A stretch of 64,000 nt of DNA. It comes from Bacteroidales bacterium. GTDB lineage: Bacteria; Bacteroidota; Bacteroidia; Bacteroidales; Bacteroidaceae. The notes under the pieces are model-generated. The model saw only the letters and a list, made by a program, of their open reading frames with translations, ran no database searches and was not told where the DNA came from. Position 1 is the first letter of the stretch; every line of letters starts with the position of its first letter. Of this stretch, positions 1 through 64,000 are shown in pieces. The translations under genes and the position numbers were made by a program. The DNA is taken from NCBI GenBank assembly GCA_012517855.1, contig JAAYUD010000088.1, positions 1 to 64,000 of the forward strand, read 5' to 3'.

Positions 1-1547
1 ATCAAAAAGAACTTCAACAAAAAATTGTACAACGCGAGCGAGAGTTGAATATGCGTCCTGTTTTACCAGCTTTTGCTGGCCATATACCAAGTGGACTTAA
101 ACGCCTGTATCCACATTTACTTACAACAAATGTATCTCAATGGTGTGATTTCAGCGATCAATATCAATGCACTTTTTTAAATCCAATGGATTCATTATAT
201 TCGATTATCCAAAAAGATTATCTCAAAGAGCAGACAAAAATGTATGGTACAAATCATATCTATGGAATAGATTGCTTTAACGAAGTCCAGCCACCAAGTT
301 GGAATACAGACTCATTAGCACTTATCTCTTCTCATATATATAAATCTCTAAAATCTGCCGATAAGGATGCCATCTGGCTTCAAATGGGTTGGCTTTTTTA
401 CAATGATGCTTCGCATTGGACAACCGATCGAATAAAGTCATATTTACATGGAGTTCCCCAAAATAAGCTTCTCCTTCTAGACTATTTTTGTGAAAATACC
501 GAAATTTGGCAACGCACAGAATCTTTTTTCGGTCAACCGTTTATATGGTGTTATTTAGGAAACTTTGGAGGTAACACAATGATTTGCTCCCCTCTGCAAA
601 AGATAGACCAACTTCTAACTAATACTTTGAAGAAAGCAAAACAAAATTTTCAAGGTATAGGAGCTACTCTTGAAGGATTAGACGTTAATCAATTTGCATA
701 TGAATTTGTCTTTGATAAAGCATGGAATGTACCATTCACGTGCAAAGCTTGGATTAATAATTTAGCCGACAGAAGATTAGGGAAATATGATACTATAGCA
801 CGTCAAGCTTGGCAATTGATGTACCATCATGTTTTAACAGCTTCTAGTTTCTCCCCCCAAGGAACTCTAATAGAATCTTTTCCAACATTACAAAATTCAA
901 AATATGAGTTGCAAAATACTTATATGAATTCTTCGCAACAACAATCTTTAATCAAAACATGGCAAATGTTATTAGCAATTAAAAAATATAATCGATATAC
1001 CTATAAGTTTGATGTAATTAATATAGGTCGTCAAGTGTTAGGTAATTATTTTCATCAACTACGAGATTCGTTTACAATAGCGTATCAAACAAACGACTCT
1101 GCAAAACTTAAAATAGTTGGGCACAAAATGAAATCAATACTAGCAGACGTAGATGCTTTGGTTGCATGTGATCGAACTTTTTCTTTAAAACAATGGATTG
1201 ATGATGCGCGCGCTATAGGCATTAACGCAAACGAAAAAGATTACTATGAAAAAAATGCACGCACTCTAATAACCGTTTGGGGAGATAAGGATATACTTAC
1301 AGATTATGCACGACGTGGATGGGCCGGATTAATCTCTAATTACTACGCGCCACGCTGGAACATGTTCATCGATGAAGTCATAAAGTGCAACTCCCAATCC
1401 ATACAATTCAATGAAAAAGATTTTTCAATACGTTGTCATAAATGGGGACGCAAATTTATAGAGCCAAGCACTATCATTAGTTATCCAACAGAACAAAATG
1501 GAATAATATTAGCTAAAAAACTCTTTATAAAATATTTTAAGCATTAA
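1..1547 (+). CDS. alpha-N-acetylglucosaminidase (GH89), 5' end outside the window
   Basis: The C-terminal ~515 residues of a NAGLU-type glycoside hydrolase, which removes terminal alpha-linked N-acetylglucosamine from glycans, usually in the periplasm or at the cell surface. The frame is open from base 3 with no credible start (a TTG at 45 is internal: the family motif MRPVLPAFAGH directly follows it), so the gene begins upstream. Seen in order: MRPVLPAFAGHIP, FNEVQPPSW (the catalytic-barrel region carrying one proposed catalytic Glu), GATLEGLDVNQFAYEF (second conserved acidic region), then the helical C-terminal domain. Family proteins are usually about 700 residues, so the missing part is the N-terminal alpha/beta domain. 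A hairpin terminator follows at 1632. The family assignment is firm; the exact catalytic residues are by analogy. Confidence 0.9.
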   Translation, partial: QKELQQKIVQRERELNMRPVLPAFAGHIPSGLKRLYPHLLTTNVSQWCDFSDQYQCTFLNPMDSLYSIIQKDYLKEQTKMYGTNHIYGIDCFNEVQPPSWNTDSLALISSHIYKSLKSADKDAIWLQMGWLFYNDASHWTTDRIKSYLHGVPQNKLLLLDYFCENTEIWQRTESFFGQPFIWCYLGNFGGNTMICSPLQKIDQLLTNTLKKAKQNFQGIGATLEGLDVNQFAYEFVFDKAWNVPFTCKAWINNLADRRLGKYDTIARQAWQLMYHHVLTASSFSPQGTLIESFPTLQNSKYELQNTYMNSSQQQSLIKTWQMLLAIKKYNRYTYKFDVINIGRQVLGNYFHQLRDSFTIAYQTNDSAKLKIVGHKMKSILADVDALVACDRTFSLKQWIDDARAIGINANEKDYYEKNARTLITVWGDKDILTDYARRGWAGLISNYYAPRWNMFIDEVIKCNSQSIQFNEKDFSIRCHKWGRKFIEPSTIISYPTEQNGIILAKKLFIKYFKH

Positions 1548-1631
1548 AATACAGCATACTCTTTAGCACTAAATCATCATCACAAAACAAAATGGAATAA
1601 TAGGTATTAGATAAATTTGATGTTAATACGT

Positions 1632-1669
1632 GCGGGAACAGACTTTTATAGTTTGTTCCTGCTATTTTT
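1632..1669 (+). terminator. Rho-independent terminator after the GH89 gene
   Basis: A 12-bp stem with two G-U pairs (1632-1643 with 1651-1662), a 7-base loop, then TATTTTTA. It lies 85 bases after the GH89 stop. The rest of the 1548-1849 gap holds the serS promoter and nothing else recognised. Confidence 0.7.
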
Positions 1670-1780
1670 AGGATTTGATATCAGAAGAATAAGAGAGACA
1701 GTCATTTAATAATCATTTTCAAATCCCCTTTCGCATATCTCTTTTATTGGCTTTATTTAAAAAATAAAAACGAATTTATT

Positions 1781-1812
1781 TTTGCTAAAACGCTTCGCTT
1801 GGAGTAACTTTG
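1781..1812 (+). promoter_or_regulatory. Bacteroides-type promoter of serS
   Basis: TTTG (1781-1784), a 20-bp spacer and TAACTTTG (1805-1812) match the sigma-ABfr -33/-7 consensus. The expected start of transcription is about 30 bases before the serS ATG. Confidence 0.75.
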
Positions 1813-1849
1813 CATTCTCGTATAGAGAAGGAATCAAAAACATAGATAT

Positions 1850-3130
1850 ATGCTTACCATTAAACAAATTACAGAAAATACAGACTCTGTTATAAAGGGT
1901 CTGGAAAAAAAGCATTTTAAAAACGCAAAAGAGGCTATCGAAAAGGTCATTGAACTGAACGACATACGCCGCAATTCACAAAAGCAACTAGATGATAATC
2001 TGGCAAAGTCTAAAGGACTTGCCAAAAGTATCGGACAACTCATGAAAGAAGGCAAGTCCGATGAAGCTGCTTCCATCCGAAAAGAAGTTTCTGAATTTAA
2101 AGATATCAGCAAGACTTTAGAAGATCAAATGGAAAAGGCTGCTACAGACATGCGCAACTTACTCTATACGATTCCCAATATTCCTCACGAAAGTGTACCC
2201 GAAGGATTCGGTGCCGAAGATAACAAGATAGAGAAAATGGGCGGTCAAAACACCGTCCTTCCTGTTAATCCACTACCCCATTGGGAATTGGCAAGAAAAT
2301 ATGATATTATTGATTTCGATTTAGGAGTTAAAATTAGTGGTGCCGGTTTCCCCGTATATAAAGGGAAAGGAGCTCGCTTGCAACGCGCGTTGATCAACTT
2401 TTTCCTTGATGAAGCGCGCAACAGTGGCTATACAGAAATCCAACCGCCTACTGTAGTCAATCAGGATTCCGGATATGGCACAGGACAGCTTCCCGATAAA
2501 GAAGGACAAATGTATCACTGCGAAGTGGACGATTTATATCTGATTCCGACAGCCGAAGTTCCTGTAACAAACATTTATCGAGACGTTATACTCGAAGAAA
2601 AAGAACTTCCTATTAAGAACTGTGCTTATACCCAGTGTTTCCGCCGCGAAGCTGGATCTTATGGAAAAGACGTTCGCGGTTTGAACCGCCTGCATGAATT
2701 CTCAAAAGTAGAATTGGTACGTATTGACAAACCGGAACATTCGTATGAGTCGCTCAAAGAAATGCTGGCTCATGTTGAAGGGTTATGCCAGAAACTTGAA
2801 TTGCCATACCGCATTCTTCGCCTTTGCGGTGGAGATATGAGTTTTACTTCTGCTCTCTGCTTCGATTTTGAGGTTTACTCCGAGGCACAAAAACGTTGGT
2901 TGGAAGTTAGTTCGGTATCAAACTTCGAAACCTATCAGGCCAACCGTTTGAAATGCCGCTATCGCACAACCGCCGACAATAAAAAGATAGAACTTTGCCA
3001 CACCCTCAACGGATCAGCATTGGCCCTACCCCGTATTGTTGCCGCATTACTTGAAAACAATCAGACCCCCGAAGGCATCAAGATACCCAAAGCCCTTGTT
3101 CCTTACTGCGGGTTCGATATAATCGATTAA
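1850..3130 (+). CDS. serS: seryl-tRNA synthetase
   Basis: Class II aminoacyl-tRNA synthetase charging tRNA-Ser (and tRNA-Sec where present) in the cytoplasm; 426 residues, normal for the family. The N-terminal ~110 residues are the charged coiled-coil arm that holds the long variable arm of the tRNA. The catalytic core shows motif 1 (GAGFPVYKGKGARLQRAL), the TAEVP serine-binding loop near residue 233, motif 2 (CFRREAGSYGKD, near 264) and motif 3 (LNGSALALPR, near 387). The ATG is preceded by a good promoter and the protein begins MLTIKQI, as usual for SerS. The next gene starts 38 bp downstream on the same strand. Confidence 0.98.
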   Translation: MLTIKQITENTDSVIKGLEKKHFKNAKEAIEKVIELNDIRRNSQKQLDDNLAKSKGLAKSIGQLMKEGKSDEAASIRKEVSEFKDISKTLEDQMEKAATDMRNLLYTIPNIPHESVPEGFGAEDNKIEKMGGQNTVLPVNPLPHWELARKYDIIDFDLGVKISGAGFPVYKGKGARLQRALINFFLDEARNSGYTEIQPPTVVNQDSGYGTGQLPDKEGQMYHCEVDDLYLIPTAEVPVTNIYRDVILEEKELPIKNCAYTQCFRREAGSYGKDVRGLNRLHEFSKVELVRIDKPEHSYESLKEMLAHVEGLCQKLELPYRILRLCGGDMSFTSALCFDFEVYSEAQKRWLEVSSVSNFETYQANRLKCRYRTTADNKKIELCHTLNGSALALPRIVAALLENNQTPEGIKIPKALVPYCGFDIID

Positions 3131-3168
3131 CATGAAGCAGACAGCTTTAACCCTTTAAATGAAAAACG

Positions 3169-5457
3169 ATGAATAAAATTGTCCACAGGGAGCAACTTTC
3201 CGAAAAAGTATTCCTGTTCGAAGTCGAAGCCCCGTTAATAGCCCGTTCCCGCAAGGCCGGCAATTTCGTTATTGTCCGTGTAGGAGAAAAAGGCGAACGC
3301 GTCCCTTTAACCATTTCTATGGCCGATAAAGAAAAAGGGACTATTACCATTATTGCACAAAAGGTTGGCGTATCAACCGAAAAGTTGTGCAATCTGAATG
3401 TTGGCGATAGCCTAACAGATGTAGTAGGTCCATTAGGACAAGCTACCAATATCGAGAACTTCGGTACAGTAGTCTGTGCGGGAGGCGGTGTAGGCAATGC
3501 TCCCATGCTGCCTATAGCCCAGGCACTCAAAGCAGCAGGCAACAGGGTTATTTCTGTTTTGGCAGGGCGCAACAAGGATCTGATTATCTTGGAAGATGAA
3601 ATTCGCAAATGCTCCGACGAAGTTATCATTATGACCGACGATGGTTCATACGGAAAGAAAGGGCTTGTTACAAATGGTATCGAAGAGGTTATTCTGCGCG
3701 AGAAAGTAAATAAATGCTTCGCCATCGGCCCGGCAATTATGATGAAATTTGTCTGTCTGCTTACCAAAAAATACAATATACCAACCGAAGTTTCTCTCAA
3801 TACCATCATGGTAGATGGCACAGGAATGTGCGGTGCTTGCCGTGTCAGTGTAGGCGGCAAAACAAAATTCGTTTGCGTGGATGGCCCCGAATTTGACGGA
3901 CATGAAGTGGACTTTGATGAAATGATGAAACGCCTTGCGGCCTACAAACCGGAAGAAAGAGTAGACTTCGAACGCTACGAAAAGACAACTGCCGAAGAAG
4001 AAACTATAGACGAAAACAGCCGTGATGCAGCTTGGCGGGTAGATCTTCGCAAATCAATAAAAGCGAAAGAACGTACCGAGATTCCTCGGGCTAAGATGAA
4101 TGAACTCGATCCGGAATACCGTTCGCACTCACGGAAAGAAGAAGTAAACCAAGGACTTACCGAAGAGCAAGCATTGACAGAAGCCAAACGTTGTTTAGAT
4201 TGTGCCAATCCGGGCTGTATTACAGGTTGTCCTGTAAACATTGATATTCCACGGTTCGTGAAAAATATCGAACGTGGAGAATTCCTCGAGGCAGCCAAAA
4301 CCTTGAAAGAGACCAGTGCGCTACCAGCTGTTTGTGGACGAGTTTGCCCTCAAGAGAAACAATGCGAATCGAAATGCATTCACTTGAAGATGAACAAACA
4401 AGCTGTTGCTATCGGTCATCTGGAACGTTTTGCAGCCGATTTCGAACGCGAAAGTGGCAATATTTCTCTGCCCAAAATAGCAGACAAAAATAATATAAAG
4501 ATCGCAGTAGTCGGATCGGGTCCTTCAGGACTATCCTTTGCAGGTGATATGGTCAAAAAAGGATACGACGTCACTGTCTTTGAAGCATTACACGAAATAG
4601 GAGGCGTATTGAAGTATGGTATTCCGGAATTTCGTTTGCCCAACAAAATTGTAGATGTAGAAATTGAGAATCTTGCCAAGATAGGTGTAAAATTTATCAA
4701 AGACTGCATCATCGGAAAGACCATTAGCGTAGAAGAACTCGAGGCTGAGGATTTTAAAGGCATATACATTGCGTCGGGTGCGGGACTCCCTAACTTCATG
4801 GATATTCCAGGCGAAAATCTGATCAACGTACTTTCGTCGAACGAATATTTGACCCGCGTAAACCTGATGGATGCAGCCAGTGATGATAGCGACACTCCTG
4901 TAACTTTCGGTAAAAATGTAGCAGTAATTGGTGGTGGCAATACAGCAATGGATTCTGTCCGCACGGCACGCCGTCTCGGCGCCGAAAGAGCAATGATTAT
5001 CTATCGTCGTTCTGAAGCTGAGATGCCTGCCCGTCTCGAAGAAGTGAAACATGCCAAGGAAGAAGGTATCGAATTCCTCACATTGCACAATCCGATAGAA
5101 TATATTGCCGACGAGCAAGGTAAAGTCAAACAAGTAGCGCTACAAAAGATGCAACTTGGTGAGCCCGATGCTTCAGGCCGCCGTAGTCCGATACCTATTC
5201 CCGGTGCAATAGAAACAATTGATATCGATCTGGCTATTGTCAGCGTAGGCGTATCTCCCAACCCTATTGTTCCAAAATCTATCAAAGGTCTCGAGCTGGG
5301 AAGAAAGAACACAATTGCCGTCAATGACGACATGCAGTCTTCTATTCCAACGATCTTTGCAGGTGGTGACATTGTACGTGGCGGAGCAACCGTAATCCTC
5401 GCCATGGGCGACGGAAGACGTGCAGCAGCTGCAATGGACAAGCAATTAATGAAGTAG
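3169..5457 (+). CDS. fused PyrK-like / GltD-like flavoprotein (NfnA-NfnB-type ferredoxin:NADP+ oxidoreductase)
   Basis: Two subunits in one 762-residue chain. Residues 1-270 are a ferredoxin-reductase-like FAD/NAD module of the PyrK / sulfide-dehydrogenase-beta type, with a [2Fe-2S] cysteine cluster (GTGMCGACR ... FVCVDGPEF, about 217-242). Residues 290-762 resemble the glutamate synthase small subunit: [4Fe-4S] cysteines (CLDCANPGCITGCP near 341; CGRVCPQEKQCESKC near 388), an FAD-binding GSGPSG near 450 and an NAD(P)H-binding GGGNTAMDS near 588. In anaerobes the separate homologues form NfnAB, which couples NADH, ferredoxin and NADPH; such fusions in this phylum are often labelled DHOD-B subunit / glutamate synthase. 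No large glutamate synthase or dihydroorotate dehydrogenase subunit lies nearby, which favours the Nfn role, but that is inference. Confidence 0.88.
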   Translation: MNKIVHREQLSEKVFLFEVEAPLIARSRKAGNFVIVRVGEKGERVPLTISMADKEKGTITIIAQKVGVSTEKLCNLNVGDSLTDVVGPLGQATNIENFGTVVCAGGGVGNAPMLPIAQALKAAGNRVISVLAGRNKDLIILEDEIRKCSDEVIIMTDDGSYGKKGLVTNGIEEVILREKVNKCFAIGPAIMMKFVCLLTKKYNIPTEVSLNTIMVDGTGMCGACRVSVGGKTKFVCVDGPEFDGHEVDFDEMMKRLAAYKPEERVDFERYEKTTAEEETIDENSRDAAWRVDLRKSIKAKERTEIPRAKMNELDPEYRSHSRKEEVNQGLTEEQALTEAKRCLDCANPGCITGCPVNIDIPRFVKNIERGEFLEAAKTLKETSALPAVCGRVCPQEKQCESKCIHLKMNKQAVAIGHLERFAADFERESGNISLPKIADKNNIKIAVVGSGPSGLSFAGDMVKKGYDVTVFEALHEIGGVLKYGIPEFRLPNKIVDVEIENLAKIGVKFIKDCIIGKTISVEELEAEDFKGIYIASGAGLPNFMDIPGENLINVLSSNEYLTRVNLMDAASDDSDTPVTFGKNVAVIGGGNTAMDSVRTARRLGAERAMIIYRRSEAEMPARLEEVKHAKEEGIEFLTLHNPIEYIADEQGKVKQVALQKMQLGEPDASGRRSPIPIPGAIETIDIDLAIVSVGVSPNPIVPKSIKGLELGRKNTIAVNDDMQSSIPTIFAGGDIVRGGATVILAMGDGRRAAAAMDKQLMK

Positions 5458-5512
5458 CAACTTCGTACAAATATTACTTTTGCAAGATCATATTTTGCAA
5501 AAAATGCATTAA

Positions 5513-5560
5513 GAGAGGGATAAATCATTCTACATTTGGAATAGCTTATCCCTCTCAATA
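5513..5560 (+). terminator. hairpin after the NfnAB-like gene
   Basis: Perfect 11-bp stem (GAGAGGGATAA at 5513-5523 with its complement at 5546-5556), 56 bases past the stop. The following bases are AT-rich without a clean U-run, so termination efficiency is uncertain. Confidence 0.5.
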
Positions 5561-5597
5561 TATTCCAATATTCGACGTATCCAATTCATCTACACAG

Positions 5598-5804
5598 AAT
5601 ACACTCGTCCACATACGAATCGGCTCTTTATATACCCACAGAGCATCATTTAGACCAATTCTAAACAGAGGTCCGCTGAAAATAAGGACTCTACAGCATG
5701 CTCTTAGTGCGATTTTCGCACCTTTTTCCGCTGGCGTTGTATACGGTGTACCGTTAACATACTGTATGGCAGCGCCGTATGGTGTCACACGGAGGTGGCA
5801 AAGG
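5598..5804 (+). repeat. interspersed repeat module R1, copy 1
   Basis: About 205 bp that recurs at 36628-36832 and 47762-47965, with the same ordered blocks: CGTTCTAAA-like box, GTCCGCTGAAAATAA, CGCTGGCGTTGTATACGGTG, CGTTAACATACTG, TATGGTGTCACACGG, GGCAAAGG. The minus strand of each copy carries a short open frame (starting MTPYGAAIQYVNGTPY here), which I regard as a by-product of the repeat. It forms the left part of the 5598-6490 island. Confidence 0.8.
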
Positions 5805-5920
5805 AGAAATATAAAGATTTAATTGGATACATATTCCCTTCCCTCTTTTACCGATGAATGCAGAAATAAGTTAAAAGTAAATGCTGAGCAAGCAATTTAC
5901 TTTCCAGAACACCTTAAACA

Positions 5921-6240
5921 ATGAATATCCCACAAGATTCTGATACTTTCTTATCCTGATATACTCTACAAGGCTTTATAGCGCACTATTCTCGCTACCG
6001 TTTCAACGATCTAATGTAAAGCAAATTAGAACAAGACATAAATAGGCCCTACTTAATTAATTGATATACAGCGATAAATTCATAAGGACGAAAATAAAAG
6101 TTTATACTTACAAACATTTATTTTCGTCCTTATGATTTTTTATGTTCGTCCTTATCATTTTTCGAAAGCACAGCTTCAATTCTGCGCATTGATAAGTATA
6201 CTTCAGCATGGTTAAGAAAGTATCAGTATTGCTTTCAATA
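5921..6240 (+). repeat. interspersed repeat module R2, copy 1, with long hairpin
   Basis: Shares ATTCTGATACTTTCTTATCC at its left end and GTATCAGTATTG at its right end with 36991-37315; a degenerate copy lies at 47356-47550. The core is a perfect 19-bp inverted repeat, 6080-6098 with 6117-6135 (TCATAAGGACGAAAATAAA). It is followed at 6145-6158 by a third arm, TTCGTCCTTATCAT, which could pair with the first arm instead. Confidence 0.8.
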
Positions 6241-6420
6241 TTCACCCTCAGAAACGTTCTAAAATCGACCTTGAGATAACCACTTGCGAATCAGAACGAT
6301 ATTATGTCATGGGGTATGCACCACGCAAAAACACAGAAGCAAACCTTCTTTAAATAATTGGCAAATTTCAACAAATCAATGTATTCATTACACATCCTAA
6401 AACGACTTATGTCCTTAAAA

Positions 6421-6490
6421 TTGGTGACGTCCATACGTTTTCAGAAAAACTTAAGGACGTCACCGAAAAAACTAACATACGACAATTGAA
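6421..6490 (+). repeat. interspersed repeat module R3, copy 1
   Basis: The constant right part AAGGACGTCACCGAAAAAAC plus TAACATACGACAA is shared with 37391-37424, 47588-47620 and, inverted, 63567-63630. In this copy the left arm is GGTGACGTCC (6423-6432), pairing with GGACGTCACC (6455-6464). The remainder of the gap to 6654 is AT-rich with nothing recognised. Confidence 0.75.
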
Positions 6491-6654
6491 CCTCACAATT
6501 TAAATATTTTTTTGTACACCCTATATAGCTCATTTGATATATTGACAACAATATTATAGCAATAATAACGCAACCTATCTATTATCAAATACTCCCCGTA
6601 GTATCCAAATCAGCCCATTAACAAAAAGTCATTACAAAATAATCATACATTATT

Positions 6655-6684
6655 TTTGTTTAAAAGTTTTTTTATTTATCTTTG
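6655..6684 (+). promoter_or_regulatory. probable promoter of the TraB/GumN gene
   Basis: TTTG (6655-6658), an 18-bp spacer and TATCTTTG (6677-6684). The spacer is 1-2 bp shorter than usual; the -7 box is good. The predicted leader is about 85 nt, AT-rich, without an obvious structure. Confidence 0.6.
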
Positions 6685-6775
6685 TGAAAATATCACACAT
6701 AATAGATGATTTTATATCGTAATAATGCACTCTTACATATTTCTTATATGATTAGTTTATATAAATATTTAAGTT

Positions 6776-7858
6776 ATGAAGAATAGAAGAATTAATGAAT
6801 TCTTAATTACATTTTTTTTTGTAATAGCATGCCCATTTTCCCTGTTTGCCCAAATCAATAATGATATTGATTCAATAGCAAGCCAATTATCGGCAACAGT
6901 AGCACAAGAAGGAGGATTTCTGTGGAAAGTCTCAGGAAATGGTCTCACAAAAAGTTCCTATATTTTCGGTACTTATGATGACAATTACCATCGTTTTACT
7001 GAAAGCCAAGTATTCTCCATCCCAGGACTAAGAAAAGCACTCGAAGAAGCAGAAGAAATTGCAACTGAAAATAATATTTACACTCTATTTAATACTTCTC
7101 TTATTAACGAACGAATTCTTTCTACTTCTGCAATTACAAGAATGCCAAAAGGCGAACATTACTACTATTTATTTAAAAGTGATAAGGAATGGCAGAAGTT
7201 TGATGAGCAGATGAAAAAAGAAGGGTTCCAGAGCTACTCAGACCAAAAGCCCACATATTGGACAAACATTCTTAAAATAGGACTTACGGTACAGACCTCG
7301 CTACCGCCTATAATGAATCAATCAGGCATTCCTTGGGATCTTTATATCACAAAGTATGCAAAGGAAAAGAAAACGCCTATGTTTTTTTTAAATCCCCAAT
7401 CTCCTAGTAGTCCTGGTTTCTCCGCCATTTTTGATCCTATCTATACCAAAGCCAATGAAAAGTTACGCTATAAAAGGCCACTAGAAGTACAAATAAAAGA
7501 ACTTTGCAAATTGTTAAACCAAATAGAATCACCCAAATACAAAGAACAATGCGAAGAAGATATAAAGAGAGCTAGAGAAAAATATAATTACGTTGGTATA
7601 AGAGATAGTTTGTTTGCTGCCTACAAAACAATGAATATTAAGAAACTTGAAGATATTACGGAGGTGGAAGGTAAATATTTTCCTTTCTATAAAGCGTTTA
7701 TATTAGATAGACCTAATATAAGGTGGATTCCAGTCATGAAAGAGCAGATGGCAAAACATACTTGTTTTGTTGCCTTTGGCTGTTGTCACCTCGTCGGAGA
7801 AAAAGGGATTATCAATCTTCTAAGAAAAGAGGGATATGAGGTGACACCAGTTTTTTAG
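6776..7858 (+). CDS. TraB/GumN-family exported protein with altered histidine motif
   Basis: 360 residues with a signal peptide (hydrophobic FFFVIACPFSLFA, cleavage before Gln near residue 26). The mature protein opens with FLWKVSGNGLTKSSYIFGTYD, the start of the TraB/PrgY/GumN (PF01963, Tiki-like) fold, and ends with FVAFGCCHLVGEKGIINLLR, its C-terminal motif. In typical members the first motif reads GTxH and the last GAxHLxG; here the first histidine is replaced (GTYDDN near residue 65), while the last His is kept. Bacterial members are exported proteins of poorly known function; Tiki relatives are metal-dependent proteases. If metal binding is needed, this one may be inactive or use the nearby DDN. 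It stands alone between a repeat island and a terminator. Confidence 0.82.
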   Translation: MKNRRINEFLITFFFVIACPFSLFAQINNDIDSIASQLSATVAQEGGFLWKVSGNGLTKSSYIFGTYDDNYHRFTESQVFSIPGLRKALEEAEEIATENNIYTLFNTSLINERILSTSAITRMPKGEHYYYLFKSDKEWQKFDEQMKKEGFQSYSDQKPTYWTNILKIGLTVQTSLPPIMNQSGIPWDLYITKYAKEKKTPMFFLNPQSPSSPGFSAIFDPIYTKANEKLRYKRPLEVQIKELCKLLNQIESPKYKEQCEEDIKRAREKYNYVGIRDSLFAAYKTMNIKKLEDITEVEGKYFPFYKAFILDRPNIRWIPVMKEQMAKHTCFVAFGCCHLVGEKGIINLLRKEGYEVTPVF

Positions 7859-7971
7859 TTTGAAAAGCATTATCATTAAATAGATATTCCTAACCCCACC
7901 TCTACAGAAAGACGCATAGGCAACCACATTAAACGTTTATCTATATATAATATACACAAGTATGAAAAGAC

Positions 7972-8006
7972 AAAAAAGACGTAACTAAATCAAGTTACGC
8001 CTTTTT
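7972..8006. terminator. bidirectional terminator between the TraB gene and panD
   Basis: A 9-bp stem (7978-7986 with 7993-8001), flanked by AAAAAA on the left and TTTTT on the right. It can serve both converging transcripts. On the minus-strand RNA all nine pairs form (one G-U), so it fits panCD best. Confidence 0.75.
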
Positions 8007-8044
8007 ATTGTTAAAGAGCCAAATAAATATATGCTCCCTATGAG

Positions 8045-8398
8045 TTATTCAATCACCTTATTATTCCGTTGATCGGGAAAGACAATAGTCGGCTTAAATT
8101 TTTTAGCTTCTTCAAAGTCCATTAAAGCATACGACATAATAATAATAATATCGTTGACTTGTACCTTACGAGCGGCTGCGCCATTAAGGCAGACACAACC
8201 AGATCCGCGCTCTCCTTTTATGATATAAGTTTCGAAACGCTCACCATTATTATTATTAGTAATAGCTACCTTTTCGCCTGCAATCATATTGGCAGCGTCC
8301 ATTAAATCTTCGTCGATTGTAATGCTCCCCATGTAACTAAGATTTGCCTCAGTAACTCGGGCGCAATGAATTTTTGATTTTAAAATTTGAACCATCAT
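8045..8398 (-). CDS. panD: aspartate 1-decarboxylase, pyruvoyl-dependent
   Basis: Converts L-aspartate to beta-alanine for pantothenate and coenzyme A synthesis. The proenzyme cleaves itself between Gly24 and Ser25 (motif [11 protein letters not shown]), creating the N-terminal pyruvoyl group of the alpha chain; both residues are present. Other conserved parts are KIHxARVT near the N-terminus (the Lys binds substrate), [10 protein letters not shown] and CLNGAAAR. The 117-residue length is normal. The start is at the first of two adjacent Met codons; the second is equally possible. It lies 32 bp downstream of panC, so the two genes form one operon making both pantothenate synthetase and its beta-alanine substrate. 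Confidence 0.97.
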
Positions 8399-8430
8399 AA
8401 CGATGTAAAATAATAATGTTAAGGCTCTTT

Positions 8431-9276
8431 TTATTCTTTATATTTGATATTGTCTATCAATCGAATTTTACCACTGAATACTGTAATGCAACCTACAGCA
8501 AACGATGTATCTTTCCAATCGGCTATTTTCTGCAATGAATTGCCATCTACTATTTCAAAGTACTCCAAGCGTAGCCCTTCTGCCAAATAAATTCGTTCTT
8601 CAACGAACTTTTGTGTATCGGCCACTGTATGAGAGGCGGCATAATCGCGGCTTTGAAAAAGAGTCTTCGAAATATTCAGCGCATTACTGCGCTCTTCGGG
8701 CGAGAGCAACTGGTTGCGGCTACTCAATGCCAATCCTCCATCTTCACGTATGATAGGGCACGAAACAATTTCTATACCGAGCTTAAGATCTTTTACCATA
8801 GCGCGAATGACAGCTACCTGCTGAAAATCTTTTTCACCAAAATAAGCTTTATCCGGTTCTACGGCCATAAAAAGTTTGCTTACTATCTGACAAACGCCAT
8901 TAAAGTGACCCGGTCTGCGAGCTCCTTCCATCACCGTATCGATAGGAGGATAACTAAAATGACGAGTATCGGGCTCGGGATACATCTCTTCTACAGAAGG
9001 AGCAAACAAAAACGTAGCTCCACACGATTCGAGCAATTTTATATCGGCATCCAACTGATGGGGATAGTTCACCAAATCGTTTTTATCGTTAAATTGAGTC
9101 GGATTGACGAAATCGCTTACGACAGTAACGTCGTTATCTTGTACGCTACGTTTGACCAACGATGCGTGACCGGCATGCAATGCACCCATCGTAGGCACTA
9201 AACCAACCTTTTTGCCAGCAGTTCTGTATGCAGAAAGAGCGGCCTTAAGGTCCTTAATAGTATTTATTACTTTCAT
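8431..9276 (-). CDS. panC: pantothenate synthetase (pantoate--beta-alanine ligase)
   Basis: ATP-dependent condensation of pantoate with beta-alanine in the cytoplasm. The nucleotidyl-transferase HxGH signature is at residues 34-37 (TMGALHAGH); GEKDFQQV (near 150) and SSRNQLLS (near 185) are the other ATP/pantoate-binding blocks. The frame is open further upstream, to 9327, but those 17 residues are hydrophobic and atypical. The Met at 9276 ([11 protein letters not shown]) gives 281 residues, the family length, so that start is used. It is divergent from the glycogen synthase-like gene at 9509 and co-directional with panD. Confidence 0.96.
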
Positions 9277-9449
9277 TCCAATGATATTAATTCGCTTACA
9301 TTCAAAAAACAGTGCAAAATAAACCATTATTTAGCACATAACGAAGAAATATCGTATTATTTTCAACTAAATATTTCATAAAACTTTGACATACATCCCC
9401 ACTTAAATACTTGACTATACAATTAATAAGTAATTATCAATTGAAAAAG

Positions 9450-9482
9450 TTGCAAATATCTGATTTTTTTTTTATATCTTTG
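9450..9482 (+). promoter_or_regulatory. promoter of the GT5-domain glycogen synthase-like gene
   Basis: TTGC (9450-9453), a 21-bp spacer and TATCTTTG (9475-9482). The -7 box is perfect and the -33 box has lost one T. The ATG follows 26 bases later. The 9277-9508 gap also has to hold the divergent panC promoter, for which I see no clear match. Confidence 0.65.
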
Positions 9483-9508
9483 CACAAGAATTCATTTAGA
9501 CTGCGAAA

Positions 9509-10342
9509 ATGACAAATGGTAATAAGGTATTATTCATTACCCAAGAAATTGTTCCGTATGTAGCAACATCTGATATGGCAGAAGTGGGCCGTAATTTGGC
9601 TCAAGCTATTCAAGAACAAGGGTACGAAATCCGAACTTTTATGCCAAAATGGGGGACCATTAATGAAAGAAGGAATCAACTTCACGAAGTTATCCGACTA
9701 TCTGGCATTAACATTATTATTGATGACACAGACCATCCGCTAATCATAAAGGTCGCATCTATACAATCTGCGCGAATGCAGATTTACTTTATTGATAACG
9801 ATGATTATTTCCAAAACAAACTGCAAACCGTTGACGAAAATGGCGTGGAATACGAGGATAATGATTGTAGAACAATCTTTTATGCCCGTGGTGTATTAGA
9901 AACGGTAAAAAAGCTACATTGGGTTCCAGACATCGTGCATTGCGAAGGCTGGATATCTGCATTAATCCCTCTGTACATAAAAAGAGGCTATAAAGACGAA
10001 CCTTCTTTCCGAGATACAAAGGTCGTTTTCTCTTTATTCGGCGAAGAGTTGAAAAACGATTTTCCGAAAGACTATCCTGTTAAACTTCAAATAAAAGGTG
10101 TCACCAAAAAGGTGCTTGCTCCTTTTGTGAAGAATCCGGATTTTGTATCGCTTTGCAAACTGGCCGTTGAATTTTCAGACGGAATAATGGTATGCAGCGA
10201 GCACGTCAATGAAGAGGTTTTGGAATATGCCAAAGAGCGCAATAAACTTATCCTACCCTATCAGCCAGCTGATAAAATGGCTGAAGCTACGGATGAATTT
10301 TATAAAAAGTTATTAGAAACAGATAATACGGAAGCCGAATAA
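9509..10342 (+). CDS. glycogen/starch synthase-like protein, GT5 N-terminal domain only
   Basis: 277 residues matching the N-terminal Rossmann domain of GT5 (ADP-glucose) glycogen synthases: KVLFITQEIVPYVATSDMAE (normally KVLFVxxEvaPfxKtGGLad), VPDIVHCEGWISALIPLYIK (normally PDivHxHDWxtaLvP) and VFSLFGEEL (normally VFTIHNL). Family members are about 480 residues. The C-terminal nucleotide-sugar-binding half is absent: the protein ends at a clean stop followed by a strong terminator, so this is not an obvious truncation. The K-x-GG-L glucan-binding element is also changed (TSDMAE). A complete GT4 glycosyltransferase is encoded nearby at 11810-13078 and may supply polymerase activity. Whether this protein is catalytic or accessory cannot be told here. 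Confidence 0.82.
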   Translation: MTNGNKVLFITQEIVPYVATSDMAEVGRNLAQAIQEQGYEIRTFMPKWGTINERRNQLHEVIRLSGINIIIDDTDHPLIIKVASIQSARMQIYFIDNDDYFQNKLQTVDENGVEYEDNDCRTIFYARGVLETVKKLHWVPDIVHCEGWISALIPLYIKRGYKDEPSFRDTKVVFSLFGEELKNDFPKDYPVKLQIKGVTKKVLAPFVKNPDFVSLCKLAVEFSDGIMVCSEHVNEEVLEYAKERNKLILPYQPADKMAEATDEFYKKLLETDNTEAE

Positions 10343-10364
10343 AGATTCTATTAACAAGACATAA

Positions 10365-10402
10365 AGAGGGTGGCAAATTAATAATTTGCCACCCTCTTTT
10401 TT
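10365..10402 (+). terminator. strong terminator after the GT5-domain gene
   Basis: A 14-bp perfect stem (AGAGGGTGGCAAAT paired with its complement, ending at 10397) with a 5-base loop and a run of Ts. It lies between two converging genes and may also limit read-through from the minus-strand amylase gene. Confidence 0.85.
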
Positions 10403-10438
10403 AACTTCTACCACCACGACAAGAGAATATTTTCTTTT

Positions 10439-11785
10439 CTACTTTTTATCGGCTTTCACTTTTTTGGCAGAATCCGATTTATGTTCATTCTTCGCTTTTT
10501 TGAGTTTCTTTTCGAGTTTCTCATTCTCGCCGTGAAGCTCTGCAATCTCTTCTTCCTGATTGCGTATAGTGATAAGCAAAGAATTCAGTTCTTCGTTATC
10601 AATATCCATCGGATAAAGGGCATTGACCCGCTTAATAAAATCGCCAAGAATATTCATATAGTTGGTAAAGGCATCGAATGCCGAATCGTAAATTCCGCGA
10701 TTTACCTGTATAACAGTATCCTTCGTTGTCATAAAACGGAAATTATTACTAGCTTGCAGATAGTCCCAATCTTGTTTAATACGCCGATCCTGACATAATT
10801 GGACACGTTCGGCAACACTATAAAGCTTGTTGAACGCTTCACGCTGCATTACATTTCCCAACCAGCAGCTCGTATCGCGTTCTTCATCTGTCCACGACAA
10901 TGGATACGTTACTTCCAAAGGAGAAATAGCCTTTAACTTGCCGATAATTTCTGAAGGCGTGGAGAATGTAATACCCTTTTCGGCGGCACATGCAGGCAGT
11001 GCTTTCAAGAATTCTAATATATTGGATGAAAGCGGCTGCATCATACCTATAGATCCCATTTCCATAAAAATATTGAAGACTTGTTCTTCAACAGGAAAAG
11101 CTTCAATCCACCCAATGTATTTATCGGCAAAGAGGGGGTATTCGTTCCATTCCGAATTAGAAAAACGCAAGCTTATATCGTCGGATAACTTATAGTCGCG
11201 AAGTAAAAGCTTCAAATTGGAATCGGAAGCGCACTGATATACATAATGAGGGCTCTTCCATCCCAATATGTGACGGGCCCCTTCTGTAAGCACCCCTTTA
11301 AAGCCCATTTCGGCAACCATCGCTCCTATTTCGTTCGAATAAATAAGACTGGAATTGCGGAACACCTTAGGTGTCTTTCCAAAAAGTTCTTTAATTTTAT
11401 TGCGCTGGCGCAACACTTCTTCTTTAAAACAAGCCTCGTTGACAAGCGAAGACAAGCCATGAGAATAAGGCTCCGCTAGAAATTCACAACATCCCGTATC
11501 ATTCAATGTATGAAGCAAGTCAAGCACAGCAGGAGCATGAATTTCGAGTTGTTCAAGAGCAACGCCTGAAATTGAAAGTGCTACTTTAAAAGCGCCTTTC
11601 GAGTTGGTAACCATCTCGATCAGAGCAGAAAGAGTGGGTATATAAGAACGTTCGGCCACATCATTAATGCCGGCCTCATTGGCATAATCATCATAATAAT
11701 AATGATCGTTGCCGATGTCAAAAAAACGATACCGTTTCAGATGTATAATCTGATGTATTTCAAAATAGAGACAAATGGTTCGCAT
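10439..11785 (-). CDS. GH57 family alpha-amylase-like glycoside hydrolase
   Basis: 448 residues, cytoplasmic (no signal peptide). It starts MRTICLYFEIHQ; the HQ is GH57 region 1. EFLAEPYSHGLSSL (101-114) is region 2; GVLTEGARHILGW (164-176) is region 3, with Glu168 the expected nucleophile; LLRDYKLSDDISLRF is region 4, with the acid/base Asp. GH57 enzymes cut or transfer alpha-1,4/1,6-glucans. The last ~50 residues form a charged coiled coil ending in a Lys-rich tail (AELHGENEKLEKKLKKAKN), unusual for a catalytic domain and possibly used for oligomerisation. It is the last gene of the minus-strand debranching enzyme - GT4 - GH57 operon, 24 bp after the GT4 gene, implying intracellular glycogen metabolism. 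Confidence 0.9.
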   Translation of the reverse strand: MRTICLYFEIHQIIHLKRYRFFDIGNDHYYYDDYANEAGINDVAERSYIPTLSALIEMVTNSKGAFKVALSISGVALEQLEIHAPAVLDLLHTLNDTGCCEFLAEPYSHGLSSLVNEACFKEEVLRQRNKIKELFGKTPKVFRNSSLIYSNEIGAMVAEMGFKGVLTEGARHILGWKSPHYVYQCASDSNLKLLLRDYKLSDDISLRFSNSEWNEYPLFADKYIGWIEAFPVEEQVFNIFMEMGSIGMMQPLSSNILEFLKALPACAAEKGITFSTPSEIIGKLKAISPLEVTYPLSWTDEERDTSCWLGNVMQREAFNKLYSVAERVQLCQDRRIKQDWDYLQASNNFRFMTTKDTVIQVNRGIYDSAFDAFTNYMNILGDFIKRVNALYPMDIDNEELNSLLITIRNQEEEIAELHGENEKLEKKLKKAKNEHKSDSAKKVKADKK

Positions 11786-11809
11786 ATCTGTTATTCTTTT
11801 AATCGAAGA

Positions 11810-13078
11810 TTAATGATAATTACTGATAATTCGTTCGTATACTTTCTTAATTTTCATACCCACATTCTCCCAAGTGATACTGTCAACCTCTTTTTTACCT
11901 TCCGAATGAAGATATTCATACAATGCGGGGTAAGAACATATTCCATAAATAGCATCTGCCATAGCTTGTATATCCCAATAGTCTGTTTTAATGCACTTAT
12001 TCAGTATTTCAGCGCAACCAGACTGTTTGGATATAATGGACGGTACTCCACATTGCATAGCCTCGAGCGGAGAAATGCCGAACGGCTCGGATACGGATGG
12101 CATAATATAGACATCGCTCATTTTGAGCATTTCGTACACTTGTTTTCCTCGCATAAAACCTGGAAAATGGAAACGTTCGCCAATACCTCTTTCGGCAACC
12201 AAACGAATCATCTGATGCATCATATCGCCATTGCCGGCCATCACAAAACGGACATTGTGAGTATGGCGCAACACTAAAGCAGCTGCTTCAACAAAGTACT
12301 CCGGCCCCTTCTGCATCGTAATACGCCCCAAAAAGGTGACAACCTTCTCGCCTTCTATATGGCGAGGAACAATTTGTTCTATCTCGGGAGCCAGCGGCGA
12401 AACGGCATTATGCATAGTGGATACTTTACGAGGATCTTGAAAATATTTATGAATAACCGTCTGACGAGTAAGTTCACTGACGCACAAAATATGATCGGCA
12501 CAGTCCATACCGTTCTTTTCTATAGCATAAACCGTCGGATTGACATTACCCCTACTGCGATCAAAATCAGTGGCATGGACATGTATAACCAACGGTTTGC
12601 CCGATACCTGTTTGGCGTGAATGCCGGCTGGATAAGTCAGCCAATCATGAGAATGAATAATATCAAATTGCTGCTGGCGCGCTACGACACCCGCCACAAT
12701 AGAATAATTGTTTATTTCTTCATACAAATTATCCGGATAACGGCCGGAGAACTCAATACATCCCAATTCGTTGGTATGCATATAGTTAAAATCAGCATAA
12801 ATATGATTCCTCAAATCATAATAGAGCTGTGGATTCATGCAATTCCCTATCTTGGAATTTACATAATTCCAATCGACATCCCTATATACAATGGGAACAC
12901 TATTCATACCAATAATATTCAAAAAGCTTTTATCTTCATCACCCCAAGGCTTAGGGATACAAAAGGTGATTTGCATATCGTCTTGTTTAGCCAGACCCTT
13001 TGTCAAGCCATAGCTTGCAGTACCAAGTCCACCTAAAATATGAGGAGGAAACTCCCAACCAAACATTAATACTTTCAT
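11810..13078 (-). CDS. GT4 family glycosyltransferase of the glycogen cluster
   Basis: 422 residues, GT-B fold. The N-terminus MKVLMFGWEFPPHILGGLGT resembles starch/glycogen synthases (GGLG loop); the C-terminal half has VTFLGRITMQKGPEYFVEAA and the donor-binding PSVSEPFGISPLEAMQCG (E-x7-E). The start at 13078 is chosen because a strong Shine-Dalgarno sequence (AAGGAGG) sits 5 bases upstream; the frame opens 66 bases earlier but inside the preceding gene. It lies between a glycogen debranching enzyme and a GH57 amylase, so a role as glycogen synthase, in place of or beside the short GT5 protein at 9509, is likely but inferred. Confidence 0.88.
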   Translation of the reverse strand: MKVLMFGWEFPPHILGGLGTASYGLTKGLAKQDDMQITFCIPKPWGDEDKSFLNIIGMNSVPIVYRDVDWNYVNSKIGNCMNPQLYYDLRNHIYADFNYMHTNELGCIEFSGRYPDNLYEEINNYSIVAGVVARQQQFDIIHSHDWLTYPAGIHAKQVSGKPLVIHVHATDFDRSRGNVNPTVYAIEKNGMDCADHILCVSELTRQTVIHKYFQDPRKVSTMHNAVSPLAPEIEQIVPRHIEGEKVVTFLGRITMQKGPEYFVEAAALVLRHTHNVRFVMAGNGDMMHQMIRLVAERGIGERFHFPGFMRGKQVYEMLKMSDVYIMPSVSEPFGISPLEAMQCGVPSIISKQSGCAEILNKCIKTDYWDIQAMADAIYGICSYPALYEYLHSEGKKEVDSITWENVGMKIKKVYERIISNYH

Positions 13079-13083
13079 CTCTT

Positions 13084-13090
13084 CCTCCTT
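13084..13090 (-). promoter_or_regulatory. strong Shine-Dalgarno sequence deciding the GT4 start
   Basis: On the minus strand AAGGAGG ends 5 bases before the ATG at 13078, in the 13-bp gap after the debranching-enzyme stop. Perfect SD sequences are uncommon in this phylum, and most genes in this window lack one. Confidence 0.8.
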
Positions 13091-13091
13091 A

Positions 13092-15032
13092 CTATATATT
13101 AAACTTAGACAGCATTTTAAGGATACGCAGTATCTCGGCAACATTCATAGCAAACGAGATAGCTCCCCGTCCCTTGAAAGGAGGATCGCCATCAAACAAT
13201 TCCGGCAATGAACCGACACAATGGCTTGTCATTTCTTCTTCGTATCCTATCAGTTGGCGTTCGATGAACGACAAACCGCTCATCTTATATATTTTGAGAT
13301 AGGCTTCGACATAAAATCCCATGAGCCACGGCCAAACCGTTCCTTGATGATAAGCCAAATCGCGTTGCCGTTGTGAACCGACATAATTAGGATTGTATCC
13401 ACCACTTTTGGGGCTTAATGAGCGAAGTCCCTTCGGAGTAAGCAATTCTTTGGTAACAATATCGAGCACTTGCTTTTTCTGATCACGTGTCAGCGGAGAA
13501 TAATCAAAAGCTACAGTAAATATCATATTCGGCCGAACACTCCAATCCATTAAATTGCCGTTGACATAATCGAACAAATAGCCATAATCGTTACGAAAAA
13601 CTTCGACAAAAGATTTTCCTGTCATTTCTGCTTGAGCATCGAGATGATCGGCATATTCGGTTTGCCCTCCTTCTCTTGACATATTGGCAACAAATCGAAG
13701 AGCATTATACCACAGCGCATTGAACTCGACAATATATCCCGTACGGGGCACAACGGGATGCCCATCAACAGTAGAATTCATCCATGTCACAGCTTGATCT
13801 TCACCATTGGCAAAAAGCAATCCATTGTCATGCAAAAAGAGATTCGAATGTTTGCCACCCATGATATAATTTATAATATCTACCATCAGCTTGCCATACT
13901 TTTGGCGACATTCTTCACCGGAGACATCTTTGGCGTATTGATTCAGCGCCCAAATAGCCCAAAGCAGAACGTCGGGATGTTGCATTTCGTAAACCTTACA
14001 TTCAGATTCTACTCCATTCATAAAATCGTAAATGGCCTTTTCGGCAGTTTTGAAAGCATCTTCAAATTCATTCACCTCATTTACGGCAAGAGTCAAGCCC
14101 GGCAACGAAATAAATAGATCGCGTGCACGGCACTTAAACCACGGATATCCGGCAAGGATATAATGTTCTCCGCCCTGAACATTATGAAATTGGTGCGCCG
14201 AATTTTTCAGACAATGAAAAAAGCTATCGCGGGGCGTACGATCATTTACTTCATTCTCGAATATTTGCTTTAAACTACGAGTTTTAACTTCGGATGTACC
14301 AGCCGAAAACACAATACATTCGCCCTTCTTTATATCCACTTCAAAATATCCGGGAACATACAAATCTTCATTGAAGTCGTATCCTCTCTCTTGCTCCTTG
14401 GGATATTCAATGCCGCGATACCAATAGGGCATAAAACGGAACTCAGTTTTTTTACTAAGCTGCATATACAATTCGGGATACCCCGGATACATGCAAGTTT
14501 TAATACCATTTTCTACTTCCTCATAATCACGCCTAGCAATAGAATTCTCGTGAGTATATTCTCTGACACTGCGAAAAGCGAGAAATGGACGAAAACGAAG
14601 CGTTGTTGGTGAATGACTTTCAAGAAGCGTATAGCGAATAAGAATTCGATTCTCATGATGAACAAATACTTTCTCTTTGCGCAAGAGGACACCACCTACC
14701 CGATAAGTAGTTGCAGGAATGTGATCACACTCAAATTCACGGATATATTTGTGCCCATTAGGGCTGAAATTATTCCCTCTATATTTATGAAGCCCTAAAT
14801 TAAACTCAGCCCCATGCTGAATAACGGTTTCATCCAAAGACGACAAAAGCACATGATTCTCGTCATCCAAGTTAGGAACGGGAATAACCAATAAACCGTG
14901 ATATTTACGAGTGTTACAATCTACAATAGTTGTACAATGATAAGCCCCTGACTTATTTGTCCTTAGTATCTCTCTAGTAAGAGACTCTTCAAGATTACCG
15001 GTCAAGGTCTTGTCAAATCGTAAATAACTCAT
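13092..15032 (-). CDS. glycogen debranching enzyme (amylo-alpha-1,6-glucosidase type)
   Basis: 646 residues. The N-terminal domain (GDE_N type) begins FDKTLTGNLEESLTREILRTN and TRKYHGLLV. The C-terminal (alpha/alpha)6 barrel (GDE_C, PF06202, GH133) contains PWFKCRARDLFISLPGL, GEDQAVTWMNS, GYIVEFNALWYNAL and YHQGTVWPWLMGFY, the conserved blocks of the bacterial and C-terminal eukaryotic enzymes. It removes branch stubs during glycogen breakdown in the cytoplasm. The frame extends 10 residues further upstream, but MSYLRFDKTL at 15032 is the usual N-terminus. First gene of the three-gene minus-strand glycogen operon, 13 bp before the GT4 gene. Confidence 0.94.
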   Translation of the reverse strand: MSYLRFDKTLTGNLEESLTREILRTNKSGAYHCTTIVDCNTRKYHGLLVIPVPNLDDENHVLLSSLDETVIQHGAEFNLGLHKYRGNNFSPNGHKYIREFECDHIPATTYRVGGVLLRKEKVFVHHENRILIRYTLLESHSPTTLRFRPFLAFRSVREYTHENSIARRDYEEVENGIKTCMYPGYPELYMQLSKKTEFRFMPYWYRGIEYPKEQERGYDFNEDLYVPGYFEVDIKKGECIVFSAGTSEVKTRSLKQIFENEVNDRTPRDSFFHCLKNSAHQFHNVQGGEHYILAGYPWFKCRARDLFISLPGLTLAVNEVNEFEDAFKTAEKAIYDFMNGVESECKVYEMQHPDVLLWAIWALNQYAKDVSGEECRQKYGKLMVDIINYIMGGKHSNLFLHDNGLLFANGEDQAVTWMNSTVDGHPVVPRTGYIVEFNALWYNALRFVANMSREGGQTEYADHLDAQAEMTGKSFVEVFRNDYGYLFDYVNGNLMDWSVRPNMIFTVAFDYSPLTRDQKKQVLDIVTKELLTPKGLRSLSPKSGGYNPNYVGSQRQRDLAYHQGTVWPWLMGFYVEAYLKIYKMSGLSFIERQLIGYEEEMTSHCVGSLPELFDGDPPFKGRGAISFAMNVAEILRILKMLSKFNI

Positions 15033-15184
15033 AACTTTTATTTTAATTTTCGTATTAGACAATCAATTCACATAAAGACAGCATACTAACCCACTCTGCC
15101 ATTATAATGAATGCTTAAAAGTACAAAATAAAAAGAGAAACAAAAATTATACGCTACTTTTTTTGCAAAAAAACCAGAAAATTA

Positions 15185-15793
15185 TTATCCATGCACTGAT
15201 GCTATTAAAATTTTAATATTCAGCATGAACATCCTTACAGAGACGGCGAGCAGAATAATACCAAAGAACTTTCGAGTTATATATATACCACCAGCTCCAA
15301 GAAAGCGTTGTATTCTTCCTGTCTGACTAATAACGAAGTACACCAAAATCATATTAAGTACCAGAGCGATGATAATATTGAGCGGATGATATTCGGCACG
15401 CAACGAAAGCAACGTGGTAAAAGCCCCTGCACCTGCCAAAAGAGGAAAGACCAAAGGAACTAACGTAGCCTCTTTTATAGGACCTTGATTTTTGAATATT
15501 TCGACATCCAAAATCATTTCGAGAGACATCAAAAAGATAACAAAAGCACCCGCTACCGCAAAAGATGCAATATCTACATGAAACAAAGCCAGCATATAAG
15601 TGCCCGCATAAAAGAATCCCAACATTAATGCAAATGATATAAGCGTAGCTTGCAAGGCATTCACTTTTCGCCCATTCTCCCGCAAGTTTATTAGTATCGG
15701 GATTGACCCAATAATATCAATTACCGCAAACAATATAATAAAAGCACTAATTGTCTGCTGAAAATCAAATGTAGATAAAACAGAAGTTGGCAT
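15185..15793 (-). CDS. MarC family integral membrane protein
   Basis: 202 residues with about six hydrophobic helices and the family signature FAVIDIIGSIPILINL near residues 22-37; later LAGAGAFTTLLSLR. MarC proteins (UPF0056) are inner-membrane proteins of unknown function; the old link to multiple antibiotic resistance was not supported, so no transport role is claimed. A good promoter lies upstream at 15821-15851. It is separated from the glycogen operon downstream by about 150 bp. Confidence 0.92.
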   Translation of the reverse strand: MPTSVLSTFDFQQTISAFIILFAVIDIIGSIPILINLRENGRKVNALQATLISFALMLGFFYAGTYMLALFHVDIASFAVAGAFVIFLMSLEMILDVEIFKNQGPIKEATLVPLVFPLLAGAGAFTTLLSLRAEYHPLNIIIALVLNMILVYFVISQTGRIQRFLGAGGIYITRKFFGIILLAVSVRMFMLNIKILIASVHG

Positions 15794-15820
15794 ATATATA
15801 GTATTAAATTAAATTTCCTA

Positions 15821-15851
15821 CAAAGATAAACACTTTCCATCCATCTGCAAA
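15821..15851 (-). promoter_or_regulatory. promoter of the MarC gene
   Basis: Read on the minus strand: TTTG (15851-15848), a 19-bp spacer and TATCTTTG (15828-15821), a full match to the Bacteroides consensus. The start codon lies 28 bases beyond the -7 box. Confidence 0.75.
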
Positions 15852-15948
15852 AGGTCAAATAATTTATTTTTTATGATATAGTCATTTAAAGAACAATAAA
15901 TACCTCAAAAAAATAGCAATATACAAAATCACAAACAACTGTTATTCG

Positions 15949-15956
15949 TATATTTG
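15949..15956 (+). promoter_or_regulatory. -7 element before the Crp-like gene
   Basis: TATATTTG, 22 bases before the ATG. No matching -33 TTTG at the right distance, as expected for a promoter that needs an activator or is weak. Confidence 0.45.
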
Positions 15957-15978
15957 TCACTATTAATTTATTAATTGC

Positions 15979-16665
15979 ATGGAGAAATTATACGAGACAT
16001 TATTACAGTTACCCATTTTTCAGGGCATCACTTTGTACGACTTTAATGATCTCATAGGAAAACTAAAGTGGCATTTTGAAAAATTCCAGCCGGGAGACAC
16101 CATCATAAAGGCTGGAGAAAAATGCGACAAGGTGGTCTGTGTTTTATCCGGAAGCACCTCGTTCACCACAGAATCGTCCAGCAATCTTTACAGCATCACA
16201 GAATTTACCGACCGTCCTTTCATTGCAGAGCCATATTCTTTGTATGGTATAGACTATTCATTTCAGTCTACCTATACAGCTGTTTCAGACGTTACGATAG
16301 GAAGTTTCAACAAACTATCATTCCTAACTATTGTCAATGATTTTTTAATTTGCCGCTTAAATATAATCAACATGCTATGTCGCCGCAATCAAATGTTGTA
16401 CAACAAATTGTGGGTAGACAATCCTAAAAACGATTTTCAATCAAAGATTATCCGTTTTATCTTGTTGCATATCGAAAATCCAGAAGGACGAAAGCTATTA
16501 CGAGTAAAGCTGTATGATTTTGCCAATTTAATCAATGCTTCTCACGTCAATACGTCAATCGCCTTGAATCAAATGGAAAAAGACGGACTTATCAGAATGG
16601 GACGCATGTCCATTTCTATTCCTGATGCAGCAATTCTTAAGCAAAAATTCGAAAACAAGAAATAG
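15979..16665 (+). CDS. Crp/Fnr-family transcriptional regulator
   Basis: 228 residues. Residues 10-130 form a cyclic-nucleotide-binding-like beta-barrel (PGDTIIKAGEKCDKVVCVLSG), and residues 150-225 a winged helix (LYDFANLINASHVNTSIALNQMEKDGLIRMGRMSISI) of the HTH_Crp_2 type. There is no Fnr-style N-terminal cysteine cluster, so it is not an obvious oxygen sensor, and the ligand is unknown. It is transcribed away from marC; a TATATTTG box (15949-15956) is its likely -7 element. Target genes cannot be deduced here. Confidence 0.9.
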   Translation: MEKLYETLLQLPIFQGITLYDFNDLIGKLKWHFEKFQPGDTIIKAGEKCDKVVCVLSGSTSFTTESSSNLYSITEFTDRPFIAEPYSLYGIDYSFQSTYTAVSDVTIGSFNKLSFLTIVNDFLICRLNIINMLCRRNQMLYNKLWVDNPKNDFQSKIIRFILLHIENPEGRKLLRVKLYDFANLINASHVNTSIALNQMEKDGLIRMGRMSISIPDAAILKQKFENKK

Positions 16666-16796
16666 GCGACCAGCTTTAAACAAGTATTGGCCGGAAAAGG
16701 CAACTCTGATTACCTAAAAGTCAAACGTTCTTAATTTCTAAAATACACCATACCTCAGTTCGAAATAAGGATACTATCGTCAACAAAATAACTAAC

Positions 16797-16906
16797 GTAT
16801 GTCGCTGCCATAACTAACGGAAGTTACTGCGGTAACTAACGGAAGTTATTGTGATAACTAACGTTAGTTTTGTCTAAAACATACGTTAGTTATGGCTGCG
16901 ACATAC
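16797..16906. repeat. palindromic repeat module R4, complete copy A
   Basis: A 110-bp element with 22-bp inverted ends (16797-16818 and 16885-16906; one mismatch) beginning GTATGTCGCTGCCATAAC. The interior repeats GGAAGTTA and TAACTAACG several times, so nearly the whole element is self-complementary. A second 110-bp copy lies at 63419-63528 and a fragment at 37463-37484. One outer flank carries the same CAGACG / T-run border in all three. The rest of the 16666-17141 gap holds no gene I can support. Confidence 0.85.
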
Positions 16907-17111
16907 GTCTGTTTTTTGAGGATACCAAGAAAAGGCAAAGACAATTCTATAATAAATACAATAACTGGGTGGCAATTCAATAAATTAAGCTCTCTATTTG
17001 ATGCTGAAATAGAAAAGCGCCATTTACTATTCAATAGGAGAAAAGCCAGACGTATGAAAAAGAAGCATTCAGTTTTCTAAGAAAATCAAGCAGAATATGC
17101 AAACTATTCAT

Positions 17112-17119
17112 TAAATTTG
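17112..17119 (+). promoter_or_regulatory. -7 element before phoH
   Basis: TAAATTTG, 22 bases before the phoH ATG, without a recognisable -33 box. It is the likely entry point for the long operon that follows. Confidence 0.45.
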
Positions 17120-17141
17120 CACTTGTTTCAAGAAAAATGCA

Positions 17142-18101
17142 ATGATTGAAAAAGTAATCGTACTTGAAGATATAGACCCTGTGGTATTCTATGGCGTAAA
17201 TAACGCGAATTTCCAATTGATAAAAGCATTGTACCCGAAGTTACGTATTATGGCTCGAGGAAATGTAATAAAAGTATGGGGAAATGAAGAAGACATGGAA
17301 TCGTTCGAGCAGAGCATTTTGAAACTTGAGAACTATTGTCGGGAATACAATTCATTGAAAGAAGAAGTTATCATCGACATATTCAATGGCAATTCTCCTC
17401 TCTCGAAACGAACAGACAATGTTATCGTATTTAGTGTAACCGGCAAACCCATCATTCCCCGAAGCAGCAATCAACTGAAATTAGTCGAAGAGTTCGAAAA
17501 GAACGATTTGGTAATAGCTATAGGACCGGCAGGTTCCGGGAAAACATATACCGCCATTGCCCTTGCTGTCCGAGCTCTTAAAAATAAAGAAAAGAAAAAG
17601 ATTATATTATGCCGACCGGCTGTCGAAGCAGGCGAAAAGTTAGGATTCTTGCCAGGAGACATGCGCGACAAAATAGATCCGTATTTACAACCGCTATATG
17701 ATGCTTTGGAAGATATGATTCCGGCAGCCAAGTTGCAAGAATATATGGACACTAATGTCATACAGATTGCTCCCTTGGCTTTTATGAGAGGACGAACCCT
17801 CAACGACGCAGTAGTGATATTAGACGAGGCTCAAAACACCACCACTCAACAAATCAAAATGTTTCTGACAAGAATGGGCATGAATACTAAAATGATTGTT
17901 ACCGGCGATATGACTCAGATAGATTTACCATCGTCGCAACGTTCAGGATTGGTTCAAGCGCTACAAATATTGAAAGGTATAAAGGGCATAAGTGTGATAG
18001 AACTAAACAAGAGCGATATTGTGCGTCATAAATTAGTAACACGCATTGTAGAAGCATACGAACGGTACGACAAGAAAAAGAAAGAAGAAACCGATCGTTG
18101 A
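17142..18101 (+). CDS. phoH: PhoH-family P-loop ATPase
   Basis: 319 residues. An N-terminal KH-like RNA-binding region (to about residue 110) is followed by a helicase-like ATPase domain: Walker A GPAGSGKTYTA near 128, the PhoH signature RPAVEAGEKLGFLPGDM near 162, Walker B VVILDEAQNTT near 224 and a sensor GDMTQIDLP near 262. PhoH proteins bind ATP and RNA and are linked to RNA processing and ribosome maturation; the phosphate-starvation role comes from E. coli. It is the first gene of the plus-strand run that continues with purC 45 bp later. Confidence 0.95.
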   Translation: MIEKVIVLEDIDPVVFYGVNNANFQLIKALYPKLRIMARGNVIKVWGNEEDMESFEQSILKLENYCREYNSLKEEVIIDIFNGNSPLSKRTDNVIVFSVTGKPIIPRSSNQLKLVEEFEKNDLVIAIGPAGSGKTYTAIALAVRALKNKEKKKIILCRPAVEAGEKLGFLPGDMRDKIDPYLQPLYDALEDMIPAAKLQEYMDTNVIQIAPLAFMRGRTLNDAVVILDEAQNTTTQQIKMFLTRMGMNTKMIVTGDMTQIDLPSSQRSGLVQALQILKGIKGISVIELNKSDIVRHKLVTRIVEAYERYDKKKKEETDR

Positions 18102-18146
18102 AAACGAACGAAGAAAAAAGAACAGCTTATAATAAAAATAAAAAGT

Positions 18147-19091
18147 ATGAAAGCATTAACTAAGACAGATTATCTTTTCCCTGGACAAAAGAGTGTTTAT
18201 CATGGTAAAGTCCGCGACGTCTACAACATCAACGATGACTTATTGGTAATGGTTGCCACAGACCGTATTTCGGCTTTTGACGTCATCTTACCAAAAGGCA
18301 TTCCTTTTAAAGGACAAGTGCTCAATCAAATTGCAGCAACTTTCCTCGATGCTACTTCAGACATTGTTCCCAATTGGAAAATAGCCACCCCGGATCCGAT
18401 GGTAACAGTAGGACTGATGTGCGAGGGATTCCGTGTCGAAATGATCATCCGTGGATATCTGACAGGAAGTGCTTGGAGAGAATACAAATCTGGCGTTCGT
18501 GAGATTTGTGGAGTAAAGCTTCCAGAGGGTATGAAAGAGAATCAAAAATTCCCCGAACCCATCATTACCCCTACAACGAAAGCAGATGCCGGCCATGACG
18601 AAAATATCTCAAGAGAAGAGATTATTGCCAAAGGTATCGTCGACAAAGAAGACTATGAGTTGATGGAAGACTATACCCGTAAACTTTTCGAACGTGGCAC
18701 ACAGATGGCAACAGAAAAAGGGCTCATTCTGGTCGACACTAAATATGAATTCGGCAAAAAAGATGGAAAGGTTTATCTTATTGATGAAATTCATACGCCC
18801 GACTCTTCTCGCTATTTCTATGCCGACGGTTATGAAGAGAAATTCAAAACCGGTGCAGAACAAAAACAACTGTCTAAAGAATTTGTTCGCCAGTGGCTTA
18901 TCGCTCACAATTTCATGGGACAAGAAGGACAGCAAGTGCCCGAAATGACCGAAGAATATGTCAATAGCGTTTCTGATCGATATATTGAGCTTTATGAACA
19001 TATCGTAGGCAAGACATTTGTAAAAGCCGAAGGTGACAACTTGGCAACACGTATTGAGAAGAACGTACTTGATTTTTTAAAAAACCGGTAA
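18147..19091 (+). CDS. purC: phosphoribosylaminoimidazole-succinocarboxamide synthase (SAICAR synthase)
   Basis: Step 8 of IMP synthesis: ATP-dependent ligation of CAIR with aspartate. 314 residues, the longer bacterial/fungal form. Conserved blocks: GKVRDVY (ATP-binding start, near 20), [36 protein letters not shown] and LVDTKYEFG ... [13 protein letters not shown]. Ends 5 bp before menG; the genes are surely co-transcribed. The purM-like gene at 23159 belongs to the same run. Confidence 0.97.
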
Positions 19092-19096
19092 CATAA

Positions 19097-19831
19097 ATGT
19101 ATCGGCAAGAGAAAATAAAGCCTTATAGCAAGGATGGCAGTAAGAAGGAGCAGGTTGAACAAATGTTTGATCACATTGCTCCTGCTTACGACCGTCTGAA
19201 CCATCTTCTTTCACTGGGAATAGATAAAGGTTGGCGCAAGAAAGCAATTGCGACGCTCCGCCCTTATCAGCCCAAAACGATGATGGATGTAGCAACCGGA
19301 ACCGGCGATTTTGCTTTATTGGCAGCCAAAGAACTAAAGCCTCATCAACTTATAGGCACAGATATCTCAGAAGGGATGATAGCCGTCGGCAAAGAGAAGA
19401 TACAAAAGGCAGGCATGGAAGGAACAATAAGTTTCGCATGCGAAGACTGTTGCCATCTGTCATTCGAAGACAATATATTCGATGCAATTACTGTAGCTTT
19501 TGGAGTACGAAACTTTGCCGATTTGGATCAAGGACTGCGCGAAATGCATAGAGTGCTGCGTCCCAGCGGACGATTAGTAATATTGGAACTAACTGCTCCG
19601 GACCATTTCCCAATGAAACAGTTATTTACAATTTATTCGAGTGTTATCATCCCTACACTGGGAAAGCTATTATCTAAAGACAACAAGGCTTATCACTATT
19701 TGCCGCAAACGATTCAAGCTTTTCCGCAAGGCGAAGTAATGAAAGGCATATTACAAAAGGCAGGCTTCAGTGACGTAAACTTCAAACGACTAACGTTTGG
19801 TATATGCACGCTTTACACCGCAAATAAATAA
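19097..19831 (+). CDS. menG: demethylmenaquinone methyltransferase
   Basis: SAM-dependent C-methylation of demethylmenaquinone, the last step in menaquinone synthesis. 244 residues. UbiE/MenG blocks: [20 protein letters not shown], YDxxN signature included; motif [18 protein letters not shown] near 57; [35 protein letters not shown]; and [14 protein letters not shown]. In an anaerobe relying on menaquinone, as Bacteroidales do, MenG rather than UbiE (ubiquinone) activity is expected. It sits 5 bp after purC and 14 bp before aroE. Confidence 0.95.
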
Positions 19832-19845
19832 AAGACAAACTTACA

Positions 19846-20595
19846 ATGCAGAAATATGGTTTAATAGGCTATCCGCTCAAACACTCTTTCTCTATTGAAT
19901 ACTTCAACGAGAAATTTTCTTCCGAGAATATCGATGCTCGGTACGTGAACTTCGAAATACCCGAGATCAAAGACTTTCCAGAAGTAGTAGAAGAGAATCC
20001 TGACCTGTGTGGGTTGAATGTAACAATACCTTATAAAGAGCAAGTGATTCCCTACTTAGACCGGTTAAGCCCAAACGCCGAACGCATCGGTGCAGTAAAT
20101 GTTATCAAAATTATCCGTGAAAAGAACAAGAAGAAAATCACATTGGAGGGACATAATTCAGATGTTGTAGGATTTTCACAATCCATAAAGCCGTTACTTA
20201 TGCCCTACCACCAGAAAGCATTAATACTAGGCACAGGTGGAGCAGCAAAGGCTGTATGTCACGGATTGCACGATTTCGGTATTACCACCCAATTGGTATC
20301 CCGAACCAGCAAACCAGACGCTATCACCTACGAAGAGCTTACTCCTTCGGTGATGAAAGAATATAAAGTAATAATCAATTGCACCCCGGTAGGAATGTAC
20401 CCCAAAGTAGATTTCTGCCCACAAATACCGTACAACGAGCTTACTCACGAACATCTGTTGTACGATTTGCTCTACAATCCAAATGAAACACTATTCATGA
20501 GAAAAGGAGCCGAACATGGAGCTGTTACAAAAAACGGACTCGAGATGCTACTACTCCAAGCTTTCATTTCGTGGGAAATATGGAATAAGAAATAA
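19846..20595 (+). CDS. aroE: shikimate dehydrogenase
   Basis: NADPH-dependent reduction of 3-dehydroshikimate in aromatic amino acid synthesis. 249 residues. The substrate site has GYPLKHSFS (Ser14, Ser16), NVTIPYKEQVIPYLD with the catalytic Lys near 70, and the catalytic Asp in GHNSDVVGF. The cofactor domain starts LGTGGAAKAVCHGL. The C-terminal GLEMLLLQA helix is present. The 5' end is 14 bp after menG. Confidence 0.95.
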   Translation: MQKYGLIGYPLKHSFSIEYFNEKFSSENIDARYVNFEIPEIKDFPEVVEENPDLCGLNVTIPYKEQVIPYLDRLSPNAERIGAVNVIKIIREKNKKKITLEGHNSDVVGFSQSIKPLLMPYHQKALILGTGGAAKAVCHGLHDFGITTQLVSRTSKPDAITYEELTPSVMKEYKVIINCTPVGMYPKVDFCPQIPYNELTHEHLLYDLLYNPNETLFMRKGAEHGAVTKNGLEMLLLQAFISWEIWNKK

Positions 20596-20620
20596 AAAGA
20601 TATAATCTATTTAGGTAATC

Positions 20621-21586
20621 ATGAAGACAAGTAAAACAAGAAACATCATACGTTGGAGTATCATATCGCTCCTTCTGATCTTCGGTATATTTACCGTAGG
20701 CGGAAGCTTTTACTTGATCCATTTTGCCCTACTTCCCAAAGAGAAAGTAGTAAAGAGCCGCAATACCGCTCTTGAACGAACTTTTAAGGATTATCCCTAT
20801 ATGAAGTTTTGGATTGATAGCCTTAACAATTGCAAAGCAATTCATGATACCGTAATTGTCAATCCCGAAGGGATTAAACTACATGGCTACTATTTAAAAG
20901 CTGCCCGTCCGACACACAAGACAGCGGTATTGGTTCACGGGTATACGGATTGTGCTATCAGCATATTTCCTATAGCGTATTTGTTTAACAGGCAACTGCG
21001 CTACAACGTTTTGTTACCCGATCTGCAATATCATGGACAAAGTGAGGGGAAAGCTGTAAATATGGGATGGAAAGACCGTATGGATGTGCTGGAATGGACA
21101 AAAGTAGCTAACGGTATATTCGGCAATAACACCGAAATGGTGATTCAGGGAATATCAATGGGAGGTGCCACAACCATGATGGTTTCGGGAGAGAAACTTC
21201 CTTCATATATAAAATGTCTAATAGAAGATTGCGGCTATACCAGCGCTTGGGATGAATTCGATTATGAACTGAAAAATATGTTCGGGTTACCTAAATTCCC
21301 TTTACTATACGGAGCAAGCGCACTCTGCAAACTGCGGTTTGGATGGAGCTTTGGAGAGGCTTCGGCATTGAAACAAGTCGCAAAGTGCAAATTGCCCATG
21401 CTGTTTATACACGGTAGTGCCGATACTTATGTACCTACACGAATGGTTTATCCGCTTTACAAAGCAAAACCTCAACCCAAAGAATTGTGGATTGTGCCCA
21501 GCGCTATCCATGCAATGTCTTACCATGACAATCAGAAAGCCTATACTGAAAAGGTTGCTCAATTTGTCAATAAATACATACGCTGA
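20621..21586 (+). CDS. membrane-anchored alpha/beta hydrolase
   Basis: 321 residues. A single N-terminal transmembrane helix (about 13-35: SIISLLLIFGIFTVGG) suggests periplasmic anchoring. The alpha/beta-hydrolase core has oxyanion motif VLVHGYTDC, the nucleophile elbow GISMGG with Ser179, an Asp in FIHGSADTYVP and a His in PSAIHAMSYHD, completing the triad. Its closest named families are the BAAT/dienelactone-like serine hydrolases with an N-terminal anchor; the substrate is unknown. Its stop codon overlaps the start of the next gene by one base, so translation is coupled to the TPM protein. Confidence 0.85.
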   Translation: MKTSKTRNIIRWSIISLLLIFGIFTVGGSFYLIHFALLPKEKVVKSRNTALERTFKDYPYMKFWIDSLNNCKAIHDTVIVNPEGIKLHGYYLKAARPTHKTAVLVHGYTDCAISIFPIAYLFNRQLRYNVLLPDLQYHGQSEGKAVNMGWKDRMDVLEWTKVANGIFGNNTEMVIQGISMGGATTMMVSGEKLPSYIKCLIEDCGYTSAWDEFDYELKNMFGLPKFPLLYGASALCKLRFGWSFGEASALKQVAKCKLPMLFIHGSADTYVPTRMVYPLYKAKPQPKELWIVPSAIHAMSYHDNQKAYTEKVAQFVNKYIR

Positions 21587-22503
21587 TGAAACGCCTTATT
21601 TGTTATATACTCTTTTGTGTTCTGATCCCGATAGCATCGCAAGCCGAAGGGAAAGCATATGCCATCAATGACGTACCCAATGTACGCCACACGAACAAGA
21701 GTTATTATGTGTCTGATCCTGAACATATTCTTTCTCAGGAAACAGTAAATAGTATCAATTCGATGCTTTACCAATTGGAGACAAAGACCGGCGTACAAAC
21801 TGCCGTCGTTGTACTGCCATCAATAGGTGATAACGATCCGCTTGACTTTGCCTATTCACTTGGCAGACGTTGGGGAGTCGGAAAGAAGAAGAAAGATACA
21901 GGATTGGTATTATTACTGGTGCTCGACCAACGCAAAATACAATTTGCCACCGGTTATGGTCTGGAAGGAGATTTACCGGATGCCATCTGCAAACGTATTC
22001 AGATGAAAACAATGGTTCCGGCCTTCAAAAAGAATGATTGGGACACAGGTATGCGTCAAGGAATAAAAGCAATTTGTGGTAAATTAGACGGTTCGATGAA
22101 CGACAGTGCCGATTTTGGAAATAACGGCAGAGGAGAACAAACCAGGGCAATGATATTATTATTTGTTCTGATTTTCGTCGGAGGCACTATTTTTGTATAT
22201 ATAAAAAGTAGAATGGCCAACCGTTGTCCACATTGCGGAAAACATAAACTCTTGCGCATCAACTCACAAGTAGTAAGCCGAATCAACGGAGTAAAGACAG
22301 AGATATGGACCTATCGTTGCGACAACTGCGGCCACGAAGTACAGCGTGAGAAAAAAAGCTACGATGATAATTATCGCGGTGGAGGATTTGGAGGTCCATT
22401 CATTGGCGGTGGAGGATTCGGAGGTGGAGACGGTGGAGGATTCAGCGGAGGAAGTTTTGGAGGCGGAGACTTCGGAGGAGGCGGATCCAGTTCAGGATTT
22501 TAA
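21586..22503 (+). CDS. TPM-domain protein with zinc ribbon and Gly-rich tail (YgcG-like)
   Basis: 305 residues. Signal peptide (1-21); TPM domain (PF04536) from about 40 to 165, with VSDPEHILSQETVNSINSML and KIQFATGYGLEGDLPD; a transmembrane helix near 185-203 (AMILLFVLIFVGGTIFVYI); then a zinc-ribbon-like segment with paired CxxC motifs (CPHCGKHK ... YRCDNCGHEV, about 212-248); and a long Gly/Ser-rich tail (GGGGFGGGDGGG type). TPM proteins of plants function in photosystem repair; bacterial ones are unclear. It is followed 30 bp later by lemA; TPM-LemA pairing is widespread. The start codon overlaps the preceding stop (TGATG). Confidence 0.9.
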   Translation: MKRLICYILFCVLIPIASQAEGKAYAINDVPNVRHTNKSYYVSDPEHILSQETVNSINSMLYQLETKTGVQTAVVVLPSIGDNDPLDFAYSLGRRWGVGKKKKDTGLVLLLVLDQRKIQFATGYGLEGDLPDAICKRIQMKTMVPAFKKNDWDTGMRQGIKAICGKLDGSMNDSADFGNNGRGEQTRAMILLFVLIFVGGTIFVYIKSRMANRCPHCGKHKLLRINSQVVSRINGVKTEIWTYRCDNCGHEVQREKKSYDDNYRGGGFGGPFIGGGGFGGGDGGGFSGGSFGGGDFGGGGSSSGF

Positions 22504-22533
22504 TTAAAAGTAAAAACAATAAGAAAGAACAAT

Positions 22534-23121
22534 ATGAAAAAGAACAGAACATTAATTATCATCATCGGTATAATAGCGATATTGGCTATTTGGGTAACTG
22601 TTGTATACAATGGTTTAGTTTCGACAGAAGAGAATGTAAACAATCAGTGGGCCAACGTAGAGACTCAATATCAACGTCGTGCCGACCTAATTCCGAATTT
22701 GGTAAATACAGTAAAAGGCTATGCCACACACGAAAAGACCACTCTTGAAGGTGTCATTTCTGCACGCAGCCAAGCTACTCAAATCAAGGTAGATGCCAAT
22801 AATCTTACCCCCGAGAAGTTAGCGCAATATCAAAAAGCTCAGGGTGATGTTACGACGGCTTTAGGCAAACTACTTGCCATTACAGAAAACTACCCGGACC
22901 TGAAGGCCAATCAAAACTTCTTAGAACTTCAGGCACAACTGGAAGGTACGGAAAATCGTATCAATGTAGCTCGTAAAGACTTTAATGACGCTGCCAAAGA
23001 GTACAACGTATCTATCCGACGTTTCCCTCGCAACATTTTTGCAAACATGTTCGGATTTCAGAAGAAATCGTATTTCGAAGCAGCCCAAGGTAGCGAGACA
23101 GCTCCTAAAGTACAGTTCTAA
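22534..23121 (+). CDS. lemA: LemA family protein
   Basis: 195 residues. One N-terminal transmembrane helix (6-27: TLIIIIGIIAILAIWVTVVY), then the LemA helical domain, with NVNNQWANVETQYQRRADLIPNLVNTVKGYA and the family ending PRNIFANMFGFQKKSYFEA. LemA proteins are inner-membrane proteins with a mostly periplasmic helical bundle; their biochemical role is unknown (a listerial homologue gives a presented peptide). The neighbouring TPM gene, 30 bp upstream, is its common partner. Confidence 0.95.
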   Translation: MKKNRTLIIIIGIIAILAIWVTVVYNGLVSTEENVNNQWANVETQYQRRADLIPNLVNTVKGYATHEKTTLEGVISARSQATQIKVDANNLTPEKLAQYQKAQGDVTTALGKLLAITENYPDLKANQNFLELQAQLEGTENRINVARKDFNDAAKEYNVSIRRFPRNIFANMFGFQKKSYFEAAQGSETAPKVQF

Positions 23122-23158
23122 TTTCAATAAAACCAACTAGTAAAATTCCCAGAAAAAG

Positions 23159-24331
23159 ATGAATAACAATCAACGATATATGATGCGTGGTGTAAGCGCT
23201 TCAAAAGAAGATGTTCATAACGCCATCAAAAATATCGACAAGGGTATCTTTCCTCACGCTTTCTGCAAAATTATCCCTGATATACTAGGCGGCGATGCGG
23301 ATTACTGCAATATCATGCATGCCGACGGTGCCGGAACAAAGTCTTCACTCGCTTACCTCTATTGGAAAGAAACGGGTGATCTTTCCGTATGGAAAGGCAT
23401 TGCACAAGATGCATTGATCATGAACATCGACGATCTGCTTTGTGTAGGTGCTGTAAATAACATCCTTGTTTCATCCACTATAGGCCGCAATAAGCTATTG
23501 ATACCGGGCGAAGTAATTTCTGCTATTATCAACGGCACAGACGAGTTGCTGGCCGAACTTCGCAAGATGGGCGTAGGTGTTTATGCCACAGGTGGAGAAA
23601 CTGCTGATGTAGGCGACTTAGTGCGCACCATCATTGTAGATAGTACCGTTACTTGCCGAATGAAACGTTCGGACGTTATAGACAACGGCAATATCTGCCC
23701 CGGAGATGTCATTGTAGGGTTGGCTTCTTATGGACAGGCAAGTTACGAAAAAGAATACAATGGCGGCATGGGCAGCAATGGGCTGACTTCGGCTCGCCAC
23801 GATGTCTTTGGCAAGTATCTGGCACAAAAATATCCCGAAAGTTTCGATGCAGCTGTTCCCGACGAATTAGTCTATAGCGGAGGACTGAAATTGACCGATA
23901 CGGTAGAAGACTCACCCATAGATGCCGGCAAACTAGTGCTGTCCCCTACCCGTACTTATGCTCCGGTAGTGAAAAAGTTACTTGATGAGATGCGGAGTAA
24001 CATACATGGAATGATTCACTGTTCGGGTGGTGCCCAAACTAAGATCATGAATTTTGTAGGTGATAATATCAAAGTGACCAAAGACAATATGTTTCCGGTT
24101 CCTCCCCTCTTTAAGACAATTCAAAGACAAAGTGGCACAGACTATTCGGAAATGTACAAGGTATTCAATATGGGACATCGCTTGGAAGTTGTCCTTCCGG
24201 CAAAAGATGCCGATAAGGTGATCGCTATAAGCAAGAGTTTCGATATTGATGCACAAATAGTAGGACACATAGAGCAAGCAGAAAAAAAGGAACTGATTAT
24301 CCGAAGCGAATTCGGTGAATTCAAATATTAA
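23159..24331 (+). CDS. purM: AIR synthase (phosphoribosylformylglycinamidine cyclo-ligase), long Bacteroidetes form
   Basis: Step 5 of purine synthesis: ATP-dependent closure of the imidazole ring of FGAM. 390 residues versus about 345 in E. coli. Seen: MHADGAGTKSSLAYLYW (DGVGTK motif), QDALIMNIDDLLCVGA (the D-x-N-D metal/ATP block), GVYATGGETADVGDL (GGETAEMP equivalent), VIVGLASYG, the C-terminal GMIHCSGGAQTK and YKVFNMGHRLEVV (the FNMGxG block). All key motifs are present in divergent form. Co-transcribed with purC through the intervening genes; next gene 14 bp downstream. Confidence 0.88.
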   Translation: MNNNQRYMMRGVSASKEDVHNAIKNIDKGIFPHAFCKIIPDILGGDADYCNIMHADGAGTKSSLAYLYWKETGDLSVWKGIAQDALIMNIDDLLCVGAVNNILVSSTIGRNKLLIPGEVISAIINGTDELLAELRKMGVGVYATGGETADVGDLVRTIIVDSTVTCRMKRSDVIDNGNICPGDVIVGLASYGQASYEKEYNGGMGSNGLTSARHDVFGKYLAQKYPESFDAAVPDELVYSGGLKLTDTVEDSPIDAGKLVLSPTRTYAPVVKKLLDEMRSNIHGMIHCSGGAQTKIMNFVGDNIKVTKDNMFPVPPLFKTIQRQSGTDYSEMYKVFNMGHRLEVVLPAKDADKVIAISKSFDIDAQIVGHIEQAEKKELIIRSEFGEFKY

Positions 24332-24345
24332 TACGACAGAGGAAT

Positions 24346-25422
24346 ATGTACAGAGAAATGATTGATCCGGATATTGTTACCAAATTCAGCTTAATGTTGG
24401 TACAAGTCCACAAAGTGGTTATCGTAGCCCATGTCTCTCCCGATGGCGACGCAATAGGTTCATCGTTGGGCATGGCCCACTTCTTGCGTGCTATGGGCAA
24501 AAAGGCTTTCGTCATAGTACCCAATGCTTTCCCTGCTTTCTTAAAATGGATGCCGGGTAGCAAAGACATTATGATATACGACCGATATAAGCCATTTGCC
24601 GATAAGCTTATCGAAGAAGCACAACTGATCTGTTGTATGGATTTCAATGGTCTGAAACGCATTGAAGCACTGGCTATTCCTATCGAAGCATCAAAAGCTC
24701 CAAAGATAATGATAGACCATCATCCCAATCCTGACAATTTCTGTGATATCAACATATCTATACCAGCTGCGAGTTCGACATCCGAGATAACGCTTCGACT
24801 CATTTTGGCCATGCACCAGTTCAGACGAATATCGCTCGAAGCGGCACAATGTATCTATACGGGCATGATGACCGATACAGGAGGGTTTACCTACAACTCT
24901 AACGATGCAGAGCTATACGGCTTTATCAGTATGCTTATCGGAAAGGGAATAGACAAAGACGATATCTATCGCAAAGTCTTCCACACATATTCCGAAAGCC
25001 GTCTGAGATTAATGGGGTACGTATTGGAGAACATGAAGGTTTATGATTGCCATGCTTCGCTCATGACTCTGACTCGCGACGAACAAGGTCGCTATGATTA
25101 TTCAAAAGGAGATAGTGAAGGTTTCGTCAACATACCGCTCCAAATAAAAGGTAGTAAACTATCTTGCTTTCTACGCGAAGATACCGAAAGAGCGATCGTC
25201 AAAGTGTCGCTACGATCGGTAGGCAAATTTTCGTGTACAGAGATGGCAGAGCAATTCTTTGATGGCGGAGGACATCTCAATGCATCCGGCGGAGAAATTA
25301 AAGGAACAATGGATCAGGCTATCGCACGTTGGGAAGAAGCGCTCGAAGCTTTTCGTTCGAAACTAACAGACAGTGAAGAAGTAAAATTGGATACTTCAAA
25401 AGAAGAAAATAAAGAGAATTAA
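24346..25422 (+). CDS. DHH-family phosphoesterase (NrnA-type oligoribonuclease / pAp phosphatase)
   Basis: 358 residues. DHH domain: VAHVSPDGDAIGSSLG (motif I, near 32), MDFNG (motif II), MIDHHPNPD (DHH, near 124) and MMTDTGGF (motif IV, near 181). DHHA1 domain: FDGGGHLNASGG (near 305). Homologues hydrolyse nanoRNA and 3'-phosphoadenosine 5'-phosphate; some act on c-di-AMP breakdown products. AGAGGA lies just before the ATG at 24346. It sits between purM and the phosphohexomutase with gaps of 14 and 21 bp. Confidence 0.92.
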   Translation: MYREMIDPDIVTKFSLMLVQVHKVVIVAHVSPDGDAIGSSLGMAHFLRAMGKKAFVIVPNAFPAFLKWMPGSKDIMIYDRYKPFADKLIEEAQLICCMDFNGLKRIEALAIPIEASKAPKIMIDHHPNPDNFCDINISIPAASSTSEITLRLILAMHQFRRISLEAAQCIYTGMMTDTGGFTYNSNDAELYGFISMLIGKGIDKDDIYRKVFHTYSESRLRLMGYVLENMKVYDCHASLMTLTRDEQGRYDYSKGDSEGFVNIPLQIKGSKLSCFLREDTERAIVKVSLRSVGKFSCTEMAEQFFDGGGHLNASGGEIKGTMDQAIARWEEALEAFRSKLTDSEEVKLDTSKEENKEN

Positions 25423-25443
25423 AGACCAAATCACTATTATATT

Positions 25444-26835
25444 ATGACACTCATTAAATCTATTTCAGGAATCCGAGGAACTATCGGAGGACATGTAGGT
25501 GAAGGATTGAATCCATTGGACATTGTGAAGTTTACTTCTGCTTATGCCACATTGATTCGCCACACTTGCAAAGTAAAAAACAATAAAATTGTAGTTGGAC
25601 GTGATGCCCGTCTATCGGGATTAATGGTGAAAAATATAGTTGTAGGAACACTCATGGGAATGGGCTGGGATGTAGTCGATATAGACTTTGCTTCTACTCC
25701 GACTACCGAACTGGCAGTAACAATGGAAGGTGCTTCCGGTGGAATCATACTTACAGCTTCTCACAACCCCAAGCAGTGGAACGCACTAAAACTACTTAAC
25801 GAGGATGGTGAGTTTCTCAACAAAGAAGAAGGCAATGAAGTGCTACGTATTGCCGAAGCAGAAGATTTTGAATTTGCACCCGTAGAGCAATTGGGACATT
25901 ATAGACTAGATACTTCATACGACGAAAAGCATATAGAGGCTGTACTCAATATGAAGCTCACCGATGTAGAAGCTATTCGGAAGGCCAACTTCACCGTTGC
26001 TATCGATTGTATTAATTCGGTAGGCGGACTCATACTACCCGAACTGCTCAATCGCCTTGGAGTGAAGAATGTCATTAAGATGAATGATGACAATACAGGC
26101 GACTTTGCACATAATCCCGAGCCGCTCGAGAAAAATCTAAGTGGCATTATGCAGCTCATGAAAGAAGGTAAAGCTGACATTGCTTTTGTGGTCGATCCGG
26201 ATGTAGACCGCCTTGCCATGATCTGCGAGGACGGCAGGATGTACGGAGAAGAATATACACTCGTCACCGTAGCCGACTATATACTTAAGCATACGCCAGG
26301 CAATACCGTATCCAACCTCAGTTCTACTCGTGCACTTAGAGACGTAACCCGTAAGTATGGTCACCAATACTATGCATCGGCTGTAGGCGAAGTAAACGTT
26401 GTAGCCAAAATGAAAGAAGTAAATGCTGTAATAGGAGGCGAAGGCAATGGCGGAGTAATCTATCCCGCTATTCATTACGGGCGAGATGCGCTCGTAGGCA
26501 TTGCACTTATTCTTAGCCACTTGGCTCACGAAGGCAAAAAGGCAAGCGAGCTGCGTGCTTCTTATCCCAATTATTATATAGCAAAGAATCGCATCGACCT
26601 CACTCCCGAAATAGATGTAGATGCCGTACTTGTCAAAGTGAAAGAGATGTATAAGGACCAAGAGATTAATGATATCGACGGTGTTAAAATAGACTTCCCC
26701 GACAAGTGGGTTCACTTACGCAAAAGCAATACCGAGCCTATTATTCGTGTTTACAGCGAAGCTGCTACAATGGAGGCAGCCGACGAGATAGGGAAAAAAG
26801 TGATGGACGTTGTCTATCAATTAGCCAATAAATAA
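25444..26835 (+). CDS. glmM: phosphoglucosamine mutase / phosphohexomutase
   Basis: 463 residues of the alpha-D-phosphohexomutase superfamily. N-terminal SGIRGTIGG; active-site phosphoserine in TASHNPKQWN (Ser106); Mg-binding DPDVDRLAM near 250; sugar-specificity loop GEGNGGVIYP near 335; C-terminal phosphate-binding RKSNTEPIIRVYSE near 425. The GEGNGG loop and overall length resemble the Bacteroidetes proteins annotated GlmM, which make glucosamine-1-phosphate for peptidoglycan and LPS; phosphomannomutase/phosphoglucomutase activity cannot be excluded. Last gene of the long run; a strong terminator follows. Confidence 0.88.
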   Translation: MTLIKSISGIRGTIGGHVGEGLNPLDIVKFTSAYATLIRHTCKVKNNKIVVGRDARLSGLMVKNIVVGTLMGMGWDVVDIDFASTPTTELAVTMEGASGGIILTASHNPKQWNALKLLNEDGEFLNKEEGNEVLRIAEAEDFEFAPVEQLGHYRLDTSYDEKHIEAVLNMKLTDVEAIRKANFTVAIDCINSVGGLILPELLNRLGVKNVIKMNDDNTGDFAHNPEPLEKNLSGIMQLMKEGKADIAFVVDPDVDRLAMICEDGRMYGEEYTLVTVADYILKHTPGNTVSNLSSTRALRDVTRKYGHQYYASAVGEVNVVAKMKEVNAVIGGEGNGGVIYPAIHYGRDALVGIALILSHLAHEGKKASELRASYPNYYIAKNRIDLTPEIDVDAVLVKVKEMYKDQEINDIDGVKIDFPDKWVHLRKSNTEPIIRVYSEAATMEAADEIGKKVMDVVYQLANK

Positions 26836-26870
26836 AACAGCGATTACAGTACATCGCTAAAATTATACTG

Positions 26871-26910
26871 ACGGCTTTATTGTTTCTTTCAAGACAATAA
26901 AGCCGTTTTT
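26871..26910 (+). terminator. terminator of the phoH-to-glmM run
   Basis: A perfect 13-bp stem (ACGGCTTTATTGT, 26871-26883, with 26894-26906), a 10-base loop, and a T-run. Located 36 bases past the glmM stop. Confidence 0.88.
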
Positions 26911-27031
26911 CTTTCTACAAACGCCCATCAGATAACGGACACGCTCCATGCACTTAAGTACCTTTTATTGAAAGATATTCTAAGTATTCCACAAATATCA
27001 GAAGAAAGGTGTAAAAATCCTATTTATCTAT

Positions 27032-27119
27032 TAGCGTCTCACAGTTGTGATACACCTGTCGCACAATTGTGAGACAATAGTCGCACACCCGTGATACACT
27101 TGTCTCACAGCTGTGAGAC
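27032..27119. promoter_or_regulatory. four 22-bp tandem units, each with a TCACA-NN-TGTGA-type dyad
   Basis: Exact 22-bp periodicity: units at 27032, 27054, 27076 and 27098. Each has a 16-bp imperfect palindrome of the form TCKCACANNYGTGAKA at 27037, 27059, 27081 and 27103; the last (TCTCACAGCTGTGAGA) is perfect. Units 1 and 3 end GTGATAC, units 2 and 4 end GTGAGAC, so a 44-bp higher-order period is visible. It lies 45-132 bases upstream of the -7 box of the radical SAM gene. Spacing by about two helical turns would place bound dimers on one face of the DNA. No protein is known to bind it; operator function is inferred. Confidence 0.75.
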
Positions 27120-27163
27120 AATAAATTTGTATTATACAAATGAATAATATAAACAAATTATAT

Positions 27164-27171
27164 TATCTTTG
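27164..27171 (+). promoter_or_regulatory. -7 element before the radical SAM gene
   Basis: TATCTTTG, 31 bases before the ATG, without a good -33 box (AATG at the expected place). This fits a promoter that depends on an activator, such as one bound at the upstream array. Confidence 0.55.
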
Positions 27172-27202
27172 TATTATTGTTACTTCGTTAGACTAAGAGA
27201 TA

Positions 27203-27811
27203 ATGAAAACTGCTACACTCATAGGTATCAATCGCCACCGCCTCACCATCGATGGTGAAGGTGTTACAACACTAGTGGCCTTTCATGGATGCCCACTTCG
27301 TTGTAAATACTGTTTGAATTCACAATGCCTACACACCGACGGAAAATGGAAAAGATTCAGTTGCCAAGAACTTTATAACGAGGTCAAACAAGATGAGCTA
27401 TATTTTCTTGCCACCATGGGCGGTGTTACTTTTGGCGGAGGCGAACCATGTCTACAAAGTACGTTTATACGTGAGTTCAGAGAGCTTTGCGGTTCGCAAT
27501 GGCAAATTGCAATCGAAACGTCATTAAACGTTCCGCTCAAACATCTAGAAGAATTGTTGCCGGTAGTCAATCAATATTACGTGGACATTAAGGATATGGA
27601 TAAAGAGCGCTATTATAAATATACGGGCCAAAAGAACGATAATGTCATCGCCAATCTCAACTGGCTCATTGAACAAGGGAAACGAGATAACATCACAGTA
27701 CGTGTGCCTGTCATTCCGTTGTACAACACGATACAAGACACGGAAGAAAGTATCAAGCAATTAAAAATGATGGGACTTTTTCGTTTTGATCAGTTTACAT
27801 ATCTTACTTAA
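27203..27811 (+). CDS. radical SAM enzyme, glycyl-radical-enzyme-activase-like (PflA/NrdG type)
   Basis: 202 residues. The [4Fe-4S]/SAM motif is CPLRCKYC (Cys30, Cys34, Cys37), preceded by TIDGEGVTTLVAFHGC as in PFL-activating enzymes. GGVTFGGGEPCLQ (residues 73-85) is the SAM-binding GGE motif. Later parts (YYVDIKDMDKERYYKYTG, VRVPVIPLYN) also match activases. It lacks the extra ferredoxin domain of larger activases. No glycyl-radical enzyme gene is adjacent; instead a Cys-rich TonB-domain gene begins 14 bp after the stop. The substrate is therefore unknown and could be that protein or an unlinked glycyl-radical enzyme. Confidence 0.85.
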   Translation: MKTATLIGINRHRLTIDGEGVTTLVAFHGCPLRCKYCLNSQCLHTDGKWKRFSCQELYNEVKQDELYFLATMGGVTFGGGEPCLQSTFIREFRELCGSQWQIAIETSLNVPLKHLEELLPVVNQYYVDIKDMDKERYYKYTGQKNDNVIANLNWLIEQGKRDNITVRVPVIPLYNTIQDTEESIKQLKMMGLFRFDQFTYLT

Positions 27812-27824
27812 ATACTACGAAGCT

Positions 27825-28547
27825 ATGAAAAGAGGAAAACAAACATGCCGAATACTAAAGGAGATTCGCAAGCAGATTGCAGACGCGAATGATATTGAGT
27901 TTATCACCTCCGAGTGTCAATTCAAAGGCGATTGTCTGGGCACTTGCCCCAAGTGCGAATCGGAAGTGCACTACTTGGAACAACAACTCAAGCACCGCCA
28001 AATGCTAGGTAAGGCAATCACTCTATTTGGGTTGTCGGCCGGAGCTATCGCTCTTAATGCCGCCGAGCATGTTACTGTTGAACCAAATATCAACACGGGC
28101 ATGCGCACAGAACAAATGAATAATATGAGAGCGAATTCTGTTGAAGAGACGGTGCTGATAGGAAATACAATTACACCAAAACCTAAACTGAATAAAAAGA
28201 AAAAATCTAAAGAAGCGACAGATAGTGAGGACACAACTCTTATGGGTATGGTAGAGCAACAGCCTTCTTTTCCAGGAGGTCAGGCTGTAATGATGGAATG
28301 GATTGCCAATCACTTAAGATACCCCAAACAATATGTAGAGGGAGGCGTTACAGGAAAAGTGATCGTTCAATTCACCGTAGATATAAAGGGGCGTACACGA
28401 GATGCAGTCATCGCACGAAGTTTGGATTCTCTATGCGATAGAGAAGCCATAAGACTAGTGCTTAGTATGCCCCGATGGAATCCGGGCACACTAAATGGCA
28501 AAAAACTTCCTGTTAAATACACCTTACCTATTTCTTTTAAATACTAG
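27825..28547 (+). CDS. TonB C-terminal-domain protein with N-terminal four-cysteine motif
   Basis: 240 residues using the ATG at 27825 (MKRGKQTCRILKEIRKQ); the frame is open 13 residues further, inside the radical SAM gene. Residues 31-44 hold C-x5-C-x3-C-x2-C (CQFKGDCLGTCPKC), like a metal or Fe-S site, with an extra Cys8. A short hydrophobic stretch (AITLFGLSAGAIAL, about 60-73) may be the membrane anchor. A low-complexity region (to about 140) leads to a TonB-type C-terminal domain: FPGGQAVMMEWIANHLRYP ... GKVIVQFTVDIKGR ... PRWNPGTLNGKKLPVKYTLPI. TonB domains carry force to outer-membrane receptors, but most such proteins lack a Cys4 head on the presumed cytoplasmic side. Likely co-transcribed with the radical SAM gene. 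Confidence 0.85.
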   Translation: MKRGKQTCRILKEIRKQIADANDIEFITSECQFKGDCLGTCPKCESEVHYLEQQLKHRQMLGKAITLFGLSAGAIALNAAEHVTVEPNINTGMRTEQMNNMRANSVEETVLIGNTITPKPKLNKKKKSKEATDSEDTTLMGMVEQQPSFPGGQAVMMEWIANHLRYPKQYVEGGVTGKVIVQFTVDIKGRTRDAVIARSLDSLCDREAIRLVLSMPRWNPGTLNGKKLPVKYTLPISFKY

Positions 28548-28559
28548 ATAAAATAAATC

Positions 28560-29066
28560 ATGAAAAGAATTAAAAGCCCTTGGATGGGGAAAAAAGAATA
28601 TTATTGTTTCGGTTGTTGTCCTGATAATAAGGATGGAGTAAGAATGCAATTTTATGCCGACGGTGACGAAGTGGTATCAGTATGGAAACCGCAGAGACAA
28701 TTTCAAGGATGGGTAGATACACTTCACGGAGGTATTCAGGCTGTAATGCTCGACGAGATATGTGCTTGGGCCGTCATGCTAAAGATGAATACTACGGGAG
28801 TTACAGCCAAAATGGAGACTCGCTACAAACATAGCATCATGACTACAGATAGATATGTAGTGCTTCGTGCCAAAGTAACAGACGTACGTCGTAATATTGC
28901 AACAATCGAAGCGAGTATCTCTGATAGCATGGGTACCGTTTGTGCACAAGCGACTTGCACCTATTTTACCTTTTCGAAAGAAAAATCAACCGAACTGGAA
29001 ATGCACGATTTAGAGATTGATGATGAAGATATTACTCTAGAGCAACTCATCGCCTCTATCGCATAA
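28560..29066 (+). CDS. PaaI-like hotdog-fold thioesterase
   Basis: 168 residues. The hotdog core has CFGCCPDNKDGVRMQFY (the common N-terminal C-x-x-C variant of this subfamily), GWVDTLHGGIQAVMLDEICAWA (the HGG motif with the acidic residue on the central helix) and TAKMETRYKHSI. Members hydrolyse acyl-CoA or aryl-CoA thioesters; the substrate is unknown here. The C-terminal ~30 residues are acidic. The 3' end overlaps that of the convergent SDR gene by 11 bp. Confidence 0.85.
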   Translation: MKRIKSPWMGKKEYYCFGCCPDNKDGVRMQFYADGDEVVSVWKPQRQFQGWVDTLHGGIQAVMLDEICAWAVMLKMNTTGVTAKMETRYKHSIMTTDRYVVLRAKVTDVRRNIATIEASISDSMGTVCAQATCTYFTFSKEKSTELEMHDLEIDDEDITLEQLIASIA

Positions 29067-29877
29067 AATAAAATCTTAGAATACGATCCAACAGACGATC
29101 GCTCAATATCTTGCGGAAGAAGATAGACGGTTTCGCCATAAACCCTACGGCATATCGGGTATGTGGACGATGTGCTGTCACAGCCTTGCAGATAGTATGA
29201 GCGACGACAGATGGGTCTGAGTATTTCTTCCCGCTATAAGCATGATGAAATACTCGTGCCATTTTCATCGCATCTTCTCCATATACGCCCGCGCCCGAAG
29301 TTTTAGCCAAATTATCCGAAGCTATAATACCCCAATCAGTATTGATGCCTCCCGGTTCAATAATAACGACACGAATGCCAAAAGGTTCCAATTCAAGACG
29401 CAATGCATCCGAGAATCCTTCAACAGCAAACTTCGTAGCATGATACCATGCGCCGAACGGAGTATGAACTTTACCGGCCATCGAGGAGATATTGACAATA
29501 CAACCGGACTTTTGGCGGCGCATTGACGGCAACACAAGTTGTACCATCCGAGCAAGTCCGAAAAGGTTTACGTCCAACTGTCGGCGAGCTTCTGAAAGAG
29601 GGACATCTTCTACCGCACCATACGACCCATAGCCGGCATTATTAATCAGTATGTCGATCTTACCTTCTGTTTGAACAATGCTATCTACACACTGCTTCAT
29701 CGAAACTTCATCGGTAACATCAAGCGGCAGGACATGAATTCCTTTATCGGATAGCGACTTCATGCGTTCCACTCTACGAGCGGCACCGTAAACGACAAAA
29801 CCTTTATCGCACAATTCGATTGCCGTTTCCATTCCGATGCCGCTACTGGCGCCTGTTATCAATACGACTTTAGACAT
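29056..29877 (-). CDS. short-chain dehydrogenase/reductase (SDR)
   Basis: 273 residues, classical SDR: cofactor motif TGASSGIGME (8-17), INNAGYGSYG (NNAG), catalytic Ser in NISSMAGK and the Y-x-x-x-K pair in WYHATKFAVEGFSDALRLEL. Preference for NAD or NADP and the substrate are not evident. Starts 10 bp after the stop of the PLP-dependent enzyme gene (29888), so the two form a small minus-strand operon; converges on and overlaps the thioesterase gene. Confidence 0.92.
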   Translation of the reverse strand: MSKVVLITGASSGIGMETAIELCDKGFVVYGAARRVERMKSLSDKGIHVLPLDVTDEVSMKQCVDSIVQTEGKIDILINNAGYGSYGAVEDVPLSEARRQLDVNLFGLARMVQLVLPSMRRQKSGCIVNISSMAGKVHTPFGAWYHATKFAVEGFSDALRLELEPFGIRVVIIEPGGINTDWGIIASDNLAKTSGAGVYGEDAMKMARVFHHAYSGKKYSDPSVVAHTICKAVTAHRPHTRYAVGFMAKPSIFFRKILSDRLLDRILRFYFMR

Positions 29878-29887
29878 CTTTTCCTCT

Positions 29888-31057
29888 TTATCCGTTCACT
29901 GCCTTTTCCAATTGTTGCAAAGCTTTTATCAACGTTTCGCGCGGACACCCTACATTCATTCTCATAAATCCTTCTCCTTGTTTTCCGAATGTCGTACCCG
30001 AGTTGAGTGCCAAATGAGCGCGGTCTTCAAAAAGGTCGCAGAGTTGTTTTTGCGAAAGTTTCAAGTCACGGCAATCCAGAAACACCAGATAAGAAGCTTG
30101 AGGAATAATGGCTTTGATAGCAGGTATATGCTCTTTCAAGTAACGATCCAGATATTCTATATTGTCCTTTACATAAGCCAACATTTGGTCCAACCATTCT
30201 GTGCCGTGACTATAAGCGGCGGCCGCACCGATACATGCCAGAAAGTGTCCCTCATCCAACTCACTGGCCTGCAAGAATCCAAAGAATTTCGCACGAAGTT
30301 TGTCATCCTCTACAATACAATAGGATGAACTAAGCCCCGGCATATTAAATGCTTTGCTAGGCGACATAAAAGTGATGGAATGATGCTTGGCTTCTTCGGA
30401 AACAGTAGAGAATGTATGATGACGATAAGGAGGCAACGTAAGATCGGCATGAATTTCATCAGAGATAACAATCGTACCGCTCTCTGCACAAATGGACGCA
30501 ATGGTTTGTAGCTCTTCTTTGGTCCATACCCTACCGCCGGGATTGTGAGGATTGCTCAATATAAAGAGCTTACATCCTTGTACATCTTGACGGAAACGGT
30601 CGAAGTCAATATGGTACTGTCCGTCTTCGAGTACTAGCGGACTCCACACCACTTCACGATTGTTATGCTCGGTCATTAAAAAGAAAGGATGATAAACGGG
30701 TGGCGTTACCATTACTTTATCACCGGGATCAGTGAAGCAAAGAATAGCAAAAGTAATGCCGTGAACAATGCCCGGAGAATAGTCTATCATATCTCGTGTT
30801 ATCGTCAAGTCGAAGCGTACATTCACCCAGTTGATAATGGCGTCATACCATTCATCGCATGCAAAAGTATATCCTATCACCTCGTGATTGAGTCGTTTCT
30901 TTAAAGCTTCTACAACAAAAGGAGCAGTTTTGAAATCCATGTCTGCTACCCACATCGGTAACAAATCATTGCGCCCTTTCCAATATTTCTGTACTCCATC
31001 CCACTTCACGCTCGAAGTACCTCGGCGGTCTATTATTTCATCGAAATTGTATTTCAT
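29888..31057 (-). CDS. MalY/PatB-family PLP-dependent enzyme (cystathionine beta-lyase-like aminotransferase fold)
   Basis: 389 residues, fold type I. Conserved: RRGTSSVKWDG (typical MalY/PatB start), LPMWVADMDFKTAPFV, SNPHNPGGRVWTKEEL, DEIHADLTLP and the PLP-binding Lys in SPSKAFNMPGL; C-terminal FMRMNVGCPRETL. Family members cleave the C-S bond of cystathionine or cysteine, or act as aminotransferases. Begins the minus-strand pair with the SDR gene. A TAACTTTG -7 box lies 25-32 bases upstream on the minus strand. Confidence 0.9.
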   Translation of the reverse strand: MKYNFDEIIDRRGTSSVKWDGVQKYWKGRNDLLPMWVADMDFKTAPFVVEALKKRLNHEVIGYTFACDEWYDAIINWVNVRFDLTITRDMIDYSPGIVHGITFAILCFTDPGDKVMVTPPVYHPFFLMTEHNNREVVWSPLVLEDGQYHIDFDRFRQDVQGCKLFILSNPHNPGGRVWTKEELQTIASICAESGTIVISDEIHADLTLPPYRHHTFSTVSEEAKHHSITFMSPSKAFNMPGLSSSYCIVEDDKLRAKFFGFLQASELDEGHFLACIGAAAAYSHGTEWLDQMLAYVKDNIEYLDRYLKEHIPAIKAIIPQASYLVFLDCRDLKLSQKQLCDLFEDRAHLALNSGTTFGKQGEGFMRMNVGCPRETLIKALQQLEKAVNG

Positions 31058-31081
31058 CTATTTTTATATTTTATTGCCACA

Positions 31082-31089
31082 CAAAGTTA
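31082..31089 (-). promoter_or_regulatory. -7 element for the MalY/PatB gene
   Basis: On the minus strand, TAACTTTG (31089-31082), about 25 bases before the start codon. No clear -33 box. It lies within the promoter of the divergent HAD gene, so the two transcription units share this 65-bp region. Confidence 0.5.
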
Positions 31090-31118
31090 GTATTATTAAT
31101 CTGATTTTTCTACTTTTG
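31087..31118 (+). promoter_or_regulatory. promoter placed directly at the HAD start codon (possible leaderless mRNA)
   Basis: TTAG (31087-31090), a 20-bp spacer and TACTTTTG (31111-31118). The ATG is at 31123, only 4 bases after the -7 box, so transcription would begin at or within the start codon. Confidence 0.55.
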
Positions 31119-31122
31119 TAGC

Positions 31123-31911
31123 ATGATTAAAGCATTATTTTTCGACATCGACGGCACGTTAGTCAGTTTTAAGACCCACCACGTTCCGCCATCAACTATT
31201 GATGCTCTCCAAACTGCAAAAGCGAAGGGCATTAAAATTTTTATTTCTACAGGCCGACCTAAAGCCATCATCAACAACCTTGGAGAACTGGAAGAACTAA
31301 ATATCATAGACGGATATGTTTCGATGAACGGTGCCTACTGCTTCGTGGGCGATACAGTTATCGACCGGCATTACATACCTCACGAATCGGCTCTGAAAAT
31401 AGGACACTTTGTCGATAAGCAGAAAGCGGCTTGTGTGTTTGTCAGTGCGCATGATGTTTGCGTTTATCGAGAGAATGCGTTGATGCGAAAAATATTCTAC
31501 GACTATCTACATGTCGATGAGATGCGAAAAGTAGATAACATTGAAGAAGCCTGCGCAGTAGATATTTATCAGGCAACTCCTTTTATTACTCCCGAACAGG
31601 AAGCAGAAATCATCGCTCAGATAGAAGGTTGCACGGGCGACCGCTGGCATCCTACTTTTACCGACATTACAGCAGCAGGTTGCGACAAACGACACGGAGT
31701 TGAAACAGTAGCAAAACACTTTGGGCTGACCATGCAGGAAGTGATATGTTTTGGTGATGGCGGTAACGACATCAGCATGCTACAATCGGAGGCCATAGGT
31801 GTAGCGATGGGCAATGCGGAAGATGCAGTCAAAGCCGTAGCAGACTATGTGACCACAGCAGTGGATGATAACGGAGTGCGCGACGCCATGCGTCACTTCG
31901 GACTAATCTGA
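31123..31911 (+). CDS. Cof-type HAD-IIB phosphatase
   Basis: 262 residues. HAD motif I FFDIDGTL (Asp8, Asp10), motif II ISTGRP, a C2B cap between about 85 and 185, motif III Lys in CDKRHGVETVAKHFG and motif IV CFGDGGNDISML. YidA/Cof-like enzymes dephosphorylate sugar phosphates and cofactors such as PLP or FMN; the substrate is not inferable. Start codon lies within 5 bases of the promoter -7 element. The helicase gene follows 29 bp later on the same strand. Confidence 0.92.
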   Translation: MIKALFFDIDGTLVSFKTHHVPPSTIDALQTAKAKGIKIFISTGRPKAIINNLGELEELNIIDGYVSMNGAYCFVGDTVIDRHYIPHESALKIGHFVDKQKAACVFVSAHDVCVYRENALMRKIFYDYLHVDEMRKVDNIEEACAVDIYQATPFITPEQEAEIIAQIEGCTGDRWHPTFTDITAAGCDKRHGVETVAKHFGLTMQEVICFGDGGNDISMLQSEAIGVAMGNAEDAVKAVADYVTTAVDDNGVRDAMRHFGLI

Positions 31912-31940
31912 TATAAGTACCTTAACTGCAATAAAAACAA

Positions 31941-33956
31941 ATGGAGTTAATAGATACCGACAATCAAAACTTTCAGGAAGCGCTCAAGCTCATACAGCAC
32001 ACGCACCATTCTGTCTTTCTTACGGGTAAGGCAGGAACCGGAAAATCGACTTTCTTGCGGTACATTTGCCAAAATACAAAGAAAAAACATATCGTATTGG
32101 CACCAACAGGCATCGCTGCCATAAATGCCGGTGGCAGTACGCTACATAGTTTCTTCAAATTACCCTTTTACCCTTTGCTTCCCGACGATCCGAATCTTTC
32201 AAGCCGAGACAATCGGATATACGAGTTCTTCAAGTACGACAAAGTAAAGCGAAAAGTCATAGAGCAGGTAGAACTGATTATTATTGACGAGATATCTATG
32301 GTAAGAGCCGATATAATCGATGCTATTGACAAAATACTTAGAATATTCTCTCACAACACTCACTCTCCTTTTGGAGGTAAACAAATGCTATTGGTCGGTG
32401 ACGTATTCCAACTCGAGCCCGTAGTCACCACCGAAAACCGTGAGCTTATAAACCGTTACTATCCCACTCCCTATTTCTTTTCGGCACGGGTTTTCAATGA
32501 GATGAACCTCGTATCTATCGAATTGCAAAAAGTATACAGGCAGACAGATAAGGCTTTTGTCTGTCTACTCGACCATATCAGGAACAACACAGTAGACAAC
32601 GGCGACCTTCAGCTCATCAACGAAAGATACAGTGCACCCGTCAAAAGCAACGAGAAAGACATGTACATCACACTTGCTACCCGACGTGAGACAGTCGACA
32701 ATATCAACGACAAACGTTTGACGGAACTCGACGGTGATCTGCTTACTTTCGAAGGCATCATCAATGGAGACTTTCCGGAAAATAGTCTGCCCACCGCAAA
32801 AGAGCTGAACATTAAAGTGGGCGCTCAGATTATTTTCATCAAGAATGATATGGAACGGCAATGGGTAAACGGCACAATCGGTATTATCGAAGGATGGGAC
32901 GAAGAGAATGAAATACTATATGTCATTACCGACGATGGAAGGCACTGTGACGTAAAGCGAGAATTGTGGCGAAACATCAAATACACTTACGACGACAAAG
33001 AAAAAGTCATCAAAGAAAAAGAACTCGGCAATTATACCCAATTTCCTATCAAACTAGCTTGGGCTATCACCATACACAAGAGTCAGGGGCTCACATTCAG
33101 CCGGGTTGTCATTGATTTGACGGGCGGGGCATTTGCCGGAGGCCAGACCTACGTAGCCCTCTCACGTTGTACTTCGCTTGATGGCATCAGCCTGAACCGC
33201 ACCGTTAATCGCTCCGATATTTTCGTACGCCCAGAGATTTCAAACTTCGCGCAGCATTTCAACGACCAGCAAGCTATAGATCGTGCTATGAAAAGCGCAC
33301 AAGCCGATCTACAATACATTGCAGCATCGAAAGCTTTTGAGAAAGGGGACATGGAAGAATGTGTCAATCAGTTCATCAAAGCGATGCATTCTCGCTACGA
33401 TATCGAAAAGCCGGTAGTTACTCGCCTCATACGACGGAAGTTGAATATGGTTAACATATTACGGAATAAAATAGAAAAGATGCAGCATGAACTCGACGAA
33501 AACCGCAATATGATGATGATGTTGTCTGATGAATACTTGGCTTTGGGCGATGCATGTATCAACGAGGCACATGAAGAAAGTGCCGCCATAGCAAACTATA
33601 ACAAAGCAATACACCTCAACCCAAAATCGGTGAAAGCCTATATACAAAGAGGTAAAATACTGGAATCTTCAGATACTCATGGAGCGCTCGAGAGTTATAG
33701 TAAAGCGATAGCGTTAAGTCCACGATACTTCAATGCCTTTTATCTAAGGGGATGTTTCAGACTCAAATTGCACGATTCGGCAGGCGCTATTGCAGACTTT
33801 GACAAAGCAACAACAATCGATCAATATCATCCCGACGCTCACGAAAAGTTTGGCGATGCGCTAATGATGGCAGGCAAAGAAGATGCAGCCAATATTCAGT
33901 GGGCACTTGCCGAACGAATGGCAAAACGCCAACTCAAAAAGAAGAAAAAGAAATAA
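31941..33956 (+). CDS. PIF1/RecD-like helicase with C-terminal TPR repeats
   Basis: 671 residues. Superfamily 1B helicase: Walker A LTGKAGTGKSTFLR (near 27-40), motif Ia LAPTGIAAINAGG, Walker B IIIDEISMVRAD (near 112), motif III GGKQMLLVGDVFQLEPV, a central domain, then KLAWAITIHKSQGLTFSRV and YVALSRCTSL (motifs V and VI). From about 535 the chain carries three tetratricopeptide-type units (AIANYNKAIHLNPKSVKAY, ALESYSKAIALSPRYFNAF, AIADFDKATTIDQYHPDAH), ending in poly-Lys. PIF1-type helicases unwind DNA 5' to 3' and resolve G-quadruplexes. The TPR tail suggests a protein partner. Co-directional with the HAD gene and followed by the FAD lipoprotein gene 16 bp later. Confidence 0.9.
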   Translation: MELIDTDNQNFQEALKLIQHTHHSVFLTGKAGTGKSTFLRYICQNTKKKHIVLAPTGIAAINAGGSTLHSFFKLPFYPLLPDDPNLSSRDNRIYEFFKYDKVKRKVIEQVELIIIDEISMVRADIIDAIDKILRIFSHNTHSPFGGKQMLLVGDVFQLEPVVTTENRELINRYYPTPYFFSARVFNEMNLVSIELQKVYRQTDKAFVCLLDHIRNNTVDNGDLQLINERYSAPVKSNEKDMYITLATRRETVDNINDKRLTELDGDLLTFEGIINGDFPENSLPTAKELNIKVGAQIIFIKNDMERQWVNGTIGIIEGWDEENEILYVITDDGRHCDVKRELWRNIKYTYDDKEKVIKEKELGNYTQFPIKLAWAITIHKSQGLTFSRVVIDLTGGAFAGGQTYVALSRCTSLDGISLNRTVNRSDIFVRPEISNFAQHFNDQQAIDRAMKSAQADLQYIAASKAFEKGDMEECVNQFIKAMHSRYDIEKPVVTRLIRRKLNMVNILRNKIEKMQHELDENRNMMMMLSDEYLALGDACINEAHEESAAIANYNKAIHLNPKSVKAYIQRGKILESSDTHGALESYSKAIALSPRYFNAFYLRGCFRLKLHDSAGAIADFDKATTIDQYHPDAHEKFGDALMMAGKEDAANIQWALAERMAKRQLKKKKKK

Positions 33957-33972
33957 AACAAACATACCAGCC

Positions 33973-35877
33973 ATGAGAAACAAATATCTATTAAGTATAG
34001 CATGTGCAACGACACTGCTACTTTCTTGTCAATCGAACAAAAGTTTCGAAGTCGTTGTTGCCGGCGGAGGAGCCAGCGGAACTTGTGCCGCCATACAAAG
34101 TGCCCGATTAGGCACCAAAACATTATTAGTAGAACGTACCGCATGGCTTGGAGGGATGCTCACATCGGCCGGTGTGAGTGCCGTTGACGGAGATTATCGT
34201 CTGCCAAGCGGATTATGGGGAGAGTTTCGTGATGCCTTAGCCAACCATTATGGTTCACTGGATGCCCTAAAGACCGGATGGGTAAGTAATGTACTCTTCG
34301 AACCGTCGGTGGGGAATGAGATATTCAACAAATGGACTGCTGCGGAGCCTCAGTTAAAATGCTATTTCAATACTTCTATCGAGGAAGTTGTAAGAACAAG
34401 CAATGGTTGGAAGCTCAAAATTAGACAGAAAGGCAAACGGCAAACAGTAAAAACTTCATATCTTATTGATGCAACCGAATTGGGAGACGTTGCTAAGGCG
34501 GCAGGGCTACCTTATCACGCCGGTATGGATAGTAATAAAGATACCGGAGAACCTCAAGCTCCGGACAAAGAGAATAACATCGTACAAGATCTAACTTATG
34601 CTATCACTGTCAAGAAGTTCGATACACCGCAACTTATAGCAAGGCCGAAAGACTATGACCCGTTGGAGTTCCGCAATTGTTGCACCTGTCAATACAATGA
34701 TTCGACTGCAAAAGGACATCTTTGGTCGCCCGAAATGATGTTGTCATACGGGCAATTGCCCAATGGCAAGTATATGCTCAATTGGTCTGAAAATGGTAAT
34801 GACTTTTATTTGAACGATATTGAATGTACTCAAGCTCAAAGAGACTCTCTTGAGAATGGTGCTAAGGCCAAAAGTATACGCTACCTTTATTTCTTGCAAC
34901 ACGAAGTGGGAATGACGAACTTAGGTTTAGCCGATGAATACCCCACTGCCGATCATTTTCCATTAATGCCTTATTATAGAGAAGGAAGACGATTCGAAGG
35001 CGTCGTGCGATTCACGCTAAACGACATCTCGGCTCCCTATTCGCAAGACAAGCCGTTATACCGTACAGCTATCGCAGTAGGCGATTATCCGGTAGACCAT
35101 CATCATCATGAGTACAAAGGTTCGGACATACCAACCATCAACTTTCCCATGATACCCTCTTATGGAATACCGCTTGGTGTAGTCATACCTCAAAAGGAAG
35201 ACCGCCTGTTGCTGGCAGAAAAAGCCGTTTCGGTAACAAACCTAGTGAATGGAACTACACGTTTACAACCGGTTGTCATGCAATTGGGACAGGTTGCAGC
35301 CGTTGTAGCATGCCTAGCGCTGAAACATCATTGCACTCCCAGAGAGGTTTCTGTTCACGAAGTACAAAACGTACTACTCGATAACGGCAACTACCTGCTC
35401 CCTTATCTTGACGTAGAAAAGACAGACCCGACATTCAAATCCCTTCAACGTATCGGAGTAATGGGCATTTTGCATGGCATAGGGAAACATATAGATTGGT
35501 CCAACGAAACATGGATCAATGCCGACAGTCTATTATACAGCAATGAGCTAGAAGGATTGGCAAGTGTATATCCTACGTGGAAAGCAATGCAAAATCATAC
35601 AGCAGTCACACTAAAAGCGTTAACCGACATTATAACAGAAATTGGAGAACAGAATCATCTTTCTCTGTCCTCAAGTCAAACCGTAGATCAACAAGTTAAC
35701 GATATTTACCAACGCTTCAAACTTGGCAATCCCGAATACGAACAACCCGTTACCCGCAAACAGGCAGCAGTAGTGATAGATCAACTTTTGCATCCGTTTG
35801 AAACAATAGATGTCAATCTATACGGAAAGTTTTCTGCTTCCACTGCAAAAAAGATATATACTCAGAAATTCCATTAA
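33973..35877 (+). CDS. FAD-dependent oxidoreductase lipoprotein (FAD_oxidored family)
   Basis: 634 residues from the Met at 33973. The open frame runs 30 residues upstream inside the helicase gene, but MRNKYLLSIACATTLLLSC is a lipoprotein signal with lipidated Cys19. FAD-binding VVVAGGGASGTCAAIQSARLG (about 27-47) and LVERTAWLGGMLTSAG match PF12831. Further blocks include YLIDATELGDVAKAAGLPY, YGIPLGVVIPQ and VNGTTRLQPVVMQLGQVAAV. The C-terminal 120 residues form an added domain. Similar proteins occur with polysaccharide-utilisation genes, sometimes fused to xanthan-lyase domains; no such partner is next to it. The reaction is unknown. Confidence 0.87.
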   Translation: MRNKYLLSIACATTLLLSCQSNKSFEVVVAGGGASGTCAAIQSARLGTKTLLVERTAWLGGMLTSAGVSAVDGDYRLPSGLWGEFRDALANHYGSLDALKTGWVSNVLFEPSVGNEIFNKWTAAEPQLKCYFNTSIEEVVRTSNGWKLKIRQKGKRQTVKTSYLIDATELGDVAKAAGLPYHAGMDSNKDTGEPQAPDKENNIVQDLTYAITVKKFDTPQLIARPKDYDPLEFRNCCTCQYNDSTAKGHLWSPEMMLSYGQLPNGKYMLNWSENGNDFYLNDIECTQAQRDSLENGAKAKSIRYLYFLQHEVGMTNLGLADEYPTADHFPLMPYYREGRRFEGVVRFTLNDISAPYSQDKPLYRTAIAVGDYPVDHHHHEYKGSDIPTINFPMIPSYGIPLGVVIPQKEDRLLLAEKAVSVTNLVNGTTRLQPVVMQLGQVAAVVACLALKHHCTPREVSVHEVQNVLLDNGNYLLPYLDVEKTDPTFKSLQRIGVMGILHGIGKHIDWSNETWINADSLLYSNELEGLASVYPTWKAMQNHTAVTLKALTDIITEIGEQNHLSLSSSQTVDQQVNDIYQRFKLGNPEYEQPVTRKQAAVVIDQLLHPFETIDVNLYGKFSASTAKKIYTQKFH

Positions 35878-35973
35878 CTCAATAAGCAATAACAGTAGAG
35901 GGCACTTACACTTTTTTTAAAAACTTAGGCTCAATTATCTTACCTTTACAGCACGATGATTATTCTTTTTGTG

Positions 35974-35981
35974 TAACTTTG
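35974..35981 (+). promoter_or_regulatory. -7 element before the thioredoxin-like gene
   Basis: TAACTTTG, 37 bases before the ATG at 36018; no -33 box recognised. Confidence 0.5.
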
Positions 35982-36017
35982 CCACTTCTCAAACAACCGA
36001 TATAAACATTAATTACA

Positions 36018-36497
36018 ATGAAAAAAGTTATTTTATTTTTTATGCTGCTCCTGTCTGTTGCAGGTATTGATGCTCAGTCACTCAAAGTAGCTCCGAGTTT
36101 TACGATGAATACTCCAGACGGTAAAAGCATTGTCCTTGCCGATTATGTCAAAGGTCACAAAGCAGTGCTTATCGACTTCTGGGCATCGTGGTGTGTACCA
36201 TGCCGCAAAGAAGGGAAAAATGTAAAAGCTATCTATGCCGATTATCACAGCAAAGGATTTGAAGTCCTCAGCGTTTCGATGGATAATGATGCTGCCAAAT
36301 GGAAAAAGGCAATTGAAGAAGAAAGCTACCCTTGGGCACAAGTTTCTGACCTGAAAGCATTCAAGTCGCCCATCTGCAAACAGTATAGTATCATGGCTGT
36401 ACCCTGCCTTTACCTAGTCGATGAGAACTTAAATGTCATAGCAATCAATCTACGAGGTGAAGCTCTACGCAATAAGATTGCAGAGATCTGCAAATAG
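36018..36497 (+). CDS. TlpA-family thiol-disulfide oxidoreductase, exported
   Basis: 159 residues. Signal peptide MKKVILFFMLLLSVAGIDA, cleaved before Gln20; thioredoxin/AhpC-TSA fold with the redox pair in FWASWCVPCRKEG (Cys59, Cys62) and the cis-Pro region in YSIMAVPCLYLVD. The extra Cys in AVPCLYL next to the cis-Pro is unusual. It probably acts in the periplasm as a disulfide reductase for cytochrome maturation or other exported thiols. It has its own -7 box and terminator, so it is a single-gene unit. Confidence 0.9.
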   Translation: MKKVILFFMLLLSVAGIDAQSLKVAPSFTMNTPDGKSIVLADYVKGHKAVLIDFWASWCVPCRKEGKNVKAIYADYHSKGFEVLSVSMDNDAAKWKKAIEEESYPWAQVSDLKAFKSPICKQYSIMAVPCLYLVDENLNVIAINLRGEALRNKIAEICK

Positions 36498-36513
36498 CTG
36501 ATATATAATTCAT

Positions 36514-36568
36514 ATAAAAGAAAGCTGATTGATATTTCAAAATATTGATCAGTTTTCTTTTATTATTT
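36514..36568 (+). terminator. terminator after the TlpA-like gene
   Basis: A 22-bp stem with several G-U pairs (from 36514, closing at 36563), starting ATAAAAGAAAGCTGATTG and followed by TATTTA, 17 bases past the stop. Confidence 0.7.
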
Positions 36569-36627
36569 ACCTCTGCTCGAAATAAGAAAAGTGGCTCATT
36601 GGTAGAATCTAGGAGGTAGATGTAAGA

Positions 36628-36832
36628 GTGATTGCCGAAAATGTAAATCGGCCGCTCAGCTATCTGTAGAGGCCCGTTTAGAATCGTTCTAAATAAACCC
36701 CTACTGGAAATAACGTTCCTACAATATGCTCTGGGGCCGATTTTTGGACCTCTTTCCGCTGGCGTTGTATACGGTGCATCGTTAACCCGCTGTGTGGTAG
36801 CGCGTAATGGTGTCATACGGAAGTGACAAAGG
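36628..36832 (+). repeat. interspersed repeat module R1, copy 2
   Basis: Matches 5598-5804 and 47762-47965 in block order (CTCAGCTATCTGTAG, CGTTCTAAATAA, CGCTGGCGTTGTATACGGTG, AATGGTGTCATACGG, TGACAAAGG). First module of the most complete composite island, 36628-37490. The minus-strand frame across it (MTPLRATTQRVNDAPYTTPA) parallels the frame in copy 1. Confidence 0.8.
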
Positions 36833-36990
36833 TTGAAAATATAATTGTTGTGCAGGAACAAGATTCCATAAACAACAACGTAAATGTTGTCTTATTTCTA
36901 CATAAATAGTTTGACTATTCACCCTATTGATACAGAAACAAACGATGATACAATGCTTTGCATGCAATCTCTTTTCCGAACATATTTCAA

Positions 36991-37315
36991 AGTGAACATC
37001 CCCCAATATTCTGATACTTTCTTATCCCAACCTAAGCCACAGACCTTGTAGGACACTCTTTCCGTTATTGTTTTACCGCACAAATATAACTCGAATCAGA
37101 ATAAGGCATGAATATACCGCACGTAAATCATTGATAGACAGCGAGAAATTCATAAGGACGAAAATAAATGTTTCTAGTTACAAACTTTAAGTTTCGTCCT
37201 TATGAATTTTTATTTTCGTCCTTATCATTTTTCGGAAACAAAGTGTCGATTTCGCGCATCTGAAAGTATCACCTCGATATGGTTAAAATAGTATCAGTAT
37301 TGTTCCCGATAAATC
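36991..37315 (+). repeat. interspersed repeat module R2, copy 2, with long hairpin
   Basis: Shares ATATTCTGATACTTTCTTAT at the left and GTATCAGTATTG at the right with copy 1. Hairpin arms 37149-37163 and 37192-37206 (TTCATAAGGACGAAA; 15 bp perfect). The third arm is TTTTCGTCCTTATCATTT at 37213-37230. The loop sequences differ from copy 1 while the arms are kept. Confidence 0.8.
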
Positions 37316-37360
37316 GGTTTTTGTCTTTATCCTTCCAAAACGTCGTATGTTCCTAAAAAT

Positions 37361-37424
37361 GTTGTCGTATGTTAGTTTTTTCGAAAACTTAAGGACGTCA
37401 CCGAAAAAACTAACATACGACAAC
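37361..37424 (+). repeat. interspersed repeat module R3, copy 2
   Basis: Perfect 23-bp inverted repeat, 37361-37383 with 37402-37424 (GTTGTCGTATGTTAGTTTTT plus TCG); loop 18 bases. A fragment of module R4 (GTATGTCGCAACCATAACTA) follows at 37463-37484 before the susD-linked tlpA gene ends. Confidence 0.85.
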
Positions 37425-37506
37425 GACGACTATGGTCTTATTTCACCTTGCAAAAAACAGACGTATGTCGCAACCATAACTAATAATTGATTTATTTCTA
37501 ATTTTT

Positions 37507-38853
37507 CTATTTGATATGTTTATCGATAAATTCGTAAATATCCTTCTCTGAGGGACGAATGGAATTGATCGTGATAATTTTCCCAGTTTTGTCGAACATC
37601 ATAAAGCGTGGAATACCATCTATATTATATAAGGTACCCAGTTTCGAATTTTTGTCGGTTGCGATATATTGTGTCCATTTTGGCTTATCTTTAGTTATCA
37701 TCGTTTTCCAAGATTGAATGTTGTTGTCGACTGATACACTGACAAAATGAATCTTTGGATTCTTCTTGTAGTGAGTGACCAACTTTGCCATGTATGGAAT
37801 TTCCTGCCGACAAGGGCCACACCAAGTCGCCCAAATATCCATAAATACCACTTTACCTTTTAAATCGGATAAGCGAACTTTCTTTCCTGCTATAGTATAC
37901 ATATCGAAGTCGGGAGCTGTATGACCCTCAGCAAATGCTTTCATCTTCTGATAGACGGGTGTTAGCTCATTATATGCTTTATCGTTAAGCAACTCCTTAC
38001 ATAGAACATATGCTTTATCGACATTGGCATCAGGGCCATCTGAGAAATAAAATTTGGCAATGTCGTATGCCAAGTCGTTAGTTGTCGATTTATCCGTCAC
38101 TTTTTCCTTAATAATCTGTAGCATCGGATAGGTGAGCTGGTAGTTATCACCTTTATTACATGACGCTTTCCAATAGAGATATCTCATCGATTTTCCGTTT
38201 CTAAGATTTGCTCTATTGTCCAAATTGATACTTTCCATAAATGTATTATAGTCAGCATCACTATCGAATGCCTTTTTAGAATACATAAATACGTCCATAT
38301 AGTTCATTCTGCCCATATCGTAAAATTGTTCCAAGTGTTTGACTTCGTATGTCTTGAAGCCTTCACTCTTTTCTTTTTTCAATAGGTTGATTAATGAATC
38401 CTTAGCAACAAGTAAAGCCTTATCGAAATCCCTAAAATTGGCGAATTTAGAAGGGTTACTATAGTTCTCGAATACATTGTCTACTTTTTCTGAAAAGTCG
38501 TATGTCGATTCTAAGTCTCCTGTAACATCATAAGACGTGGGTTTGTTCATATCAACCTTAAAATCAGTGGATGTACCATTTTCTAAAAAGACTTTGCCCA
38601 TAAAATGTGTTTTAGGAACTGAAATGAGATAATAATCGGCAGTCGTAAGTTGCTTAAAATAATCGAAACTTCCATCGGCTTTTAAAAATATGGTATCAGC
38701 ACGTTGCTCTTCGCTATCCATTTGCGAGAGCAGTATGAATTTAGATGAAGAGTTGAATACTTTTCCTTTCAATCTTGCCGGTGTATTCGCAGCAAAATCA
38801 GCATTGCTTACAAGTAAAGCTGCTATCGTTACAATTGTTGTGATTGTTTTCAT
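37507..38853 (-). CDS. TlpA-family thioredoxin-like protein with N-terminal DUF4369-type domain
   Basis: 448 residues with a signal peptide (MKTITTIVTIAALLVSNADFA). Residues 28-130 resemble DUF4369 (ARLKGKVFNSSSKFILLSQMD; beta-rich, start of many Bacteroidetes thioredoxin-like proteins). A helical middle region follows, then a C-terminal TlpA domain with VVFMDIWATWCGPCRQEIPYM (CGPC redox pair near 345) and a cis-Pro in NIDGIPRFMMFD. Periplasmic disulfide reductase is the likely activity. Last gene of the SusC-SusD-TlpA run, 19 bp after SusD, so its thiol target is probably tied to that uptake system. Confidence 0.88.
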   Translation of the reverse strand: MKTITTIVTIAALLVSNADFAANTPARLKGKVFNSSSKFILLSQMDSEEQRADTIFLKADGSFDYFKQLTTADYYLISVPKTHFMGKVFLENGTSTDFKVDMNKPTSYDVTGDLESTYDFSEKVDNVFENYSNPSKFANFRDFDKALLVAKDSLINLLKKEKSEGFKTYEVKHLEQFYDMGRMNYMDVFMYSKKAFDSDADYNTFMESINLDNRANLRNGKSMRYLYWKASCNKGDNYQLTYPMLQIIKEKVTDKSTTNDLAYDIAKFYFSDGPDANVDKAYVLCKELLNDKAYNELTPVYQKMKAFAEGHTAPDFDMYTIAGKKVRLSDLKGKVVFMDIWATWCGPCRQEIPYMAKLVTHYKKNPKIHFVSVSVDNNIQSWKTMITKDKPKWTQYIATDKNSKLGTLYNIDGIPRFMMFDKTGKIITINSIRPSEKDIYEFIDKHIK

Positions 38854-38872
38854 AACCTTTTTGTTTTTATAT

Positions 38873-40273
38873 TTAGTAATTTTGAGTCAAAGAGACATTA
38901 TGTTGCGTTGCATTAAGCGGAAAGGGGAAAATCCACAAAGGGGAGTCGGATTTAATACTGAAAGTTCCGATACCAGGAATATCTCGAATAATTGTTTTCT
39001 TGTAATTATCTTCTGTATTCCAACGTTTACAATCGAAAAAGTTTTCGTATGTTCCGATACATTCGATCCATTTAGCTTTTTGTAATAGCAACATGGCCTC
39101 TGATTCATTATCAGCGATGAGGCTAGTATAGTGATCACTATCAATTCGATACCTACGAACTTGGTTTACCAAATCCAATCCTTTTTGGTATTCTCCAGTT
39201 CTGATATAACATTCAGCCGCAGTGTAATACATCCGTTCAGCAGTAATGCCCCAACAATTCAGGTTAGTATTTGACGACCGATATTCAAGAGCACCGTTTA
39301 CTCCTCCGTCAAGCTCACCATAAGTTGCATTCCACGCTTCTTCGCCTTCCATCTTACTACCTTCAGTATAAGCATAGTTCTTGACAAAGTCGCCTTCTTC
39401 GAATTTGTCAACAGTTTCAAGTGAGATGATTTCTTGGTAGGGAGCTGTATAACCACACATATATAGCAGATTATTGGCACTGGTTCTTAATAGACTCCAG
39501 TCAAAGGAAGTAGTAATAACAGAACGATCTTCAATCGTATCATTGTATTTTAGTGCGTTCAAAGCGTATGGTAAGGCATCGGAATAGCGTTTCATTTGCA
39601 TCAAGACTTTTGCTCGTACGGCATTGCCCCAAGCTTTACCGGCACGAAGTACAGATGTAGGTTTGTCGGGTAATGCATTGATATATTTGTCATCGCAATC
39701 AAGCAAAATGTTTTTATAGACTTCGGCAAGAGAAACTTTCTCTTTATTGGCCGAAATATCATAGTCTGTCACATACGGAATGCCTCCCTTATTGGTAGCA
39801 GTACTTTCATCGTATTGTGCAGCATACATATTTATTAAGAGCCAATGCAGATAAGCTCTCATTATATGTGCCTCGGCAGAAAGTTGGGCTTTTTCGGTTT
39901 CGGCACCTTCTATAGATCCAAGTTTACCAATGATGACGTTCATGTAATAGATATACTTATAAGAATTAGTGTAGCGTATATCTGATGAAGTAAGCGCCTT
40001 TCTATCAGTTTGTTCGTTATATGTGAGCCAAGCACATTGCAATGTATTTGTACGAGTTGTTAGTAATTTGACGTTATCACCCAGTGTATAACATTCGTTG
40101 CAGATACATCCCAGTGAATAGATTGGTGTCCCTAAATCATAGTTCTGATTCAGCAATGTTTCTATATCACTGATATTATCGAGTACTGTTTCTCCTTTAG
40201 GTGTGATGTTGAGGCTGTTGTTGCAGGCACTCAAACACGATAAGAAAAATATAGCATATATTATCTTTTTCAT
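38873..40273 (-). CDS. SusD/RagB-family outer-membrane lipoprotein
   Basis: 466 residues. Lipoprotein signal MKKIIYAIFFLSCLSAC with lipidated Cys17. The SusD-like N-terminal domain has ALTSSDIRYTNSYKYIYYMNVIIGKL and AEAHIMRAYLHWLLINMYA (typical AqAkaLRAyaYfdLvryYG block); the C-terminal RagB/SusD part has WGITAERMYYTAAECYIRTGEYQKGLDLVNQVRRYRI and the LLQKAKWIECIGTYENFFDCKRW end. It is the surface lid of the adjacent SusC transporter, gap 11 bp. The substrate is unknown; there is no glycosidase or protease next to it. Confidence 0.93.
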   Translation of the reverse strand: MKKIIYAIFFLSCLSACNNSLNITPKGETVLDNISDIETLLNQNYDLGTPIYSLGCICNECYTLGDNVKLLTTRTNTLQCAWLTYNEQTDRKALTSSDIRYTNSYKYIYYMNVIIGKLGSIEGAETEKAQLSAEAHIMRAYLHWLLINMYAAQYDESTATNKGGIPYVTDYDISANKEKVSLAEVYKNILLDCDDKYINALPDKPTSVLRAGKAWGNAVRAKVLMQMKRYSDALPYALNALKYNDTIEDRSVITTSFDWSLLRTSANNLLYMCGYTAPYQEIISLETVDKFEEGDFVKNYAYTEGSKMEGEEAWNATYGELDGGVNGALEYRSSNTNLNCWGITAERMYYTAAECYIRTGEYQKGLDLVNQVRRYRIDSDHYTSLIADNESEAMLLLQKAKWIECIGTYENFFDCKRWNTEDNYKKTIIRDIPGIGTFSIKSDSPLWIFPFPLNATQHNVSLTQNY

Positions 40274-40284
40274 ATTCCTTACTA

Positions 40285-43200
40285 TTAAAAATTAACGCTG
40301 AGACTCATAGTATAACTTTTGGGTGTTTTATTCAATGTCGTTCCTGTATAGGGATTTACCGCTTCTGGATCTACACCTGCACTATTTCTTACCCAAGTAA
40401 CTATATTGTTCATCTGTACTCTCAAACGAATATTCTCTACGCCAAGCTTTTGACAGAATGAAGCAGGAAAATTATAACCTAATACAATATTGCGTAGCTT
40501 CATATAGTCAGCATGCACAACTAGACGATCCATATACGCCAATTCGCTACTCGACAGCAACATATTATTGGCAGCATAACCGTTTGCCAGATAAGCATTT
40601 TTATTCGATGAATTCCAATAGTTCAGATAGCTGACGTTTTCGGATCCGCTAAATCCAGTAAAAGAGCCGCTATGTGACCATTCTTCAGCATTAGCACGCA
40701 TAAAGTGACCTCCATAATAAGAAAGCATAGCTGACAAAGAAAAACCTTTATAAGTTATTTGTGGTGTTAGGCTGAATGTATATTTCGGGTCAAGAGCACC
40801 AGAGAAAATGACATCAGCAGGTTCAAATTCGTTATCGTAAATGGATGTTGTGCGTAATGTTCCGTCGGCTTTTTTCCATTGTACTTGTTGGTCTCCGTTT
40901 TCATCTGTCGTGAGACCTCCGTAGGCTACTGAATAAAGAGAATTGACAGGATGCCCTTTGTGTAAGGTAGTCAGATTGGAATAGCCTGCATCATCGATGT
41001 GATCAATAGCCACCACCTTATTTTCATTGTAAGCGAATCCGGCTAAAACACTTATGCCTAAACAATTACTTTTAGGTTGCATAAGTATAGCGTCCAATTG
41101 AAGTTCTAATCCTTTGTTTACCGCTTTTCCATTATTGATATTCAGTGAAACCCATCCTCTTGTAGGGTCTATATCTGTTAGTGTCAGTAAATCGGAACTG
41201 CGTTTATAATACCAGTCAATCGAGCCATTTAAGCGACTATTAAATATAGAGTAGTCGACACCTATATTCCAAGAAGCGGTTTTCTCCCAACGCAAATGGT
41301 CATTTGGAGGTGTATTGACTGTTCCGACTTTATCACCTGTGACGTAGTTTGTCGATATGGAAGCTGTTAGAAAAGAAGATACAGAGGAATCAATATTGCC
41401 GGTCAAACCATAACTCGCACGGAGCTTAAGGACATCAATCCAGTTTTGTAATTTCATAAATTTTTCATTCTGTATATTCCAGCTCAATCCGGCAGACCAT
41501 AATGGACGACCACGAAACTTTGGGTCAGCGCCGAACAAATCTGTTTTATCGACACGGTAAGACAAAGATGCACTGTAACGGCTATCGTAAGTGTAGTTGC
41601 CAGTAAAATAATATGAATGAAAACGATGTAATACTTCTTTCGTATAAAAATCATCATCGAATTGTGAACCAGTAGGAGAGTAAAGAGTTCCTAAATCAGA
41701 TGATTGCAAGTTACGCATCAAGTCGAAATTGACTTTAGTATTACTGTTTGTTTGAGTACGATCATCATATCCCAATAAGTCACTTCCTACATTTCGGACT
41801 AAAGTTTGTCTATATTCTAGCCCTGCAGCTATTTCAACAGCATGCTTTTTGGCAAAGATTTTTTCATAGTTGGCTTGCAAACGAAAGGTATAATAAGAAC
41901 CTTCCGAAGTTTTAAGATTCAGCAAACCTCCTTCGGGAAAATAATGAATTTTTTGACTTGAAAAAAGATTGTACGTATTGCGCATATCATAAGAGTCCGG
42001 CTCATAGTAAGTTTCACCTTTCGTGTAGTTGTCTTCATATTGAAACTGACCGCTCAAATTTAGTTCGGGCAATATATTAATATTAGCATGAACAAAAGTA
42101 CGGATATTTGTAGTACGCATTTTGTTGAAATTCATTTTCGACTCTGTCACAAGGTTATAGTCTTCCGATTTTAGTCCGAGTGATGTATCCTGTAGTGCAG
42201 GATTATTCAATCCAACCATTGCTCTCATCGCTTTGAGCGAACCATCATCATTATACATCGTTAAATAAGGCTGAAAAGCATTTTGTGCAGAATAGCCGTA
42301 CATATCTGCGTGTTGCTTGCTTCTTTCACTATTCAAATTAAGCCCTAAAGCAAAATTTAACCATTTCGTGACGGTCAGGTCGCCTCTATAACTCAAGACC
42401 AACGTTTTGTCATATTGCCGTTTATTGCCTGTATTATCGTTCTTGTAATCTATAGCAATGCTAGAACTCAAATAACGCCCTTTGGTGCGAAGAGCAAGAT
42501 TATATTGTTGCACTACTTTATTGCATAACATAAGGTTGCGCCATTCTTTGCGGTAATCTTTTCGTCGCCAAGTATCCATCTGTGCTTTGTAGTCATCATC
42601 TGTAACCGTGCCGAGGTAATGGTTCATCATCAACTGCATGGCAGGACTGAACAGCTCCCCATACAAAGCATACATTCCTTCAAGAGTCGATTTTCCGACT
42701 TCGTTATTCATAATATAGTCGAAGTTGTATTTTTCCAAGTTTAATACTTGCGAAGAATTCAGCCAATGATAATTGTCAAAATTCTGGCATTCACTAATAT
42801 CAAGATCCGCATTAAAACTGACTGATAATTTTTCAGAGACAGCTTTCTTAGAGACTACAACAATAACACCGTTTGAGGCACGCGCCCCATAGATAGAAGC
42901 AGCTGCTGCATCCTTTAATATTGTGATGCTCTCAATTTCGTAGGGATTGATACTCTCGATACCTCCTTCGATAGGGAGACCATCAACAACGACAAGTGGG
43001 TTTGTTTTTGCTTGAAAGGAACCAATACCACGAATAGTCAAAGTCGATTCGCCGTCACCGTTCTTACCATTTTTATAGCTTACCAAACCAGGTACCTTAC
43101 CTTCAAGGTTACTGACAATATTCGTTGTATAACGTTCTTCCATATCTTTGGAAGTAATCTTTTGGTAAGCACCTGTAGCATTTTCTTTCTTCAAGGTCTG

Positions 43201-43833
43201 ATAACCAGTAACAACAACTTCTTTAAGCAGATGTTGGCTCTCTTCCAAAATAACATGAAAGATACTCTTGCTCCGCACATCTATCGTTTTTGTTTCCATT
43301 CCAATATACGATATATCTAGCAGATCTGTTCCTAAAGGGATATCCAAAATAAAATTACCATTTGCATCAGTAAGCGTACCGATTCCTTCTCCAGCAATCC
43401 TCACCGTTGCGCCAATCAATGGCTCATTATGATTATCCTGCACATTACCAGTAATATGGCGAGTTTTTCCTTTTCCGCTTCGTTGAAATTGCTGGGCTAA
43501 AGAGACGCTGATAAACTTCCCCTTCACTGTATATTTCAAAGGAGTGTTTCTCAGAACCATTTGCAATACTTTACCGACCGGTTGTTTTTTGGCAGAAATA
43601 TTAACTTTATAACTCTGCACTTCGTCATAGGTAAATAAAATTTTGAAGCCTGATGCCTTTTCTACTTTCTTCAAGGCGTTGGCAAGTGATTCGTTGTCAC
43701 ATTCTACAGAAATTTTCTTTTCTATAGATTGAGCAAAGGTAGGAACTGTCCACAGTACCATGAGTACTGCTGCGATTGTCATGCAAAAAGAATAGGTCCA
43801 CAAATTTCGTCGTTTGTCATTAAAGGTTCTCAT
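40285..43833 (-). CDS. SusC/RagA-family TonB-dependent transporter with STN signalling domain
   Basis: 1182 residues. Signal/anchor near 15-35, then a secretin/TonB N-terminal (STN) domain at about 40-110 (VECDNESLANALKKVEKASGFKILFTYDEV), a carboxypeptidase-regulatory-like domain (HITGNVQDNHNEPLIGATVRIAG, about 127-205), a TonB-dependent plug (LVSYKNG ... TLTIRGIGSF ... ESITILKDAAAASIYGARASNGVIVV) and a beta-barrel ending MSLSVNF. The STN domain is the part that signals to FecR-type anti-sigma factors, and the FecR and ECF sigma genes lie directly upstream, so the transporter likely senses its substrate and controls its own transcription. Confidence 0.95.
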   Translation of the reverse strand: MRTFNDKRRNLWTYSFCMTIAAVLMVLWTVPTFAQSIEKKISVECDNESLANALKKVEKASGFKILFTYDEVQSYKVNISAKKQPVGKVLQMVLRNTPLKYTVKGKFISVSLAQQFQRSGKGKTRHITGNVQDNHNEPLIGATVRIAGEGIGTLTDANGNFILDIPLGTDLLDISYIGMETKTIDVRSKSIFHVILEESQHLLKEVVVTGYQTLKKENATGAYQKITSKDMEERYTTNIVSNLEGKVPGLVSYKNGKNGDGESTLTIRGIGSFQAKTNPLVVVDGLPIEGGIESINPYEIESITILKDAAAASIYGARASNGVIVVVSKKAVSEKLSVSFNADLDISECQNFDNYHWLNSSQVLNLEKYNFDYIMNNEVGKSTLEGMYALYGELFSPAMQLMMNHYLGTVTDDDYKAQMDTWRRKDYRKEWRNLMLCNKVVQQYNLALRTKGRYLSSSIAIDYKNDNTGNKRQYDKTLVLSYRGDLTVTKWLNFALGLNLNSERSKQHADMYGYSAQNAFQPYLTMYNDDGSLKAMRAMVGLNNPALQDTSLGLKSEDYNLVTESKMNFNKMRTTNIRTFVHANINILPELNLSGQFQYEDNYTKGETYYEPDSYDMRNTYNLFSSQKIHYFPEGGLLNLKTSEGSYYTFRLQANYEKIFAKKHAVEIAAGLEYRQTLVRNVGSDLLGYDDRTQTNSNTKVNFDLMRNLQSSDLGTLYSPTGSQFDDDFYTKEVLHRFHSYYFTGNYTYDSRYSASLSYRVDKTDLFGADPKFRGRPLWSAGLSWNIQNEKFMKLQNWIDVLKLRASYGLTGNIDSSVSSFLTASISTNYVTGDKVGTVNTPPNDHLRWEKTASWNIGVDYSIFNSRLNGSIDWYYKRSSDLLTLTDIDPTRGWVSLNINNGKAVNKGLELQLDAILMQPKSNCLGISVLAGFAYNENKVVAIDHIDDAGYSNLTTLHKGHPVNSLYSVAYGGLTTDENGDQQVQWKKADGTLRTTSIYDNEFEPADVIFSGALDPKYTFSLTPQITYKGFSLSAMLSYYGGHFMRANAEEWSHSGSFTGFSGSENVSYLNYWNSSNKNAYLANGYAANNMLLSSSELAYMDRLVVHADYMKLRNIVLGYNFPASFCQKLGVENIRLRVQMNNIVTWVRNSAGVDPEAVNPYTGTTLNKTPKSYTMSLSVNF

Positions 43834-43889
43834 AAATAATGCTTTGGGTTTTTACGATTATTTATAAGATAAACGACCAAGTCTAGAAT

Positions 43890-45068
43890 TTAGTCACTCT
43901 TTAAATGCATTTTTTTTGAAATAATAATTTTTTGCCCCTGACGAGTAGCAGAAAGATAACTGAATCCATTGAGATTCTCTACCACTTGATCAATACTAGC
44001 CTGACGTTCTGCTATAAAATGAAGTCGATAACTTAACAATGAATTATCACAGATTTCAATATCTACATTATACCATCGTCCCAGTTCTTTCATCACCTCC
44101 ACGAGCGGAAGATCGTCGAAATAGAAATATCCGTCTTTCCACTGTACATAATAATCAGTATCTACAGTCGTGATATCAAAATCTTTGTTTCCTAACAATG
44201 TAGCATCTTGTCCCGGACATAATTTTATAGCTTTATTATTAGAGCGATTGCACACAATAACAGAACCACTTATCAAAGTAACATGAGTATCGGATGTAGG
44301 ATAAGCCCTCAGGTTAAATTCAGTACCCAATACCCGTGTATTCACTTTTTCTGTCTGTACAATAAATGGATGAGCCGTATCATGTTTCACCTTAAAATAT
44401 GCTTCACCGATAAGACGCACATTTCTCTGCTTTCCTACAAAAGAGGTTGGAAATATTAATTTGCTTTCGGCATTCAACAACACCATCGTTCCGTCGTTAA
44501 GTATAATTTTATACGATTTACCTCGCGGAGTCGCTATGCTACGTATCATCTTTTTAGCAAAAGAAGCATGCGTAAAGTCAGCTTCCTTATCATTGATAAG
44601 TATGCCGTCACGTTGTTGTCGACCTTCGATAATGTTCGGACGACTGCCATCTTCAGTTATTGTAATAAGTTGAGGAGCATGGTCGGCAGTAAAAGCCATA
44701 AAAGGTCTGCTTACATCAATATCCGACGAATTGAGATGAACAAATTTCAATATAAAAACAATAGCTAAAATAGCAGCTATAGTTGCCAATGGATAAATCC
44801 ATATACCCATATGACGACGAGTTGTTTCGGGAACAATATACGAAGTATGGAAATGCTGCCATGCCTTTTCAGCATTGGGCTTTATAGCTTCTTTGCGGAG
44901 CTTCGCTTCCTTATATCCTAACAAGAAACTACAATCAGACATACTATTCTTGTCCGAAAAGAATTCATTCCATTCCTCATCAGACATAGTTTCCAATCTT
45001 GACATACAGTCCAATGTATGTTCCATTGGTTCTTCGGCAACTTTATGTTTGTCTTCTTTTTTGTCCAT
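43890..45068 (-). CDS. FecR-family anti-sigma factor
   Basis: 392 residues. The N-terminal cytoplasmic part (1-100, MSDEEWNEFFSDKNS) would hold the sigma factor; one transmembrane helix at about 106-124 (IYPLATIAAILAIVFILKF). The periplasmic FecR domain has SIATPRGKSYKIILNDGTMVLLNAESKLIFP and VRLIGEAYFKVKHDTAHPFIVQT; the C-terminal DUF4974 part has YFDDLPLVEVMKELGRWYNVDIEI. Its periplasmic end would contact the STN domain of the SusC protein encoded next. Gap of 13 bp to the sigma gene. Confidence 0.95.
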   Translation of the reverse strand: MDKKEDKHKVAEEPMEHTLDCMSRLETMSDEEWNEFFSDKNSMSDCSFLLGYKEAKLRKEAIKPNAEKAWQHFHTSYIVPETTRRHMGIWIYPLATIAAILAIVFILKFVHLNSSDIDVSRPFMAFTADHAPQLITITEDGSRPNIIEGRQQRDGILINDKEADFTHASFAKKMIRSIATPRGKSYKIILNDGTMVLLNAESKLIFPTSFVGKQRNVRLIGEAYFKVKHDTAHPFIVQTEKVNTRVLGTEFNLRAYPTSDTHVTLISGSVIVCNRSNNKAIKLCPGQDATLLGNKDFDITTVDTDYYVQWKDGYFYFDDLPLVEVMKELGRWYNVDIEICDNSLLSYRLHFIAERQASIDQVVENLNGFSYLSATRQGQKIIISKKMHLKSD

Positions 45069-45081
45069 AGTTCGTTATTAT

Positions 45082-45621
45082 CTAACGATTATTATTCTTT
45101 TTTGGGTAGTACCCTTTTTTATAATTAACAGAAAATTCATTTCTTAACATAGCAAGTGCTTTCATAACATGTTTCCGAACACCATCAGTAGAAATTCCAA
45201 GTATCTCAGCAACCTCAGCATATTTCTTATTTTCAAAATAGCACTGGTCCATTACAAAGCGAGTGCGCAACGGCATCTGCTCCATCACTTTATAAATAAC
45301 TTCAAGCCTTTCGTCCTTTTCGTCATCTTCGGCCAACAGGCCTTCGCTATTTAATTTTAAATAAAGTTGGGCATAACGATTTTTGACCTCAATATGACGT
45401 AAATAGTCAATACAACGATTATGTACACTTTTCAGGAGATAAGAACTAGTATACATTTCAGAATCAGCGCCAAAATTCTCCCAGAGTTCGGTAAACACAT
45501 CATCAACCATATCTTTTGCTGTTTCTGAATCATTCAACATATATAGTGCAGCGTAATAGAGCCGGGAATAGTTTGTCGTAAACAATTCCTGGAAACATTT
45601 CTCTTTCTTAGTTGCACCCAT
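45082..45621 (-). CDS. ECF RNA polymerase sigma factor (FecI-like)
   Basis: 179 residues from the Met at 45621 (MGATKKEKCFQELF). A longer frame (to 45666) would overlap the acetyltransferase gene. Region 2: LFTTNYSRLYYAALYMLNDSETAKDMVDDVFTELWENF; region 4: MEQMPLRTRFVMDQCYFENKKYAEVAEILGISTDGVRKHVMKAL. Bacteroidetes FecI-type factors direct transcription of the neighbouring susC/susD genes once FecR releases them. It starts 4 bp after the stop of the acetyltransferase gene, so it is probably on the same transcript. Confidence 0.93.
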   Translation of the reverse strand: MGATKKEKCFQELFTTNYSRLYYAALYMLNDSETAKDMVDDVFTELWENFGADSEMYTSSYLLKSVHNRCIDYLRHIEVKNRYAQLYLKLNSEGLLAEDDEKDERLEVIYKVMEQMPLRTRFVMDQCYFENKKYAEVAEILGISTDGVRKHVMKALAMLRNEFSVNYKKGYYPKKNNNR

Positions 45622-45625
45622 TGTA

Positions 45626-46183
45626 TTATACAATTTTAGATATGACTTTTGCAGGATTACCGGCAACGGTTGTATCCGACGGAACGTCTTTCGTCACAAT
45701 ACTACCGGCACCGATAATACATCGATCACCGATCGTCACACCCGGCAAAATAATACTTCCGCCTCCTATCCAACAATCGTCACCTATAGTAACGGGCGAT
45801 GCCGTCTCTTTCGTCTGCCGGCGTTCCAAATAATTCATGGGATGATGGGGAGTATAAATTTGAACATTCGGCCCTATCAAGGTATGACTTCCTATAGTGA
45901 TAAGTGCCCCATCAAGGAAAGTACAATTAAAGTTAATAAAACAATGCTCTCCTACAATAATTCCGTCACCGTAATCGCAATAAAAGGGGGGAGTTATACT
46001 CGAACTGTCAGACAGATGAGGTACCAATTGTTTGATGATATCACGATAATCAGATGAATGCAAATACGTTTGGCTATTAAGTTGATTAATTAATTGTTTC
46101 GCCCTATCAAGCCGAGCTCGTAAATCCGGGTCTGAAGTATCGGCAAGTAGACCGCTACGCATTTTTTGAATTTCGGTAAGCAT
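45626..46183 (-). CDS. sugar O-acetyltransferase (LacA/Maa type)
   Basis: 185 residues. N-terminal Mac domain (EIQKMRSGLLADTSDPDLRARLDRAKQLINQLN), then a left-handed beta-helix of hexapeptide repeats: PFYCDYGDGIIVGEHCFINFNCTFLD, ITIGSHTLIGPNVQIYTPHHP (with the catalytic His of this family) and VTIGDDCWIGGGSIILPGVTIG. Acetyl-CoA-dependent acetylation of maltose, galactosides or similar sugars is the known family activity; the physiological substrate is usually uncertain. It precedes the ECF sigma gene by 4 bp, an unusual upstream partner. Confidence 0.92.
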   Translation of the reverse strand: MLTEIQKMRSGLLADTSDPDLRARLDRAKQLINQLNSQTYLHSSDYRDIIKQLVPHLSDSSSITPPFYCDYGDGIIVGEHCFINFNCTFLDGALITIGSHTLIGPNVQIYTPHHPMNYLERRQTKETASPVTIGDDCWIGGGSIILPGVTIGDRCIIGAGSIVTKDVPSDTTVAGNPAKVISKIV

Positions 46184-46195
46184 AATCTCTATCTT

Positions 46196-46227
46196 TTTGC
46201 AAAAGTAATAATATTATTGTACTTTTG
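46196..46227 (+). promoter_or_regulatory. consensus promoter of trpS
   Basis: TTTG (46196-46199), a 20-bp spacer and TACTTTTG (46220-46227). A perfect fit in spacing. The predicted transcript would start near 46233, after the TTG that opens the longest reading frame, so that TTG cannot be the trpS start. Confidence 0.8.
46200..46207 (-). promoter_or_regulatory. -7 element of the acetyltransferase-ECF unit
   Basis: On the minus strand, TACTTTTG (46207-46200), 16 bases before the acetyltransferase ATG at 46183. It lies inside the spacer of the trpS promoter, directly next to its -33 box; the two divergent promoters would compete for polymerase. Confidence 0.5.
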
Positions 46228-46257
46228 CAGCGATTAATAAAAATAATGTTGAATAAT

Positions 46258-47247
46258 ATGGAAACTGTATTAAGCGGGATTCGCCCAACCGGTAACTTAC
46301 ATTTGGGCAACTATTTTGGAGCAGTGAAAAGTTTTGTACAAATGCAAAACGAGTACGATTGTTACTTTTTCATTGCTGATTGGCACTCTTTGACGACGTG
46401 CCCCAAACCCGAAGATATACAGCGTAGCGTCCGCACTATTCTGGTAGAATATTTAGCCTGCGGTATCGACCCCGAGAAAGCAACTATTTATATGCAAAGC
46501 GATGTGAAAGAAATTCTTGAACTATACCTTTTCTTTAACATGAATGCTTATCTTGGTGAATTGGAACGGACAACGACCTTCAAAGAAAAAGCCCGCAAAC
46601 AGCCCGATAACGTTAATGCCGGACTGCTGACCTATCCGACGCTAATGGCAGCGGATATTCTGATTCATAAAGCCGACAAAGTTCCTGTAGGTAAAGATCA
46701 GGAACAGAACATGGAAATGGCACGTCGATTTGCACGTCGGTTCAATACGATATACGGTGTGGAATTCTTTAAAGAACCCCAATCGTTCTACTTCTCGGAG
46801 AAGGCCCTCAAGGTTCCTGGACTTGACGGCTCAGGCAAGATGGGCAAATCGGAAGGCAATTGCATCTATCTGAAAGATGAGCCCGATGTTATCCGCAAGA
46901 AAGTGATGAAAGCCGTAACAGATAATGGTCCACAAGAGCCGAACAGTCCGAAACCGGAAGTAATAGAAAACCTATTCACCTTCCTCGGCATCGTATCAGA
47001 CAAAGAGACTTATGACTACTTCAATGAGAAATGGAATGATTGTTCTATACGCTACGGGGACCTCAAGAAAAAGATAGCTGAAGATATCGTAGCCTTCAAT
47101 ACTCCTATTCGCGAAAAGATTCAAGAATTCTCTGCCAACCAAGCACTTCTTGATAAAATTATCAACGAAGGTGCCGACAAAGCGCGCGAGCATGTGCAAA
47201 AAACGATACGTGAAGTCAGAGAAATAGTAGGATTCAGAACATACTAA
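46258..47247 (+). CDS. trpS: tryptophanyl-tRNA synthetase
   Basis: Class I synthetase charging tRNA-Trp. METVLSGIRPTGNLHLGNYFGA contains the HIGH-type motif HLGNY; GLDGSGKMGKSEGNCIYL has the KMSKS-type loop; GKDQEQNMEMARRFARRFN is the family's dimer/tRNA block. 329 residues from the Met at 46258, the usual N-terminus; the ATG at 46246 (MLNNMET) is also downstream of the predicted transcription start and cannot be excluded. Single-gene unit with its own promoter and a strong terminator. Confidence 0.96.
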   Translation: METVLSGIRPTGNLHLGNYFGAVKSFVQMQNEYDCYFFIADWHSLTTCPKPEDIQRSVRTILVEYLACGIDPEKATIYMQSDVKEILELYLFFNMNAYLGELERTTTFKEKARKQPDNVNAGLLTYPTLMAADILIHKADKVPVGKDQEQNMEMARRFARRFNTIYGVEFFKEPQSFYFSEKALKVPGLDGSGKMGKSEGNCIYLKDEPDVIRKKVMKAVTDNGPQEPNSPKPEVIENLFTFLGIVSDKETYDYFNEKWNDCSIRYGDLKKKIAEDIVAFNTPIREKIQEFSANQALLDKIINEGADKAREHVQKTIREVREIVGFRTY

Positions 47248-47273
47248 GTCTACTCTATTTATTATAAACCACA

Positions 47274-47316
47274 ACAAAGGAGCATTGCATACACTTGCAA
47301 ATGCTCCTTTGTTTTT
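47274..47316 (+). terminator. terminator of trpS
   Basis: Perfect 12-bp stem (ACAAAGGAGCAT, 47274-47285, with 47301-47312), a 15-base loop, then a run of Ts. Located 26 bases after the trpS stop. Confidence 0.88.
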
Positions 47317-47355
47317 CCAATAAGCTATCTCGAAATTGTTTTTCGGATTAGAGAG

Positions 47356-47622
47356 GTGAACATTCGCCAACATTCTGAGACTTTCTTATCAGAGCCCAAG
47401 AGAAAAAGCCTTGTAAAGCACTATTTTTGTACTATTTTCACCGATCGAGTGTAAACCTGATCAGCATAAGCACATAATCACAGCACCTGCAACACATTGA
47501 TAAACAGCGAGTGTGTTTGTCCTTATCATTTTCAAAACCACATATGGACCTAAAATTGTTGACGTCCATACGTTTTTAAAAAAACTTAAGGACGTCACCG
47601 AAAAAACTAACATACGACAATT
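47356..47622 (+). repeat. interspersed repeat modules R2 (degenerate) and R3, copy 3
   Basis: The left end (GTGAACATTCGCCAACATTC, then CTGAGACTTTCTTATC) matches module R2. The two long hairpin arms are lost and only the third arm (GTCCTTATCATTTTC, 47519-47533) remains. R3 follows: TGACGTCC (47560-47567) pairs with GGACGTCA (47590-47597), then AACTAACATACGACAA. In this island R1 comes after R2-R3 instead of before. Confidence 0.7.
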
Positions 47623-47761
47623 TTGGGGTTCACCAATAAAGTGAGAGGATGGTGATGTAACATGTGCAGCAAGTATCACAACGATAACCTTCGGGAAAGT
47701 ATTGCATTTCCATGCCCACCAATTTTCATCGAAAATGAAGTGCGTATCAAAAAGAAGTGGA

Positions 47762-47965
47762 GCACACTCGTCTATATACAGACAAGGCCCTCAGCTATCT
47801 GCAGGCTGTCTTTTAGATCGATTTTAAAAAGGGTCTGCTGAAAATAACGTGTCCACGATATGCGCTTGAGCCGATTTTGAGGCTTCTTTTCGCTGGCATT
47901 GTATATGGTGTATCATTAACATACTGTGCAACAGCACGGTATGGTGTAATACGGAAATAACAAAG
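47762..47965 (+). repeat. interspersed repeat module R1, copy 3
   Basis: Same block order as copies 1 and 2: ACACTCGTCTATATAC, CTCAGCTATCTGCAG, GGTCTGCTGAAAATAACGTG, CGCTGGCATTGTATATGGTG, GTATGGTGTAATACGG, CAAAG. It is the most diverged copy; the minus-strand frame is interrupted sooner. Confidence 0.75.
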
Positions 47966-48008
47966 TGTCGTTGTGAATCCATTTTGGTTCATAGTTATAA
48001 GCCGCACC

Positions 48009-48055
48009 AAATCACAAAAGGCCTACATTAAACAAATGCAAGCCTTTTGTGATTT
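48009..48055. terminator. hairpin downstream of mutL
   Basis: Perfect 14-bp arms AAATCACAAAAGGC (48009-48022) and complement (48042-48055), with a 19-base loop, 40 bases beyond the mutL stop on the minus strand. No clean U-run on the minus strand, so its role as a terminator is tentative. Confidence 0.45.
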
Positions 48056-48095
48056 ATATAAATTTTAATGAGATGTAGGATGGAATGAATGTTTC

Positions 48096-49949
48096 CTATC
48101 CCATTCGTTTTTCAATTTCTTCTTCTTTAATAATAGTCAGTATATCGTGTCCGTCGGGTGTTAAAGAAGAATTAGAGCAAGAGAATAAATCATCTATAAG
48201 AGCGGTAATCTCTTTTGCCGAAAGGATTTGTCCATATACGATAGCTGCGCTTTTGGCTAGTGATAGAGACAAAACGTGATTGATCTCTTTCTTCGCACTA
48301 TCTGTCTCTTCGAGTGCCGAGTGAACCATACTCTGCACCAATGTAATGGGATTAATACCTTGAGTGTCTGCAGGAACTCCATTTATAGAATAACTTCCTC
48401 CGCCTAAATTTGCAAGATCGAAACCTACAGCCCCCAGCTCTTCCATCATCTCTTTCAGAATAGTCTCTTCGGTTGGAGAAAAATGAATCACATCTGGAAA
48501 TAAGACTCGTTGCGAAACTCCGGTTCGATTTTCTAGCTGCTCCATATAACGTTCATAGAGAATACGAATATGTGCCCGCCGCTGATCAATAATCATCAAA
48601 CCAGATTTGACGGAAGTGAGTATATACCGTCCTTTGATTTGCATTTGTTGAAGTGCTTCGTCAACTATTTCATTATTGTCTTGATATAATGATGTCGTAT
48701 CGTTTTCAGAAGCAACCTCCATATCGTCTAATGAGCTTGTTATTTGCTCGGCTTTGCTATCTGCTTTTTCCAATCCCCCATATAATGTTTCCCAATCTAC
48801 TTTTTGTCGCGAGTAGTTTGAACCGCTTTCTGTAGACTTAAATTGGTTATAGTTTTGATTGATATGCACACTTGGCATCTCTATCGGGATATTATTATCC
48901 TGTTCATATACCGGAATATCGGGCATGCCTTCAGTATCGAATTCGATAGTCGGCATGGCATTGAATTTATCGAGCGATTCTTTTACTGCAGCAAGCAATA
49001 TTTTCCATATAGAAGTTTCGTTCTCGAATTTTATCTCGGTCTTAGTAGGATGGATGTTTACATCAATATCGCCTGGATTTACCTCGAAATACAAGAAATA
49101 AGGCACCTGCGCATCGGCTGGTATAAGATGATTATACCCTTCCATCACAGCTTTGTGAAAATAGGGATGACGCATGTAGCGCCCATTGACGAAAAAGAAT
49201 TGTTTCGGACCGCGTTTAATAGCCGATTCGGGCCGCCCTATAAAGCCGGATATGCGTGCCAAAGAAGTCTCTACGTCGAGCGTGAGCAATTGTTGGTCGA
49301 GATGTCGGCCAAATACAGCTGCAATACGCTGACGAAATGATTGCTTGGGTAGATGATATAATTCGGCACCATTGCTTTTGAACGAAAAAGAGATATCGGG
49401 GTGAACAAGCACGATTCGTTCGAATTCAGTAGTAATATTTGCTAATTCCGTACTGTTGGATTTCAAGAATTTCCTACGAGCGGGAACATTAAAAAAAAGA
49501 TCATTAACAATGAAATTACTTCCTTTGGAGCATGATATAACTTCTTGACTTTCGATTTTTGAGCCCGCTATAGATATTTGAGAGCCCAACTCTTCATCAT
49601 CCATTCTAGTCTTTAGCGTGACATGGGCTACTGCAGCAACAGAAGCGAGAGCTTCTCCTCTGAACCCCATAGTGTGAAGTTCGAATAAATCTGCAGCTTT
49701 GGATATCTTAGAAGTAGCATGCCGCTCAAAAGCGAGACGTGCATCGGTTTCGGACATTCCCTTTCCATCATCGATTACTTGAATAGAGGTTCTCCCCGAA
49801 TCAATGACTAATACTTGTATGCTTTGTGCTCCGGCATCAATAGCGTTTTCTACCAATTCTTTGATAACCGACGCCGGACGTTGTATCACTTCACCGGCAG
49901 CTATCTGGTTGGCCACGGAGTCGGGCAATAAATGAATAATATCACTCAT
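48096..49949 (-). CDS. mutL: DNA mismatch repair protein MutL
   Basis: 617 residues. GHKL ATPase: [25 protein letters not shown] (motif I), DDGKGM (motif II), ATSKI and [13 protein letters not shown] (motif III), and [13 protein letters not shown]. Transducer domain with [12 protein letters not shown]. The C-terminal dimerisation domain starts [21 protein letters not shown]; endonuclease-type MutL proteins have DQHA-x2-E here and many Bacteroidetes have DQHRAH, so this copy carries Arg instead of His. ATP-driven mediator between MutS and downstream repair. Last gene of the minus-strand run after the OstA-like gene (27-bp gap). Confidence 0.95.
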
Positions 49950-49976
49950 AATTTTTAGTTCTCCCCAAATTATGTC

Positions 49977-51779
49977 TTATTTCAGTAAGTCGCGTAATGA
50001 CTTGCCCTTCATGTCTGGTGTTTCTTCATGAGTAGACTTTAGCTGCTGGTCTGCTTTCTTTGGAATCCAAACGAAAAGGTCATTTTTGCTCTTCGGTCTA
50101 ATATAGTCGAACCAAGCAAAATTTGCTAATCTCATTTTATCTTCGGGTAGCTGTTCCATGGGATATAACACCCCCGTAGACTGCGGGCTCATCACCATCT
50201 TATTGATTTTCTTATCCTGCATATAAAGATTAAGCAGACTAGTCTCTGAAGTATTCATGAACATCATCGTGCTGTCTTTGTCCAGAGGATAGTATACGAC
50301 TTCAACATTACTGATTACATCAGCCTTGTCCAATTGTTTGTTCTTGAAATATGCTTTTATTTCTTTTCCGGCTATCTGATTATAATGTATACTATCCATA
50401 CGTTCTACCGTCAACGCCTGATTGATAACATGTGCCCATTTGATGGTACTATCATTAAAGTATGCATGGATAACTTCGCCCAGAACCTGCTGATTGCTAT
50501 TCCACATAATCGGATCTTTATACATTGTCAGACAAGAATCCTTTGTACTGTATACTAGCGAATCACAGACAGCCTGGATGTCTTTACGGAAGATTCTCAC
50601 CTTATGAAATCCCTTCATCATACGGTACATGGAATCTGTTTTCTGATTGAATGTACGCGTCCAAAGCGTATCGGCATGGACAAACATCGTATCTTTCTGC
50701 GAGTAGTCGATAGCCAATGCCTTTCGGGTAGCATAAGCACTATTGGTCTTTTCGTTATAGTAACAGAAATGGCCGGTAAGCATATTTTTGTTCACGGAAT
50801 CCTTCATGATAACGTTATGAAAAGCTTTTCCATAACCTTTTTTACGATCATAATAAATGCTGTCTCCAGTCATTCGTTTGGTACCGCTCGTCAATATGGA
50901 ACGATCGAACAGCCAACCTTGATCTTGCACCGTGTTGTAGTGCCCCCGTTTTGAATAAATCACATTCTTTGAACTGACAATCGTAGATGGGCCTAATATA
51001 GTTGCCACTTTCGTTTGCGTGCTGTATTTCAATGTGTCCGATGTCAATACAAATTTGGGGTTGACGAGTTTTACATTATGATTGAATTTGGCTATTTTGG
51101 TTGTCGGACTATATTCTCCCCAATCAGAGGTAAGAATATTATTAGCATCCAAAACGGTTCCACCTTCGTAATAGTAAGCCAAGTTTAACAATCTATCATA
51201 ATTAAGACTGTCCGTAAGAAGTGTTGTCTTGCGATTGACCAGTTTGACGTTGCCACGCAATCTCGCCAGTAATGACATACCATCATAGTGCAGATAATCG
51301 CCATAGATAAAAAGAGTATCACCCTGAGTCATCCTGACATGATTGAAAGCCTCTACAGAATTAGTTTTTTTATGAATCAAAGCACTGTCACAAAACATAT
51401 ACATGTGTCCATGAAGCAACTTTACTTTACCTACCAGGACCTCAACATCTGGAGCAGCAAAATTATCTTCTCGCGCGATGTCTGCATGTAACAGATCGAT
51501 TCTGGTAAGCCCTTTCCGTCTGTTTCGTTCAGCGAAACTTAAGGGACGTCCTTTCTTCCCTTTTTTTTTGGAAGCAGCAGGAGTTCCTTTTTTCTGTTGA
51601 ACGGATTTCCGGAGCTGTTGATTCTTGGGAGTCGGTTGCAAAGAAGCAACCAAGGCATAGGGATGTAGAAGAGGAGATTTTACTTGAGCTATAATGCACA
51701 TGCAAAAGAAACACAGAAATCCTACAATAAGGAATTTCTGTCCTTCGTAAAACGAATCCTTCTTATTGTCGTTAGGCAT
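49977..51779 (-). CDS. OstA-like protein of the LPS transport (LptA/LptD N-terminal) family
   Basis: 600 residues. One N-terminal hydrophobic segment (about 16-32, FLIVGFLCFFCMCIIAQV), then a basic Lys/Ser-rich linker (55-85), then a long beta-jellyroll region of OstA type: VEVLVGKVKLLHGHMYMFCDSALI, DTLFIYGDYLHYDG, ARLRGNVKLVN, TLLTDSLNYDR and ILTSDWGEYSP. Repeats of the form D-S-x-Y continue to about 470. In other bacteria OstA/LptA folds carry LPS across the periplasm; this large Bacteroidetes form is placed next to SurA-like chaperones, which supports envelope assembly. Nine bp after the PpiC/SurA gene. Confidence 0.85.
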   Translation of the reverse strand: MPNDNKKDSFYEGQKFLIVGFLCFFCMCIIAQVKSPLLHPYALVASLQPTPKNQQLRKSVQQKKGTPAASKKKGKKGRPLSFAERNRRKGLTRIDLLHADIAREDNFAAPDVEVLVGKVKLLHGHMYMFCDSALIHKKTNSVEAFNHVRMTQGDTLFIYGDYLHYDGMSLLARLRGNVKLVNRKTTLLTDSLNYDRLLNLAYYYEGGTVLDANNILTSDWGEYSPTTKIAKFNHNVKLVNPKFVLTSDTLKYSTQTKVATILGPSTIVSSKNVIYSKRGHYNTVQDQGWLFDRSILTSGTKRMTGDSIYYDRKKGYGKAFHNVIMKDSVNKNMLTGHFCYYNEKTNSAYATRKALAIDYSQKDTMFVHADTLWTRTFNQKTDSMYRMMKGFHKVRIFRKDIQAVCDSLVYSTKDSCLTMYKDPIMWNSNQQVLGEVIHAYFNDSTIKWAHVINQALTVERMDSIHYNQIAGKEIKAYFKNKQLDKADVISNVEVVYYPLDKDSTMMFMNTSETSLLNLYMQDKKINKMVMSPQSTGVLYPMEQLPEDKMRLANFAWFDYIRPKSKNDLFVWIPKKADQQLKSTHEETPDMKGKSLRDLLK

Positions 51780-51788
51780 GATATCGTA

Positions 51789-53186
51789 TTAATCCTTATC
51801 TTCATTCTGACCTTTTGCCTGATTCTTTTTAATCCATCCCGGATATTTGAAGTTGCATTTTATCCAAGCTGGATTAATACGAATGTAAGTCCTTTTTTGT
51901 TTATCGGCAATCCATTTGGTAAGCACCTCTTCGCGGCGTTTACCCAGCAGCATGTCTTTCACGCTTTGATAATCGTCGGTGATAGTTGCTTTGTGTCCGT
52001 TTATACGATTCTTTAATTTCGCAATAACGCAAACTTCGTCACCATCTTTGTTTATCATGGTATATGCCTTTGATATTTCGCCGACACTAAGTTTGTCGAT
52101 TATTTTTGCGGTCTCAGCAGGTAATTCTTCCATTTGGAATTTTGCAGTACTACTATTCTGGTTTACCATCAGACCGTGGTTCAGACGTGTATCTTTGTCC
52201 ATTGACAAGATTGTAGCACCTTCATCAAAAGAGAACTTCTTGTTTCTAATATCATCTCCAATAGAATCTAACCTTGCTGTTGAAGCTGTAATAGATGCAT
52301 CTGGAATATGCGGTTTCAGAAGTATATGGCGTACTTTGATGCGGTCACCACGCTTCTCAATAAGTTGTATGATATGGTAACCATATTCTGATTTTACGAT
52401 CTTCGATATTTGATTGGGAGTTGTTAGATTGAAAGCGACATTTGCAAAGTCGGGATCCAATTGTCCTCGTCCCATAAACTCCAATTCACCGCCTTGTAGT
52501 GCAGACCCCTTATCTTCGGAATACATTACGGCCAGCGCCGAGAAAGTTGTTTCTCCCTTTTCGACCCGCTCCGTATAGTCTCTAAGCCGACGTTTTACAT
52601 CTTCAATTTCCGATTCCGGGATTTTTGGTTTCTGAGTTATGATTTGTACTTCAACTTCAGTCGGAACAAAAGGAATACTATCTTTGGACAACGATTTATA
52701 AAAATCACGAACTTCTGCAGGTGTTACTTTAATATCACCTATAATCTTTTGCTGCATTTTCTGCACAGTAAGTCCAGTTCGGATATTCTCTCTCCAAATT
52801 TCTCTCATTTGCGGAAGCTTCATATTGAAGTATTCTTCCAGTTTCTCTTTCGAGCCGATGGCTGCAATATATTGGTTTTCTTGAGCATCCAAGTGGGGAA
52901 TAACATCCGCATCAGATACGGTAATACTATCCAATGCAGCTTGATGCATATAGAGTTTCTGAATAGCGAGTTCTTCGGAAACGATACAGTTTGGCTCACC
53001 GTCAAATTTGCGGCCTTCTTGCAAATCAAACATTTTCTTTTGTTCGATATCCGACTTCAGAACAGCTTCATCACCAATAACCCAAACTACTTGATCAATA
53101 ACATTATCTTGTGCAAAAACAGATAATGTGGAAACAATAGATAAAGCTATGGTAAGTATCCACTTGTGGCTTATAAAATTCTTCAT
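51789..53186 (-). CDS. SurA-like periplasmic peptidyl-prolyl isomerase/chaperone
   Basis: 465 residues with a signal peptide (ending SVFAQ, near 25). N-terminal SurA-type helical chaperone domain (VIDQVVWVIGDEAVLKSDIEQKK), then two parvulin (PpiC-type) domains: the first with VQIITQKP ... SALAVMYSEDKGSALQGGELEFMGRGQLDPDFANVAF and HIIQLIEKRGDRIKVRHILLKP, and a second, more diverged one (about 285-395). SurA assists outer-membrane beta-barrel folding, fitting the OstA-like gene downstream and the many SusC-type barrels this organism makes. One of two consecutive PpiC-domain proteins. Confidence 0.92.
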   Translation of the reverse strand: MKNFISHKWILTIALSIVSTLSVFAQDNVIDQVVWVIGDEAVLKSDIEQKKMFDLQEGRKFDGEPNCIVSEELAIQKLYMHQAALDSITVSDADVIPHLDAQENQYIAAIGSKEKLEEYFNMKLPQMREIWRENIRTGLTVQKMQQKIIGDIKVTPAEVRDFYKSLSKDSIPFVPTEVEVQIITQKPKIPESEIEDVKRRLRDYTERVEKGETTFSALAVMYSEDKGSALQGGELEFMGRGQLDPDFANVAFNLTTPNQISKIVKSEYGYHIIQLIEKRGDRIKVRHILLKPHIPDASITASTARLDSIGDDIRNKKFSFDEGATILSMDKDTRLNHGLMVNQNSSTAKFQMEELPAETAKIIDKLSVGEISKAYTMINKDGDEVCVIAKLKNRINGHKATITDDYQSVKDMLLGKRREEVLTKWIADKQKRTYIRINPAWIKCNFKYPGWIKKNQAKGQNEDKD

Positions 53187-53249
53187 TATATAATATTAAA
53201 TTACATCTTTAAATAACAAGTTACGAAGATAATGCAATATTTTCGGGTA

Positions 53250-54773
53250 TCAGTGATTATTAACTGTTTTTAGTACCTCTTCGCTTATTTCAACCTTCGT
53301 TGTCGTTCTGAGATGATCTATCCATTCTTGTTTCATGTATTTCTGGTAATCGTCTCGAACTTTCTCTTTCACATCTTTGTAGTCGTTGGGGGACTTCTGT
53401 TTTTTCCCTAATACAAATGCGTAGGGCAACTCTGTTGCAGTTGCATGTGGTCCTCCAAAAGCAAGTGCATCGACATCGGCATTGTCACCCACCTTAAAGA
53501 TTCCTTGTGTCAGTTTTATGCGCTCGGTTGTCTTATTGAATGGTTCGATAAGCTTATCCCAATCTTCTTGAGATTGCTTCTTCAATATTTTTTTTATCTT
53601 TTTCGCTGTTTTCTTGTCAGCACATTCAAACAAAGCACCATTAAAACGAGGGGTGCTCCAACGATAATTGGATTGATTCTTCAAAAAAAAGTTCTGCAAT
53701 GCAACACTGTCAGGTGCTGTGGTTGCGATTCTGTCTTCTTCTTTCGATAAAAGCTCATCCTTGTAGAATTTCAGTTGCAGTTCGAGCTCGGGATGCGAAC
53801 AAGAAATCTTCTGACTCTCACGATCGAATAACGATTTAGCTACAAAGGCATCTATTTGCGCAGATATTTCCATCGGATGGACGTTTGCAAATCGTTTAAA
53901 ATCTTGTCCTGTATAAGCCTTTCCATCAAGCGTGAAAAGAGTCTTTACCGTTTCGCCATTTCGCCGCACTTCACTCATAGCCTCATTGTCAGCCATATAA
54001 TTCATCTCTCGCTTCAAACGTTCTATTATGGGCCCGTTTGTAGTTTCACTCCTTTTATTATTATTGATCTGCTTAATAAGCTCCGGTAGCACCTGTTCAT
54101 ACGGAGCAATATCTCTTTTGCCTATTACCTTTATTATATGTATACCGGCAGGTGAATAAAACGGTTCGGAAAATTCATTGATATTCATACTGAAAGCATG
54201 TCTTTCTATAATTTCCGGACAATCTAATGACGCAATCCAGATTGTATCTTTATTCGCAGAAAAACGTTTTATCATCTCGCCGAAGAGTTTTGGATTTCGT
54301 TGCAAGGCCGAATAAATCGAATCAAGGCGTAATTTGTTCGCCTCGATCACTTGTGAAGACGCCATTTGGGACAACGGTTGAAAGATTTGTACAACTTGTA
54401 CTTCTCCCGTTCCCTTCTGTTGCTTTTTGATGTCGTAAAGCTCTTTTGCCTTGTCCTCATCCGATCTACCATTGGTAATGTATTGTCCGATAAGCTGTTT
54501 ACGATAGTTTGCAAGCAAGTTGCGCACCGCAGGCAGGGTATCTAATCCTGCCTGTTCGGCAGCGCTTACCTTTATTTGTTCCAATACATAACCTTCAAGA
54601 TATGCTTTCAGCTCCTTCCCTTTCAGATTTTGTTTACGATCTTTGTTCAATCGATATTCAAACTCGGTTCTCGAGATCGTTTTACCGTTGAGATGTACAA
54701 GTATCGGTTCTGCCTCAGGAGTGGGAGGGCAGAATAAAGAAATCATTAATGAAAAGAGTAAACTGAAAAACAT
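53250..54773 (-). CDS. second PpiC-domain peptidyl-prolyl isomerase
   Basis: 507 residues with a short N-terminal hydrophobic signal (MFFSLLFSLMISLF). An N-terminal SurA-like helical part (VHLNGKTISRTEFEYRLNKDRKQ) is followed by one recognisable parvulin domain (VVQIFQPLSQMASSQVIEANKLRLDSIYSAL ... FSEPFYSPAGIHIIKVIGKRDIAPYEQVLPEL, about 125-235). The second half contains LDGKAYTGQDFKRFAN and is helical, ending with a region like the C-terminal strand of SurA. Periplasmic chaperone/isomerase by family. Starts 11 bp after guaB stops and precedes the surA-like gene by 63 bp. Confidence 0.88.
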   Translation of the reverse strand: MFFSLLFSLMISLFCPPTPEAEPILVHLNGKTISRTEFEYRLNKDRKQNLKGKELKAYLEGYVLEQIKVSAAEQAGLDTLPAVRNLLANYRKQLIGQYITNGRSDEDKAKELYDIKKQQKGTGEVQVVQIFQPLSQMASSQVIEANKLRLDSIYSALQRNPKLFGEMIKRFSANKDTIWIASLDCPEIIERHAFSMNINEFSEPFYSPAGIHIIKVIGKRDIAPYEQVLPELIKQINNNKRSETTNGPIIERLKREMNYMADNEAMSEVRRNGETVKTLFTLDGKAYTGQDFKRFANVHPMEISAQIDAFVAKSLFDRESQKISCSHPELELQLKFYKDELLSKEEDRIATTAPDSVALQNFFLKNQSNYRWSTPRFNGALFECADKKTAKKIKKILKKQSQEDWDKLIEPFNKTTERIKLTQGIFKVGDNADVDALAFGGPHATATELPYAFVLGKKQKSPNDYKDVKEKVRDDYQKYMKQEWIDHLRTTTKVEISEEVLKTVNNH

Positions 54774-54784
54774 ATTTTCTGTTT

Positions 54785-56365
<1,581 letters not shown>

Positions 56366-56626
56366 CTATTGGCATCACAAAAATTAGATTTATTATATAT
56401 ATAAGGTATAAAGTCCACAAAAATTATTGTACGATTTTAGGATGGTGTATAGGATTAATGATTTAATTGGATAGTCATTCGAATATATAGATATAATATT
56501 AAGAAGGATTAAAATAATAACGAACGCTCTTTAAAATTAACAAATTATAAAGAGTTTGAGATCATATCAATGTTACTAGAAAATATTTTATATCCGCCAC
56601 TATTATCCAAACAAATGAAATATTAA

Positions 56627-58336
56627 TACTTAGGGTCTGCTGAATAATTGTATTTAATATTATTTAAACTGAATATCAGCATATTAGATTCGCTTATTTT
56701 CGTGATTTTAAATAAGAAAGGCTATCTTTAGGTGTTAAAACGAAGTAAAATGAAATACAGCTCTCAGCATAAACAGCTCAGTATTGATGTCTTCCATTCA
56801 TCGCTATCCGAGCTTTCAAAAGAAAACCGTTGGGTCAAATTAGGAGACAGCCTTCCATGGGATGAAATAGAGAAGATCTACAACAGACGATTGAATAACA
56901 CTCATGGAGGTGCCGGCAACAAGCCTGCTCGTATGATAATAGGTGCGGTGTTGATCAAACACAAGATGAATCTTTCCGATGAGGAGACTATTCAGGCCAT
57001 CCGTGAAAATCCCTACATGCAGTATATGCTTGGATTGAAAGAGTTCAGCGATAAGCCCGTATTTGATTCGTCCTTATTCGTTACCATCCGTAAGCGAATA
57101 GGTAAGGATGACTTTAATGATATGAGTGAATCCCTGCTCAAGCTTCAGATAAAAATGGCAGAGGAAGAAAAGGAGAAGTCAGATAAAGAGGATGATGAGA
57201 ATAGGAGTTCTTCATCCTGTGATGCATCCACAAATGAGACTTCCTCTTCTATACGTTTGGAACCGGAGGTTGATTCTTCACATAAGGGAATATTGAAAGT
57301 TGATGCCACTTGCTCCGATGCCGAAATGAGATATCCGACGGATATTGATTTGCTCAATGATGGTGTCGAGGTCATTGACAGAATCATTGACCATATTTGT
57401 GCAAAGAACGATTTTTTCCGTCCCAATACCCATCTGAAAGAGATTCACTCGAAATATCTGAATGCCATCAAACTGCGCTCCAAACCGACGAAAAAGGTGC
57501 ATGAATGTATGGAATACCTACTGACCATGCTTTACCGCAATATCAACTCCTTTCTTAAGATGGTGGGGCGCACTTCCACCGCTGTTTTTGATTCCATGAA
57601 GAAAAGGTACCGTGAGTTGTTTATGACCGTATTGAAGATGTATCATCAGCAGAAGGAGATGTTCAGGGAAAAGATCCATGTCTGTAGCGACCGTATAGTG
57701 AGTATCTTCCAGCCGCATGTGCGTCCGATAGTCCGTGGTAAGGCAAAGGCCAAAGTCGAGTTCGGCGCCAAAATCGGAGTAAGTGTGGTGGATGGCTACA
57801 CCTTTATAGACCATCACAGCTGGGATGCGTATAATGAGTGCGAGGATCTGATACCTCATTTGAGAGCTTACAAGAAACGTTTCGGTTGCCTGCCCGAGAA
57901 GTTGGAGGCAGACAAAATATACATGAATCGGCGGAACCGGCGTATACTCCGATTCTTAAAAATAGAGGCCGGAGGTAAACCTCTGGGAAGACCTTCGAAA
58001 GAACAGCAGAGCGAAGAATATCGGAAAAAGATGGCAAAGAACGTTGGAGAGAGAAATGAAGTGGAGGCCACCTTTGGTACCGGTAAACGAATCTATCGGG
58101 CGAACAACATCAGAGCTAAACTCCCTGATACGGGTGAGGCGTGGGCAAGTGCATGCTATTTTTCAAAGAATGTGATGAAGTTCCTCAAAGAGCTTCTTCA
58201 TGTGCTTACTGAAATGATGCGAATGTTGAGAAGTATCAGGCTCACACTTGATCTATTAAAAAATCAAAGGCTAGTGATGACATCTGAGCTAATTAAAGTA
58301 ATTTGTGGATAAATATTATTCAGCAGACCCTACTTA
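56627..58336 (+). mobile_element. intact insertion sequence with 16-bp terminal inverted repeats and 6-bp target duplication
   Basis: The element is 56633-58330 (1698 bp). Its ends are perfect 16-bp inverted repeats, GGGTCTGCTGAATAAT (56633-56648) and its complement (58315-58330). It is flanked on both sides by TACTTA (56627-56632 and 58331-58336), the likely target-site duplication; because the base pairs next to the ends are TA on both sides, a shorter duplication with longer inverted repeats is possible. One transposase gene fills it. Identical ends and an intact reading frame suggest recent transposition. IS5/IS1182-type by its transposase. Confidence 0.9.
56750..58312 (+). CDS. IS5/IS1182-type DDE transposase
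   Basis: 520 residues from the ATG at 56750 (MKYSSQHKQL); a GTG six codons earlier (56732) is an alternative. The N-terminal domain, with GNKPARMIIGAVLIKHKMNLSDEETIQAIRENPYMQYMLGL, is the DUF772-type DNA-binding part typical of IS1182/IS5 relatives. Catalytic triad candidates: Asp in LKVDATCSDAEMRYPTD (near 184), Asp in LEADKIYMNRRNR (near 383) and Glu in GERNEVEATFGTGKR (near 432). A Ser/Glu/Asp-rich insert (about 137-175) separates the domains. The stop lies 18 bp inside the right end of the element. Confidence 0.93.
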   Translation: MKYSSQHKQLSIDVFHSSLSELSKENRWVKLGDSLPWDEIEKIYNRRLNNTHGGAGNKPARMIIGAVLIKHKMNLSDEETIQAIRENPYMQYMLGLKEFSDKPVFDSSLFVTIRKRIGKDDFNDMSESLLKLQIKMAEEEKEKSDKEDDENRSSSSCDASTNETSSSIRLEPEVDSSHKGILKVDATCSDAEMRYPTDIDLLNDGVEVIDRIIDHICAKNDFFRPNTHLKEIHSKYLNAIKLRSKPTKKVHECMEYLLTMLYRNINSFLKMVGRTSTAVFDSMKKRYRELFMTVLKMYHQQKEMFREKIHVCSDRIVSIFQPHVRPIVRGKAKAKVEFGAKIGVSVVDGYTFIDHHSWDAYNECEDLIPHLRAYKKRFGCLPEKLEADKIYMNRRNRRILRFLKIEAGGKPLGRPSKEQQSEEYRKKMAKNVGERNEVEATFGTGKRIYRANNIRAKLPDTGEAWASACYFSKNVMKFLKELLHVLTEMMRMLRSIRLTLDLLKNQRLVMTSELIKVICG

Positions 58337-58379
58337 AAATTATAAAATAGCAGCATGATGATAAATATTTTATTTAATA

Positions 58380-58411
58380 TTTGCATAAATAATAAAAATG
58401 CCATATCTTTA
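58380..58411 (+). promoter_or_regulatory. promoter of the second SusC/SusD pair
   Basis: TTTG (58380-58383), a 20-bp spacer and TATCTTTA (58404-58411, one mismatch). The leader is about 135 nt and AT-rich. The insertion element ends 50 bp upstream, so it spares the promoter. Confidence 0.65.
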
Positions 58412-58553
58412 CCGCCGATAGAAAGACTAATATTTTGTGTTGAAAACCGAAAACTAAAGTTAAGTGTTTATAAATAAATCGTTGAAATTACTATAAAAAC
58501 AAAACTACCTTATTCCCTTAAGATACTTAATTACGAACCTTTAATTATAAGTT

Positions 58554-61500
58554 ATGAGACAAAAATTTAATTGTAAAACACGGCTTAGCAGGCTTGTCAT
58601 CGCTCTTTCTGTAGTATTGGGCATTGGAAGTTTTTCTATGCAAGCCTTTGCTCTACCACGAGTAGAGATTTCACAACCTAACAAAATTGTCAAAGGCCAC
58701 ATTGTTGATGAGAGCGGCGAAGCCCTTCCGGGTGCCAGCGTTGTTGTCAAAGGCCAAACATCGGGTATCATATCCGATATGAATGGTAATTTCTCGCTTT
58801 CTGTTGCCAGCGGGAATGTTGTTATCGTTGTATCCTCTGTTGGCTATAAAACTCAGGAAATAGCTCTAAACGGAAGAACTACTGTTAATATTGCAATGGT
58901 AGCCGCAGTCTCCGAGTTGAAAGAGGTTGTTGTTACAGCATTGGGTATTAAGCGTGAAAAGAAATCATTGGGTTATGCAGTACAGGATGTTAAAGCTGAT
59001 GAGCTCAATAAAGTTGGAAGTACGGGTTTAACTGATGCTTTGCAAGGTAAAGTCGCTGGTCTGAATATTTCTGATAGTGGTACTGGTGCCGGTGGTTCTT
59101 CTAAAGTTGTTATCCGTGGCAACTCTTCTTTAGTAGGTAATAACTCTCCTTTGTGGGTGGTTGATGGTGTGCCTTATGATACAGGTATTGATACTAATAA
59201 TATGCAATGGGGAGGATTTGATAGAGCTGGTGGAGCTTTTGATTTGAATCCTGAAGACGTAGAATCTGTTTCAGTGTTAAAAGGCCCGACTGCTGCTGCT
59301 CTCTATGGCTCACGTGCCGGCAATGGTGTTATTATGGTAACCACAAAAAAGGGGGGACATAATGGGCGTTTAGGTATAAGTTATACAGGAAAATTCACTT
59401 CTTCTGCTATTGCCTACACATTAGATGAACAGAATACTTATGGAGAAGGCCGTAATGGAGTTATTGATGTTAATTCGCCTTACTCTTGGGGAGCAAAAAT
59501 GGAAGGTCAGTCAGTTCCTGCGTGGTGGGATAAAACACAAACGACTAAATATTCCGTTCAAAAAGATGTTATGAAGAATTTTTATCGCAATGGAGGTATT
59601 CAGTCTAATGCTATTTCGCTAGAAGGTGGTGATAAAGAAAATCCATATCGTATTACTTTATCCCACGAATATACAAAAGGTAATGTAGAATACAATAATA
59701 TTAAAAAAACGGATATAGATATTGTTTCGCGTTACAAAATAAACAAATGGTTGACGTTAGATATTAAGGCTAATTATACTAATACTATTGGCGAAAACCG
59801 TCAAGAACTCGGCGCCTACGGTACTGCTTATTATTTGTATACAATGCCACGTAGTATTCAATTAAGTGATTTGAGTGCCAATAAATTTAATCCTACGCTA
59901 TTAGCTCATGGAGAATATGAGCATTTTAACTTTTATGGTCCCGACTCGAATCATCAGAATCCATATTTTATAATGGAGCAATGGAAGAATAAGGATAAAA
60001 AAAATCGTTTATTTGGTTATGCTTCAGCAACAATAGCTATTACTCCAGAGTTAAAATTGAAGTTAAAACAGGGAATGGATTATGCCGACACACAATATGG
60101 ACAGAATTATAAATATAATGATCCGGTATTTGATACACGTCCATTGGTTGAAATGACTAAAAATACTACACGCGAAATGAACTCGGAATTTTTACTCTCT
60201 TGGAATAAAACATTGGGCGATTTCCAAGTTGGCGTTAGTGGTGGTGGTAATCGGATGTATTACCATTTAGAAGGTCTATATGGCTCTAGTGGAAAGATAA
60301 ATATACCTTGGGCACAATATATTAATGCTGGAACTAAAAAGAATGCTTATAATTCTATCGATGAAAAAGAAATTAATTCTCTATATGCTTTTGCTAATGT
60401 AAGTTATAAAGACTATTTGTTTTTAGATGCTACAGCACGTAATGATTGGTCTTCTACATTGCCAGCTGATAATCGTTCTTATTTTTATCCTTCCGTCAGT
60501 TTGAGTGGTATTGTTACTAGTTTTATGGATGCAATGAATATTAGTTACAATAAGAGACTGATTAATTATGGTAAAATTCGGTTGTCTGTTGCTCAAGTAG
60601 GTAAGGATGCTGGTACTTACCAGTTACTTAACACTTATGATACTACAACTGATGATGCATTCGGGCATTTATATACTGTAGAGCCTACTGATATGGCTAA
60701 CATTAACTTAAAACCAGAAATTGCAACCTCCTATGAATTAGGAACCGAATGGCGATTATTTAATAATCGTTTAGGCATTGACTTTACCTATTATAATACA
60801 AAAACAAAAAATCAGATAGTACCTCTAGCGATGGTTTATTCTTCGGGGTGGGCAACTAAGTTTTTAAATGTTGGTAAAATTTCTAATAAAGGTATTGAAC
60901 TTGCACTGAATGGATCCGTGGTGCGCACTAAAGATTTCAATGTGGATTTGACATTAAATTTAGCTCATAACGATTCTAAACTTGATAAACTGACTGAAGG
61001 TGTAGATCATTATCTCTTCGATCAATTAAATGGCAACGGTGGAACGATGCAATTACGTGCATATCCTGGTGGAAAATTTGGAGTAATTTATGATACAGGT
61101 TATTTAAGGGATGCTAAAGGGAATGTAATTGTTGGTACTGATGGTATTCCTAAAAAGACATCTAATCAAATTTGCTTGGGGAATATTGTACCTGATTTAA
61201 CAGGGTCTTTTGGAATTAATTTAGGTTATAAGGGGCTGTCTTTATCTGCATTATTTAATTTCCAAAAGGGAGGTGATATCTATTCTTATACTGAACATCA
61301 GGCTGCTATGGCTGGTGTGGCAAAACGTACAGGTAATCGTGCTGATTTTGTATATAAAGGCGTGACAGAATCTGGGGCTGTTAATACAAAAGCGGTTAGT
61401 GCTCAAGATTTTTGGATGAACGCTCCTGCAGAAGAATACATGTATGATGCTTCGTTTTTGAAACTGAAAGAATTGTCATTGGCTTATGTCGTTCCCAAAT

Positions 61501-61706
61501 CTTTCTTATCGAAGTATACAAACAATCTTGTTGGCAATATTAAGCTTTCGGTATTTGGTTCTAATCTATTATATCTGGTTAAACATACTCCAGGTACAAC
61601 ACCTGATAATAGTGCTTTTTCTGCAACAATGTTTGGGCAAGCTTTAGATTATGCACCAATGCCTAATACTCGTACTTTTGGCGTTTCTATTAATGTTGGA
61701 TTTTAA
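58554..61706 (+). CDS. SusC/RagA-family TonB-dependent transporter (no STN domain)
   Basis: 1050 residues. Signal peptide near 10-34 (LVIALSVVLGIGSFSMQAFA); carboxypeptidase-regulatory-like domain (IVKGHIVDESGEALPGASVVVKG, about 43-125); TonB plug (LKEVVVTALGIKREKKSLGYAV, SKVVIRGNSSL and ESVSVLKGPTAAALYGSRAGNGVIMV); beta-barrel to the terminal FGVSINVGF. Unlike the SusC at 40285-43833 it lacks an STN domain, so it is not expected to signal to a FecR protein. The coding sequence is visibly richer in A/T-ending codons than the housekeeping genes. Pairs with the SusD-like gene 11 bp downstream. Confidence 0.95.
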   Translation: MRQKFNCKTRLSRLVIALSVVLGIGSFSMQAFALPRVEISQPNKIVKGHIVDESGEALPGASVVVKGQTSGIISDMNGNFSLSVASGNVVIVVSSVGYKTQEIALNGRTTVNIAMVAAVSELKEVVVTALGIKREKKSLGYAVQDVKADELNKVGSTGLTDALQGKVAGLNISDSGTGAGGSSKVVIRGNSSLVGNNSPLWVVDGVPYDTGIDTNNMQWGGFDRAGGAFDLNPEDVESVSVLKGPTAAALYGSRAGNGVIMVTTKKGGHNGRLGISYTGKFTSSAIAYTLDEQNTYGEGRNGVIDVNSPYSWGAKMEGQSVPAWWDKTQTTKYSVQKDVMKNFYRNGGIQSNAISLEGGDKENPYRITLSHEYTKGNVEYNNIKKTDIDIVSRYKINKWLTLDIKANYTNTIGENRQELGAYGTAYYLYTMPRSIQLSDLSANKFNPTLLAHGEYEHFNFYGPDSNHQNPYFIMEQWKNKDKKNRLFGYASATIAITPELKLKLKQGMDYADTQYGQNYKYNDPVFDTRPLVEMTKNTTREMNSEFLLSWNKTLGDFQVGVSGGGNRMYYHLEGLYGSSGKINIPWAQYINAGTKKNAYNSIDEKEINSLYAFANVSYKDYLFLDATARNDWSSTLPADNRSYFYPSVSLSGIVTSFMDAMNISYNKRLINYGKIRLSVAQVGKDAGTYQLLNTYDTTTDDAFGHLYTVEPTDMANINLKPEIATSYELGTEWRLFNNRLGIDFTYYNTKTKNQIVPLAMVYSSGWATKFLNVGKISNKGIELALNGSVVRTKDFNVDLTLNLAHNDSKLDKLTEGVDHYLFDQLNGNGGTMQLRAYPGGKFGVIYDTGYLRDAKGNVIVGTDGIPKKTSNQICLGNIVPDLTGSFGINLGYKGLSLSALFNFQKGGDIYSYTEHQAAMAGVAKRTGNRADFVYKGVTESGAVNTKAVSAQDFWMNAPAEEYMYDASFLKLKELSLAYVVPKSFLSKYTNNLVGNIKLSVFGSNLLYLVKHTPGTTPDNSAFSATMFGQALDYAPMPNTRTFGVSINVGF

Positions 61707-61717
61707 TTGATTGACTT

Positions 61718-63331
61718 ATGAAAAAAATTATATTACCCATTCTTTTAAGTGGATGTTTGGCTTTTATGTCAGGGTGTACGAATGGATTTGATGAAATGAA
61801 TAGGACTTCTACGGCCTTGACGAAATCACAAGTCCTACCTAACTCTTTGTTAGTAAGGTCAATGTGGAAAGGGGTTTCTGCTGATTATCAACGTAATTAT
61901 AACTTATATGATGATCAGTATGCTCACTATTTCTCTAATTGTGTCGCCAGTTTTCCAACTGGTTATTATGAATACAATGATGGTTGGGCTCAATGCGGGT
62001 GGCAAGCTTTTTATACTGAACGCCAAAAGGAATATCTTGATATAAAAGATATCTGTAGCACTACTGAAATGTATACGAATTTGCTCGCAATCAATGATAT
62101 TTGGAATATTATTTTGTGGCTACGGGTAACTGATCGGTGGGGAGATGTTCCATATAAAGATGCTAATGGCCATTATGCCACTGCGACTGCTTCTCCAATA
62201 GCATATAATTCTCAAAAAGATATTTATATTGATATGATGAGTCGTTTGGATAAAGCAGCTTCATCTATAACAACGGCTTCATCTCAATTTGATCTGGGAA
62301 CGGAAGATCTAGTTTACGGAGGTAATAGTAATATTGACAAATGGAAAAAATTAGCTTATTCGGTTATGCTTCGTATGGCAATTCGCATTGCGAATGTTGA
62401 TCCCGTAGATGCTAAAAATTATGCTGCTAAGGCTGTTTCAGGAGGTGTAATGGCTAGTATTGATGATGATGCAAGAATTAAATGTGATGTGTCTCGCTGG
62501 GAAGATTATTACGATCGTTTATCTGGAGATTGGGCTAATACAACTACTGATAAAGAATTTATGGAATTTATGGCTGGAACTAAAACAGGTTATGTAACCA
62601 ATGCCGTAGATCCTCGCCGTTCAATGTGGTTCTCTTCTGGCACTAAAGGCTATGTTGGTTTCCCAAATGGTATTACTGCCTCTAGTCCCTCTTATACTGG
62701 ATTTTTGTGGTCAGATTATGCTGAAATTAATGAACATAACACAAAAGGGTTCTTCTATTATAATCGCGACGACATCTCTAATAGTCATTTATCATATCCA
62801 ATCATGGACTATTCTGAAGTCTGCTTTTTGAAAGCTGAGGCTGCTCTTCGGGGATACATTGGAGGGAATGCCGAAGATTATTACAAAAACGGGATAACTG
62901 CTTCTGTAAATAGTGTTGCTAAAGTATCTGGTGTTAGTGATCTGCAGGATGCTGATATAACAAATTATATTAACAGTTTGCCACCTTTCACTGGTAATAA
63001 TGAAGCAAAATTACGTCTTATTTGTATTCAAGAATGGATTGCTCTTTATCCGAATGCACAAGAGGGATGGAGTCTTCTTAGAAGGTCAGGGTATCCTGAA
63101 AACCTTACTTGTCCAACTGCTAGCTCTAGCGCTTTGGTAAATGATGGAAATTGGATACAACGCATTGCTTATCCAAATAACGAATATGAGAATAACAATA
63201 AGAATATACCCTCTAATTTTCAAAGTAGCTCCTCAAACTATGCAAAACGTGAACAATACGGTGTATGGTGGTCGCTCGCAGGTGATGGTAAAACCTATGC
63301 AAAGGGAACAACTCCTGCCAATAACTTCTAG
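61718..63331 (+). CDS. SusD-like outer-membrane lipoprotein (SusD/RagB family, SusD-like_2 type)
   Basis: 537 residues. Lipoprotein signal MKKIILPILLSGCLAFMSGC with lipidated Cys20. Helical TPR-like core: ILWLRVTDRWGDVPYKDA, KLAYSVMLRMAIRIANVD, DYSEVCFLKAEAALRGYIGGNAEDYYKNGITASV and IQEWIALYPNAQEGWSLLRRSGYPE, which match the SusD/RagB-2 (PF12771) subfamily, often found with transporters for peptides or other non-starch ligands. Forms the surface lid of the SusC protein encoded upstream. No hydrolase, sensor or sigma factor follows inside the window, so the substrate is unknown. A terminator follows 31 bases after the stop. Confidence 0.93.
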   Translation: MKKIILPILLSGCLAFMSGCTNGFDEMNRTSTALTKSQVLPNSLLVRSMWKGVSADYQRNYNLYDDQYAHYFSNCVASFPTGYYEYNDGWAQCGWQAFYTERQKEYLDIKDICSTTEMYTNLLAINDIWNIILWLRVTDRWGDVPYKDANGHYATATASPIAYNSQKDIYIDMMSRLDKAASSITTASSQFDLGTEDLVYGGNSNIDKWKKLAYSVMLRMAIRIANVDPVDAKNYAAKAVSGGVMASIDDDARIKCDVSRWEDYYDRLSGDWANTTTDKEFMEFMAGTKTGYVTNAVDPRRSMWFSSGTKGYVGFPNGITASSPSYTGFLWSDYAEINEHNTKGFFYYNRDDISNSHLSYPIMDYSEVCFLKAEAALRGYIGGNAEDYYKNGITASVNSVAKVSGVSDLQDADITNYINSLPPFTGNNEAKLRLICIQEWIALYPNAQEGWSLLRRSGYPENLTCPTASSSALVNDGNWIQRIAYPNNEYENNNKNIPSNFQSSSSNYAKREQYGVWWSLAGDGKTYAKGTTPANNF

Positions 63332-63362
63332 AAGTTTTAAAATTTAATAGTAAAATTAATTG

Positions 63363-63397
63363 GGAAGCGTATCTTTAACGGATACGCTTCCTTTTTA
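63363..63397 (+). terminator. terminator of the second SusC/SusD pair
   Basis: Perfect 11-bp stem (GGAAGCGTATC, 63363-63373, with 63381-63391), a 7-base loop and five Ts. Confidence 0.9.
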
Positions 63398-63418
63398 TAT
63401 AATGGTAAAAAAACAGAC

Positions 63419-63528
63419 GTATGTCACCGCCGTAACTAACGCATGTTACTGCGGTAACTAACGGAAGTTATCCTGACAACTAACGTTAGTTTCTCCAACA
63501 ACATCCGTTAGTTACCGCTGCGACATAC
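63419..63528. repeat. palindromic repeat module R4, complete copy B
   Basis: 110 bp, the same length as 16797-16906, with 22-bp inverted ends (63419-63440 and 63507-63528; several mismatches) and interior TAACTAACG / GGAAGTTA units. Both outer flanks carry an A-run or T-run border followed by a CAGACG- or CAACCG-like box. It is the first module of the inverted composite island at the end of the window. Confidence 0.8.
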
Positions 63529-63566
63529 GGTTGATTTTTTGCAAGGCAAGACAAGTCACAGCCGCC

Positions 63567-63630
63567 GTTGTCGTATGTTAGTTTTTTCGGTGACGTCCTT
63601 ATGTTTTCGGAAAAACTAACATACGACAAC
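63567..63630 (-). repeat. interspersed repeat module R3, inverted copy 4
   Basis: Perfect 20-bp arms GTTGTCGTATGTTAGTTTTT (63567-63586) and complement (63611-63630). Read on the minus strand, 63568-63673 matches 37321-37424 including the flank CTTTATCCTTCCAAAACG, so the whole island is an inverted copy of the one at 36628-37490. Confidence 0.8.
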
Positions 63631-63639
63631 ATTTTTAGG

Positions 63640-64000
63640 AGCATATGTCGTTTTGGAAGGATAAAGACAATACGGATTTATTGAAGTCGCCGGTTGTTAC
63701 TGATACTTAAAGATACCTAGTGTAGATATGTAAAACCTCGTTTTTTCTATTTTAGTTACGAAAACGTTTCTGTCACCGTTACTGGTTGTATATCAGACAC
63801 ATACGTGCATACGACGCAAAAAATGGGACACGAAAAGCATGTCTTCTCAGTGAGAATCAATGCGTTATGATTTCTCTCGAATTCGCCCTGATAATGGGCG
63901 ATACAAGGGGGTGATGAAAGTGGCGTGCGAGAATTCTTTTTCTAGCCTCGTTTTCAGAAGTGAATATGGAGAGCAATACTGATACTATTTTAACCATACC
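63640..64000 (-). repeat. inverted remnant of module R2 reaching the window end
   Basis: On the minus strand, GGTTAAAATAGTATCAGTAT at the very end (63976-63998) matches 37279-37298, and a second, weaker match (AGTATCAGTAACAACCG) lies at 63690-63706. The ~270 bases between them hold no gene I can support. The repeat probably continues beyond the window. Confidence 0.6.

Follow-up and report, generated by a model that had tools for sequence, protein, structure and literature searches.

The 64,000-nt stretch of Bacteroidaceae DNA analyzed here (the window) holds four islands built from the same repeated modules, R1 to R4, and these raise the question of what kind of element the islands represent, from where they derive and whether they serve the cell. 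The initial annotation read them as diverged copies of one ancestral element, either a non-autonomous mobile element or a structural RNA element. We addressed the question by profile and alignment searches of the window, of the source genome (3.64 Mb in 114 contigs) and of related genomes.

Modules and islands in the window and the source genome

Self-BLAST of the window shows that the modules recur across its islands far beyond chance (E down to 4e-74), and profile coordinates place each module within about 20 bases of the annotated position. Island 1 comprises R1 (5620–5804, plus strand; model positions 2–186, 178 bits), R2 as the core of a foldback element (5922–6234, plus; model 1–313, 245 bits) and R3 (6402–6484, plus; model 2–84). 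Its R2 copy contains an internal 64-bp palindrome (6076–6139; self-inverted BLAST 87.5%), the center of which reads in flipped orientation, and a terminator-like hairpin (5513–5556; self-inverted BLAST 77%) lies between the upstream gene and the island. Island 2 carries R1 (36648–36834, 186 bits), R2 (36993–37307, 268 bits; internal palindrome at 37146–37209, self-inverted BLAST 84%) and R3 (37339–37422, 72 bits) on the plus strand; the piece of R4 annotated there amounts to 30 bp on the minus strand (37454–37483; 20 bits, BLAST 97% to 16886–16918). A hairpin followed by a T-run (36514–36563; self-inverted BLAST 84%) separates this island from a ResA-like gene. For island 3, the profiles agree with the annotated order R2-R3-R1 on the plus strand (R2 at 47357–47511, model 1–153, 72 bits; R3 at 47537–47618, 71 bits; R1 at 47786–47965, 154 bits), R2 being represented by its 5′ half only. 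Island 4 had been described as inverted, and R4 (63409–63539, 128 bits), R3 (63569–63651, 68 bits) and the part of R2 inside the window (63970–64000) are indeed all on the minus strand. Extension past position 64,000, proposed to see whether this island continues, completes R2 (contig C38, 63970–64285, 256 bits) and adds R1 (64447–64632, by profile) on the same strand. A solo R4 occupies a tandem gap at 16787–16916 (plus, 125 bits).

The islands had also been described as free of protein genes. We found no convincing gene in them, yet two open reading frames overlap islands: a 138-aa frame with a TTG start (36445–36861, minus) lies over R1 of island 2 and a 125-aa frame (46996–47373, minus) overlaps island 3. 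Moreover, R1 itself bears the 3′ end of a gene family. A gene on the minus strand of R1 was considered and rejected; its consensus is open over a long distance, but the frame is stop-free in only 5 of 41 copies and shows no third-position excess.

A search of the source genome with one query returned at least 40 islands (the best 40 of 190 candidates were scored). First-look searches with single modules scored 40 of 63 candidates for R1, 40 of 115 for R3 and 40 of 61 for R4, so that the module counts given next are lower bounds. The profiles were then applied to 97 merged stretches chosen around hits (495,772 bases, ~0.5 Mb) and located R1 at no fewer than 46, R2 at no fewer than 64, R3 at no fewer than 73 and R4 at no fewer than 40 places. 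Many contigs, among them C12, C19, C23, C24, C34, C35, C43, C55, C82, C89 and C105, start or end in or beside R2 or R1. The draft assembly thus breaks at these modules, and the copy numbers are likely underestimates.

The searched stretches hold 108 islands, 62 of which contain two or more modules. The commonest build is R2-R1-R3 on one strand (16 of 62; two of these carry a piece of R4). In 14 aligned copies with the spacing R2-(166)-R1-(60)-R3, homology is unbroken over ~810 bp and includes a conserved linker of ~166 bp; terminal inverted repeats of the whole composite were not seen in this alignment. The order R1-R2-R3 that had been taken as ancestral does occur, but in a minority of 4 of the 62 islands with several modules; three of these four lie within the window or at its end. 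Other builds are R2-(~408)-R3-(9)-R4, R2-(~318)-R3-(32)-R4 and R2-R3-R1. The proposal of an ancestral element of ~0.9 kb therefore survives as a composite of ~0.8 kb with the order R2-R1-R3, and not as a single order R1-R2-R3-R4. Common order and boundaries, by which one element was to be told from independent repeats, are likewise found in part: some copies have the same order and spacing, and every module also occurs alone (R4 in 15, R2 in 14, several of them at contig ends, R3 in 11 and R1 in 6 islands). Further repeated segments lie between and around the modules and, together with the several builds, they characterize the islands as mosaics with some fixed blocks. One such repeat (module 8; C40, C86, C19 and C12) has eight members of up to 573 bp and adjoins R4 where we looked. 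Another (module 12), with an array of the palindrome CACATATGTG, has four members (C70_53328, C107_57700, C52_34944 and C110), of which three lie beside VapE remnants, one of these remnants being weak (E 0.026).

HU-HIG sequences in R1 and the inverted repeats of R2

R1 is the tail of an HU-HIG gene and consists of its last ~23 codons (~70 bp) and ~160 bp of 3′ flank, a descent that was missed when the modules were described as gene-free. HU-HIG genes have undergone large expansions in Bacteroidetes. On contig C66, an intact member of the family (PF18291; L316:5504–6121) runs into R1 (6095–6281). It is divergent from a VapE-like/DUF3874 gene (L316:4030–5223; PF05272, PF12990), and CACGTG palindromes lie between the two. 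Genes for an AAA ATPase and a DUF4435 protein (L316:2107–4002), which we take to be a possible defense pair, are located directly beside this intact unit. A segment of the window, 27036–27167, resembles the CACGTG palindrome array (64–65%) and lies upstream of an open reading frame at 27203–27811.

Comparison at the DNA level matched all 44 compared R1 copies to the C66 unit (source included; 43 of 43 others), and 42 of the 43 others match its 3′ end. The left edges of these 42 copies cluster ~20 codons before the stop codon, at reference positions 847–852 in 13 copies and 856–861 in 18, mostly upstream of the first position of the R1 profile (~892); five copies start at position 885 or later and gain little beyond the profile. 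R1 of island 1 has homology to reference positions 874–950. In island 3, homology to the final ~23 codons of the HU-HIG gene on C66 covers 47740–47808 (plus, DNA alignment), and 47740–47965 aligns at 77% identity to L303:2041–2266, where the HU-HIG gene ends at 2109. At C30 and C70:28k, the start of an HU-HIG gene and its 5′ flank are joined straight to the tail, which constitutes an internal deletion.

At the DNA level, 5 of 45 R1 copies have remnants of HU-HIG coding sequence on their upstream side and 0 of 45 on their downstream side (p 0.056 for this contrast alone). Protein searches revealed decayed remnants adjoining R1 at C84, C66:52k, C56, C64 and C71. HU-HIG coding sequence thereby stands beside 11 of 52 R1 copies, one intact and ten decayed, where the 52 copies are the 46 profile places, C84 and five fetched later, and C66:52k, C56, C64 and C71 were taken because the protein search had matched there. 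Flanks of R2, R3 and R4 away from R1 hold such sequence in 1 of 194 instances (28 + 28 + 36 + 36 + 33 + 33), namely the C17 unit described below. The HU-HIG protein of C17, whose gene has no R1, ends ...CKGPFPIFRRMGGTTSSVYV... (MGG..SSVY motif); the C-terminal motif is therefore native to the HU-HIG gene. Among 15 HU-HIG loci from a PF18291 search of the source genome, one has R1 (L303), and the R2, R3 and R4 profiles found nothing on the 15 stretches L316–L330 around HU-HIG loci and related places. HU-HIG loci fetched from three further genomes (G004, G059 and G027) are alike within each genome. Our literature searches yielded no paper that connects repeats or mobile units with HU-HIG genes or VapE/HU genes.

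Complete R2 measures ~480 bp, with outer ends of the type TGC[AT]CACCCCATTGAC[AG] on both sides. Among 51 long copies, 8 have both ends, at a spacing of 474–488 bp (at most four mismatches per end); two further copies with ends 530 and 532 bp apart rest on weak ends. The end motif occurs at 39 sites in the genome, compared to 0 for a reversed control pattern. The center of the internal 64-bp palindrome is in forward orientation in 33 of 49 copies and flipped in 7. R2-type ends also bound a unit of 2,532 bp (C17:7883–10414). Its inverted repeats extend over ~115 bp at 83% identity (manual count) and score 133; shuffled sequences score at most 36. Enclosed in the unit are an intact HU-HIG gene (PF18291), a VapE/DUF3874 remnant and a gene that by eye resembles ketopantoate reductase; no transposase was seen inside it. 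Since the ~115-bp inverted repeats are common to both, R2 stands to the C17 unit as a MITE stands to its longer relative, and the suggestion of a non-autonomous element fits this anatomy of R2. Target-site duplications could not be read by eye; the flanks past the R2 ends are often repeated as well, so that the boundaries of R2 are nested. Descent of R2 from the 3′ end of VapE, at which the C17 junction hints, was rejected, as 0 of 44 copies beat 95% of shuffles upstream of the inverted repeat.

Placement of the islands and tests for a role in RNA or transcription

All islands had been placed just beyond the 3′ ends of operons. This position is enriched but not universal: a gene 3′ end borders 72 of 78 module-bearing gaps and 75 of 96 other gaps (Fisher p 0.011), where control gaps measure 60 bp or more and come from the same stretches, and genes were called by a simple ORF rule. 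Module gaps are convergent in 26, tandem in 46 and divergent in 6 cases, compared to 16, 59 and 21 for the other gaps (p 0.0015 for convergent against divergent). Median distances to the first module are 152 bp on the side of a gene 3′ end and 260 bp on the side of a 5′ end. Relative to tandem neighbors, R2 is oriented at random (13 same, 12 opposite). Of 98 gene 3′ ends, 25 have a terminator-like hairpin at a distance of up to 120 bp, and in 22 of these 25 the module lies past the hairpin. Such a placement is more readily explained by insertions tolerated downstream of transcription units than by a role in transcription.

The gap between mutL and trpS spans 848 bp in the source genome and holds island 3. 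In B. graminisolvens (L194) the corresponding convergent gap is ~105 bp long and contains one hairpin (trpS named by eye), and thus provides an empty orthologous site in one distant relative. At another mutL locus (L201), ~0.9 kb at the orthologous gap reads by eye as another gene. The four module profiles found nothing in 80 named mutL loci. Against GTDB contigs, the best segment of source MutL reaches at most 63% identity to named taxa such as Bacteroides and Mediterranea, which points to a Bacteroidaceae.

The alternative proposal of a structural RNA element failed on covariation, on Rfam matches at gathering thresholds and on the random orientation of R2. For R1–R4, an APC-corrected G test gave no pair above the null that is pairable in at least 90% of copies; a few compensated variants are visible by eye in the R2 stem. 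Matches to Rfam at low thresholds are sub-gathering and mostly fall on palindromes. RNAalifold z scores against column-shuffled alignments are strongly negative for the two strands of R2 (−18.5, −44.2) and R4 (−9.3, −13.5), but both modules are palindromes and the scores were therefore not taken as evidence for RNA. The corresponding values are −2.1 and 0.1 for R1, 0.2 and −1.0 for R3 and −0.3 and −1.7 for the linker. R4 forms a near-perfect palindrome whose ends are an A-run and a T-run, as expected of a bidirectional terminator (for example the solo copy of the window and the copy in island 4), and the gaps that contain it are convergent in 15, tandem in 16 and divergent in 0 cases. The idea that R4 marks the center of a longer inverted repeat found no support: 2 of 15 solo copies scored above the shuffled maximum, with margins of 2 and 6 points.

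Exchange between copies, distribution and origin

Among the 14 copies of R2-R1-R3, distances computed separately for the three modules and the linker show no correlation (Mantel r −0.15 to 0.17), which indicates that the modules are exchanged separately. Linkage disequilibrium (LD) between neighboring sites is 0.08–0.30 and decays with distance. At 30–59 bp it reaches 0.03 for R2 (floor 0.02), 0.03 for R3 (floor 0.01), 0.05 for R1 (floor 0.03) and 0.12 for the composites (floor 0.08); for R4 it stays at 0.12–0.17 at all distances, above the floor of 0.03. Since LD decay alone could reflect a star-like burst with recurrent mutation, we determined the length of identical runs between copies. Pairs of R2 copies share identical runs of up to 106 bp and are elsewhere 64–74% identical in seven of the eight longest cases and 85% in one. 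Most long R2 runs cover the conserved palindrome, for which the column-shuffled null (maximum 72) allows, and one is located at the 3′ end. Pairs above the null maximum are clearly in excess for R2 (24 of 1176), R3 (39 of 2485) and R4 (19 of 496), and weakly for R1 (2 of 820) and the composites (1 of 91). A star-like burst could produce the low LD, but it would leave the long identical stretches unexplained. The simplest account is an exchange of short ectopic patches between copies, and the tracts of ~100 bp that are identical in copies mostly 64–74% alike form a natural record of this process.

The repeats gave no match in 60 relatives (at most the best 8 candidates per genome scored), in 300 family genomes drawn evenly (best 2 candidates per listed genome scored; this set overlaps the 60 relatives, and both sets lie outside the source genus) or in plasmids and phages, and the exact R2 pattern with 26 specified bases was absent from GTDB contigs. 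These searches need ~65–75% identity or an exact pattern, and diverged relatives may escape them; at this sensitivity, the repeat family is lineage-restricted and so far known from the source genome alone. Searches of that genome for Y1_Tnp and DDE_Tnp_1 found no mobilizing enzyme with R2-type ends. Y1_Tnp gave 0 matches, in a search that was positive in 5 of 14 control genomes. The single DDE_Tnp_1 gene (C84, L300:1039–2286; IS1380-like by eye) adjoins an R1 copy broken near position 77, and R2, R3 and R4 are absent from its stretch; most simply, the gene is an insertion into R1. At C102:1–434, R1 breaks off at position 39, and the first 49 bases of the contig match the transposase end exactly. 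R1 may act as a landing site for insertion sequences.

We consider it probable that the islands are MITE-like, gene-depleted mosaic derivatives of HU-HIG units and special to the source Bacteroidaceae lineage. According to this model, R2 would be an internally deleted relative of the 2.5-kb C17 unit, and deletion of the HU-HIG gene body would have left the tail as R1, while R3 and R4 would be further palindromic repeats that joined R2 and R1. Composites such as R2-R1-R3 would have been copied around the chromosome by an enzyme acting in trans, with HU-HIG itself or a lost transposase as candidates, and would have come to rest past the 3′ ends of genes, the positions at which they cause the least damage. 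The copies may later have decayed, exchanged short patches by ectopic recombination or gene conversion and flipped their palindrome centers. We infer both the spread by transposition in trans and the status of the gene-bearing units as parents rather than relatives. The anonymous repeat would thereby gain a partly traced origin, a piece of a gene for a DNA-binding protein together with the foldback ends of a gene-bearing unit.

Three other explanations compete with a derivation from HU-HIG units by copying in trans. Independent repeat families could have piled up in permissive intergenic spots, by nested insertion or clustering of the kind known from neisserial repeat arrays, such that the composite never moved as a unit, as the solo copies of R1–R4, the many orders and strands and the uncorrelated module distances in R2-R1-R3 copies would suggest. 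The constant spacings of ~166 and ~60 bp and the conserved linker in 14 aligned copies argue against such a pile-up, the linker is recognizable by eye beside HU-HIG remnants (L300), and later exchange would also render the distances uncorrelated; we regard this explanation as unlikely, though a serious contender. Rather improbable in our judgment is the view that decayed HU-HIG/VapE loci were duplicated by homologous recombination without transposition, R2–R4 being remnants of promoters or operators. It would account for R1 with its HU-HIG remnants, for the palindrome array between VapE and HU-HIG genes and for the similar multi-copy HU-HIG loci within G004, G059 and G027. However, single islands dispersed between unrelated genes and the empty site require a copying step, the R2–R4 profiles are blank on L316–L330, and the C17 unit with R2-type ends lies elsewhere.

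A function in cis at operon ends, in the form of structured RNAs, terminators or 3′-end stabilizers under selection, appears very improbable. The bias toward convergent and tandem gaps, the A-run/T-run palindrome of R4 with its lack of divergent gaps and the folding of R2 and R4 above shuffles are what such a function would predict, but it is contradicted by the lack of pairable covariation and of Rfam matches, by the balanced orientation of R2, by modules lying past existing terminator-like hairpins in 22 of 25 cases and by their absence from the 60 relatives and 300 family genomes searched. Going beyond the derivation from HU-HIG units, HU-HIG and VapE/DUF3874 could together form a selfish mobile or replicating unit that has long inverted-repeat ends and lacks a conventional transposase, in which the HU-HIG protein binds the palindrome arrays and of which the islands are gene-less offspring spread by the same machinery. 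We hold this extension to be speculative and quite improbable; if true, it would assign a testable role to a functionally obscure Bacteroidetes family.

Compared to MITEs in general, the modules are short, multicopy (R2 at 64 and R1 at 46 places in the searched stretches) and without a functional gene; terminal inverted repeats were found for R2 only, and its ends are shared with an HU-HIG-bearing unit rather than with a transposase-bearing element (Y1_Tnp and DDE_Tnp_1 searched). The islands carry the C-terminal coding end of PF18291 in R1 but no intact gene of this family. We did not assign them to REP, NIME/Correia or BrickBuilt elements, with which they have a broadly similar mode of operation, because the defining motifs or partners of these families were searched for and not encountered.

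REP sequences of the GTAG and CGTC classes are, like the modules, palindromic and intergenic, and the CGTC class, present in Bacteroidetes among others, is reported to lack a dedicated transposase (PMC3733652). They measure 20–40 bp, however, compared to 84–480 bp for the modules, and the Y1_Tnp family of RAYT has no match here. In NIME, dRS3 and RS modules form arrays in intergenic islands of 0.2–2.7 kb that are proposed to promote recombination, and Correia elements look like part of a transposase gene (PMC3898611), much as R1 looks like part of an HU-HIG gene. In contrast to NIME, the modules here are larger, fewer and partly ordered, and the remnant is of HU-HIG and not of a transposase; dRS3, ATTCCC(N8)GGGAAT, gave 0 matches in the window (at most one mismatch). 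The BrickBuilt MITE of Porphyromonas gingivalis, with 19 intergenic copies of leader-repeat-tail structure in ATCC 33277, shares with the islands the order Bacteroidales, intergenic location, modularity, long stem-loops, restriction to a species and lack of an internal transposase (PMC4596501). BrickBuilt is defined by a 23-nt tandem repeat and by ends of the GAGACCTTTGCA type that correspond to insertion sequences of the IS5 family; the islands differ in that their copy number is roughly threefold higher, one module derives from a gene and the ends are shared with an HU-HIG unit. Ends of the GAGACCTTTGCA type gave 0 matches in the window with at most one mismatch. In place of the 23-nt core, TRF reports a 22-nt unit in 1.9–2.1 copies for islands 1 and 2, and it also detects a 14-nt unit outside the modules.
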